Source: Bacillota bacterium
GTDB lineage: Bacteria > Bacillota > Dethiobacteria > DTU022
Assembly: GCA_033549065.1 (NCBI GenBank)
Contig: JAWSUE010000001.1
Coordinates: 23,898-60,943, forward strand
Direction: 5' to 3'
Length of the DNA: 37,046 nucleotides
Shown: in pieces, positions 1 through 37,046 of the stretch
Layout: the number at the start of each line of letters is the position of its first letter
Numbering within the stretch: the first letter of the stretch is position 1
Notes under the pieces: generated by a model
Told to the model about the DNA's origin: nothing
The model's database searches: none
What the model saw: the letters and a program-made list of their open reading frames with translations, nothing else
Program-made: the position numbers and the translations under genes

Positions 1-238
1 ACGGATTATCTCTAAAGCTTGGCAGGGCTTGATAAATTATAAATGCAATTAGAGCAAGGTAAATCAAACCCCATATTGAAAACGTCAGGGCTGCCGGTGT
101 TAGTAGAACCGGATATATAAGAGATAGATCTTGCTGGGTCAGATTATTAAAGGGCAATAGATTTGAAAGAAAGTTGAACAAAAGAACAAGTATGAGGGCT
201 CCGATATTGATGTAAGCCCTAATATCACTGCGGATCAT
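1..238 (-). CDS. TspO/MBR-like (tryptophan-rich sensory) membrane protein, C-terminus beyond window
   Basis: Only the first 79 codons are present; the gene runs off the left edge. The start is ATG at 238, preceded by GAGAGGAG about 10 bases upstream. The visible protein has an N-terminal membrane helix (about residues 9-27) and then a segment with PAALTFSIWGLIYLALIAF, which resembles the first two helices of the TspO/MBR-related family (the proline before a FSIWGLIY motif is typical). The family binds porphyrin-like or lipid ligands in membranes; the exact role here is unknown. It starts about 60 bases downstream of lysA on the same strand with no terminator seen, so it could be co-transcribed with the lysine genes. 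Confidence 0.6.
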   Translation of the reverse strand, partial: MIRSDIRAYINIGALILVLLFNFLSNLLPFNNLTQQDLSLIYPVLLTPAALTFSIWGLIYLALIAFIIYQALPSFRDNP

Positions 239-297
239 TTTGAACCGACTCCTCTCTGATTTGAGATCAGCTTATAAATATTAGTTCTGAACAACTA

Positions 298-1560
298 CTA
301 AATCACAACTGGAGAATCATCGAATCGCATTGTTGCCAAATAATCATCAATGGTTTCAGCACGACGGATCAACTGTATTGAACCATCTTCACGCAGTAAA
401 AGTTCTGCTGATCTGAGTTTACCATTATAATTATATCCCATCGAGTAACCATGTGCACCTGTATCATGGATCACTACAAGGTCACCGGCATTAATCTCTG
501 GCAAGGGGCGGTTAATAGCAAATTTATCTGCATTTTCACAAAGTGATCCGGTGACATCATAAATATGATCAACCGGCAATTCTTCTTTACCCGGAACAGT
601 AATATGATGATATGCTCCGTATATACCGGGACGCATAAGGTTTGCCATGCAAGAATCAAGACCTACATAATCTTTATACTTCCTGGCTACCTGGCGCACT
701 CTGCTTACAAGGTAACCATAGGGACCGGTAACAATTCTCCCACATTCAAAAGCTATATTTAACGGGTGCAGATTCCCGGGAACAATCACATTTTCATACA
801 ATGTTTGCATCGCTCCAGATATCCGGTTAAGGTTTACAGCCACTTCTTCAGGGTGATAAGGTATGCCAATTCCTCCACCCATATTAATTATTTCAATGTT
901 AATTCCTGTACTCTTTTTAATCCTGACCGCCAATTCAAATAACATCCTCGCCGTTTCAATGAAGTAATCTTCGGAGAGTTCGTTGGATGCAACCATGGTA
1001 TGCAGCCCAAAACGTTTAACTCCATTTTCTTTTGCCAAACGAAATGCATCAATAATTTGATCACGGGTAACCCCATATTTGGCTTCCTGGGGGAGACCAA
1101 TCAAAACATTACCTGTTCGGGCATCTCCCGGATTAAATCGAAATGACAGCAACTCCGGTATCCCTGCACTTTTCTCCAAAATATCAAGATGGATTATATC
1201 ATCGAGGTTTATTACCGCTCCCAGACGGGCAGCTTCAACAAATTCTTCCGGAGGAGTATCATTGGACGTGAACATAATTTCTTCACCAGAAAAACCGACT
1301 TTGTCCGCCAGAACCAACTCTGTCATGGAACTGCAGTCAACACCCATGCCTTCTCCACGTAAAATATTTAAAATTGTGGGGTTGGGGCAGGCTTTAACCG
1401 CAAAGTAGTTTCGGAAGTTTTGTGCCCAGGAAAAGTCTTTGTAAAACCTTCGGGCATTTTCCCTTATAGACTTCTCATCATAGAGGTGGAAGGGTGTCGG
1501 GTATTTTAACGCAATTTCTTCCAGTTCATCTTTTGTAAGGGGAATTTTTTTTTCAGCCAT
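298..1560 (-). CDS. lysA: Diaminopimelate decarboxylase
   Basis: A 420-residue PLP enzyme of the alanine-racemase-like fold III decarboxylases, expected to convert meso-diaminopimelate to L-lysine, the last step of the pathway. Visible landmarks: the PLP lysine in YFAVKACPNP near residue 50, the glycine-rich phosphate-binding stretch NMGGGIGIPY near residue 230, ECGR near 275, and the GSLCENAD cysteine motif near 340. The ATG at 1560 is chosen because CCGGAGG lies 8 bases upstream; a TTG one codon earlier is also possible. It is last in the dapB-dapA-dapL-lysA operon. The sequence is somewhat unlike textbook LysA in its N-terminal part, so a related carboxylase activity (for example carboxynorspermidine decarboxylase) is the alternative, but context strongly favours lysine. 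Confidence 0.87.
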   Translation of the reverse strand: MAEKKIPLTKDELEEIALKYPTPFHLYDEKSIRENARRFYKDFSWAQNFRNYFAVKACPNPTILNILRGEGMGVDCSSMTELVLADKVGFSGEEIMFTSNDTPPEEFVEAARLGAVINLDDIIHLDILEKSAGIPELLSFRFNPGDARTGNVLIGLPQEAKYGVTRDQIIDAFRLAKENGVKRFGLHTMVASNELSEDYFIETARMLFELAVRIKKSTGINIEIINMGGGIGIPYHPEEVAVNLNRISGAMQTLYENVIVPGNLHPLNIAFECGRIVTGPYGYLVSRVRQVARKYKDYVGLDSCMANLMRPGIYGAYHHITVPGKEELPVDHIYDVTGSLCENADKFAINRPLPEINAGDLVVIHDTGAHGYSMGYNYNGKLRSAELLLREDGSIQLIRRAETIDDYLATMRFDDSPVVI

Positions 1561-1588
1561 CAAAACCGCCTCCGGTAATATTATCTGA

Positions 1589-2818
1589 TTAGAGAAGTAG
1601 ATTCTTTTCCATACTTAAAACTGCTTCCTGAATATCTTTCCGGTGACCAAAAGCACTGAGCCGGAAATAGCCTTCGCCTGATGGTCCAAAACCTGAACCG
1701 GGAGTACCGACTACATGCGCTTCATTTAATAATTTATCAAAAAACTCCCAGGAGGTAAGGCCATTTGGAGTTTTCACCCATAAATATGGAGCATTTTCCC
1801 CTCCATAAACAGTAAGGCTGAGAGCCTGTAGCCCTTCGCGAATCAGCCGTGCGTTTTTCATATAGTAGGCAATCAGCTGGCGACATTCCTTGAACCCCTG
1901 ATCGGAGAGTACAGCCAGGCCTCCATATTGTGCAATATTCGATGCCCCGTTAAAAAAAGTAGTTTGTCTGCGAAGCCACATCTGGTGTATTTCTTCTGGT
2001 TCGCTGTTTTCAGACAAAAGGGCTTTTGGAACTATCGACCATCCCAATCTGACTCCGGTAAATCCTGCAGACTTAGAAAAACTGTTTATCTCAATTGCAC
2101 AAACTTCTGCTCCTTCAATTTCATAGATCGAGCGGGGCAAAACAGGATCAGAAATGAATTCAGAATAGGAAGCATCAAATATAATTATTGCCCTTTTACT
2201 CAATGCATAATCGACGAATTTTTTCAACTGAGCGTGAGTCGCAGCTGTGCCGGTGGGGTTATTGGGGCTGCATAAATAGATCAAGTCTGTTTTTACGGCA
2301 GGAGGTTCAGGGAAAAACCCATTTTCCCTGTTGCAGACCATATAAATAAAACCACTGTAATTTCTATTTTTTCCATCGTAGTTACCGGAGCGACCGAATA
2401 TAACGTTGGAATCGACATAAACTGGATAGGCAGGATCTTGAACCGCGATTACACTATCTTCACTGAACAGTGATTGAATATTCCCCGCATCAGGCTTGGC
2501 ACCATCGCTGATAAATATATCATCGGGGTCAATATTTATTCCTCGTGATACATAAAAATCGGCCAGTTTTTGACGAAGTTCTTCTTCGCCCTGCTCATCA
2601 CCGTAACCGGAATAGGTTTCAACGTGGGCAAGACGCTCCACTCCAGAGTGCAACCCTTTTATGACAGTGGGAGTGAGCGGCTCAGTGGTATTGCCAATGC
2701 CCAAACGGTGTACCCTGATGCCTGGGTTTTCCTGTTGAAATTGGCTTACCCTTCGGGCAATTTCAGGAAACAGGTAGCTGCTGCCAAGTTTTCTGTAATG
2801 CTCATTAATTTTTGCCAT
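1589..2818 (-). CDS. dapL: LL-diaminopimelate aminotransferase
   Basis: A 409-residue class I/II aminotransferase (fold type I). Its expected reaction is direct transamination of tetrahydrodipicolinate to LL-diaminopimelate with glutamate as donor, bypassing the succinyl or acetyl DapD-DapC-DapE steps. Diagnostic features: N-terminal INEHYRKLGSSYLFPEIARR followed by RLGIGNTTEPLTP, the SDGAKPDAGN cofactor segment, the CSPNNPTGT motif, and the PLP lysine in NSFSKSAGFTGVRLGW. ATG at 2818 follows a GGAGG 11 bases upstream that lies inside the end of dapA. The gap to dapA is only 3 bases, so the two are translationally linked. Its presence between dapA and lysA is the signature of the DapL variant pathway of many Clostridia. 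An epimerase (dapF) would still be needed and is not in the window. Confidence 0.93.
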   Translation of the reverse strand: MAKINEHYRKLGSSYLFPEIARRVSQFQQENPGIRVHRLGIGNTTEPLTPTVIKGLHSGVERLAHVETYSGYGDEQGEEELRQKLADFYVSRGINIDPDDIFISDGAKPDAGNIQSLFSEDSVIAVQDPAYPVYVDSNVIFGRSGNYDGKNRNYSGFIYMVCNRENGFFPEPPAVKTDLIYLCSPNNPTGTAATHAQLKKFVDYALSKRAIIIFDASYSEFISDPVLPRSIYEIEGAEVCAIEINSFSKSAGFTGVRLGWSIVPKALLSENSEPEEIHQMWLRRQTTFFNGASNIAQYGGLAVLSDQGFKECRQLIAYYMKNARLIREGLQALSLTVYGGENAPYLWVKTPNGLTSWEFFDKLLNEAHVVGTPGSGFGPSGEGYFRLSAFGHRKDIQEAVLSMEKNLLL

Positions 2819-2821
2819 AAC

Positions 2822-3721
2822 TTATTTAGCCTCCGCAATGTCAAGATCTGACATTGCCTCCCTGATTACTTCGTAATTTTCCTTGATATCCAGGGAACAC
2901 ATGGGCAGGCGGAAAGACTCCTGGCACCAACCTTTCATTGACATGGCTGTCTTTATAGGGATCGGGTTTGTCTCCACAAAACAGGCTTTGAAAAAAGGCA
3001 TCAACCGGCTTTCCAACTCCCGTGCCCGATGGAAATCGCCGGAAAGTGCACTGTGAACCATCGTTTTCATTTGGCGGGGTATCAAGTTCGCAGCGACAGA
3101 GACCACCCCGTTGCCACCGGCTTCAATAAGATCTACAGTCATATTATCATCTCCACAGAGAACCACAAACTCATCATGCCGCAGGTTAATCAGATTCTTC
3201 ATCTGAATCAGGCTGCCTGATGCTTCTTTTACCCCGACAATGTTTTTATGTTCATTCATCAGCCTGAACAGCGTATCATTTTCCAGATTAACTCCGGTAC
3301 GACTCTCGATATTATAAAGTATACAGGGAATGGAAACCGCTTCGGCAATAGCTTTAAAATGAAGATATAACCCTTTTTGAGTCGGTTTTACATAGTAAGG
3401 GTTAACAAGTAAAACTGCATCGACTCCGGACTGTTCAGCATGCTGCGAAAGCTGGATCGCTTCACTTGTGGCATTACTGCCTGTACCGGCAATCACCGGC
3501 ACTCTTCCGGCAGCATATTCAACAGTCAACGCAACCACCCGATCGTGTTCATCATGAGTAAGGGTAGAGCTCTCACCGGTTGTTCCACAGGGAACCAATC
3601 CATCTATACCCGACTCTATCTGATATTCCACCAAACGTTTAAATGCTCCAATATCTACAGCTCCCGTCGAGGTAAAAGGGGTAACGAGTGCTGTAAAAAC
3701 ACCCCTGTAAATATTCCTAAT
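2822..3721 (-). CDS. dapA: 4-hydroxy-tetrahydrodipicolinate synthase
   Basis: A TIM-barrel lyase of the DHDPS/NAL family that condenses pyruvate with aspartate semialdehyde. Visible: FTALVTPF at the N-terminus, the GTTGESSTL loop, the catalytic tyrosine in CILYNIESRTG, and the Schiff-base lysine in GVKEASGS. Length is normal (299 residues). Start choice: a perfect GGAGGTG ribosome site at about 3727-3733 is followed 8 bases after GGAGG by ATT at 3721, giving MRNIYRGVFTALVTPF, which matches the normal family N-terminus. That ATT shares one base with the dapB stop (ATTAG), a classic coupling overlap. A TTG at 3736 and GTG at 3730 are in frame but lie before or inside the ribosome site and have none of their own. 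I infer AUU initiation. Confidence 0.93.
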   Translation of the reverse strand: MRNIYRGVFTALVTPFTSTGAVDIGAFKRLVEYQIESGIDGLVPCGTTGESSTLTHDEHDRVVALTVEYAAGRVPVIAGTGSNATSEAIQLSQHAEQSGVDAVLLVNPYYVKPTQKGLYLHFKAIAEAVSIPCILYNIESRTGVNLENDTLFRLMNEHKNIVGVKEASGSLIQMKNLINLRHDEFVVLCGDDNMTVDLIEAGGNGVVSVAANLIPRQMKTMVHSALSGDFHRARELESRLMPFFKACFVETNPIPIKTAMSMKGWCQESFRLPMCSLDIKENYEVIREAMSDLDIAEAK

Positions 3722-4478
3722 CGTCTCCACCTCCAATTAGTGATTGAATCATATCCTCCAGATTATAAAAGCCTTTTCGATCTTTAATCCATTCAGCGGC
3801 CATCAGTGCGCCAACAACAAAACCGCTTCGGCTGCGAGCGGAGTGTTCGATTATTAGTGAATCTTCTTCACTGTCGAAAATCACCCGGTGGGTACCGGGT
3901 ATTTCGCCACCCCTGGTTGAAGAAATATGCAGCTCTGTTTCTTTGATTGCACCTGAAGGCGTTCGATCAAGAATAGACTCTTTTCTATCCAGAGTGGATA
4001 GCAGAATATCGCCAAGCATACCTGCAGTTCCGGAAGGACTGTCGGCTTTGTGACGATGGTGGTATTCATGGACCATTACATCATATTGGGAAAACCGGTT
4101 CATAATCATTCCGGCCTTTTTAACAAGACTAAAAAAAATGTTAACTCCCAAAGAAAAATTTCCTGACCAGATCAAGCCGATCCCGCTTTTTCCCACTATT
4201 TCTGCAACCTCTGCCATATCGGAATACCACCCTGTGGTGCCGATAACTGCCGGGACCTTCAGTTGACCGTAGAGCCTGATATTATTCTTGACAGCCTCCG
4301 GAATAGTAAAATCTATTATAACATCAAGGGGAAGAGAATCAAGGGAAAATTCATCAGCAGTTACGGCTTCATGCTTGCTGAAAGGGTCGATAACAGCACC
4401 AACTTCATGTCCACAGGCAATAGCTTTGTTTCTGATCAACTCTCCCATCCGTCCAAATCCGGCTATACCAATTCTCAT
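3717..4478 (-). CDS. dapB: 4-hydroxy-tetrahydrodipicolinate reductase
   Basis: A 253-residue NAD(P)H-dependent reductase giving tetrahydrodipicolinate. The N-terminal Rossmann motif GIAGFGRMGELI is visible, then IDFTIPEAV, GTTGWY, and the family signature EYHHRHKADSPSGTA with the catalytic histidine pair and lysine near residue 145. ATG at 4478 is chosen because it begins exactly at MRIGIAGFGRMG and has GGGAAGG about 13 bases upstream; the open frame extends 26 codons further but that part has no family similarity. First gene of the lysine operon, divergent from the DUF3786 gene. Its leader is under 130 bases, too short for a lysine riboswitch. Confidence 0.93.
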   Translation of the reverse strand: MRIGIAGFGRMGELIRNKAIACGHEVGAVIDPFSKHEAVTADEFSLDSLPLDVIIDFTIPEAVKNNIRLYGQLKVPAVIGTTGWYSDMAEVAEIVGKSGIGLIWSGNFSLGVNIFFSLVKKAGMIMNRFSQYDVMVHEYHHRHKADSPSGTAGMLGDILLSTLDRKESILDRTPSGAIKETELHISSTRGGEIPGTHRVIFDSEEDSLIIEHSARSRSGFVVGALMAAEWIKDRKGFYNLEDMIQSLIGGGDD

Positions 4479-4508
4479 AATATACAACACCTTCCCAAGT
4501 ATTATCAG

Positions 4509-4533
4509 ACCAATCTTCAAAGAAGAACTTGGT
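4509..4533. repeat. Stem-loop upstream of dapB
   Basis: ACCAATCTTC, a three-base AAA loop, then GAAGA, a two-base bulge AC, and TTGGT. This gives ten base pairs in 25 bases. It lies between the dapB start and the divergent DUF3786 promoter. It could be an operator or an mRNA hairpin near the 5' end of the dap transcript. Confidence 0.4.
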
Positions 4534-4541
4534 ACCTTATA

Positions 4542-4571
4542 TTGACTCGCTTTCAATATTGCCTGTATAAT
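4542..4571 (+). promoter_or_regulatory. Sigma-A-type promoter for the DUF3786 gene
   Basis: TTGACT (4542-4547), an 18-base spacer and a perfect TATAAT (4566-4571). Transcription would start near 4578, which leaves almost no leader for an ATG at 4585 and so supports the ATG at 4609. Confidence 0.7.
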
Positions 4572-4608
4572 TGCCGCAGTATAAATGTTAGCAGGTGATC
4601 GAATAATT

Positions 4609-5271
4609 ATGATCGATGAAAATAATAATAAGTTTATTCTTGATAATACTATAAATAAGGAAAAAAGGCGAAAGGCACTTCATGCAAGATGCGATGAGTA
4701 TCGAAAAAGAATTCTCACGAGAGACCCACAAGAGATAGCACAGTTCTCTGCAATAAGAATTGAAAGGGATGAGAATAACAAACTTTTTTTCTTCGGCGAA
4801 CATTATTCCGAATCTTATAAAATAAGCTGGCCTGAACTAAAAGTATTCAAGCAGGATTGCCTCCCGGTTGAACTTGATAAAGAGGCTCTCTGGTTGCACT
4901 ACATTGATCGTGCAGACGGAACACCTCTAACCGGCAGGTGGGTAAATTTAACTGAAATTGGCGGTCTTTTTTACCAGCAGGCTTTTCAGGGTTATGCTGG
5001 TGACGAGTTATCAGCCGAGTGGGAAGATAACACAGAAGGCTTGAAGCAGAGATGCATTGAGGCAGGTGGATGGCCTATCAGTTACCATGGAGATTTAACA
5101 TTTGAATGGCGGGTTTTACCCCGTGTCCCATTATGTCTATGTTATCGTCTACCCAGAGATAGTGACCAGGCCTGGGCAACAATTTTATTTGATGCTTCGG
5201 CAAGTCATTATATCGCTGCTGATGTGGCAGCAATTGTTGGCAAAGAACTGGTTGAACGTTTAAAGCCCTAG
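4609..5271 (+). CDS. DUF3786 domain protein
   Basis: A 220-residue soluble protein resembling the DUF3786 family common in anaerobic Clostridia and Deltaproteobacteria; no biochemical role is established that I can name. The N-terminal 50 residues are highly charged and probably helical. The core contains LWLHYIDRADGTPLTGRWVNLTEIGG near residue 100 and a C-terminal FDASASHYIAADVAAIVGKELV, both typical of the family. ATG at 4609 is preferred over ATG at 4585 because AGGTGAT sits about 10 bases before it and because the promoter would start transcription near 4578. The MFS gene follows 50 bases downstream on the same strand. Confidence 0.72.
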   Translation: MIDENNNKFILDNTINKEKRRKALHARCDEYRKRILTRDPQEIAQFSAIRIERDENNKLFFFGEHYSESYKISWPELKVFKQDCLPVELDKEALWLHYIDRADGTPLTGRWVNLTEIGGLFYQQAFQGYAGDELSAEWEDNTEGLKQRCIEAGGWPISYHGDLTFEWRVLPRVPLCLCYRLPRDSDQAWATILFDASASHYIAADVAAIVGKELVERLKP

Positions 5272-5321
5272 TAAGCTTATCTTTTGAAGATGAAATTAAT
5301 GAAGACAAGGTGGAAAAATAA

Positions 5322-6530
5322 GTGTTAATGCAAATAAACGAAGATAAATATCCACCCTATACAAACAGCCGGGGCAACTGGATTCTTTTTTTCGGCTCTG
5401 TGTATTTCTTTATTGCAAATCTATTTGCCTCTATAGCTGTTTTACCAGGCTACAGCCTGGCAATAGGCAGCACTGCATTTCAGGCTGGTCTTCAGAATAC
5501 AGTTTTTGGACTTGCAGCCATAATTTTACGCTTATTGCTCGGCCCGGTCATGGACCGGCAGGGACCAAAACCGTTGATGCTGATAGGCGTAATCACCTTT
5601 ACCACTGGTCCGCTATTGCTGATGCTGCATGATTCATATTTTATGCTGCTTGCCGTAAGGATCTATCAATCATTCGGGCTTGCAGTATTCCTGCCCGGAA
5701 TTTCTACATTACTGGCAGATATGGCCCCTATGAAAAAAATTGGCCTATACCTGGGGATGACAAGAATTTTTTTCAATATAGGCCTCCTTACAGGTGCATC
5801 AGCTGCTCTGACTATTATTGAACGCTACAGTTACAACCATTGGTTTTTTGTCAGCGCACTTACCTCAGCAATATCGCTTGTACTGCTGGCAGTTTTAAAA
5901 GTACCGGGTGTAAAGATTCATGTAAACAATATTTCCGGCATCTGGAACAGGACCAGAGAGGTTCTTCAAAATAAACAAATATACCCTATCATCGGGGGGA
6001 TAGCCCTCTTTTCTATTAATTATAGCGCCGTTATATCTTTTTCCGCGGTTTATATTGATGAAAATATTGTAAACGGCACTGCCGCCCGTTTTTTTATAAT
6101 CCTCGGTTTTACGGGAATTATATCCTGCCTTCTTACCGGAATTCTAACTGACCGTTTCGGGAGACAAAAAGTTGTATGGCCCATGTTGGTGCTGGTTGGC
6201 CTCGGTACCGGAAGCCTCTATCTAATAGCTTACAATTCGATATTTGCTATCGTGGCAGCACTTTTACTCGGAATAGGCATTCAGGGTAGTTCACTTTCCT
6301 TTACTGCCTGGCTTATTAAGATCAGCAACCCTGAATTAAGAGCGACAACAATCAGCCTCCAGGAAAATACAATCGATACCTTTTTTGCTCTCGGTCCGGT
6401 CATTTTCGGATTGGCCGCACAGGGTCCCGGTCTGGACAGTGCTTTCCTGGCAGCCGGGATTCTTACATTGTTAGCCATATTGCCCCTACGAAAGAGCAGC
6501 AGGGCGATAACTGTTAAAGATTATTCGTAA
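5322..6530 (+). CDS. MFS transporter
   Basis: A 402-residue integral membrane protein with about twelve predicted helices, of the major facilitator superfamily. The loop between helices 2 and 3 carries the family motif RLLLGPVMDRQGPKPLM, and a second half-repeat version, LLTGILTDRFGRQKVVWP, follows near residue 265. The substrate cannot be read from sequence; the set-up resembles drug or metabolite exporters. GTG at 5322 is chosen since AAGGTGG lies 8-9 bases upstream; ATG two codons later is the alternative. Same strand as the DUF3786 gene and probably co-transcribed. Its 3' end overlaps a small convergent gene by 17 bases. Confidence 0.85.
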   Translation: MLMQINEDKYPPYTNSRGNWILFFGSVYFFIANLFASIAVLPGYSLAIGSTAFQAGLQNTVFGLAAIILRLLLGPVMDRQGPKPLMLIGVITFTTGPLLLMLHDSYFMLLAVRIYQSFGLAVFLPGISTLLADMAPMKKIGLYLGMTRIFFNIGLLTGASAALTIIERYSYNHWFFVSALTSAISLVLLAVLKVPGVKIHVNNISGIWNRTREVLQNKQIYPIIGGIALFSINYSAVISFSAVYIDENIVNGTAARFFIILGFTGIISCLLTGILTDRFGRQKVVWPMLVLVGLGTGSLYLIAYNSIFAIVAALLLGIGIQGSSLSFTAWLIKISNPELRATTISLQENTIDTFFALGPVIFGLAAQGPGLDSAFLAAGILTLLAILPLRKSSRAITVKDYS

Positions 6531-6627
6531 TCAAATGGAGGCAGTCTTCACAAAGATCCTGGTCCCTGTATCGGTAAATTTCATCTTCAGCAAGTTCTAT
6601 ATTACAGCGTACACATTTAGCAACCAT
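6514..6627 (-). CDS. Small zinc-ribbon protein (37 aa)
   Basis: A tiny gene that automated callers easily miss. It encodes MVAKCVRCNIELAEDEIYRY followed by a second CxxC (CEDC) near residue 29, so two CxxC knuckles about 22 residues apart, as in small treble-clef or zinc-ribbon proteins found beside metabolic genes in Clostridia. It begins 17 bases after the stop of the iscU-like gene on the same strand; AGAAGAAAGA upstream is a weak ribosome site. The last 17 bases overlap the convergent MFS gene. No function can be assigned; a link to iron-sulfur scaffold activity is only inferred from position. Confidence 0.6.
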   Translation of the reverse strand: MVAKCVRCNIELAEDEIYRYRDQDLCEDCLHLITNNL

Positions 6628-6644
6628 ATTTTCAAATCTTTCTT

Positions 6645-7043
6645 CTAATAAGCTTTTTTATATCTAAACTCAAATGAATTTCTGTTCTGCAGGTAATAGA
6701 GGATTGCCTGTTTGAGAGCGGCTTTGCCCAGGTTTGAACAGTGTACTTTTTCCTCCGGCAAACCGCCCAGAGCTTCCAGGATTTCATTTTCCGTGATCGC
6801 CAAAGCCTCATTAATTGTTTTACCCATAGCAATTTCAGTTAAAACACTGGTTGTCGCAATCGAAGCTGGACAACCACAAGCTTCAAAATTTACCCGAATA
6901 AGCCTGTCGTCTTTAACTACTATAAAAATTCTGATGTAATCGCCACAATCAGGATCTCCAACTGTTCCCACTCCGTCTGGCTCGGAAATCGGACCGGCAT
7001 TCCTGGGGTTTTTAAAGTGATCTATTAGCTGTGACGTATACAT
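6645..7043 (-). CDS. NifU/IscU-type iron-sulfur cluster scaffold
   Basis: A 132-residue protein matching the IscU/NifU N-terminal domain, on which [2Fe-2S] or [4Fe-4S] clusters are built before transfer to apoproteins. The three cluster cysteines are visible in GDPDCGDY (near residue 33), ACGCPASIA (near 58) and KVHCSNLG (near 102), with the conserved aspartate two residues after the first cysteine in GDPDCGD. It is complete and of normal length, with no C-terminal NifU thioredoxin-like domain. No cysteine desulfurase gene is adjacent, which is unusual. The promoter region is shared with the divergent superoxide reductase gene. Confidence 0.88.
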   Translation of the reverse strand: MYTSQLIDHFKNPRNAGPISEPDGVGTVGDPDCGDYIRIFIVVKDDRLIRVNFEACGCPASIATTSVLTEIAMGKTINEALAITENEILEALGGLPEEKVHCSNLGKAALKQAILYYLQNRNSFEFRYKKAY

Positions 7044-7078
7044 TGACTCACCCTATCGTATACAAATATTCTTTTTGA

Positions 7079-7087
7079 ATTATACCA
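7079..7087 (-). promoter_or_regulatory. Extended -10 promoter element of the iscU-like gene
   Basis: On the minus strand this reads TGG followed by a perfect TATAAT, an extended -10 element 36 bases before the start codon. No good -35 hexamer is seen; that position is occupied by the palindrome at 7096-7110. Confidence 0.55.
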
Positions 7088-7095
7088 CTATCAGC

Positions 7096-7110
7096 TATTA
7101 ATAATTAATA
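7096..7110. promoter_or_regulatory. Putative PerR/Fur-type operator (7-1-7 palindrome)
   Basis: TATTAAT-A-ATTAATA is a perfect 7-1-7 inverted repeat, the architecture of Fur, PerR and Zur boxes, and keeps the shared core TAAT-N-ATTA. It lies in the divergent region between the iscU-like gene and the superoxide reductase gene and covers the -35 position of the former. A perR gene lies 1.4 kb away. AT-rich palindromes also arise by chance, so this is an inference. Confidence 0.5.
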
Positions 7111-7203
7111 TGATTTGTGGCAATAGTCAAACCGTATAAAAAGGATGTTGCTTAATTCCGGCGAATATATTATCACTATAAGATTACAGGGAGGTTGAAT
7201 AGA

Positions 7204-7596
7204 ATGAGTGTAATAGGTGACCATGTCCAGTCAGCTGACTGGAAAGCTGAAAAACATGTGCCGGTAATTGAACTCAAAGGAAAGGCCAAAAAAGGTGAAG
7301 CATTTGATGTAACACTGAGTGTTGGTGCTGAAATCCCCCATCCCCATACTACCGAGCACCATATTCGCTACATCAAACTATTTTTTAAGCCAGATGGTGA
7401 AAAATTTATTATTCAGCTCGGCACGTACCTTTTTGAAGCACATGCCGAATCGGTTGAGGGTGCAAACGCCGGTAGCGCCAAGTGTGAACCGAAAGTTACT
7501 ACATCCATAACACTTGAGAAATCCGGTGAACTGTTAGCATTAAGTTATTGCAACATACACGGCTTATGGGATAATTCTCAAAAAGTTGAACTATGA
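7204..7596 (+). CDS. Superoxide reductase (neelaredoxin type)
   Basis: A 130-residue one-iron superoxide reductase that reduces superoxide to peroxide without making oxygen, a typical defence of anaerobes. It lacks the N-terminal desulforedoxin domain of two-iron desulfoferrodoxins. All five ligands of the catalytic iron are visible: His18 in EKHVPVIE, His46 and His52 in IPHPHTTEHHIRYI, and Cys116 and His119 in SYCNIHGLW; Glu16 and Lys17 of the active-site loop are also present. ATG at 7204 has AGGGAGG 9 bases upstream; a TTG at 7195 abuts that site and is rejected. Rubredoxin is the usual electron donor; none is nearby. Confidence 0.95.
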   Translation: MSVIGDHVQSADWKAEKHVPVIELKGKAKKGEAFDVTLSVGAEIPHPHTTEHHIRYIKLFFKPDGEKFIIQLGTYLFEAHAESVEGANAGSAKCEPKVTTSITLEKSGELLALSYCNIHGLWDNSQKVEL

Positions 7597-7629
7597 GTTA
7601 GTTTTACTTCAACTCTATTTCTTCAAGAG

Positions 7630-7664
7630 AAGCCGGAGAAAAGCCAATGCCTTTTCTTCGGCTT
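7630..7664 (+). terminator. Hairpin terminator after superoxide reductase
   Basis: Two 14-base arms (7630-7643 and 7651-7664) pair with one G-U wobble around a seven-base loop. There is no long T-tract after it, so it may be an imperfect rho-independent terminator or an mRNA-stabilising hairpin. It separates the superoxide reductase gene from the promoter of the ZIP gene. Confidence 0.6.
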
Positions 7665-7699
7665 GCTTGCTTCAAATAACCAAAGATAATCGGGCCTCA

Positions 7700-7728
7700 T
7701 TGACAGCATATTGTCCGATTGTTACTAT
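7700..7728 (+). promoter_or_regulatory. Strong promoter for the ZIP-perR genes
   Basis: A perfect TTGACA (7700-7705), a 17-base spacer, and TACTAT (7723-7728) with an extended TG one base upstream. It lies about 30 bases before the ZIP start codon. Confidence 0.72.
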
Positions 7729-7760
7729 AGATCAGCAGTTACTCTAAAGTGGGTGACCAG

Positions 7761-8501
7761 ATGAATTGGTTTGATATTACTCTATCCGGCATGCTGGCCG
7801 GGGTAATCGGGACCGGGGCCGGCGGTTTATTTTCAATCTTTATCAGAAAACCTACTCCAAGATTTACGGGAACCATTCTGGCATTTGCTGCCGGAGTGAT
7901 GCTGTCAATAGTATTTCTGGAGTTAATCGTAGAATCTATTGATTACAGCAGTGTCGGAGCAGCTTTAATTGGCTTATTTCTCGGAATGTTTATTTTTTAT
8001 ATACTGGATCATTACCTGCCACATCAGCATACTGTAACAACTGAAAAAGCTCATCTAGGAGGATATCTCAAGAAGGGAACCCTCCTGGCTCTGGGTATCG
8101 GATTACATAATTTCCCTGAAGGTCTGGCAATCGGAACAGGATTTATCGGTTCAACTGAATTAGGTACTACGCTGGCCATACTGATCGGATTACATAATAT
8201 TCCTGAAGGAATGGCCGTAGCTGCCCCTCTAAAACAAGGTGGATACAGTTACCTAAAAGTGCTTGGCATAACTGCTCTTTCCGGAGCACCGATGGGCATA
8301 GGAGCTTTGATCGGTGCCTTGATCGGAAGTATATCTGTTTCCGTGCTCGGGATTTCCCTCGGGTTTGCTGCCGGAGCGATGTTTTATATTGTTTGTGATG
8401 AGTTAATCCCTGACGCCTATGAAAGCGCAGGCGCACACCTTTCTATATTTGGTATTTTTACCGGCACAATTCTCGGCATATTGTTTACTGAATGGTTTTA
8501 A
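7761..8501 (+). CDS. ZIP-family divalent metal transporter
   Basis: A 246-residue membrane protein with eight expected helices of the ZIP family, which imports zinc, iron or manganese into the cytoplasm. The two metal-binding helices carry the family signatures GLHNFPEGLAIG (near residue 118) and GLHNIPEGMAVAAP (near residue 145). A short His-containing loop (HYLPHQH) precedes them. ATG at 7761 is preferred over GTG at 7749 because GTGGGTGA precedes it and the GTG has no ribosome site. PerR follows 70 bases later without a terminator, suggesting a shared transcript and perhaps peroxide- or metal-responsive control. Confidence 0.93.
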   Translation: MNWFDITLSGMLAGVIGTGAGGLFSIFIRKPTPRFTGTILAFAAGVMLSIVFLELIVESIDYSSVGAALIGLFLGMFIFYILDHYLPHQHTVTTEKAHLGGYLKKGTLLALGIGLHNFPEGLAIGTGFIGSTELGTTLAILIGLHNIPEGMAVAAPLKQGGYSYLKVLGITALSGAPMGIGALIGALIGSISVSVLGISLGFAAGAMFYIVCDELIPDAYESAGAHLSIFGIFTGTILGILFTEWF

Positions 8502-8571
8502 ATTCCTTGACTGAAGCTTTTATTAAAAGTATTATGAGGGTTAAAAGAACATCAAGAATCGGGATTAGAAT

Positions 8572-8997
8572 ATGAGCTCATTCAGGTATAGAAGAAGCAG
8601 GCAAAGAGATTGTATGTTACAGCTGATGAAGAGCACCAGTGCCCATCCAACTGCAATCTGGATCTATGACCGGTTAAAAGAAGATATTGAAAACCTGAGT
8701 ATCGGGACTGTCTATAGGAATTTAAAGGTTCTACTGGATCAAAATATGATCAAACGTATTGAATCCGGAAGAAACTACGATTGTTATGACGCCGATACTT
8801 CACCCCACTACCATTTTCTCTGCAGCGGCTGTGACGCAATTTACGATCTGGATCTGGACCATATCAGTGAGCTTGATAACGAGGCGGCTGAAAAAACTGG
8901 CTTCATAGTTAAAGAGCACCAGATCAGGTTTTACGATTTATGCAAAGCCTGTCAATTATCAGATGAACAAGTAATCGAACAAGTAAACATTGAATAA
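8572..8997 (+). CDS. perR: PerR-type peroxide-sensing Fur-family repressor
   Basis: A 141-residue Fur-superfamily regulator. The winged helix spans about residues 10-70 (SIGTVYRNLKVLLDQNMI is the recognition part). With a constant offset of 12 from B. subtilis PerR, every ligand is present: structural zinc Cys84, Cys87, Cys124, Cys127, and regulatory site His25, Asp73, His79, His81 and Asp92. An aspartate at the last position is typical of PerR, whereas Fur usually has glutamate. PerR senses peroxide by iron-catalysed histidine oxidation and derepresses defence genes. The ATG at 8572 has only a weak ribosome site (GGGATTAG). It likely controls the superoxide reductase nearby. Confidence 0.9.
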   Translation: MSSFRYRRSRQRDCMLQLMKSTSAHPTAIWIYDRLKEDIENLSIGTVYRNLKVLLDQNMIKRIESGRNYDCYDADTSPHYHFLCSGCDAIYDLDLDHISELDNEAAEKTGFIVKEHQIRFYDLCKACQLSDEQVIEQVNIE

Positions 8998-9013
8998 AGT
9001 TACTTCTTTTTGT

Positions 9014-9919
9014 TCATCTATCTTTGACTGTCCTGCTTACCATGAGAACACCGATAATAACCAAAACTCCCCCGCCAATTTGAATTAGATTTATTGCCTC
9101 CCCTAATACAAATGCGGCGCTAACAACGCCGATGACAGGAGCCAGATTGGTATAAGCTCCCGCTTCTGATGCATCAACATGCTTTAAGCCATAGTTCCAA
9201 AAGAGAAATGCAAAACCGGATGCAAAAAGCCCCAGGTACAAGATAACAGCCCAACTGGACAGGCTGATTTGTGCATAATCCATAATACTCATTTCTATGA
9301 TCAAGACAGGAAGCAGAAATACCAGGCCAAAAAACATACTTGCTGCAACAAGAACCTGCTGAGGTATCTTTTTAAGAAGAGGTTTACTCTTCACCGTATA
9401 GAAAGCCCAGGCAGCTGCACTCAGCAGAACCAGAATATTACCAAGCAAAGGGTTTGTTCCCCCATGATCATTTCCAGTTATAAGAACGATCATAACTACC
9501 CCCAAAACCGACAGTAGCACACCCAGGCTGCGCAGCCATGTAAACCGCTCACCCAGTAAATAAACTGAAAATAAAAGAGTAAATACCGGTATACTTCCCT
9601 GAATTAAACCCGTATTGGCTGCACTGGTATAATATAAACCAATATTCTGCAGAGAATAAAAGAGAGTGACCCCCATAAAGCCGATTAAGGCTATTGGTAT
9701 CAGCGGTAAAGACCTGATGTGACGGTACCGGATTAATGCCGGAAAAAGCACTAAAAAAGCCACAGAAAAACGGAAAAAGGCCAGTAATACTGGCCCGATA
9801 TCTGTGTAAGCTAATTTCCCGGCTACAAAAGAAGTCCCCCAGATTAATACTGCAGCTAGAAGCGCTGCTTTTGGCGCTATACTTTGGGCTCTGTTTTTTA
9901 TTTCAACCGGTATCTTCAA
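9014..9919 (-). CDS. EamA/DMT-family permease
   Basis: A 301-residue membrane protein with ten expected helices made of two EamA repeats (residues about 15-145 and 158-292). The first helix LLAAVLIWGTSFVAGKLAYTDIGP and the half-repeat ends are typical of drug/metabolite exporters of the RhaT/YdcZ/EamA type. The substrate cannot be predicted. TTG at 9919 is chosen since GGGAGAGAAG lies about 9 bases upstream. It is convergent with perR, separated by 16 bases without a visible terminator. Confidence 0.87.
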   Translation of the reverse strand: MKIPVEIKNRAQSIAPKAALLAAVLIWGTSFVAGKLAYTDIGPVLLAFFRFSVAFLVLFPALIRYRHIRSLPLIPIALIGFMGVTLFYSLQNIGLYYTSAANTGLIQGSIPVFTLLFSVYLLGERFTWLRSLGVLLSVLGVVMIVLITGNDHGGTNPLLGNILVLLSAAAWAFYTVKSKPLLKKIPQQVLVAASMFFGLVFLLPVLIIEMSIMDYAQISLSSWAVILYLGLFASGFAFLFWNYGLKHVDASEAGAYTNLAPVIGVVSAAFVLGEAINLIQIGGGVLVIIGVLMVSRTVKDR

Positions 9920-10015
9920 AGTAACTTCTCTCCCGGAACATGTAATATGTTATAAGCAGATGCCAGATATACTATCATAAGCTCCGGAAATTGAAAACCA
10001 CATTGTATCTTCTTT

Positions 10016-10024
10016 TGTTATAAT
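10016..10024 (+). promoter_or_regulatory. Extended -10 promoter of the methyltransferase gene
   Basis: TG-T-TATAAT, a perfect extended -10 element, 24 bases before the TTG start. No convincing -35 hexamer is seen at 17 bases. Confidence 0.55.
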
Positions 10025-10048
10025 ATTACGAGTAAAGGAGTGGCTGCC

Positions 10049-11263
10049 TTGCCAGATATCAATACCATCCTCAGCAAGCTGGAAAAAATCAGTCCCCGGG
10101 AAGAGCAAGCTCAACACTATGGCGGACAAGAAATACACTACTTTGTTAATGAATTTTGGACTTCGCGCCAGCGTCAGTCATCTTCAATACATGAAATATC
10201 TTACCGAGCCTGCTTTAAACCACAGCTGCCCCGTTTTTTTATTGAATTGCTCTCCGGGGCAGGTGACCTGATCTATGACCCGTTTGCCGGAAGGGGGACA
10301 ACCATTATCGAGGCTGCCCTGATGGGCCGCAGAATAATTGCCAATGATATCAATCCTTTAAGTAAAATACTATCCGAACCAAGGTTGCGAATACCTTCAC
10401 TGCAGGATGTAAGCCTGCGCTTAAAAAACATTTCCAACAAAAATAACATAACTAACGATTTTGATCTATCCATGTTCTATCATCCCAAAACCGAAGAAGA
10501 GATCCTCAGTTTGAGATATTACCTTCATGAAAAAAACAAGCTGGATAAAGAAGATGAAATTGATCGCTGGATAAGAATGGTCGCGACAAACCGGTTAACA
10601 GGTCATTCAAAAGGATTTTTTTCAGTTTATACGATGCCGCCTAATCAGGCAGTGTCGATTGCCCAACAAAAAAAGATAAATCTGAGGTTAAACCAGATAC
10701 CGGAGTATAGAAATGTAAACGAAATAATATTGAAAAAAACTATCCAACTGCTCAGGACCCTAAAAGAAGAAGATATTGCAGCCCTGAGGAAAGCTTCAAG
10801 AAGCGCTCTTTTCCTTGAAGAAGACGCTTCAAAAACAGATGATATTGTTTCAGCAAGCGTTAACCTGACGGTAACCTCACCCCCATTCTTAAATATTGTC
10901 CAATACTCTAAAGATAACTGGCTTCGCTGCTGGTTTAACCATATCGATCCTGCTGCTCTGGTGCAGAATATGACCATGGCTGCAACTCTTGATGAGTGGA
11001 GCAAGAAAATGGAATCGGTGTTTGAAGAGTTATTTAGAATTACCAAAGATCAGGGTTGGGTTGCTTTTGAAGTTGGAGAGGTGCGGGGTGGAAAAATAAA
11101 ACTTGAAGAAACTATCATTCCACTTGGTATAAATAGAGGCTTTACCTGCGCAGGAGTGATCATTAACAGGCAGCAATTTACAAAAACATCAAACATCTGG
11201 GGCATAAAAAACAACCGGGCTGGAACAAACAGCAACCGGATAGTCCTCTTTCAAAAAAAATAA
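10049..11263 (+). CDS. Solo DNA methyltransferase (N4-cytosine or N6-adenine type)
   Basis: A 404-residue SAM-dependent methyltransferase. Motif I (YDPFAGRGTTIIEAALMGR) lies near residue 80, followed by DINPLSK; the catalytic motif IV is TSPPF near residue 280, followed by QYSKDNWLRCWF, which recurs in a family of clostridial and archaeal DNA methylases. Order I then IV with about 190 residues between resembles the alpha class with a central target-recognition region. SPP(F/Y) favours N4-cytosine methylation but does not prove it. TTG at 10049 is chosen because AAAGGAG ends 8 bases before; the GTG at 10040 overlaps that site. No restriction enzyme is adjacent, so it is probably an orphan. RNA methylation is an alternative. 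Confidence 0.75.
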   Translation: MPDINTILSKLEKISPREEQAQHYGGQEIHYFVNEFWTSRQRQSSSIHEISYRACFKPQLPRFFIELLSGAGDLIYDPFAGRGTTIIEAALMGRRIIANDINPLSKILSEPRLRIPSLQDVSLRLKNISNKNNITNDFDLSMFYHPKTEEEILSLRYYLHEKNKLDKEDEIDRWIRMVATNRLTGHSKGFFSVYTMPPNQAVSIAQQKKINLRLNQIPEYRNVNEIILKKTIQLLRTLKEEDIAALRKASRSALFLEEDASKTDDIVSASVNLTVTSPPFLNIVQYSKDNWLRCWFNHIDPAALVQNMTMAATLDEWSKKMESVFEELFRITKDQGWVAFEVGEVRGGKIKLEETIIPLGINRGFTCAGVIINRQQFTKTSNIWGIKNNRAGTNSNRIVLFQKK

Positions 11264-11285
11264 TTTAATAACAGCCTTTCAGGTT

Positions 11286-12692
11286 TTACGTCAATTCATC
11301 AGGATCAACGATTTCTTCTTCAAGAATATTCATTATTTCTTTTTCCGGATATCTGCTGAAAAACAGGTAGCTGCAAGCTGATGATACTGCTATGGCAAGC
11401 ATACTCAACCGGACACCAAGCGGATGAGCAATATCTTTTCCGTATGCCGAAAGTAAAAATGCGAAAACCACGCCTGCCAGTGCAATGGTCAGCTTCAAGG
11501 GTATAGCCCGTGCTCCAAAGAACATAGCTTCCCGGCTTTCTCCTGTTTTACGATAATCAGCCCGGGCAAGATCGGCAATAGTCGGGTTGATCAAAATTGA
11601 AAGTACAGCCAGTGGAAACCCGGCAAGAGCAAACATAAAAAGGCTTAAATAATAATTAACTCCCTGCATGTTAAAACTTAATAAAAAAAGGCTAAATCCA
11701 CAAACACTCAAGCAAAAAACTCCAAAGGTTATTATCCTTTTTTTGCCGTACTTCTTGGCGGATATATTAACCAGGGGGAAGCAGATTAATGCTCCGCCGG
11801 TAGCCAATCCGGCAAGAATTACCATAAAACCCTGATCTTTTTGGAAAAGAACAACGGCGTAATAAATAAGCCCCAGGGTTACTGTATTCATGGCAAACTG
11901 TAAAAAAACTTCACCGGTCAGAAAGGTGCGAAAAGGTTTTACAGAAAATGTCCTCCTCAATGACAACCACGCTCCGATATTCGGAGTTTCAGCCGATTGG
12001 CTGTGTTTTGCCTCACTGAATCCTAAAGTTGCGAGGTATAAAAACAGTAGGGCCAAAAGAGAAAATCCTGAAACCGTATACCGGTAAGCCGACCGCAGAT
12101 CTATCCCTGTTGTCTGCATATGATTAACAATCCATGGGAAAATGACCGTAATCAGTAGAATACCGATTAAACCAAAAAATGCTATCATCGTCGACAGGTT
12201 AATTCGCAGTGAATTATTATGACCCAGTTCAGGAAGGAGAGCTAAAAAGGGATTAACATAGATGGTAAAAGCAACATAAAACGCGGCCATCACCAATCCC
12301 AACCAGAGGCCGTTTACTATTGACTCATAGCCACCACGGGGAGGAAGAAATACAAGTACAGCAGAAAGCGTTAGAGGAAGTCCTCCGGCAAGCAAAAAAA
12401 TCTTTCTTCGCCCCAACCGGGAACGGCTATTATCGCTTAAAGATGCAACAACCGGATCGGCCAGTCCATCAAGGATACGGCCAGCCAGAAGAGTTGTCCC
12501 TAAAACCGTGATAATCCCCCAGTAAGTACGATCGGGAATAAGATTTTGAAGAGCATATTCTTTTGGCGGCAGATAATAAAAAGGCATGTAAAGTAAGATC
12601 ATGCGCTCGAGCATGGTGAAACCTGCGCTGCCGGAGGCGTAAATCAATTGGCGAAAGAATGGCAGGGGTTCTGCCTTACCTGGTGCTTTCAT
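11286..12692 (-). CDS. GPH-family (MelB-like) sugar/cation symporter
   Basis: A 468-residue MFS protein of the glycoside-pentoside-hexuronide:cation symporter group, with about twelve helices. The conserved loop DGLADPVVASLSDNSRSRLGRRKIF near residue 80-105 is the family hallmark (an aspartate pair in helices 2-3 and the GRR turn). The C-terminal half shows the second repeat with KYGKKRII. Likely a Na+- or H+-coupled importer of an unidentified solute; no sugar-degrading genes are next to it. ATG at 12692 has GGGTGAT 5 bases upstream; a TTG four codons earlier overlaps that site. Confidence 0.82.
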   Translation of the reverse strand: MKAPGKAEPLPFFRQLIYASGSAGFTMLERMILLYMPFYYLPPKEYALQNLIPDRTYWGIITVLGTTLLAGRILDGLADPVVASLSDNSRSRLGRRKIFLLAGGLPLTLSAVLVFLPPRGGYESIVNGLWLGLVMAAFYVAFTIYVNPFLALLPELGHNNSLRINLSTMIAFFGLIGILLITVIFPWIVNHMQTTGIDLRSAYRYTVSGFSLLALLFLYLATLGFSEAKHSQSAETPNIGAWLSLRRTFSVKPFRTFLTGEVFLQFAMNTVTLGLIYYAVVLFQKDQGFMVILAGLATGGALICFPLVNISAKKYGKKRIITFGVFCLSVCGFSLFLLSFNMQGVNYYLSLFMFALAGFPLAVLSILINPTIADLARADYRKTGESREAMFFGARAIPLKLTIALAGVVFAFLLSAYGKDIAHPLGVRLSMLAIAVSSACSYLFFSRYPEKEIMNILEEEIVDPDELT

Positions 12693-12763
12693 TAGATCAC
12701 CCAATTATATAGTCCGATTGCAATTTGGTTAATCATTTGTTCAAGATACAGCTGAATAACATG

Positions 12764-12791
12764 ATAAAAAAAGAACAGGGTATTCACCCTG
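12764..12791 (-). terminator. Rho-independent terminator (minus strand)
   Basis: A hairpin with six-base arms CAGGGT and ACCCTG around a four-base loop (12776-12791), followed on the minus strand by TTCTTTTTTTAT. It would stop transcription coming from the RING-finger gene before it reaches the symporter gene. Confidence 0.65.
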
Positions 12792-12806
12792 CACAAAAAA
12801 TATAAT

Positions 12807-12881
12807 AGGAGGTTAGGTTTAAACGTATTCAGAAACGTCCTGAAACTTAAAATGTTATTCAACGTTGAAACCTATACTCCT
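12807..12881. repeat. Nested inverted repeat, possible structured RNA
   Basis: Outer arms of 19 bases (12807-12825 and 12863-12881) match with three mismatches; inside sits a second hairpin, TTCAG-AAACGTC-CTGAA at 12828-12844. It lies between the symporter gene and the RING-finger gene, upstream of the minus-strand terminator. No open frame explains it. The rest of the 240-base gap holds only AT-rich sequence. Confidence 0.45.
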
Positions 12882-12932
12882 GCATAAATAGCAAAATATT
12901 TCATAAAAAAATAAGAATACTATTATTAAGAC

Positions 12933-13490
12933 TCATCGACGCTGCATCGTTTTTTTGTCAGGTGGCGTGTTGTCACGGTTTATCGCGACCGCCAGTCGAC
13001 TTGAGTCATACATTACCCATAGGTATACGGCAATTAGCCCCAGGCCGCGAGTAAAATACCAGGCAGCAACCGCGATCAAAAACCAGATAAGCCCCTTTGT
13101 GAAGAGTCCGAGGTACATATAACCGGCACCAGGAAAAATCAGATTAAGCAGTCCGGCAAGGATAGGATCCTTGCGGATAGGTTGTTCAAAATTGTAAATT
13201 TTTTTTGGCTGTTTTGTGATCAATGAATCCTTTTCACCGAGCGAAATACGACAGAAAGGACACCTGACAGCGAAATCAAAAATTTCTTCCCCACACCCGG
13301 GACATTTTACATAGTTAAGCGCACAATTTTCATCTACAAGCTCCGGATTTCCCGGGCATCCATAAGTAGTACAACCACCCGTTTTTTCCCAACAACGGGC
13401 GTGATAATTACGCAGGCACAAACGACAGCGGATAGATAAATCCTTCGGTTTAAACTCCTCGCCGCAGATACTGCAAAAATTCTCTTTCAT
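12933..13490 (-). CDS. Prokaryotic RING-finger / zinc-ribbon / TM2-like membrane protein
   Basis: A 185-residue protein in three parts. Residues 6-45 carry eight possible zinc ligands, C6 C9 C22 C25 H30 C33 C40 C45, the spacing of the bacterial RING family (CxxC...CxxC-x4-H-xx-C-W...GC...GC). Residues 63-80 form a zinc ribbon CPGC...CPFC. Residues about 107-165 hold two hydrophobic helices beginning LAGLLNLIFPGAGYMYLGLFT, similar to TM2-type domains. The zinc domains would lie in the cytoplasm. ATG at 13490 is chosen because GGAGGT precedes it by 8 bases; an ATG five codons earlier contains that site. Function unknown; a ubiquitin-like role is not implied. Confidence 0.75.
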   Translation of the reverse strand: MKENFCSICGEEFKPKDLSIRCRLCLRNYHARCWEKTGGCTTYGCPGNPELVDENCALNYVKCPGCGEEIFDFAVRCPFCRISLGEKDSLITKQPKKIYNFEQPIRKDPILAGLLNLIFPGAGYMYLGLFTKGLIWFLIAVAAWYFTRGLGLIAVYLWVMYDSSRLAVAINRDNTPPDKKTMQRR

Positions 13491-13513
13491 CAAACTTACC
13501 TCCATTATAAATA

Positions 13514-13522
13514 ATTATAACA
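13514..13522 (-). promoter_or_regulatory. Extended -10 promoter of the RING-finger gene
   Basis: On the minus strand TG-T-TATAAT, a perfect extended -10 element; the transcript would start near 13507, 17 bases before the ATG. Confidence 0.55.
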
Positions 13523-13560
13523 CAAGCAAACTGACCCACAGGCTGATCAACAAATTAAAC

Positions 13561-13589
13561 TTGCCCTTTATCAGAGGAAGAAGGATAAT
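13561..13589 (+). promoter_or_regulatory. Promoter of the hutP-like gene
   Basis: TTGCCC (13561-13566), a 17-base spacer and GATAAT (13584-13589). Transcription would start near 13596, leaving a leader of about 25 bases and favouring the TTG at 13622 as start. Confidence 0.5.
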
Positions 13590-13621
13590 TAATCAAGGAG
13601 ATAAAAAAGGGGTTGATTATA

Positions 13622-14026
13622 TTGGAAAGCAGAGACGTGGCTCAAGCTGCAATAAGCATAGCGATGACGATAAGCAGGGAATCGGAAGCTGATTTAAAGC
13701 AAAAACATTTAGCCGAAGGAATCCAGTCCCTGGCTGTAGATTATGGGGGAGAGTTTTTAAGTTCCCTCCAAAAAGTTGTCGAAAGAGCTGTTGTTGCTTC
13801 AAAACGTGAAGGGATTATTGATGATTCGAGCCATTCCGACGGTGCAGTTGCAGGAGCTACCCGTGAAGCGCTGGTTCAGATCATGCCCAAAGCACTGGGA
13901 TTAAATGTAGGAGGAAAGGTTGGAATCGCCCGGGGTGGTACTCACATTGCAGTGGCCATTTTCTTCGGCATAGGCCTTCTGCATCGAAATGATGTAGCCA
14001 TCGGGCTGGGTCACCGCGTAGTTTAG
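13622..14026 (+). CDS. HutP-family protein lacking two metal-binding histidines
   Basis: A 134-residue protein resembling HutP, the L-histidine- and Mg2+-dependent RNA-binding antiterminator of the B. subtilis hut operon. Similarity covers the whole length, with ATREAL, GLNVGGKVGIARGGTHIAVAIF and the C-terminal GIGLLHRNDVAIGLGHR. B. subtilis metal ligands His73 and His77 (HALYH before ATMEAL) align to glycines here (GAVAG before ATREAL), while His138 appears kept in LLHRND. No histidine utilisation genes are nearby. So an RNA-binding role with a different effector is possible but unproven. TTG at 13622 follows AAAGGGG by 9 bases; TTG at 13613 is the alternative. Confidence 0.78.
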   Translation: MESRDVAQAAISIAMTISRESEADLKQKHLAEGIQSLAVDYGGEFLSSLQKVVERAVVASKREGIIDDSSHSDGAVAGATREALVQIMPKALGLNVGGKVGIARGGTHIAVAIFFGIGLLHRNDVAIGLGHRVV

Positions 14027-14130
14027 AAAAAATGGAAATGTTGCCTGTCCGTTTTAAATAACCAGCATATACTTCCAGGGGAACCGAAAAACTTACCTGT
14101 TTGTCAGATGGGTAAAAGGGGGTAACAGTA

Positions 14131-15069
14131 ATGAATAAGAAGAGAATCTTTTTAAAGATCGCAGTGGCTCTGTTAACAGTTTTGTTGGGATTGATTATTA
14201 CATCCTGTGGAGCTGTAAATTATCTTGACCGTGGAGACTCTTCTGCAGGCCAGGCTTACGACACAGTATATCTCGAAGAGTATGGGATGTCAGTGCCTGC
14301 AGCAGAAGCACCGGAGTTTGAAGTAAGAAGGCCTGATGGGGGAGTCGGCGACAGTTCTCTGCGGTATGTTATACGTAACGGCTCAATCGATCTTGCTGTT
14401 CGGAATACCAGGGATACAATCCAGACTATCCGGGGTATCGTGAGTGAGGTTGATGGAATTATCAGCAATTCTTATGTATATGAAATCAGGGAGGGGCAAT
14501 ATGGAGCAAACCTGACTCTTCGTATACCTGCCCAAACCTTCGATGCCGTTATGCCACAGATAGAAAACCTGGGAAGAGCTACCAATGTTCAAACCGGCCA
14601 GGAAGATGTGACAATGCACTATATAGACCTGGAATCACGGTTAAAAAATCAGATAGCTCAGGAAGAACGCCTGGTCGAGATACTCGAGATGGCTGAGACA
14701 GTTGAAGAGGTTCTGGAAGTTGAGCGTGAGCTGTTCAGGGTCAGAGGAGAAATAGAATCAATGACCGCCCAGTTTACCTACCTGCAAGACCAGGTAACAT
14801 ACGCAACCATTAACGTTAATCTGAGAGAAGAAGCAATCCCAACTGAGAATATTTCCCCGGGAGCTTTTGAAAATTTCGGCAGACGTATTTCGCAGGCATT
14901 TATCAGCAGCATTAATTTCATTCTTCATAGTATTTCATCCATCATAATCGCTGTTATAACTATATTGCCAATCCTTATCCTTTTAGGCTTAGTAGTGCTT
15001 TTAATTGTCCTTCTGATTCGGAAACTGTCCAAACGTAAGCCAGATGTACCGGATAGAACTGAAGAGTAA
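14131..15069 (+). CDS. DUF4349 lipoprotein
   Basis: A 312-residue exported lipoprotein. Residues 1-26 form a lipoprotein signal peptide with lipobox ITSC (acylated Cys26). A DUF4349 domain runs from about residue 75 to 290: RYVIRNGSIDLAVRNTRDTI, then TLRIPAQTFDAVMPQIENLG, a coiled-coil of about 60 residues (LESRLKNQIAQEERLVEIL and on), and a C-terminal transmembrane helix near residues 265-297 followed by a basic tail. ATG at 14131 follows GGGGG by 8 bases. The function is unknown; in other bacteria the family sits in the envelope. A bidirectional terminator follows. Confidence 0.85.
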   Translation: MNKKRIFLKIAVALLTVLLGLIITSCGAVNYLDRGDSSAGQAYDTVYLEEYGMSVPAAEAPEFEVRRPDGGVGDSSLRYVIRNGSIDLAVRNTRDTIQTIRGIVSEVDGIISNSYVYEIREGQYGANLTLRIPAQTFDAVMPQIENLGRATNVQTGQEDVTMHYIDLESRLKNQIAQEERLVEILEMAETVEEVLEVERELFRVRGEIESMTAQFTYLQDQVTYATINVNLREEAIPTENISPGAFENFGRRISQAFISSINFILHSISSIIIAVITILPILILLGLVVLLIVLLIRKLSKRKPDVPDRTEE

Positions 15070-15100
15070 AGCTTCCAATATATCTCATCCGGGCTGGAGT

Positions 15101-15136
15101 AATAAAAAACAGGGGGTGCCTTCGAACATCCCCTGT
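15101..15136. terminator. Terminator between the lipoprotein and marR genes
   Basis: Ten-base arms (15109-15118 and 15127-15136, one G-U pair) around an eight-base loop. On the minus strand the hairpin is followed by TTTTTTATT, so it terminates marR well; on the plus strand the tail is AATTTATT, weaker but it may also stop the lipoprotein transcript. Confidence 0.75.
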
Positions 15137-15160
15137 AATTTATTAATTATTACACCCGGA

Positions 15161-15625
15161 TTACTTTGTGATATCTTCTTCCAGTATATCTTCACGTTCA
15201 AATAATTTGATTGCCTTCTTCAGCAATATCAACAACTGCTTCCGTTCATCTTCCGGAACTTTGGAGAGATAAAGTGCAAGCAGCAGGTTTCGTTGTTCTT
15301 CCACTTCGTTTAAAACTTTTAAACCCTTGGGAGTAATTGAAATCCATACCTGCCGGCGATCTTTTTCCTGACGCTCCCTGTTTACCAGACCCATTTTGAA
15401 TAGCCTGTTTATTAACGCTGTAACCGCGCTTAAAGTTACTCCAAGCATGTGAGCCAAAAATGAAGTATTACAAGGATTTTTGCGAAGAGCCCGCAGAACG
15501 ATAAACTGTGTATCGGTGATCTCGTCAACAGTGTAGCGATTATGCAAAACCCGCACCCTATATATTAACCGGCTGAACACCAGATCAAGCTCTTTTATAT
15601 ATTCAATGAGACCGTCGCTGCTGAT
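15161..15625 (-). CDS. MarR-family transcriptional regulator
   Basis: A 139- to 154-residue winged-helix regulator of the MarR family. The DNA-binding helix is near CNTSFLAHMLGVTLSAVTALINRLFKMG and the wing contains the family residues RQEKDRRQVWISITPKG. Flanking helices form the dimer interface. Start: GTG at 15580 lacks a ribosome site and would remove the first dimerisation helix. A strong AGGAGGAG at 15633-15640 is followed 9 bases after AGGAGG by ATC at 15625, in frame, adding SSDGLIEYIKELDLVFSRL, a normal MarR N-terminus. I infer AUC initiation. It has its own promoter and a palindromic site at its transcription start, so autorepression is likely. The target genes and ligand are not evident. 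Confidence 0.85.
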   Translation of the reverse strand: MSSDGLIEYIKELDLVFSRLIYRVRVLHNRYTVDEITDTQFIVLRALRKNPCNTSFLAHMLGVTLSAVTALINRLFKMGLVNRERQEKDRRQVWISITPKGLKVLNEVEEQRNLLLALYLSKVPEDERKQLLILLKKAIKLFEREDILEEDITK

Positions 15626-15660
15626 TAGAGATCTCCTCCTGCCAGATTATTTCATATAAT

Positions 15661-15685
15661 CAATAGTTAATCATGTTAAATATTG
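15661..15685. promoter_or_regulatory. Probable MarR operator (10-5-10 inverted repeat)
   Basis: Arms CAATAGTTAA and TTAAATATTG are inverted copies with one mismatch around a five-base centre. It covers about +4 to +28 of the predicted marR transcript, a normal place for autoregulatory binding by MarR proteins. Confidence 0.6.
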
Positions 15686-15695
15686 CGGTTATTTA

Positions 15696-15724
15696 TTTAT
15701 ACCATTAAGACCAGACCGGGTCAA
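15696..15724 (-). promoter_or_regulatory. Sigma-A-type promoter of marR
   Basis: On the minus strand TTGACC (15719-15724), a 17-base spacer, and TATAAA (15696-15701) with an extended TGG just upstream. Transcription would start near 15689. Confidence 0.72.
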
Positions 15725-15802
15725 GAATCAGGAGATAGATAATAAGCCGTTTTCATGATTTCGACCCTGTGGTAAAGTATCAATAAGGAGGATACCGGAA
15801 TC

Positions 15803-17326
15803 ATGGCATCAAAGGATAACACCCACACATATATATACCTAAACCTGCTGCTTCCTCTCTTTTCGGGCGCTATTCTGATATTTGCCTTCCCGCCCTTCGA
15901 GCAGGGTTATTTAAGCTGGTTTGTCCTGGCTCCATTGATTTTTTCAATTCTCTTATCCAGGCCCGGACAAGCATTCCTGGCAGGAATTATATTCGCTATA
16001 CCAATAAATCTATATCTGAATCTGTACCTGAGCCACGTATTATTTCCTTATCTGCCTTTTACTCTGGCCCTTGCAGCAATGTTTCTCCTTGTTCTCTATA
16101 TCAGCTTATTCAGCGGCCTGTTCGCTTATCTTTCCAACATGATGACAAAGCATGTCAGGCCGCTGTTTGCCGTCTATGCTATACCGGCTATTTGGGTCAT
16201 TGTAGAGTACCTGCGTTCAATTGGATTTTTAGCTTACAATGTAGGATATCTTGGCTATTCTCAATGGAATTATCCTTACATGCTTAACCTTGCTTCGACC
16301 TACGGATATTGGGGATTGCCTTTTACAATCGTCTCTTTTCAAACAATCATTATCTTTCTTGCTCTGGGCAAATTAGAAAAAAAAGATTTTGTCCTTGCTC
16401 TGGCAGTCCTGCTTCTGTTTATCGGATGCGGTTTCCTGATACCCTCCATTCAAGCAATAGACGATGAATTACCCTCCATACGAACAGCCTTGATCCAGGG
16501 TAATAGTTCACCAGACGAGATTATATCACTGGGTAAGGAAAGAATAAGAGAGCATTACCTTGAGATGACCAGGGAAGCCCTGGAAGAAGATCCCGGGGTT
16601 AAACTTGTAGTCTGGCCGGAAACAGTAGTAGATCTTGATTTTCGAAGGAACAAAACCCATCAACCTGAAATGCTTCAAGTAGCAGAAGAACTCGGAATAG
16701 CTATTTTGTATGGTGCAAGAGTTGTAGAAGGGGATAACCTTTACAACTCTATACTATTGCTCCGAGATAATCAGTTGGAGATACCAGTATATAATAAACA
16801 AAGGCTAGTGCCCTTTGTCGAGTATTTTCCCTTTGAAGAGATTCTAAACAACATCCTAAACCTGCAGCTGCTTCTGGGCCGGTATACAGCAGGAGAGGAA
16901 ATAGTCATCTTTGAAATAAATGACTCGCCACTGGCCGGGGTCATCTGTTTCGAATCATACTTTGGAGATCATTCGCGTCTTTTTTCTTTTTCCGGAGGCA
17001 GGCACCTCTTTGTATTAACCAACGATGCCTGGTTTGGCAGATCAATAGGCCTAGAATTGCACGCCCAGGCGGCGGCTATACGGGCAGCAGAAATGGGGAT
17101 TGGAGTAACCCAGGTCGCCAACAGCGGCATTACGATATCTTATGATCATAAGGGGAATGAACTTTTCCGCTCAGGGAAAGATCAGGCAGGCGTATTTATT
17201 ACAGACATTGAATTTACCAGGCGCCCGACTGTATACTCCCGATATGGCGACTATTTCCCATTAATACTCTTTTTCTATCTGCTTACCGGCCTCTTGTACA
17301 ACTTGCATCAGAAATTGAAAAAATAG
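15803..17326 (+). CDS. lnt: Apolipoprotein N-acyltransferase
   Basis: A 507-residue membrane enzyme that would add the third acyl chain to the N-terminal cysteine of lipoproteins. About seven N-terminal helices (residues 10-215, with FAFPPFEQGYLSWFVLAPL) are followed by an extracytoplasmic carbon-nitrogen hydrolase domain and a last helix near 485. The catalytic triad can be read: glutamate in VVWPET (near 273), lysine in the NKQRLVPFVEYFP loop (near 332) and cysteine in GVICFES (near 380). ATG at 15803 has GGAGG 11 bases upstream. Its stop abuts the stop of the convergent CofE-like gene. Lnt is common in bacteria with two membranes and scarce in classical monoderm Firmicutes. Confidence 0.9.
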   Translation: MASKDNTHTYIYLNLLLPLFSGAILIFAFPPFEQGYLSWFVLAPLIFSILLSRPGQAFLAGIIFAIPINLYLNLYLSHVLFPYLPFTLALAAMFLLVLYISLFSGLFAYLSNMMTKHVRPLFAVYAIPAIWVIVEYLRSIGFLAYNVGYLGYSQWNYPYMLNLASTYGYWGLPFTIVSFQTIIIFLALGKLEKKDFVLALAVLLLFIGCGFLIPSIQAIDDELPSIRTALIQGNSSPDEIISLGKERIREHYLEMTREALEEDPGVKLVVWPETVVDLDFRRNKTHQPEMLQVAEELGIAILYGARVVEGDNLYNSILLLRDNQLEIPVYNKQRLVPFVEYFPFEEILNNILNLQLLLGRYTAGEEIVIFEINDSPLAGVICFESYFGDHSRLFSFSGGRHLFVLTNDAWFGRSIGLELHAQAAAIRAAEMGIGVTQVANSGITISYDHKGNELFRSGKDQAGVFITDIEFTRRPTVYSRYGDYFPLILFFYLLTGLLYNLHQKLKK

Positions 17327-18493
17327 CTATTTTAAAAAACCCTTGATAACGACAACAGGTGTTCCCGCATCTGCTGAACCGCTCACCAGATCAGCCAGGC
17401 TTGCCAGAACATCTTCCATTCTCCTGGGCGTTGTGCCTTCTTTCTCAAGGCTGTCCTCAGGTAGTTTGCGGCCTATATTGCTGCTTAGAATGCTCTCTAT
17501 CTCGTCGGCAGATCTCTGTTCTTCATGGTAACAATGATCTGCCAGGTATTTATATTTTAAACCTTCCCTGAAACAATCAAGTCCATCGGTTGCAGCAAAG
17601 GCTGCTTTAGGATCGGCAAGTTCATAAATTCCACTGCTTGGATCAAGATAAGCGCCGTCCCCGTAGATCATAACCTCAACTTCAAGATCCATCTTTTCTT
17701 TAATCAGCGTTTGGAGCTTGTTAACAATTTTTCGGCCATCACGAGGTGCCAGTTTTAGGCGTTCTCCTGCGGACATATTGCTGCCGAGCAAGCCCCATTC
17801 CGAACAGGCCTCTCCTTCGTTGCATACCTGGTCCAATGTAATGCAGTTTTCAAACCAGTCGGTTATTGTTTTCAGAGTCTTGTTTCTGCTGTGTATATCG
17901 GCAGCAATAATGCCGTGTGGTTCAAATTCAAGAGCATAAAGTGGATCATTAGAAAGGATAACTGAAGCTTTCGCTCCTTCCTCTTCGATGATTTGTCGAT
18001 ACAGGTTTATATAATCAACCCCCGTTACAGGATGTTTGAATATTTTAGTTCCAAAATCTTCATGATGGAAGTGTTCTTTCTCAAAACTGCTAAGATATTC
18101 GGCTGAAATTATCTGGTTACCTACTTCATCCGCGGGATATGAAAACTGAACAATTACTTCTCCCCGGCTAACCGCTCTGGCAATCCCTTTAAGGATCATC
18201 GAGAACCGGTTTCGACTGGCGATAGGATAAACTACAGCTATCCTGCTGTCATCCGAGAGCTGCAATACCTCTCTTATTTCCCGGGCAATATCATCTATGG
18301 TTATATAGTTATTCTGAGCCCGGGCTACAACAGATTCAGTGATGCAAATTACATCTCCATTTTCAAGAAGTCCATCTTTATAACAACTTATTAGCCGTTC
18401 ATACACTTTTTCTACAATATCCATTCCCGGAAGTATAACCCCCATTTTCAGTCCGAACGCCATGGGGCCCAAGTAATCAGGCAGTGTACTCAT
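17327..18493 (-). CDS. CofE-like (coenzyme F420-0:L-glutamate ligase family) protein
   Basis: A 388-residue protein whose N-terminal two thirds resemble the F420-0:gamma-glutamyl ligase family: the start LKMGVILPGMDIVEKV, then NGDVICITESVVARAQNN (the CofE beta-strand and helix), and later MSAGERLKLAPRDG and EVMIYGDGAYLDPSSG. The family adds glutamate to F420-0 by gamma-linkage with GTP. It is longer than typical CofE (about 250 residues), with an extra C-terminal segment from about residue 295. ATG at 18493 has GGAGGAG 6 bases upstream and starts one base after the mobA stop, so the two are coupled. No other F420 genes are present, so the substrate may differ. Confidence 0.68.
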   Translation of the reverse strand: MSTLPDYLGPMAFGLKMGVILPGMDIVEKVYERLISCYKDGLLENGDVICITESVVARAQNNYITIDDIAREIREVLQLSDDSRIAVVYPIASRNRFSMILKGIARAVSRGEVIVQFSYPADEVGNQIISAEYLSSFEKEHFHHEDFGTKIFKHPVTGVDYINLYRQIIEEEGAKASVILSNDPLYALEFEPHGIIAADIHSRNKTLKTITDWFENCITLDQVCNEGEACSEWGLLGSNMSAGERLKLAPRDGRKIVNKLQTLIKEKMDLEVEVMIYGDGAYLDPSSGIYELADPKAAFAATDGLDCFREGLKYKYLADHCYHEEQRSADEIESILSSNIGRKLPEDSLEKEGTTPRRMEDVLASLADLVSGSADAGTPVVVIKGFLK

Positions 18494-18494
18494 A

Positions 18495-19154
18495 TTACTC
18501 TCCTCCACCTTCCAAAATATCTGTTTTGGTATTCTCAGGCGATATAATATCCAGCGCTTGTTCGTAATCTTTCATGGTATTAATGTTGATGAATGATTCC
18601 TGGCCGGGGTCGAACCTGGATATCTCTTCCAGCTCAATAAACCTTATATTCAGCCGGGCATAAAAATCGATTATTTTAAAATGCTCAGCCTTAATCTGTT
18701 CTTCAATCAATTTAATACATTTTTGGCTGTAAAAAGAATGGAGTGGCTGGAAATAGAATCCTACCCGGGGAACAACAGCGTCATAAGCAGCAGCGAAACC
18801 AGCCATATAGTTAATCAGATCGAGGTTAAGAAATGGCATATCGCAGGCTGCTACAAATTGATATGGCAAATCTGAAGCGCTCAAACCGGCATGAATTCCC
18901 CGGAGAGGACTTTTATGACGATTTTTTATCAAATCGCCGGTTAATCTTACCGGAAGCCTTTGATATAACTCAGGGCGATCAGTAACTACCGTTATTTCAT
19001 TAAAAGTAGTCTTTAACCGCCTAATCATCATATCAATAAGAGTTTGGCCGCCAAAATCAAGCAGGGCTTTAGGACGACCAAGACGTTTACTGTCTCCACC
19101 GGCAAGAATAATCGCCCCCTTCCGCCGGGAGTCTTGATTAGCTAACCTTTTCAA
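18495..19154 (-). CDS. mobA: MobA-like molybdenum cofactor guanylyltransferase
   Basis: A 219-residue nucleotidyltransferase with the GTP-binding signature AIILAGGDSKRLGRPKALLDFGG at residues 14-36, the QFVAACDMPFLN metal-binding aspartate near residue 103, and FININTMKDYEQA at the end, all typical of MobA. The expected reaction joins GMP to molybdopterin to give the dinucleotide cofactor. TTG at 19154 follows GAGG by 7 bases. It sits between tatC and the CofE-like gene; Tat exports folded cofactor-containing enzymes, so the arrangement fits molybdoenzyme maturation. Because of the CofE-like neighbour, a CofC-like role (guanylyltransferase for F420) is an alternative, though the sequence looks more like MobA. 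Confidence 0.82.
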   Translation of the reverse strand: MKRLANQDSRRKGAIILAGGDSKRLGRPKALLDFGGQTLIDMMIRRLKTTFNEITVVTDRPELYQRLPVRLTGDLIKNRHKSPLRGIHAGLSASDLPYQFVAACDMPFLNLDLINYMAGFAAAYDAVVPRVGFYFQPLHSFYSQKCIKLIEEQIKAEHFKIIDFYARLNIRFIELEEISRFDPGQESFININTMKDYEQALDIISPENTKTDILEGGGE

Positions 19155-19182
19155 ACCAACACCTCAATAGTTAATTATTAAA

Positions 19183-19914
19183 TCACCGGGCGAGCATTTT
19201 CTTACGTTTCCGTTCGCTTATTAAAACCATAATAATTCCCAGTTCATATAATGCAATCAACGGCAGAACCATGGCTACCTGGGATATAATATCCGGTGGA
19301 GTTATGATCGCTGATACAATAAGCATGATCAATAAGGCTATTTTACGATGGCGCCTCAGAAAACCAGTCGTTAATAATCCGAGTTTGCCCAATGCCCATG
19401 TTAAAAGTGGCAGCTGGAATACAGCCCCGAATGCCAGGTGAAAGGAGAATATGAATGAAATGTATTCACTTATTGTAAATCGCGGTTCCAGCTGTTCTGC
19501 AGCGAATTGCAAAAAAAACTTCAACGCATAGGGGAATACAATAAAGTAGGCAAAGAGTACACCACTACCAAACAACAAGATTATACCAAATAACGTGCTG
19601 ATAAAGAATATTTTCTCTCCCCTGGTCAGACCAGGAAAGATAAAAGCGGCTGCTTCATAGAGTATTACCGGTAATGCAAAAATCAAGCCGCTAACCAGGG
19701 CTAATCTTAGGTTCGACATGAAGGCTTCAGGCGGTGAAAGAAAAATCAGCTGCAAATCTTCGAGATGATAGGTTATGAAACCCCTGACCAACTCTATCCT
19801 GGCAAAACAGATTATGGCAGCAACAAGCAAAGCGCCTGCTGAAATTAACAGGCGCAGGCGTAACTCTGCAATATGCTCAAGAACGGGCATCGTGCCATCT
19901 TTACTCTTAGCCAC
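19183..19914 (-). CDS. tatC: Sec-independent protein translocase TatC
   Basis: A membrane protein of about 243 residues with six helices, the receptor of the twin-arginine translocon for folded proteins. The conserved N-terminal MPVLEHIAELRLRLL with the essential glutamate, the LSPPEAFMSNLRLAL periplasmic loop and FQLPLLTWALGKLG are clear. GTG at 19914 is chosen since GGGAGG lies 12 bases upstream; ATG at 19890 gives the most family-like N-terminus and cannot be excluded. A TTG at 19956 would add an unsupported extension. It lies 83 bases after tatA and 28 bases before mobA on the same strand. Confidence 0.93.
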   Translation of the reverse strand: MAKSKDGTMPVLEHIAELRLRLLISAGALLVAAIICFARIELVRGFITYHLEDLQLIFLSPPEAFMSNLRLALVSGLIFALPVILYEAAAFIFPGLTRGEKIFFISTLFGIILLFGSGVLFAYFIVFPYALKFFLQFAAEQLEPRFTISEYISFIFSFHLAFGAVFQLPLLTWALGKLGLLTTGFLRRHRKIALLIMLIVSAIITPPDIISQVAMVLPLIALYELGIIMVLISERKRKKMLAR

Positions 19915-19997
19915 TCTGGCTGAATACCTCCCGGCATTCCGAGCCTGCCCGAGCAACCCCTGGTATACCAGGCTTATATCCGAACAAGCTGATAACC

Positions 19998-20180
19998 TTA
20001 TTTTTTAGAATCAGGGGTTGCTGAGTCGTCAGATCCGGAGTTACTCTTCAATCCTTCTTTCAGCTCTACCACACTTTTCCCGATCGCTTTAGCCAGCTCG
20101 GGAAGCTTGGTTGAACCAAATATCAAAAGGATTACCGCCAGTATTGCGACGATCTCCCACGGTCCAATTTTACCGAACAT
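19998..20180 (-). CDS. tatA: TatA/E-type translocase subunit
   Basis: A 60-residue protein: short N-terminus with MFGKIGPWEI, one transmembrane helix (residues about 7-22), the hinge FGSTKLPELAKAIGKSV and an amphipathic helix ending in a polar, charged tail. This is the standard TatA layout, which forms the protein-conducting part of the Tat translocon. ATG at 20180 is preceded by AGGAGG at 7 bases. It has its own promoter in the 109-base gap behind the second tatA-like gene. Confidence 0.92.
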   Translation of the reverse strand: MFGKIGPWEIVAILAVILLIFGSTKLPELAKAIGKSVVELKEGLKSNSGSDDSATPDSKK

Positions 20181-20226
20181 CGTATGTCCTCCTCGGCAAA
20201 AAATATATTATGTTTACTACTTATAC

Positions 20227-20256
20227 ATTGTAGCATACATTCATAAACAAGGTAAA
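20227..20256 (-). promoter_or_regulatory. Promoter of tatA-tatC
   Basis: On the minus strand TTTACC (20251-20256), an 18-base spacer, and TACAAT (20227-20232) with an extended TGC. It lies in the gap between the two TatA-type genes. Confidence 0.5.
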
Positions 20257-20289
20257 CTAAACAATCTAGTACTAAATTATCTGATGAAG

Positions 20290-20481
20290 CTAGAGCGGCT
20301 CGTCTTTGTCGTTATCCTCGAGGCTGATCGTATCTTTTAACTCACGCGTCGCTTTTCTAAATTCCCTCAAACCATTGCCGATGGAACGTCCCAATTCAGG
20401 AAGTTTAGCCGGGCCAAATACAATCAGGGCGACTGCCAGGATCAACAGGATCTCCCAGATACCAATTTTCCCACCGATCAA
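20290..20481 (-). CDS. Second TatA/TatB-type translocase subunit
   Basis: A 63-residue protein with IGIWEILLILAVALIVFGPAKLPELGRSIG, the TatA/B transmembrane helix and FGPxKLPE hinge, then an amphipathic helix RKATRELKD and an acidic tail. Length and features fit TatA better than a long TatB, as in Gram-positive Tat systems where TatA does both tasks. TTG at 20481 is preferred because it follows GGAGG by 8 bases; the GTG at 20490 lies inside that site. It is first of the tat-mobA-cofE-like run, though the downstream tatA has its own promoter. Confidence 0.9.
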   Translation of the reverse strand: MIGGKIGIWEILLILAVALIVFGPAKLPELGRSIGNGLREFRKATRELKDTISLEDNDKDEPL

Positions 20482-20584
20482 ACCTCTCACCTCCTCATTT
20501 TACTGCTGCATCTTTTAAAGTAAGAGCCGAATATTATTATAGCCGATTCTTAAAAGAAAAACGATACTACCATGAAATATTATT

Positions 20585-21568
20585 TTACTCTTTGGAGGCC
20601 AGCCGAAGATAAATGAATAGCACCGGCGCTCCCAGGGTAGCCCATAACCCTCCCAACGCATAGCGTATAAAGCCCATCCAAAGCACAGATGAAGGTAAAA
20701 CGCTGCTTAAACCAATAATTATGCCGAACAGAACTGCCAGGCCTACCAAAACTTTTAATATCTGGGCCGGTAAAGGAGCTTTCACCCCTGCACGAATTTT
20801 TGATCTTTCAACCACATAGCCGAATGATATACCGGCAAGATAACCCATTACCTTTGGAGGATCAGCACCCGGTAAAACAACGGCTAAAAGGAGCGGAATA
20901 GCAATTGATATTCCGAGCAAGAGAGGAAAGGAAGTTTTTTCAAACCATCCTTTTTCGTAAATGAAAGCGCTAATCCAGAGAAATACAATAAGAAAAAATA
21001 TACCGAAAAGCAACCCTCCCAGTATATCTCCAAGAAAATGATACCCCAGGATCATTCTTGAAAAACCGATCAGAACTACGGCTGCAAAAGCCCAGATCCA
21101 AAATCCACTTTTTTTCAGCCTTGCGGCCAGGTAACACCAGACTGTTACTGCCGTCAGAGTATGCCCGCTGGGAAATGCATAGCTCCCTTCAGGGTGGACA
21201 ACCCCTTCAATCGGAGGGCGTTGAAGCATTGTTATGTCTTTAATGAAATTACTGAATGTTCCCGATGTAAGCAGAACAAATGCACCCCAAAAACCAAATG
21301 TTTTACTTATACACCACAACAAAACACTGAAGAAAACCATGAAAAATTCATCATCACCTAAAAAAGTGAAGAAGCGAAAAATAAGGTCAACCGTACCGTT
21401 ACGCCACTGTTGAAGAGATTCAATCATTTCTACACTTCGGGTAAGCGACCAGGAAAATATCAGCAGCGCACCTGAAATGATCATTACTCCAATCAAAAAG
21501 AGCATCCAAAATGATTCCCGATGCGGATCCTCTGAAAAAAATGGTTTCTTTACCGGTGGTAGTTCCAT
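20585..21568 (-). CDS. PAP2-family membrane phosphatase
   Basis: A 327-residue membrane protein with a type 2 phosphatidic acid phosphatase domain in its N-terminal two thirds. The three catalytic motifs are visible: KDITMLQRP (KX6RP) near residue 111, PSGH near 132, and SRMILGYHFLGD (SRX5HX3D) near 172-183. Substrates of the family are lipid phosphates such as undecaprenyl pyrophosphate or phosphatidate, with the active site on the outer face. The C-terminal third adds about five more helices of unknown role. ATG at 21568 follows GGAGG by 7 bases. DUF2007 lies 42 bases upstream on the same strand. Confidence 0.87.
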   Translation of the reverse strand: MELPPVKKPFFSEDPHRESFWMLFLIGVMIISGALLIFSWSLTRSVEMIESLQQWRNGTVDLIFRFFTFLGDDEFFMVFFSVLLWCISKTFGFWGAFVLLTSGTFSNFIKDITMLQRPPIEGVVHPEGSYAFPSGHTLTAVTVWCYLAARLKKSGFWIWAFAAVVLIGFSRMILGYHFLGDILGGLLFGIFFLIVFLWISAFIYEKGWFEKTSFPLLLGISIAIPLLLAVVLPGADPPKVMGYLAGISFGYVVERSKIRAGVKAPLPAQILKVLVGLAVLFGIIIGLSSVLPSSVLWMGFIRYALGGLWATLGAPVLFIYLRLASKE

Positions 21569-21610
21569 TCTATAACCTCCAGAATTATTTGTAATTTATT
21601 ACAATAAACT

Positions 21611-21838
21611 TTATTCTTCATTCAGGTTATTAAGCATTTCTTTCGCTTCGTTGAAAAATTTTTCAGGGACCAGAATCTGAACCTCAAATGCAAGCCCACC
21701 GATTACTCTCATCGCACCCGTATAAGGGCTGCTGTCTGCTTTCCTGCCTGGTATACCATTTTCATTGAGGAGTCCACAGATTATATCAGCCTCCAGATCA
21801 TTTTCTACTTCGGTGAGAATTACCCAGTTTTCATCCAT
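21611..21838 (-). CDS. DUF2007 small protein
   Basis: A 75-residue soluble protein matching the DUF2007 (putative signal-transducing) family: it opens WVILTEVENDLEADIICGLL, then ENGIPGRK, and ends with FEVQILVPEKFFNEAKEML. It has a small alpha/beta ferredoxin-like pattern and no catalytic residues that I can identify. ATG at 21838 is preceded by GGGAGA. It is divergent from queG and co-directional with the PAP2 gene. The function is not known. Confidence 0.78.
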   Translation of the reverse strand: MDENWVILTEVENDLEADIICGLLNENGIPGRKADSSPYTGAMRVIGGLAFEVQILVPEKFFNEAKEMLNNLNEE

Positions 21839-21936
21839 AATTTACAATCTCCCTGGCTATTATCATGCTCAGTTAGATAATTCTTTTTATATGCCTATTA
21901 CTCCTGCCCTGAGAGTTTACTGAATGGAGTTTATAT

Positions 21937-21965
21937 TTGACTCTCTGCATGTAGGCGATTATGAT
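21937..21965 (+). promoter_or_regulatory. Sigma-A-type promoter of queG
   Basis: TTGACT (21937-21942), a 17-base spacer, and TATGAT (21960-21965). The transcript would start near 21972, just before the AAGGAGG site, so the leader is very short. Confidence 0.65.
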
Positions 21966-21992
21966 CAGGGTTAGAAGGAGGCTTGCATTAAT

Positions 21993-23126
21993 TTGCGTCT
22001 TTCAAACAGAATACTTAAAGAACTGGCCGCATCGGCCGGAATTTATAGTATAGGCGTTACTTCAGCAGATCCTTTATACCATCTGGAAAGTCGTTTAAAA
22101 CGTCGGATCCTTGAAAATCGCATAACGGCTTTCGAAGAGAGTGATCCTGCCCTTAGAATAAACCCTGCGCATTTACTTCCCGGTTGTAAAAGTATTATCA
22201 CCATAGTTATACCTTATTATTCGCCCTTGCAAACACAGGTTGCTTTCCCCGGCCCACGGGGCAGCGTTGCTGCATGTGCCAGGGGACTCGACTACCATCG
22301 TGTTGTAGAAGGAATAGCCGAAAAGTTAACCAGGCTTGTAGAAAAAGAATCAGCCGGTTTTGGCAGCTTTAGAATTCTTACCGACAGAAGCCCCCTGGTT
22401 GAACGGGAACTGGCAAGAATATCCGGGCTGGGGATTATTGGTGAGAACTGCACACTGATTAATCCATGTTTCGGATCGTATGTTGTTTTAGGTACCATAC
22501 TCACCGATTTTGAAATCGAAGAGGATACCCCTTGTGACAGCAATTGCCTGGGTTGTGGAGGATGCAGGGGAGTTTGCCCGACAGGAGCTTTAATCGAGCC
22601 TTACATCCTAGATCCTTTTCGCTGCCTTTCTTACTTAACCCAGGCTTCCGGGATATTCCCAAGACAGTTCAGACATCTTCTCGGAAACAGGATTTACGGT
22701 TGTGATAGCTGCCAGGAGGTATGCCCCCACAACGCCGACAGCGCTTATACAACTTACCCTGAGCTGCTTTTCCATTTCTTTCCAAAAGAACCAATGTTGC
22801 TTTCCCTGCTGCGTATAACTAACAGTGAATTCAATCAAACGATCGCCATGACTTCGGCAGGATGGAGGGGGAAAACAACGATACAACGCAATGCTGTTAT
22901 CGCTATCGGCAACAGCAAGGATATAGATGCTGTAAAACCTCTGACACAAATTCTAGAAAACGATCCACGCTACCTGATCAGGCTTCATGTTGCCTGGTCC
23001 CTTGGTTCAATTGGAGGGGAAAAAGCGAAATTTGCACTGAATAAATCTCTCTGTAATGACCCAACTCCAGAAGTAAGGGTTGAAGCAAGATATGCCCTGG
23101 ACCATTGGAACAGTTCAATAAAATAA
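21993..23126 (+). CDS. queG: Epoxyqueuosine reductase with C-terminal HEAT repeats
   Basis: A 377-residue cobalamin- and iron-sulfur-dependent enzyme that reduces epoxyqueuosine to queuosine at the wobble base of tRNAs reading NAY and related codons. The catalytic aspartate is in LTDRSPLVER near residue 131. Two 4Fe-4S motifs follow: CDSNCLGCGGCRGVCP near 180-195 and YGCDSCQEVCPHN near 235-247. Residues about 295-375 form two HEAT-like repeats that bind the tRNA. TTG at 21993 is 11 bases after AAGGAGG; an in-frame ATT at 21987 is 5 bases after it, so the initiation codon is uncertain. No queuosine synthesis genes are adjacent. Confidence 0.88.
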   Translation: MRLSNRILKELAASAGIYSIGVTSADPLYHLESRLKRRILENRITAFEESDPALRINPAHLLPGCKSIITIVIPYYSPLQTQVAFPGPRGSVAACARGLDYHRVVEGIAEKLTRLVEKESAGFGSFRILTDRSPLVERELARISGLGIIGENCTLINPCFGSYVVLGTILTDFEIEEDTPCDSNCLGCGGCRGVCPTGALIEPYILDPFRCLSYLTQASGIFPRQFRHLLGNRIYGCDSCQEVCPHNADSAYTTYPELLFHFFPKEPMLLSLLRITNSEFNQTIAMTSAGWRGKTTIQRNAVIAIGNSKDIDAVKPLTQILENDPRYLIRLHVAWSLGSIGGEKAKFALNKSLCNDPTPEVRVEARYALDHWNSSIK

Positions 23127-23134
23127 AAGCAGCA

Positions 23135-23149
23135 TTAGAACGTTTCTAA
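23135..23149. repeat. Short palindrome between convergent genes
   Basis: TTAGAA-CGT-TTCTAA lies between the queG stop and the convergent membrane-protein stop. It is an AT-rich six-base-pair hairpin and could be a weak bidirectional terminator. Confidence 0.3.
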
Positions 23150-23158
23150 CATAAACAA

Positions 23159-23581
23159 TTATTTTTTCCTGAGTCCTGAAGTTATTGTAAGTACTGCAAT
23201 AGCCATCACAACCAGTCCACCGATTGCTGCCGGCAGCGCTATACGAAGGAACCGGCCATCCTGCATAGCCCATCGCTGTCCGCTGTTAATAAATCCGTGC
23301 TCCAGTAGAACAGGTAAGCTCAGGCTAATTAAAACTAATGACATAATAACCGGGAGCCACTTAATGCGGCCGATTTCATTAGGTTCCGAGAATCCGAAAA
23401 ATGCTGAAAACATTTCTGAAAACAGGCCGCTGCGCAGATCGATAATAGTGATGGCAAGAAAAATGAGTCCCATCATAAACAGTGCAAGATGACTCATCCC
23501 ATAATAAGTAAGTACAAGCAAAAGTGCCAACAAAACTGCCAAATCAACTGCAACAAATAATGCTATCCTGCGGGGAGACAT
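23159..23581 (-). CDS. Hypothetical four-helix membrane protein
   Basis: A 140-residue membrane protein that I do not recognise. Four hydrophobic segments can be seen: about residues 6-25, 29-46, 75-92 and 110-133, with a loop between the second and third that contains SGLFSEMFSAFFGFSEPNEIGRIKW. It ends in a short basic tail. ATG at 23581 follows AGGTGA by 11 bases. It is divergent from the site-2 protease gene and convergent with queG. No motif suggests a function. Confidence 0.7.
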   Translation of the reverse strand: MSPRRIALFVAVDLAVLLALLLVLTYYGMSHLALFMMGLIFLAITIIDLRSGLFSEMFSAFFGFSEPNEIGRIKWLPVIMSLVLISLSLPVLLEHGFINSGQRWAMQDGRFLRIALPAAIGGLVVMAIAVLTITSGLRKK

Positions 23582-23701
23582 AAATGTTTAAGTCACCTTC
23601 TCTCAATTTGCAATTCCAATAGCAGGAATCAGGATCAGTTAAGCTAATTATCAATATTATACTAAAAATAAAATAATTAGTATCAAAGGAGTTATTATCT
23701 C

Positions 23702-24820
23702 ATGAACAGCTCTTTTCGGTTAATGACACTTAAGGGTATCCCGGTTGAGATCCATGTTAGCTGGTTGCTGGTTTTCTTTCTATTCAGCATCACCCTGGCC
23801 CAGGGATATTTCCCAGGCATCGTCGAGGGATTAAGCAACGAGGCATACTGGATAGCAGGTATAATCACCACCCTTGTCGTTTTTATATCGGTCCTCACTC
23901 ACGAGTTCGGACACTCATTGGTAGCTATCAGGGAAGGGATCCCGATAAAAAAAATTGTTCTCTTTATTTTCGGTGGGGTAGCCCAAATGGAATCGGAACC
24001 GGATAGCCCGGTTACAGAATTTAAAGTAACCGCAGCCGGCCCTTTGACAAGTCTTCTAATCGCCCTGGTTACCGGAGCAATCTACTATCTCATTCTGCCG
24101 GGCGGTAACATTGTCAGTGAATCAATCTTTTTTGTTGCCCGTCTGAATTTAATTATGGCCATTTTTAATCTAATTCCTGCATTCCCGCTGGATGGAGGCA
24201 GATTATTTCGTTCAGCTATATGGTATTTTGGAAAAAATATGCTAAGGGCAACCCGTGTAGCTGTCGGTTTTGGCAGTGTGCTCTCTTTTATTGCCATGGC
24301 TATAGGCTTTGTTATTATTTTTTTCCAGGGTAATCTCTTCGGACTTTGGCTGATATTTATTGGTTGGATGATCTATCAAGCCGGGCAGTCCAGCTATTCA
24401 CAGCTCGTTTTCAAAGAAACTTTTGCCGGCATGAAGGTGTCGGAATTGATGAGTACCGACCTGCAAACAATTTCTCCAGATGCATCACTTGAAGAGCTGG
24501 CAGAGCATTTTCTCCATTATAAATTTGGTGCATTTCCCGTAGTATACGGGTCCACAACACATGGTATAGTAACCCTGCAGAACATGAAAGATATTCCCCG
24601 TGAAAAATGGCCTGATACAACAGTCTCAAGCATTTTAACCTCGTTGAAAGATACACTTGTTCTAAAACCTGAAAGCGATGCTGCGGAGGTAATGATCAAA
24701 ATGGCTGCCAACAATGTGGGGCGGGCCCTGGTAATGAAAGATGGCGAGCTTCTGGGGTTGCTCAGTCGTACCGATATGATGCGATTCATTCAAATGCACA
24801 TGATACTCAGCGGTGAATAA
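23702..24820 (+). CDS. Site-2 protease family zinc metalloprotease with CBS domains
   Basis: A 372-residue membrane protease of family M50B. Six helices occupy residues 15-225. The zinc site is seen in LTHEFGHSLVA near residue 66 (HExxH) and the third ligand in NLIPAFPLDGGRLFR near 160. Two CBS domains follow from about residue 240 to 370 (MSTDLQTISPDASLEEL and VLKPESDAAEVMIKMAANNVGRALVM), which bind adenine nucleotides in related proteins. Such enzymes cut substrates within the membrane, as SpoIVFB does; the substrate here is unknown. ATG at 23702 follows AAAGGAG by about 10 bases. No anti-sigma factor gene is next to it. Confidence 0.9.
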   Translation: MNSSFRLMTLKGIPVEIHVSWLLVFFLFSITLAQGYFPGIVEGLSNEAYWIAGIITTLVVFISVLTHEFGHSLVAIREGIPIKKIVLFIFGGVAQMESEPDSPVTEFKVTAAGPLTSLLIALVTGAIYYLILPGGNIVSESIFFVARLNLIMAIFNLIPAFPLDGGRLFRSAIWYFGKNMLRATRVAVGFGSVLSFIAMAIGFVIIFFQGNLFGLWLIFIGWMIYQAGQSSYSQLVFKETFAGMKVSELMSTDLQTISPDASLEELAEHFLHYKFGAFPVVYGSTTHGIVTLQNMKDIPREKWPDTTVSSILTSLKDTLVLKPESDAAEVMIKMAANNVGRALVMKDGELLGLLSRTDMMRFIQMHMILSGE

Positions 24821-24851
24821 CCAATCCGTCAACCGCCTGAACTGAAAATTC

Positions 24852-24890
24852 AAGGATCACTTCCATTTCATCTTGCGAAACATGATCCTT
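24852..24890. repeat. Inverted repeat after the protease gene
   Basis: Perfect eight-base arms AAGGATCA and TGATCCTT separated by 23 bases, followed by TTGGTT. It may be a weak terminator for the protease transcript. A speculative minus-strand micro-ORF (24807-24911) overlaps it. Confidence 0.35.
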
Positions 24891-24967
24891 TTGGTTAAAA
24901 TGAACTACCAGCTGTAAACTCCTTACATCTGCTGTTCCTCCAATCTACCAAAGAAGGTGATACTAAT

Positions 24968-25408
24968 TTGACTCAACTGGCTGAACCGATATTAAAAGGT
25001 CTCAAGAAAAGCGGAAAACTTCTGCTGTTACTGATAAAAATTATTATCCCCGTTTCCTGCCTTGTAGCAATTCTCGATTTTTATGGAGTTATCGCAATAG
25101 TTGCCGGCTTTTTTACTCCGGCTATGGCACTATTCGGTCTGCCAGGAGAAGCAACAATAGTCTTGCTGTTGGGTATTTTCGTCAATTTATTTGCAGCACT
25201 GGGCGTGCTGACTACCATGACGCTTAACCCTCAACAAATTACTGTTCTGGCTGTTATGATCGGAATCTGTCATGAACTGCCGGTTGAAACTGTTATCTGC
25301 AGCTACACCGGGTTAAAAATACCCACATCTTCTGTTTTACGGCTCCTGACAGCTCTTGGTGCAGGACTGATCCTCAATATTGTTTACAGTCTCACTTCCG
25401 GAGGGTAA
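24968..25408 (+). CDS. Gate (nucleoside recognition) domain membrane protein, first of pair
   Basis: A 146-residue membrane protein with three to four helices and a nucleoside-recognition (Gate) domain: GFFTPAMALFGLPGEATIVLLLGIFVNLFAALG is typical, as is the later ICHELPVETVICSYTG. The family includes spore maturation proteins SpmA and SpmB and half-size transporter-like proteins; no transport activity is established for stand-alone forms. TTG at 24968 follows AGAAGGTG by about 9 bases. The partner gene starts 8 bases after its stop, so the two products probably assemble together. Confidence 0.8.
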   Translation: MTQLAEPILKGLKKSGKLLLLLIKIIIPVSCLVAILDFYGVIAIVAGFFTPAMALFGLPGEATIVLLLGIFVNLFAALGVLTTMTLNPQQITVLAVMIGICHELPVETVICSYTGLKIPTSSVLRLLTALGAGLILNIVYSLTSGG

Positions 25409-25416
25409 CCACAAAC

Positions 25417-25866
25417 ATGGAAATCATTATGTTACTTTACGATACAATTCTCAAAACCCTGATAAGTATAGGACGTATTGCCCTCCTGCTCATACCGATT
25501 TTAGTCAGTATAGAAGTTGCCCGGTATTACAAAATTATCGAAAAAATAACCGGTATTGTTAAAGGACCGCTGAAATTTTTAACCTTACCCCAGGAAGCTG
25601 CGTTACCTCTACTGGGAGGGATGTTATTTGGAATTGTCCTCGGCTCGGCACTGATTATTGATTATTCCAGAGAAGGATACCTTAAGAAGAGGGATTTATT
25701 ATTAATTGGCATTTTCCTCTGTATATCTCATTCTGTGGTTGAAGATACTTTTATCTTTGCTGTTTTTGGAGCCAACCCTCTTGTTATACTGGGAACCAGA
25801 ACTATCCTGGCCATTACAGTGACCAGGATAGCCGCATCATTGATTGATTACTTCAGGTTTCGATAA
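25417..25866 (+). CDS. Gate (nucleoside recognition) domain membrane protein, second of pair
   Basis: A 149-residue membrane protein with another Gate domain: IEKITGIVKGPLKFLTLPQEAALPLLGGMLFGIVLG followed by ISHSVVEDTFIFAVFGANP. It carries the same repeating features as its neighbour (a proline-rich core turn with glycine, then a conserved His-Ser or His-Glu helix) but is only distantly similar, so the pair could form a pseudo-symmetric heterodimer. The ribosome site GGAGGG lies in the last codons of the upstream gene, which suggests translational coupling. ATG at 25417; an internal ATG four codons later is possible. Its stop is 1 base from the convergent amidase stop. Confidence 0.8.
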   Translation: MEIIMLLYDTILKTLISIGRIALLLIPILVSIEVARYYKIIEKITGIVKGPLKFLTLPQEAALPLLGGMLFGIVLGSALIIDYSREGYLKKRDLLLIGIFLCISHSVVEDTFIFAVFGANPLVILGTRTILAITVTRIAASLIDYFRFR

Positions 25867-25867
25867 G

Positions 25868-27181
25868 CTAAATGTTGTATGCCTGATATTCTTCAAAAAC
25901 CCCGGAAATACCAACCGCCCAGTACAGCAGTAACTCATCGCCCATAAAGGGAGCGATAAACTGCAATCCAAGAGGCAGGTTATTTTCACCCTTTCCGGAT
26001 GGAACTGATAAAGAAGGCAGTCCTGTATTCGTCCAGGGTAGGCTCATGATCGGATTCCCTGTCGATGAAAGACCTTTTGGCGCTGTATCCGGTGCTGCAG
26101 GGGTCACCCAGAGGTCTATATTGTTCTCACGCATGACTGTCTCCAGCTCTTCGCGCAATGATTTTTGCCTTTTCCGCGCCTCATCAATTTCTGTCCTGCT
26201 TACTGTCATACCCTGCTCGATCAATTCAGCTGTTCTTGGCCGGTAGAGATCTTTAAACCGTGGATAAAGTTCTGCGTGTTCCAAGGCAAGTTCTGCTGAG
26301 ACCAGTTTTCTATGCCACATATTTATGGTTTCAATATCATCCATCACATTTATATTTTTAATGTCATACCCACTGTTTTTAAGCTGATCGAGCTGTTTGT
26401 TAAACGCCTCCAAAGATGCTGGAGAGGCCTGCTCCAGGTAATTGCCTCTCGGTACGCCCAGTGCAGGTTTGTAATCTACCTTAATTTCTTTCCAACCATG
26501 ACATAAAACCCGGGCCGCAAGGATCATGCCTTCCACATCCTGTGTAAAACAACCGACATGGTCTGCCGATCTTGAGAAATAAAGAAGCCCTTCACTTGGT
26601 ATTCGTTCATAGGTCGGTTTATAACCAACTACTCCGCAATAGGCAGCCGGACGATTAACCGAAGCAATAGTCTGTGTGCCCAGAGTCAGCGGACTGAATC
26701 CGGCTGCAACAGCAGCAACTGATCCACTGCTTGAACCTCCCGGGGTGTGCTCTATATTGTGTGGATTTCGGGTTGGACCGGGTTCAAAATAAGCAAACTC
26801 TGTTGTAACAGTTTTACCGAGAACCAAAGCTCCGGACTGACGCAACAGCCTTACACAATCAGCTTCAGGACCGGCAAGAAGTTTCGGATCAATTTTTGAA
26901 TTAGCCTTGGTTGGAAAACCATCAACCCGGTATATATCCTTTATACCGACCAGTACCCCAAACAGCGGTGGCCTTTTAGCCGGATCAGGATATGTTTTTA
27001 CCAAAATTTCTGCTTCTTCAAGCAATCTTACCCTGCGGCCGGGTTCCGGTAAAAAAGATTCAATCACAGAATCTTCGCTGTCCAGCAAGTCACAGGTTAC
27101 ATTAACGTGATCTTTCAGATCAAGCTTTCCACTAACCAGATCACGGGCCAGTTGGGCCAGGGGTGCGGGGTGAAGATACAT
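25868..27181 (-). CDS. Amidase signature family hydrolase
   Basis: A 437-residue amidase signature enzyme. The catalytic lysine is in LVGIKDIYRVDGFPT near residue 80; the nucleophile region is PGGSSSGSVAAVAAGFSPL near residue 152, with the second serine region TLGTQTIASVNRPAAYCGVVGYKPT. The bridging part reads GTQTIASVN where GatA-type enzymes have TDTGGSIR, so it is not a typical GatA of the tRNA amidotransferase, and no gatB or gatC is adjacent. The substrate (an aliphatic or aryl amide, or allophanate-like compound) is unknown. ATG at 27181 follows GGAGGA by about 7 bases. It follows galU on the same strand with a 40-base gap. Confidence 0.82.
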   Translation of the reverse strand: MYLHPAPLAQLARDLVSGKLDLKDHVNVTCDLLDSEDSVIESFLPEPGRRVRLLEEAEILVKTYPDPAKRPPLFGVLVGIKDIYRVDGFPTKANSKIDPKLLAGPEADCVRLLRQSGALVLGKTVTTEFAYFEPGPTRNPHNIEHTPGGSSSGSVAAVAAGFSPLTLGTQTIASVNRPAAYCGVVGYKPTYERIPSEGLLYFSRSADHVGCFTQDVEGMILAARVLCHGWKEIKVDYKPALGVPRGNYLEQASPASLEAFNKQLDQLKNSGYDIKNINVMDDIETINMWHRKLVSAELALEHAELYPRFKDLYRPRTAELIEQGMTVSRTEIDEARKRQKSLREELETVMRENNIDLWVTPAAPDTAPKGLSSTGNPIMSLPWTNTGLPSLSVPSGKGENNLPLGLQFIAPFMGDELLLYWAVGISGVFEEYQAYNI

Positions 27182-27221
27182 TTTTATTCCTCCTCGTGCA
27201 GTATAAAATTAAAAATCAGCC

Positions 27222-28088
27222 TTACTTCAAAAGTTCTATAAGATATGCTCTCAGCGCGGGAGCCAAATCTTCTCTCCTCAATGCATATTCGACAATTGCT
27301 TCCAGGTAGCCAAGCCTGTCGCCCACATCATAGCGCCTGCCTTTAAAGGTATAAGCCCATACCGTTGATTTCAAAGCCAGGTTATTTAATGCATCGGTTA
27401 ATTGAATCTCTCCACCGGAACCGGGGATCGTTTTTTCCAATATATCAAAAATCTCTGGATCAATGATATAGCGGCCTAAAACTGCAAGATCTGATACTGC
27501 ATCTTCCCTCTGCGGTTTTTCTGTAAGCTGCCTGACTCTGACTATATTTCCGATTTCACCGCCGGAATCAACTACACCGTATTTATGAACATTTTCCCAT
27601 CCAACTTGCTGGCAACCTAAAATGGTTTGCCCTTTATCTGAGTATATCTCTGCCATTTGACCGATCACAGGCTTCTCGGAATATACAATATCATCGCCTA
27701 ATAGAACTGCAAATGGATCGTTGCCGATAAATTTTCTGGCACAGAGAACTGCATGTCCTAAGCCCAAAGGTTCTTTTTGACGTATATAAAATATATTAGC
27801 CATCTCACTGATAGATTTTATTTCTGATACTTCACGGTCTTTGCCTTTTTGTCCGAGAAACATTTCGAGCTCGATATTATAGTCAAAATGATCTTCAATT
27901 GCCCTTTTATTTCGACCGGTAATGATCAAAATATCTTCGATGCCTGCCTCTACTGCTTCTTCAACAACGAACTGGATGGTCGGTTTATCAACAATGGGCA
28001 GCATCTCCTTGGGCATCGCCTTGGTTGCCGGTAAAAACCTGGTTCCCAGGCCGGCGGCAGGAATGACCGCTTTTTTTATTTTTGTAAT
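27222..28088 (-). CDS. galU: UTP-glucose-1-phosphate uridylyltransferase
   Basis: A 288-residue nucleotidyltransferase that makes UDP-glucose for polysaccharide and glycolipid synthesis. The signature AVIPAAGLGTRFLPATKAMPKEMLP lies at the N-terminus, with IDKPTIQFVVEEAVEAG, LGLGHAVLCAR, LLGDDIVY and FKGRRYDVGDRLGYLEA following in the usual order. Start: GGGGGTG is followed 8 bases after GGGGG by ATT at 28088, giving MTKIKKAVIPAAG, the normal GalU N-terminus. The in-frame TTG at 28103 and GTG at 28097 lie before or inside that ribosome site and have none of their own. I infer AUU initiation. A -10 hexamer at 28147-28152 is the likely promoter. Confidence 0.95.
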   Translation of the reverse strand: MTKIKKAVIPAAGLGTRFLPATKAMPKEMLPIVDKPTIQFVVEEAVEAGIEDILIITGRNKRAIEDHFDYNIELEMFLGQKGKDREVSEIKSISEMANIFYIRQKEPLGLGHAVLCARKFIGNDPFAVLLGDDIVYSEKPVIGQMAEIYSDKGQTILGCQQVGWENVHKYGVVDSGGEIGNIVRVRQLTEKPQREDAVSDLAVLGRYIIDPEIFDILEKTIPGSGGEIQLTDALNNLALKSTVWAYTFKGRRYDVGDRLGYLEAIVEYALRREDLAPALRAYLIELLK

Positions 28089-28146
28089 TGGTAACACCCC
28101 CAAATTCCATATATATAACTATTGTATTGATTAAACCCGGATTTTT

Positions 28147-28152
28147 ATTATA
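28147..28152 (-). promoter_or_regulatory. -10 element of galU
   Basis: A perfect TATAAT on the minus strand, about 60 bases before the galU start. No clear -35 hexamer is seen. Confidence 0.4.
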
Positions 28153-28261
28153 CCGAATATTTCTCCACTAATTAGTTCTATTCCTCTAATCAGGCATTCG
28201 CAGATCCAGATTACCCCTAAATAATTCTAAACCATATTTTCGATCAGATATAAAGTTACTA

Positions 28262-28270
28262 TGTTATAAT
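28262..28270 (+). promoter_or_regulatory. Extended -10 promoter of nadE
   Basis: TG-T-TATAAT, a perfect extended -10 element 27 bases before the nadE ATG, with no clear -35. The same motif occurs before the methyltransferase and RING-finger genes. Confidence 0.55.
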
Positions 28271-28297
28271 TGGATAAATTTAAATGGAGGGGATAAA

Positions 28298-29944
28298 ATG
28301 CGCATTGCCCTGGCTCAGTTAAACCCCACGATCGGAGCACTGACCGTCAATACAAAGAAAATTGCCGAACAGTATGAGATTGCTGCAAAAAATGATGTTG
28401 GTCTGGTCGTCTTTCCAGAACTAGCCCTGAGCGGCTATCCTCCAAAAGATTTGCTTCTGTATAAAAGTTACATTGAAAAAGAAAGCAAAATCCTCACAAA
28501 TCACATACTACCGCTCACCAAATATTCAGGACCGGCAATTTTGATTGGCGCTTCTTTCAGAGATTCCGGAAAGCTGTTTAATGCTGCCTTGTTTATCAGA
28601 GAAGGGGAAATAAAATCAGCCCACTTGAAAAGTTTACTGCCCAATTATGATGTATTTGATGAAGAAAGGTATTTTACCAGGGCACCGGATCTGCAATTGG
28701 AAAAGTTGGATGATCTGCCGACAGCAATCGTAATCTGTGAAGATATGTGGAATGATCACGACTTTTTCCAAAACCCAATCTACAATACTGATCCTCTTGA
28801 ACAACTTTTCCAACAAGGAGCCCGCCTGATGATAAACCTGTCATCATCGCCATACCATCTTGGCAAGCATAAACTTCGTGAAGAACTGATCTCTTTTTTG
28901 GCTAAAAAATATAATGCCGGTATTATTTACCTTAACCAGGTGGGTGGAAATGATGAACTTATATTTGATGGCTCGAGCCTGGCATTTAATAACCGGGGAG
29001 AATTACTTTATCGCGCTAAGAGTTTTTCGGAAGAGCTTTTCTATGTAGAAACCGACGATCTCTTTAAAAAAACATTTAAAAACCCAATACCTGTATGTGA
29101 AAACATGGAAACAGTCAGACGGGCTTTGTGCCTCGGGCTTAAGGATTATGTGCATAAAACCGGATTTGAAAAAGTAGTTCTTGGTTTAAGCGGTGGAGTT
29201 GACTCAGCAGTAGTTGCTGTTCTGGCTGCTGAAGCCCTTGGACCTGATAATGTTTTGGGCATTATGATGCCTTCTCCGTATTCGTCCAGCCACAGCGTGG
29301 AAGATGCAGTCGCACTTGCTGAAAACCTTGGGATACAGTACAGAATAGTTGAAATAGAAAAGCCTTTCAACACTTATCTTGAATTATTAAACGACGGGCA
29401 GAGGGCATTTTTCGACCTGGCTGAAGAAAACCTGCAGGCCAGAATCAGGGGAAATATCGTCATGCATGTTTCAAACCGGGAAGGCTACCTGGCACTTGCA
29501 ACGGGTAACAAATCAGAACTCGCTGTGGGATATTGCACACTATATGGAGATATGTCAGGAGGACTTGCTGTAATAGCGGATCTCCCAAAAATGATGGTAT
29601 ATGAACTGGCCAACTACCTGAACAGCAGGCAATCCTCTGAAATAATCCCTGATAGAACTATAAGAAAAGCACCCTCTGCGGAACTAAGGCCTAATCAAAA
29701 AGATGAAGACTCTCTTCCTCCATATCATATCCTTGACCCTATTCTTCAATTGTATATTGAAGAAAACTTTGCCATTTCAGAAATAATAGCAAAAGGGTTT
29801 GAAAAAGAAACAGTTGAACGAGTTATTTATATGGTTGACCGGGCAGAATTTAAAAGGAGACAGGCCGCCCCGGGCTTACGTATCACCACCCGTGCATTTG
29901 GTTCCGGACGTAGAATGCCTATAGCCCGCAGTTATGATTACTAA
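28298..29944 (+). CDS. nadE: Glutamine-dependent NAD+ synthetase
   Basis: A 548-residue two-domain enzyme. The N-terminal nitrilase-like glutaminase (residues 1-260) shows the glutamate in VVFPELALSGYPPKDLL, the lysine in HLKSLLPNYDVFDEERYF, and the catalytic cysteine in AIVICEDMW. Ammonia is channelled to the C-terminal synthetase domain with the ATP P-loop VLGLSGGVDSAVVAVLAAE near residue 295, LATGNKSELAVGYCTLYGDMSGG near 405, and the C-terminal RAEFKRRQAAPGLRIT. It amidates deamido-NAD. Length matches the family. ATG at 28298 follows GGAGG by 7 bases. It is followed by mnmG after 41 bases. Confidence 0.96.
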   Translation: MRIALAQLNPTIGALTVNTKKIAEQYEIAAKNDVGLVVFPELALSGYPPKDLLLYKSYIEKESKILTNHILPLTKYSGPAILIGASFRDSGKLFNAALFIREGEIKSAHLKSLLPNYDVFDEERYFTRAPDLQLEKLDDLPTAIVICEDMWNDHDFFQNPIYNTDPLEQLFQQGARLMINLSSSPYHLGKHKLREELISFLAKKYNAGIIYLNQVGGNDELIFDGSSLAFNNRGELLYRAKSFSEELFYVETDDLFKKTFKNPIPVCENMETVRRALCLGLKDYVHKTGFEKVVLGLSGGVDSAVVAVLAAEALGPDNVLGIMMPSPYSSSHSVEDAVALAENLGIQYRIVEIEKPFNTYLELLNDGQRAFFDLAEENLQARIRGNIVMHVSNREGYLALATGNKSELAVGYCTLYGDMSGGLAVIADLPKMMVYELANYLNSRQSSEIIPDRTIRKAPSAELRPNQKDEDSLPPYHILDPILQLYIEENFAISEIIAKGFEKETVERVIYMVDRAEFKRRQAAPGLRITTRAFGSGRRMPIARSYDY

Positions 29945-29985
29945 TCACTTTTTACTGATTATATTTTTCTATGGAGTGAAATAGT

Positions 29986-31923
29986 ATGTCTGCCATAAAT
30001 AAAAGCAGCATGGACCAGGAAAGCTATGATATTGTGGTTGTAGGCGCAGGACATGCCGGTTGTGAAGCTGCCCTGGCAGCTGCCCGATTGGGCTGTCGCA
30101 CTCTTTTATTAACTCTCAACCTCGACATGACTGCATACATGGCCTGCAATCCCTCTCTGGGCGGGCCGGGGAAAGGGCATCTTGTACGTGAAATTGATGC
30201 ACTCGGCGGAGAGATGGCCAGAATAGCCGACAAAAACCTGCTTCAGGTCCGCCTGCTTAACACCGGTAAGGGACCGGCAGTACAGGCTTTAAGAGCACAG
30301 ATCGATAAATGGGGTTACCAGCGTTCAATGCGGCTCGCTCTTGAGAGTGAGCCAAGATTAACAATTCGTGAAGATATGGCTGAAGAACTGATAACCGAAA
30401 ACAAGGCAGTGAAAGCCGTCAAGGGTCGCAGCGGTGCATTGTTTCCCTGTAGAACAGCTATCATCTGCAGCGGAGTATATCTGGCATCAGAAATTTTTTT
30501 GGGTGACCTTCACTATACAGCCTCTCCGGGTAGCCTGACTCCTTCCTTCAGCCTGGTTTCCAGTCTCGAAGATCTGGGCATTGAATTTGACAGGTTTAAA
30601 ACCGGTACTCCGCCCCGGATTTACAAACGAAGTATAGATTTCTCAAAATTAATTCCAGTTTACGGTGAACCCGGTGCTCCCGGTTTTTCAATAAATACTT
30701 TAGAAACTCCAAAAGAACAAATTCCATGCTGGATGACCTACACTAACCCGGAAACCCACCGTGTAATCAGGGAAAATTTTTCAGTAGCTCCAATATACAG
30801 CGGGCTGATCAAAGGGCGCGGCCCCAGGTATTGCCCTTCAATTGAAGATAAAATTGTCCGTTTTGCCGACCGGGATCGCCATCCTGTTTTTATCGAACCT
30901 GAAGGAGCGGATACTGATGAACTATATCTTCAGGGAATTTCTACAGGGCTTCCTCCCAAAATACAGGAAGCATTCCTTCGAACAATAACCGGCCTTGAAA
31001 ATGTAGAAGTAATGCGACCGGCTTACGCCATTGAGTATAATTATGCACCACCGGTTCAACTTAAATTAACTCTAGAAACCAAGAAGATCAGCGGGCTCTT
31101 TTTTGCCGGTCAGATTAACGGTACTACCGGTTACGAAGAAGCTGCAGCCCAGGGATTAATTGCCGGAATCAATGCAGTACAATCCTTCAGAAACAACGAT
31201 CCCTTGATTTTAAGACGCAGCGAAGCATATATAGGAGTTATGATTGACGATCTTGTAACCCGTGGTGTTCAGGAACCGTATCGAATATTTACATCAAGAG
31301 GAGAATATCGACTACTGCTGCGCCAGGATAACGCTGATTTACGGCTCAGTGAAAAAGGCAGATTACTCGGCCTGCTTGATGATGAAAGATACAATGCTTA
31401 CAAGATCAAAAAGAATTATATCGAAAATGAATTGAAGAGGTTAAAGGAAATAAGGCATAATCCAGGTGGAGAAATTGAAGTGTTTTTAAAGAGCCATGGC
31501 TCTGCCCTGCCAAAACACCCGCTGACCGCTTTAGAACTGATCAGAAGGCCGGAAATTAGTTATCCGGCTTACCTGGAATGGGAACAGGCCAGACAGCCCG
31601 ATCTGCCAAATGGAACTCTTGGAGAATTGGAAAATCAAATCAAGTATGAAGGTTACATATCAAAGCAGAAACAAATGATCGAAAAAACGTCAAAAATGCA
31701 TGAGAAAAAAATACCGGAGAACTTTGATTACAGCAAAGCTATAAATCTTTCAAAAGAAGCGCGTCAAAAGCTGGAAAAAATTCGCCCTGCAACTATTGGC
31801 CAGGCGAGCCGAATGGAAGGAGTTAGCCCTGCTGATATTACGGTTCTAATGCTATACCTGGAAAGGCCTGAAACCCTTGATGCCATAGCAGGTAACAGAA
31901 AAGAGCATAAAAATGAACAGTGA
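29986..31923 (+). CDS. mnmG: tRNA uridine 5-carboxymethylaminomethyl modification enzyme, FAD subunit
   Basis: A 645-residue FAD enzyme that, with the GTPase MnmE, places the aminomethyl-type group at carbon 5 of wobble U34. The dinucleotide fold VVVGAGHAGCEAALAAARLG starts near residue 17; family landmarks are MACNPSLGGPGKGHLVREIDALGGEM, FKTGTPPRI, GRGPRYCPSIEDKIVRF and GLFFAGQINGTTGYEEAAAQG. The C-terminal helical domain that binds tRNA is complete. ATG at 29986 is 6 bases after TGGAGTGA. The gene overlaps the radical SAM gene by 11 bases. mnmE is not in the window; it usually sits beside mnmG, so the arrangement here is different. Confidence 0.96.
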   Translation: MSAINKSSMDQESYDIVVVGAGHAGCEAALAAARLGCRTLLLTLNLDMTAYMACNPSLGGPGKGHLVREIDALGGEMARIADKNLLQVRLLNTGKGPAVQALRAQIDKWGYQRSMRLALESEPRLTIREDMAEELITENKAVKAVKGRSGALFPCRTAIICSGVYLASEIFLGDLHYTASPGSLTPSFSLVSSLEDLGIEFDRFKTGTPPRIYKRSIDFSKLIPVYGEPGAPGFSINTLETPKEQIPCWMTYTNPETHRVIRENFSVAPIYSGLIKGRGPRYCPSIEDKIVRFADRDRHPVFIEPEGADTDELYLQGISTGLPPKIQEAFLRTITGLENVEVMRPAYAIEYNYAPPVQLKLTLETKKISGLFFAGQINGTTGYEEAAAQGLIAGINAVQSFRNNDPLILRRSEAYIGVMIDDLVTRGVQEPYRIFTSRGEYRLLLRQDNADLRLSEKGRLLGLLDDERYNAYKIKKNYIENELKRLKEIRHNPGGEIEVFLKSHGSALPKHPLTALELIRRPEISYPAYLEWEQARQPDLPNGTLGELENQIKYEGYISKQKQMIEKTSKMHEKKIPENFDYSKAINLSKEARQKLEKIRPATIGQASRMEGVSPADITVLMLYLERPETLDAIAGNRKEHKNEQ

Positions 31924-32851
31924 TTATATAAAATCTAAGGAACCTGGCTGGTATTACCGCCTTAGCAGCTTTTTCCGCGAAAAATTTGGTGGACCTGTAT
32001 ATAAAATACCTCTTGATGCCGGTTTTTCATGTCCAAACCGCGATGGGACAATAGGTGAGAAAGGATGTATTTATTGTTACAATCCATCTTTTTCGCCTTT
32101 CAGCAAAGAGGCTTCATTTACTCCCCTGGCGGTTCAGTTATCCAGAGGCAAAAAAAAATCAAAAGGGGCCCGATATATTGCCTATTTTCAGGCTTACACC
32201 AATACCTATGCCCCGCTAGAGCATTTAAAGTCGCTGTATGACCAAGCTTTAGCTGAACCAGAAGTAATCGGCCTCAGCATTGCCACACGACCTGATTGTA
32301 TTACAGATGAAACCCTAAATTTGCTTGAAGAATACGCCAGTCAATATCATATATGGATTGAATACGGGCTGCAATCAGCCCATGATAAAACCCTGCAACG
32401 AATCAACCGTGGCCACAAAGCCATCGATTTTGAAATCGCGCTGACTAAAACGAAAAACAGAGGCATATATAGCTGTGCTCATATAATTCTTGGTTTACCG
32501 GGTGAAACTGAAGAGATGTTTTTTGATACAATACATTTTCTGAATAAATGTGCAGTAGACGGAGTTAAGTTTCATCATCTGCAGGTTGTGCGTAATACCC
32601 CCCTGGCAGAAGAATACCAGAAAGGGAAAATGAAGTTATATTACAGAGCTGAAGATTATATACCTATACTTTGTGATTGTCTCGAAAGACTCTCTCCGGA
32701 GGCAGTTATTCATCGCCTGGCCAGTCAATCAATTTCTGATGATCTGCTTATCGCCCCGCAATGGAGTGAAAGTGCAGGCAAAATAGCTTCAATGGTTGAA
32801 AATGAGTTAATAAAAAGAGGCACCCACCAGGGTTATCTCTTTAATCGATAA
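31913..32851 (+). CDS. mnmL: YtqA/MnmL-type radical SAM protein
   Basis: A 312-residue radical SAM protein of the YtqA (TIGR01212) subgroup. The cluster motif is CPNRDGTIGEKGCIYC near residue 39, a long-spaced CX9CX2C as in this family. Also visible are AYFQAYTNTYAPLEHL, GLSIATRPDCI, and EYGLQSAHDKTLQRINRGH. In B. subtilis and Streptococcus, YtqA was renamed MnmL and takes part in turning cmnm5 into nm5 at wobble U34 in bacteria without MnmC. The 11-base overlap with mnmG, which supplies cmnm5, fits this role well. A partner methylase MnmM is not in the window. The ATG at 31913 has only a weak ribosome site, so translation is probably coupled to mnmG. Confidence 0.82.
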   Translation: MNSDYIKSKEPGWYYRLSSFFREKFGGPVYKIPLDAGFSCPNRDGTIGEKGCIYCYNPSFSPFSKEASFTPLAVQLSRGKKKSKGARYIAYFQAYTNTYAPLEHLKSLYDQALAEPEVIGLSIATRPDCITDETLNLLEEYASQYHIWIEYGLQSAHDKTLQRINRGHKAIDFEIALTKTKNRGIYSCAHIILGLPGETEEMFFDTIHFLNKCAVDGVKFHHLQVVRNTPLAEEYQKGKMKLYYRAEDYIPILCDCLERLSPEAVIHRLASQSISDDLLIAPQWSESAGKIASMVENELIKRGTHQGYLFNR

Positions 32852-32877
32852 CCCGTTTGATGTTCAGGTCAAAATTA

Positions 32878-33693
32878 TTAAACCGGTAAACCGAGAATCT
32901 TTCTTGCTTCATCCGGAGAAGCTACCGGCCTGTTGTGTATACCGGCTACCCGCGTAACCCGGTCCACAAGCTGAGCATTACTTTCTGCAAGAATTCCCTT
33001 CTCATAGTAGATGTTATCTTCAAATCCAACCCTGACATGCCCACCCATGATTATCGCTGCAGTAGCCATGGGAAGTTCGTATCGTCCCATTCCCGCAACA
33101 GTCCAGGTGCTGCCCGAAGGAATTGATTCAACCAGGTGAAGTAGATTTTTTATTGTGGCCGGGATTCCTCCCGGAACTCCCATTACAAAGTCAAAGTGGA
33201 GTGGTTCTGAAATAAGTTCCTGCCGCAAGAGGGTAAGAGCATTGTTGATCATTCCCACATCAAAAACCTCAATCTCCGGTTTTATTTCCAACTCTTTCAT
33301 CACTTTGGCAAATTTTTCAATGAAAGCCGGAGGATTCATAAAAATATCATTACCAAAATTAACCGTTCCTGTTGAAAGTGTAGCCATTTCTGGTTTAAGG
33401 TAAATCGGCTGCATACGTTCTTCAACTGTCATGCCAACTGCACCACCTGTTGAAACCTGAATAATCGGATTACATTTAGTTTTTATCCTGGCGATAGTTT
33501 CTTCAAATCTATCGCTGGACTGTGTGGGTGTCTGATCATCGTTGCGGACATGCAGGTGGATTAATGACGCCCCTGCCTGACAGCATTCATATGCAGCATC
33601 GGCAATTTCCTCCGGTGTTACAGGCAGATTCGGGTTATATTCACGGGTCACCTCGGCACCGGTTAACGCTACGGTTATAATCAATTTATCCAT
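32878..33693 (-). CDS. kce: 3-keto-5-aminohexanoate cleavage enzyme
   Basis: A 271-residue zinc enzyme of the BKACE/Kce family. In lysine fermentation it condenses 3-keto-5-aminohexanoate with acetyl-CoA to give acetoacetate and 3-aminobutyryl-CoA. The zinc ligands are His46 and His48 in LIHLHVRND and, near the end, Glu225 in VGFEDNIYY with Asp226; Glu14 in [11 protein letters not shown] is also conserved. Length equals the family norm. ATG at 33693 is chosen because GGAGG precedes it by 8 bases; the upstream open frame is part of kal. It overlaps the kal stop by 8 bases. BKACE enzymes vary in substrate; the kdd-kal context supports this one. Confidence 0.93.
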
Positions 33694-34126
33694 TCTGTTT
33701 GCCTCCGGTTTCATCATTTTTGACAGACTGAGGTCCCCTCTGCAGGTGCAGAGGCACAACACATGTACCGCTGGCCCGGGCTACCAAAACCGGCTCATTG
33801 AGCAGGTTACAGGCTGATGGACAATCTTTGATATCAGCATTGGATATAACTTTATACGCTTCAAACTGCATATGTCTGGAAGTTCTCCCAACCCGATCAA
33901 TCCAGCCCGAGATCTCAATAAAATCACCGGCACATAACTGTGCTTTAAATTCAACCATATCATAGGCTGCAAATAAACCTTCATCTCCGTCATGGCGAAT
34001 TAGCAATTCGGTAGCAATATCACCAAAAAGCTTGATGACCATCGCACCGTCAACAAGACCGCCACCATAGTGTACATCATGTTCGCTGATCCTGATTCGC
34101 AGCATTACTTTTTCATTTAGGGCCAT
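33686..34126 (-). CDS. kal: 3-aminobutyryl-CoA ammonia lyase
   Basis: A 146-residue hotdog-fold protein corresponding to Kal, which removes ammonia from 3-aminobutyryl-CoA to give crotonyl-CoA in lysine fermentation. Landmarks are [29 protein letters not shown] near residue 15-43 and [26 protein letters not shown] near 70. The C-terminal tail after residue 125 is polar and contributes the kce ribosome site. ATG at 34126 is 7 bases after GGAGG; an ATG directly before it is 4 bases away. It overlaps kce, so the two are translationally coupled. Confidence 0.9.
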
Positions 34127-34190
34127 CATAAAACCTCCCTTTGCCAGGGGCGCTATTGACAGAAGTCTGATATTCTATCCCGTATTTTTT

Positions 34191-35441
34191 TCAGGCAGGA
34201 TATTCCCGGGCAACAATATCGAGAGCTTCTGCTATATAATTTAAAGCATTCTCCAGATCTTCTGTGGTATGCCTGTATGCAATATACCAGTGATGATAAG
34301 GCTGAATGAACAGTCCACGCCTGATTGTTTCTGTGTAGAATCGTGTTCTCCGTTCTTTATAGAAGTCATCAGTTTTTTCGAAAGTTAAAAAAGGCATCGG
34401 GGGTATACCGGAGACTGTAACAGGAATTTTTGAATTGGCTACGATTTTTTTCAGACTATCTAAAAATACTTCCCCGCGTTCCCATATTTTTTCAAGAACT
34501 TTGTCTCTTTCCATAATATCCAGACATTTCATCGCGGCAACCATTTCCAGGCTGTTGGGGAAGAAGGTTGAACTGATAAAAACATGCTGTTCAGCTTCCT
34601 TCATTATTTCTGCTTTACCTACACAAGCGCTGATGGCATAACCGTTAGCCATTGCTTTACCGATGGTAGTCATATCCGGGATAACCCCGTAACGTTCCTG
34701 GGCTCCCCCCATTGAAACCCGGAACCCGGTCCGGATTTCATCAAAAATCAAAACAGCACCATACTGGTCGGCAAGGGAGCGTACCCCCTCAAGGTAACCT
34801 TCAGGGGGAGCAGATACCGGTTGAGCCAGTGGATGCCCCACAGGGGTTATTATTATGCAAGCCACATCATCCTTATTCTCTTTAAGTTTTTTCTCCAGAG
34901 CATCAAGATCCCCATAGGGAAACTCAACGGTTAAATCATGAATTGCCTTCGGGACTCCACCATGTACTTCCACACACCAGTCATGCCAACCGTGATATCC
35001 GCAGCGAAGTATTTTATCTTTTCCGCTGTAACCACGGGCTATTCTTACTGCTACTCCTGTTGCGTCAGATCCCGTCTTAACCAGAATAACCATTCCCGCT
35101 GATGGAATAAGGTCAATCAAACGGTTGATTAACTCATTCTGTACCGGTTGGACCAGGGAAAAGCAGAAACCTTGCTCCATTCTCTCTACGACTGCCCTGT
35201 TGATCTCCGGTTCATTATAACCCAGTATGATCGGTCCGTAAGCACAGAGCATATCAATATAATCGTTTCCATCAACATCAACTATATGACCACCATACCC
35301 ATGGGTCAGGAATATGGGGTATTCACCCTCCACAAAGTTATACGGCCTCCTGATACCCATAACACCACCAGGAGATATTCTTTTGGCCTCTTCAAACATG
35401 GATAGCGATTTATCAAGTTTTAATTTCGGCTTTGACCGCAC
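34191..35441 (-). CDS. Class III aminotransferase (glutamate-1-semialdehyde aminomutase-like) in the lysine operon
   Basis: A 416-residue PLP enzyme of fold type I, class III. Visible: GGHIVDVDGNDYIDMLCAYGPIILGY, KTGSDATGVAVRIARGYSGKDKILR, GYHGWHD, FDEIRTGFRVSMGG (PLP-binding aspartate) and the cofactor lysine in TTIGKAMANG near residue 265. It is closest in layout to glutamate-1-semialdehyde aminomutase and to beta-amino-acid aminotransferases. The usual EPV element before the cofactor aspartate reads TPVGHP here. No heme genes are near; it lies between kal and kdd, 34 bases after kdd. I infer a role on a beta-amino intermediate (beta-lysine, 3,5-diaminohexanoate or 3-aminobutyrate). GTG at 35441 has AAGGA about 9 bases upstream. 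Confidence 0.8.
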   Translation of the reverse strand: MRSKPKLKLDKSLSMFEEAKRISPGGVMGIRRPYNFVEGEYPIFLTHGYGGHIVDVDGNDYIDMLCAYGPIILGYNEPEINRAVVERMEQGFCFSLVQPVQNELINRLIDLIPSAGMVILVKTGSDATGVAVRIARGYSGKDKILRCGYHGWHDWCVEVHGGVPKAIHDLTVEFPYGDLDALEKKLKENKDDVACIIITPVGHPLAQPVSAPPEGYLEGVRSLADQYGAVLIFDEIRTGFRVSMGGAQERYGVIPDMTTIGKAMANGYAISACVGKAEIMKEAEQHVFISSTFFPNSLEMVAAMKCLDIMERDKVLEKIWERGEVFLDSLKKIVANSKIPVTVSGIPPMPFLTFEKTDDFYKERRTRFYTETIRRGLFIQPYHHWYIAYRHTTEDLENALNYIAEALDIVAREYPA

Positions 35442-35475
35442 AGCAACTCATCCTTCCTCTTTTACTTTAACTACC

Positions 35476-36513
35476 TCAGGTATAAAGTTCCTCAAAGATT
35501 TTTCTTAATACAGAGCTTTCCCTCATGATATTTAGTGAAATTTCAGCATGATCACGGGTGTAACCATTACCGACAATCATTGTAACATCCTTACCTACAC
35601 CCTCAGCTCCCAGGGCGGCTGCCGTAAAATTTGTAGCCATGCTGAAGTAATAAACTACCCCTCCGTCACGAGTGGCAAGGATCGAAGATAGTTCTGTATT
35701 AGGTATATTAACACAGTTAATAGTGACATCGGCCAGTTCGCCTCCGGTTGCCTCTTCCACTTTATACATAACACCAAGTGCATCTGAAGCGTCGGCTATC
35801 AAAACTGCATCACAATATCCCGTGGACTCTGCCCTCTGCTTACTTGCTTCACGTGGGGCGATTCCGATTACCTTGCCGGTAACTCCGGCTCTTTTTCTAG
35901 CTTCGTGAAGGCAAAGCATCCCTGATTTTCCCCCGGCTCCGATGATAACAACTTTATCACCAGGCCTGACCAGCTTGGCAGTCTGCGCTGCTGCTCCGGC
36001 AACATCAAGGACCGCCAGGGATAATGTCTGGGGCAGATCATCAGGAAGAACTGCATAAATACCGCTGTCAAATAGGATTGCCTTTCCCTCAATCTCAACT
36101 TGATCAATGTTTTTATGGATTTTTTTTATTTTATCTATTCGCAGTGGTGTCAATGATAGCGATACCAGGGTTGCCAGTCTCTGACCAGATTTCAGCGGGG
36201 ATTTACCTTTCCAGGCCGGTCCGATTTTTTCTACCTTTCCGATCAGCATTCCACCTGACCCGGTTACCGGATTATGGTGCTTGCCTCTTTCAGAAACGAT
36301 GGACATCATCTTCGCGGCGATCTTCTCTTCATTACCTCCGGCTTTTTCTTCAATCTGGGTAAAACTTGCTGAATCGATATTTAGTACTTCAACATCAATC
36401 AGCACCTCATTGTCATAAATCTCCATGTCGTTATCGATCTTCCAGGCCGGCTGCGGAAGCAGCCCCTTTGGTTCGATAACGCGATGGGTTCCGTAAGGAC
36501 AGCCTTTTCGCAT
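35476..36513 (-). CDS. kdd: L-erythro-3,5-diaminohexanoate dehydrogenase
   Basis: A 345-residue NAD(P)-dependent dehydrogenase that oxidatively deaminates L-erythro-3,5-diaminohexanoate to 3-keto-5-aminohexanoate, the step before Kce. It has a zinc-alcohol-dehydrogenase-like layout: an N-terminal domain with GCPYGTHRVIEPKG and GSGGMLIGKVEKIGP, then a Rossmann fold with DKVVIIGAGGKSGMLCLHEARKR near residue 190. The family's NCVNIPNTE stretch follows near 265. ATG at 36513 is 8 bases after GGAGG. It lies 34 bases upstream of the aminotransferase and 23 bases after the Fe-S protein. The aminomutase genes that feed it (kamA, kamD, kamE) are not in the window. Confidence 0.93.
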   Translation of the reverse strand: MRKGCPYGTHRVIEPKGLLPQPAWKIDNDMEIYDNEVLIDVEVLNIDSASFTQIEEKAGGNEEKIAAKMMSIVSERGKHHNPVTGSGGMLIGKVEKIGPAWKGKSPLKSGQRLATLVSLSLTPLRIDKIKKIHKNIDQVEIEGKAILFDSGIYAVLPDDLPQTLSLAVLDVAGAAAQTAKLVRPGDKVVIIGAGGKSGMLCLHEARKRAGVTGKVIGIAPREASKQRAESTGYCDAVLIADASDALGVMYKVEEATGGELADVTINCVNIPNTELSSILATRDGGVVYYFSMATNFTAAALGAEGVGKDVTMIVGNGYTRDHAEISLNIMRESSVLRKIFEELYT

Positions 36514-36536
36514 AAAGAAAACCTCCTATTTTATAT

Positions 36537-37046
36537 CTAGTATCTCCCACGTTCGAGAGCAATATTGATCATTTGAGCAATCTTATTCTCGGGTGGAACG
36601 TGAATTGATTCCCTCTGGACCATCTGAAGAGCTTCAGCCGGACAAACCGAGGCACAAACCCCACAGCCTATACATTTTTCCCTGTTCAATTCCGGTTGGG
36701 CAGCCTCCGATGAACTTAATGCTTTAACATGGCAGGCGTCAATACAGGCATCACAACTCAAACATAGCTCGGGATCAATTTCGGGTATAAAATTACTTGG
36801 TTGAATCGACTGGACATTATATTCAGTAATTGATTTGAGAACGCCACAGCAACAGCCACAGCAGTGACAGATATAAGCCGGTTCATCGATGACATTATCA
36901 CAGGTTAGGACCAGCCCCAATTTATAACTACGCTCCAGATTCTTAAGCAGCTCATCAGTTGAAGCCTTACGGGCAAAACCTCGTCTGACCAGCCACTCAG
37001 AAGGCCTGGAGAGAGAAGTGCAGATATCTTCCATGGGATAGCTACA
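36537..37046 (-). CDS. 4Fe-4S binding protein, N-terminus beyond window
   Basis: The open frame continues to the right edge with CSYPMEDIC, so the ATG at 37034 is probably internal and the gene is partial. The visible part has a cysteine-rich ICHCCGCCCGVL motif, then two 4Fe-4S ferredoxin motifs, CLSCDACIDACHVKAL and CIGCGVCASVCPAEAL. Longer proteins of this type (about 350 residues) are found beside oxidoreductases in anaerobes; the CHCCGCCC element is typical of their middle part. Being first in the visible part of the kdd-kal-kce run, it might serve electron transfer in lysine degradation, but no function is established. Confidence 0.75.
   Translation of the reverse strand, partial: CSYPMEDICTSLSRPSEWLVRRGFARKASTDELLKNLERSYKLGLVLTCDNVIDEPAYICHCCGCCCGVLKSITEYNVQSIQPSNFIPEIDPELCLSCDACIDACHVKALSSSEAAQPELNREKCIGCGVCASVCPAEALQMVQRESIHVPPENKIAQMINIALERGRY

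Follow-up and report, generated by a model that had tools for sequence, protein, structure and literature searches.

The dapA gene in the window, a stretch of 37,046 nucleotides that is part of contig C1 of a draft genome (G000; 2.39 Mb, 61 contigs), is best read as being translated from an AUU codon at 3721-3719, a reading to which we assign a probability of about 0.8. AUU is a known kind of start, and the points of interest in this case would be the conservation of AUN at the position over many species and the lock placed on the codon by an overlapping stop.

The dapB-dapA-dapL cluster and the candidate AUU start

The genes dapB, dapA and dapL follow one another in this order on the minus strand. 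The dapB gene (4-hydroxy-tetrahydrodipicolinate reductase) lies at 3717..4478 with an ATG at 4478-4476, and its product scored 158.2 bits with TIGR00036 (cut-off 122). The dapA gene (4-hydroxy-tetrahydrodipicolinate synthase), counted from the proposed ATT, lies at 2822..3721 and encodes 299 residues; the protein translated from a TTG further upstream scored 371.8 bits with the equivalog TIGR00674 (cut-off 206.15). Next in the cluster is dapL (LL-diaminopimelate aminotransferase, 1589..2818), which scored 567.6 bits with TIGR03542 (cut-off 364.7).

After an in-frame TAA, the dapA frame reads TTG GAG GTG GAG ACG ATT AGG AAT ATT TAC AGG GGT GTT. When the TTG directly behind the TAA (3736-3734) is taken as codon 1, the GTG (3730-3728) is codon 3 and the ATT is codon 6, and the frame has no canonical start codon other than TTG and GTG ahead of codon 35. 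The initial annotation had described a perfect GGAGGTG ahead of the ATT, with the GTG inside the ribosome site and the TTG before it, and all of this was read in the DNA: GGAGGTG is found at 3734-3728, where it doubles as Gly-Gly codons of dapB, and 8 nt separate GGAGG from the ATT. The described overlap of the ATT with the dapB stop, as ATTAG, was also found. The 3' end of dapB is GAC GAT TAG, the TAG (3719-3717) and the ATT have base 3719 in common, and 5 nt (3721-3717) belong to both ORFs. Because the dapB stop takes its first T from the third base of the codon, no ATG, GTG or TTG is possible at 3721-3719. The source genome is a draft in 61 contigs, so the ATT could in principle be an assembly error for ATG, but an ATG here would abolish the dapB stop, and eleven other genomes have ATC or ATT at this codon and lack an ATG at the codon before it, which makes such an error scarcely credible.

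The genome sequence covered yielded no 16S tail. With a generic tail sequence in its place, the duplex with GGAGGTG had an energy of -14.0 kcal/mol, and the best site before NTG was stronger than that of dapA in 12% of 793 genes. The spacing from GGAGG to the start peaked at 7-9 nt in the genome (475 genes in 837 kb), and an in-frame NTG was present in 39 of 63 cases at 7 nt, 45 of 74 at 8 nt and 29 of 55 at 9 nt. Since 8 nt is among the commonest spacings of the genome, and since orthologues keep ATN or GTG at this place, the ATT behind GGAGG is more than chance.

Translated from the ATT, DapA aligned without gaps with DapA of PDB 5f1v, presumably a Campylobacter protein, from residue 2 onward in both (KNIIIGAMTALITPF vs RNIYRGVFTALVTPF). 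The earlier claim that the ATT gives the usual DapA N-terminus is right, with the refinement that the product exceeds the short MFxG form by about three residues. A start at the second ATT (3712-3710) would yield a short MYRG N-terminus, and the ACG at 3724-3722 sits 5 nt from GGAGG, so each of these near-cognate codons has something in its favor. However, the second ATT lies 17 nt away from the site, and orthologues have a codon for Ile, Val, Thr, Leu, Arg or Met at its position, while the ACG position is free to vary (TCG, AAA, AAG, ACT, GCA and others), and we give very little weight to a start at either codon.

The proposed dapA start codon among orthologues

Orthologues of dapA were collected by searches of 60 relatives, 43 family genomes and GTDB contigs (best 80 of 85). 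When fragments without the N-terminus had been dropped, 29 distinct upstream regions, the window included, were obtained at a threshold of at least 75% identity. The genomes compared are drafts and the titled close relatives are nearly all metagenome assemblies; among the matches listed, the closest titled DapA relatives were from Syntrophomonadaceae and other Bacillota metagenome assemblies. Five of the 29 regions (L005, L014, L017, L023 and L032) apparently start at codon 3 with TTG or ATG, with the site further upstream, and two (L022 and L092) had no dapB match upstream. The data below refer to the remaining 22 regions.

Codon 6 was ATC in 12 of these regions, ATT in 2 (window included), ATG in 7 and GTG in 1, and GGAGG or GGGGG stood exactly 8 nt ahead of it in 19. 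The codon of the window thus aligns with ATG (7) or GTG (1) in 8 of the 22 regions, an alignment of the kind that the initial annotation had named as informative. Codon 3 was GTG in 19 regions and GCG, TTA and GTA once each, and codon 1 was TTG in 10, TCG in 8, ATG in 2, and CCG and CGG once each. These counts bear on a start at the TTG, which would make the protein five residues longer. The TTG is the first canonical codon past the in-frame stop and the choice of the ORF listing, but its position is occupied by TCG, CCG or CGG in 10 of the 22 regions and the closest GGAGG upstream of it is 18 nt away, and initiation there is very improbable.

In twelve regions, the window included, codon 6 is ATC or ATT and codon 5 is not ATG. 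Two of them (L020 and L021) have an ATG at codon 9, which is 17 nt from the site, and L010 has no ATG, GTG or TTG from the upstream stop through to codon 12. L018 (G032) repeats the overlap with dapB as ATTAA, the dapB stop again beginning on the third base of the codon. The position of the dapB stop relative to codon 6 ranged from -8 to +14 nt in 21 of the 22 regions and was -37 in L113. In L114 (G064), an in-frame TAA is present at codon 5 and an ATG at codon 6, and therefore the dapA start is not before codon 6 there. Two ATC regions, L008 and L112 (G033 and G066), have an ATG at codon 5. The dapA start has seemingly shifted to the ATG at codon 6 in L114 and to that at codon 5 in L008 and L112.

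Pairwise amino-acid identity among the 22 regions was 0.32, 0.43, 0.82, 0.10 and 0.36 at codons 1-5, and 0.29, 0.82, 0.46, 0.63, 0.74 and 1.00 at codons 7-12. The conservation of Val at codon 3 (0.82) is explained by the ribosome site and to the overlapping Gly-Gly codons of dapB, whose own identity was 0.91 and 0.74. Conserved sequence shared by relatives upstream of the ATT, which had been named as evidence against the proposed start, was not detected in the dapA frame beyond what dapB explains.

A protein tree of 29 rows was made from the sequence from codon 10 on. The ATC region L015 was nested in a supported clade whose remaining five members, L114 among them, have ATG, and so the ATC most simply replaced a true start. 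The ATC group needed a minimum of 5 changes on the tree and the ATG group 4, with the branch of the window itself weakly placed. Codon 6 has therefore probably switched repeatedly between ATG and ATC, as would be predicted were it the start in all of these regions.

GGAGGTG as ribosome site or as start

The GTG at 3730-3728 could itself be the start, used by ribosomes finishing dapB and needing no usable Shine-Dalgarno helix, with codon 6 as an internal Ile codon. GTG is a canonical codon, it is present in 19 of the 22 dapA regions, and a GTG occupies the same place ahead of korB in 29 of 30 loci. In addition, codon 6 specifies Ile in the five relatives that apparently start at codon 3, and an Ile codon at this position may therefore also be internal. 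However, the first G of the GTG is the last G of GGAGG, and start and site would compete for the same bases. The letters of the GTG are largely fixed by the Gly-Gly frame of dapB, and GTG is nevertheless replaced by GCG, TTA or GTA in three regions. An identical in-frame GTG also stands three codons ahead of the infC ATT in 7 of 30 loci. Moreover, raised IF3 is reported to lower re-initiation without a Shine-Dalgarno site (PMC2268962), which, as far as that report describes it, is somewhat against re-initiation at the GTG.

The same module elsewhere in the genome was also investigated, in a sample of 60 stretches (1.24 Mb with the window; 966 ORFs). In-frame GGRGGTG was found near 18 ORF starts, and in 14 of them a canonical start follows 2-4 codons on, so that the GTG of such a module normally belongs to the ribosome site. 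The other four modules belong to dapA, galU, korB and a small membrane ORF with no Pfam match, and in each of the four ATT or ATC stands at exactly +3. With an ATH background of 7.8%, simple arithmetic gives a chance of about 4 in 100,000 for four of four, or 5 in 10,000 without dapA. A stricter ORF threshold left 14 modules, of which dapA and galU were the two exceptions. In the related genome G006, NTG was present at +2 to +4 in five of six modules, and the sixth had neither NTG nor ATH at +3. Among 38 modules in family loci, 13 had NTG and 25 did not, and of the latter 24 had ATH at +3 and one had GTA; these loci were picked for containing dapA, infC, korB or galU and are not independent. 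On this evidence a start of dapA at the GTG is unlikely, and the GTG was judged unused. The ATT start proposed in the initial annotation is supported by its spacing, by the codons of orthologues and by the module elsewhere in the genome.

Other candidate AUH starts

In infC, ATT was present in all 30 family loci examined (of 35 places found), with GGAGGTG ahead in 29. Two further candidates lie on the minus strand of the window. The first is galU (27222..28088; ORF 27222-28118), in which GGGGG ends 8 nt before an ATT at 28088-28086, and position 1 of TIGR01099 falls at residue 4. In 27 of 28 relatives, ATG (23) or GTG (4) is found one codon after the ATT position; the 28th (L245 of G014) has no NTG from the stop to codon +11 and reads CCG ATC ATC TCA. 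The galU ATT is thus one codon earlier than the start of its relatives and not aligned with it, which counts against an AUU reading. The second is a MarR-type regulator (15161..15625) with an ATC at 15625-15623 behind AGGAGGAG and with GGAGG 9 nt upstream. It has no ATG, GTG or TTG until codon +15, and a start at +15 may still suffice.

The korB gene of the same genome (L298:9199-10011, plus strand) has an ATC that overlaps the korA TAA as TAATC. The aligned codon in 30 loci, its own included (L298, L199-L228), was ATA in 18, ATG in 8, and ATC, CTA, GTA and CCG in one each. The 8 ATG codons lie within TAATG and the 18 ATA codons within ATAG, which looks as though the codon were dictated by the korA stop. 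A GTG was present at -3 in 29 of the 30 loci, two of which have CTA or GTA in place of ATN. A GTG start of korB is quite possible, and both the 29 GTG codons and the loci with CTA or GTA fit it better.

Other candidates were found outside the window. A GNAT acetyltransferase (L290:6858-7379, minus strand, G000) has an ATT behind GGGGGAGG and lacks any NTG within 40 codons, and position 1 of its Pfam model falls at residue 7. An S1-domain RNA-binding protein (L280:13199-13612, minus strand, G000) has an ATC, and its next NTG, at +10, already lies in the domain. The S1-domain gene of G006 (L266:5756-6169, plus strand) has this ATC as well, though other NTG codons exist there, and the start context ATC AAG AAA is common to these two genera. 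The nusA gene of G015 (L318:15635-16888, plus strand) has an ATC, with the next NTG at +31. In G065, an ATT behind a strong site and with no near canonical codon was found in an ABC ATPase (L330:7257-8012, plus strand), a DUF2284 gene (L327:15840-16379, minus strand) and a large protein with a B12-binding domain (L321:10181-11929, plus strand), and a response regulator is a further candidate. Four ATC candidates of G065 (HepT-like, 4Fe-4S, DUF169 and CCG/4Fe-4S) form an odd cluster within 7 kb of contig C6 (L320:5856-12186). They count as genes because each matches a Pfam family over the cut-off. Canonical codons are located 3 to 20 codons upstream of the four: three have NTG at -9 or at -3 and -12, and the CCG gene has one only at -20. 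The strongest single cases, with no canonical codon ahead of the conserved domain, were the GNAT, S1-domain (L280), nusA, ABC ATPase and DUF2284 genes.

Frequency of candidate AUH starts in the family

A first count showed no excess of ATH behind strong sites (12 of 422, or 2.8%, vs 1.8-3.2% in five control classes). A tighter count gave 11 of 352 for ATH vs 9 of 1,092 for five NNH classes, with one gene counted doubly and some of the hits not starts. A slot test gave 9 of 60 in G000 (expected 4.7, P = 0.04) and 9 of 35 in G065 (expected 2.3, P = 0.0004), 2 of 20 in G006, 3 of 15 in G015, and 1 of 22 in the order-level controls G038 and G047 together. By another ORF rule, the result for G000 was 7 of 53 (P = 0.12). 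As judged by eye, MurG of G038 and two of the three G015 hits have other plausible starts. In 50 kb of E. coli there was one strong site and no slot. When loci from other phyla served as a mixed control, the count was 9 of 33 (P = 0.00005); one repeated gene, present in five loci and dapB-like by look, accounted for seven of these hits, and the other two were ORFs that looked spurious by eye. Because this control gave false positives, the slot P values cannot separate the family from other bacteria.

In a comparative scan, 92 genes of G000 had an orthologue starting with NTG behind a site. ATH behind a site, with no other sited NTG, was seen only in dapA (four comparisons) and dapB (one comparison, in which ATG follows at once), and some other codon was at that position in 16 comparisons. 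In the reverse direction, ATH was found in none of 87 genes. That the scan yielded dapA and, trivially, dapB argues against AUH starts being very common. It missed korB, probably through the ORF score threshold; in galU the start of the relatives is one codon later.

The excess of ATH behind strong sites in the family over other bacteria was not robust. The single cases with domain support suggest that the lineage may use AUU or AUC starts repeatedly. In this Syntrophomonadaceae-like family, AUU and AUC, and in korB mostly AUA, might form a standing minor class of start codons (about 0.5-2% of genes), compensated by strong GGRGG sites and fixed in operons by an overlapping stop, with starts drifting among AUG, AUC, AUU and AUA. 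We put this forward tentatively, as something possible though on balance doubtful.

Proposed initiation at the dapA AUU

GGAGGUG in the last codons of dapB would pair with the 16S tail and place the AUU in the P site, where the ordinary initiator fMet-tRNA(CAU) could pair with its first two bases. The DapA N-terminus would then be Met-Arg-Asn-Ile-Tyr-Arg-Gly. One initiator tRNA gene was found (L134, 5293-5369; anticodon CAT), in which the 1-72 mismatch usual for initiator tRNAs was recognized by eye. A special initiator tRNA was considered, but the CAT gene was the sole initiator found in a search that covered part of the 33 tRNA genes.

Ribosomes terminating at the dapB UAG would already be on the site, and re-initiation by them probably supplements or replaces fresh initiation. 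Translational coupling is reported to require an overlap or a very short distance (PMC10666635), and the dapB/dapA pair fits this. The yield from AUU would be lower than that from AUG and would be expected to drop as IF3 rises. IF3 has been reported to repress non-canonical starts (PMC5472188), AUU and AUA starts of S. aureus to reach about 10% of the AUG level in poor medium (PMC13009471), and an engineered AUU start to be usable in clostridia (PMC11040787). From the literature on AUH starts, IF3 and coupling, together with the overlap, low, IF3-sensitive and dapB-coupled synthesis of DapA would be expected.

Comparison with known systems

No AUU start of dapA was found among the literature matches listed. 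Gene finders are usually restricted to ATG, GTG and TTG, and as a result such starts are shifted or genes are truncated. A core biosynthetic gene with an AUN start, once GUG, across many species would offer a natural series on the cost and retention of AUU and AUC, and the list of candidates makes the frequency of AUH starts outside model bacteria directly testable. As a general phase rule, a canonical start is impossible wherever the third base of the start codon is also the first base of the upstream stop.

As is proposed for dapA, Streptomyces sigR keeps a non-canonical start, GTC in 32 of 34 species behind AGGAGGTG; this sigR start is repressed by IF3 (PMC5472188). According to the same report, its codon is GTC or GTT, it encodes a stress regulator, the start sets a protein ratio and it is experimentally proven, whereas the dapA start is proposed from sequence. 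E. coli pcnB and Borrelia pncA (PMC13398362) are genes other than infC with an AUU start, as dapA would be, and no operon overlap is mentioned for either in the accessible text. The S. aureus genes cvfC1 (AUU), ccpN (AUA) and citZ (AUA) resemble dapA, as read here, in that they have AUH starts in Bacillota and are conserved in relatives (PMC13009471). An extended site was predicted for infC, cvfC1 and ccpN of S. aureus and the starts were studied by Ribo-Ret and reporters; in contrast to dapA, no overlap with an upstream stop is described for these genes in the accessible part of that report, which does not mention dapA. In infC, which encodes IF3 and starts with ATT, AUA or ATC, an Ile codon likewise stands behind a strong GGAGGTG. 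The infC start serves the self-control of IF3 (PMC5472188), whereas dapA is a metabolic gene whose putative start overlaps the upstream stop and varies among ATC, ATT and ATG.
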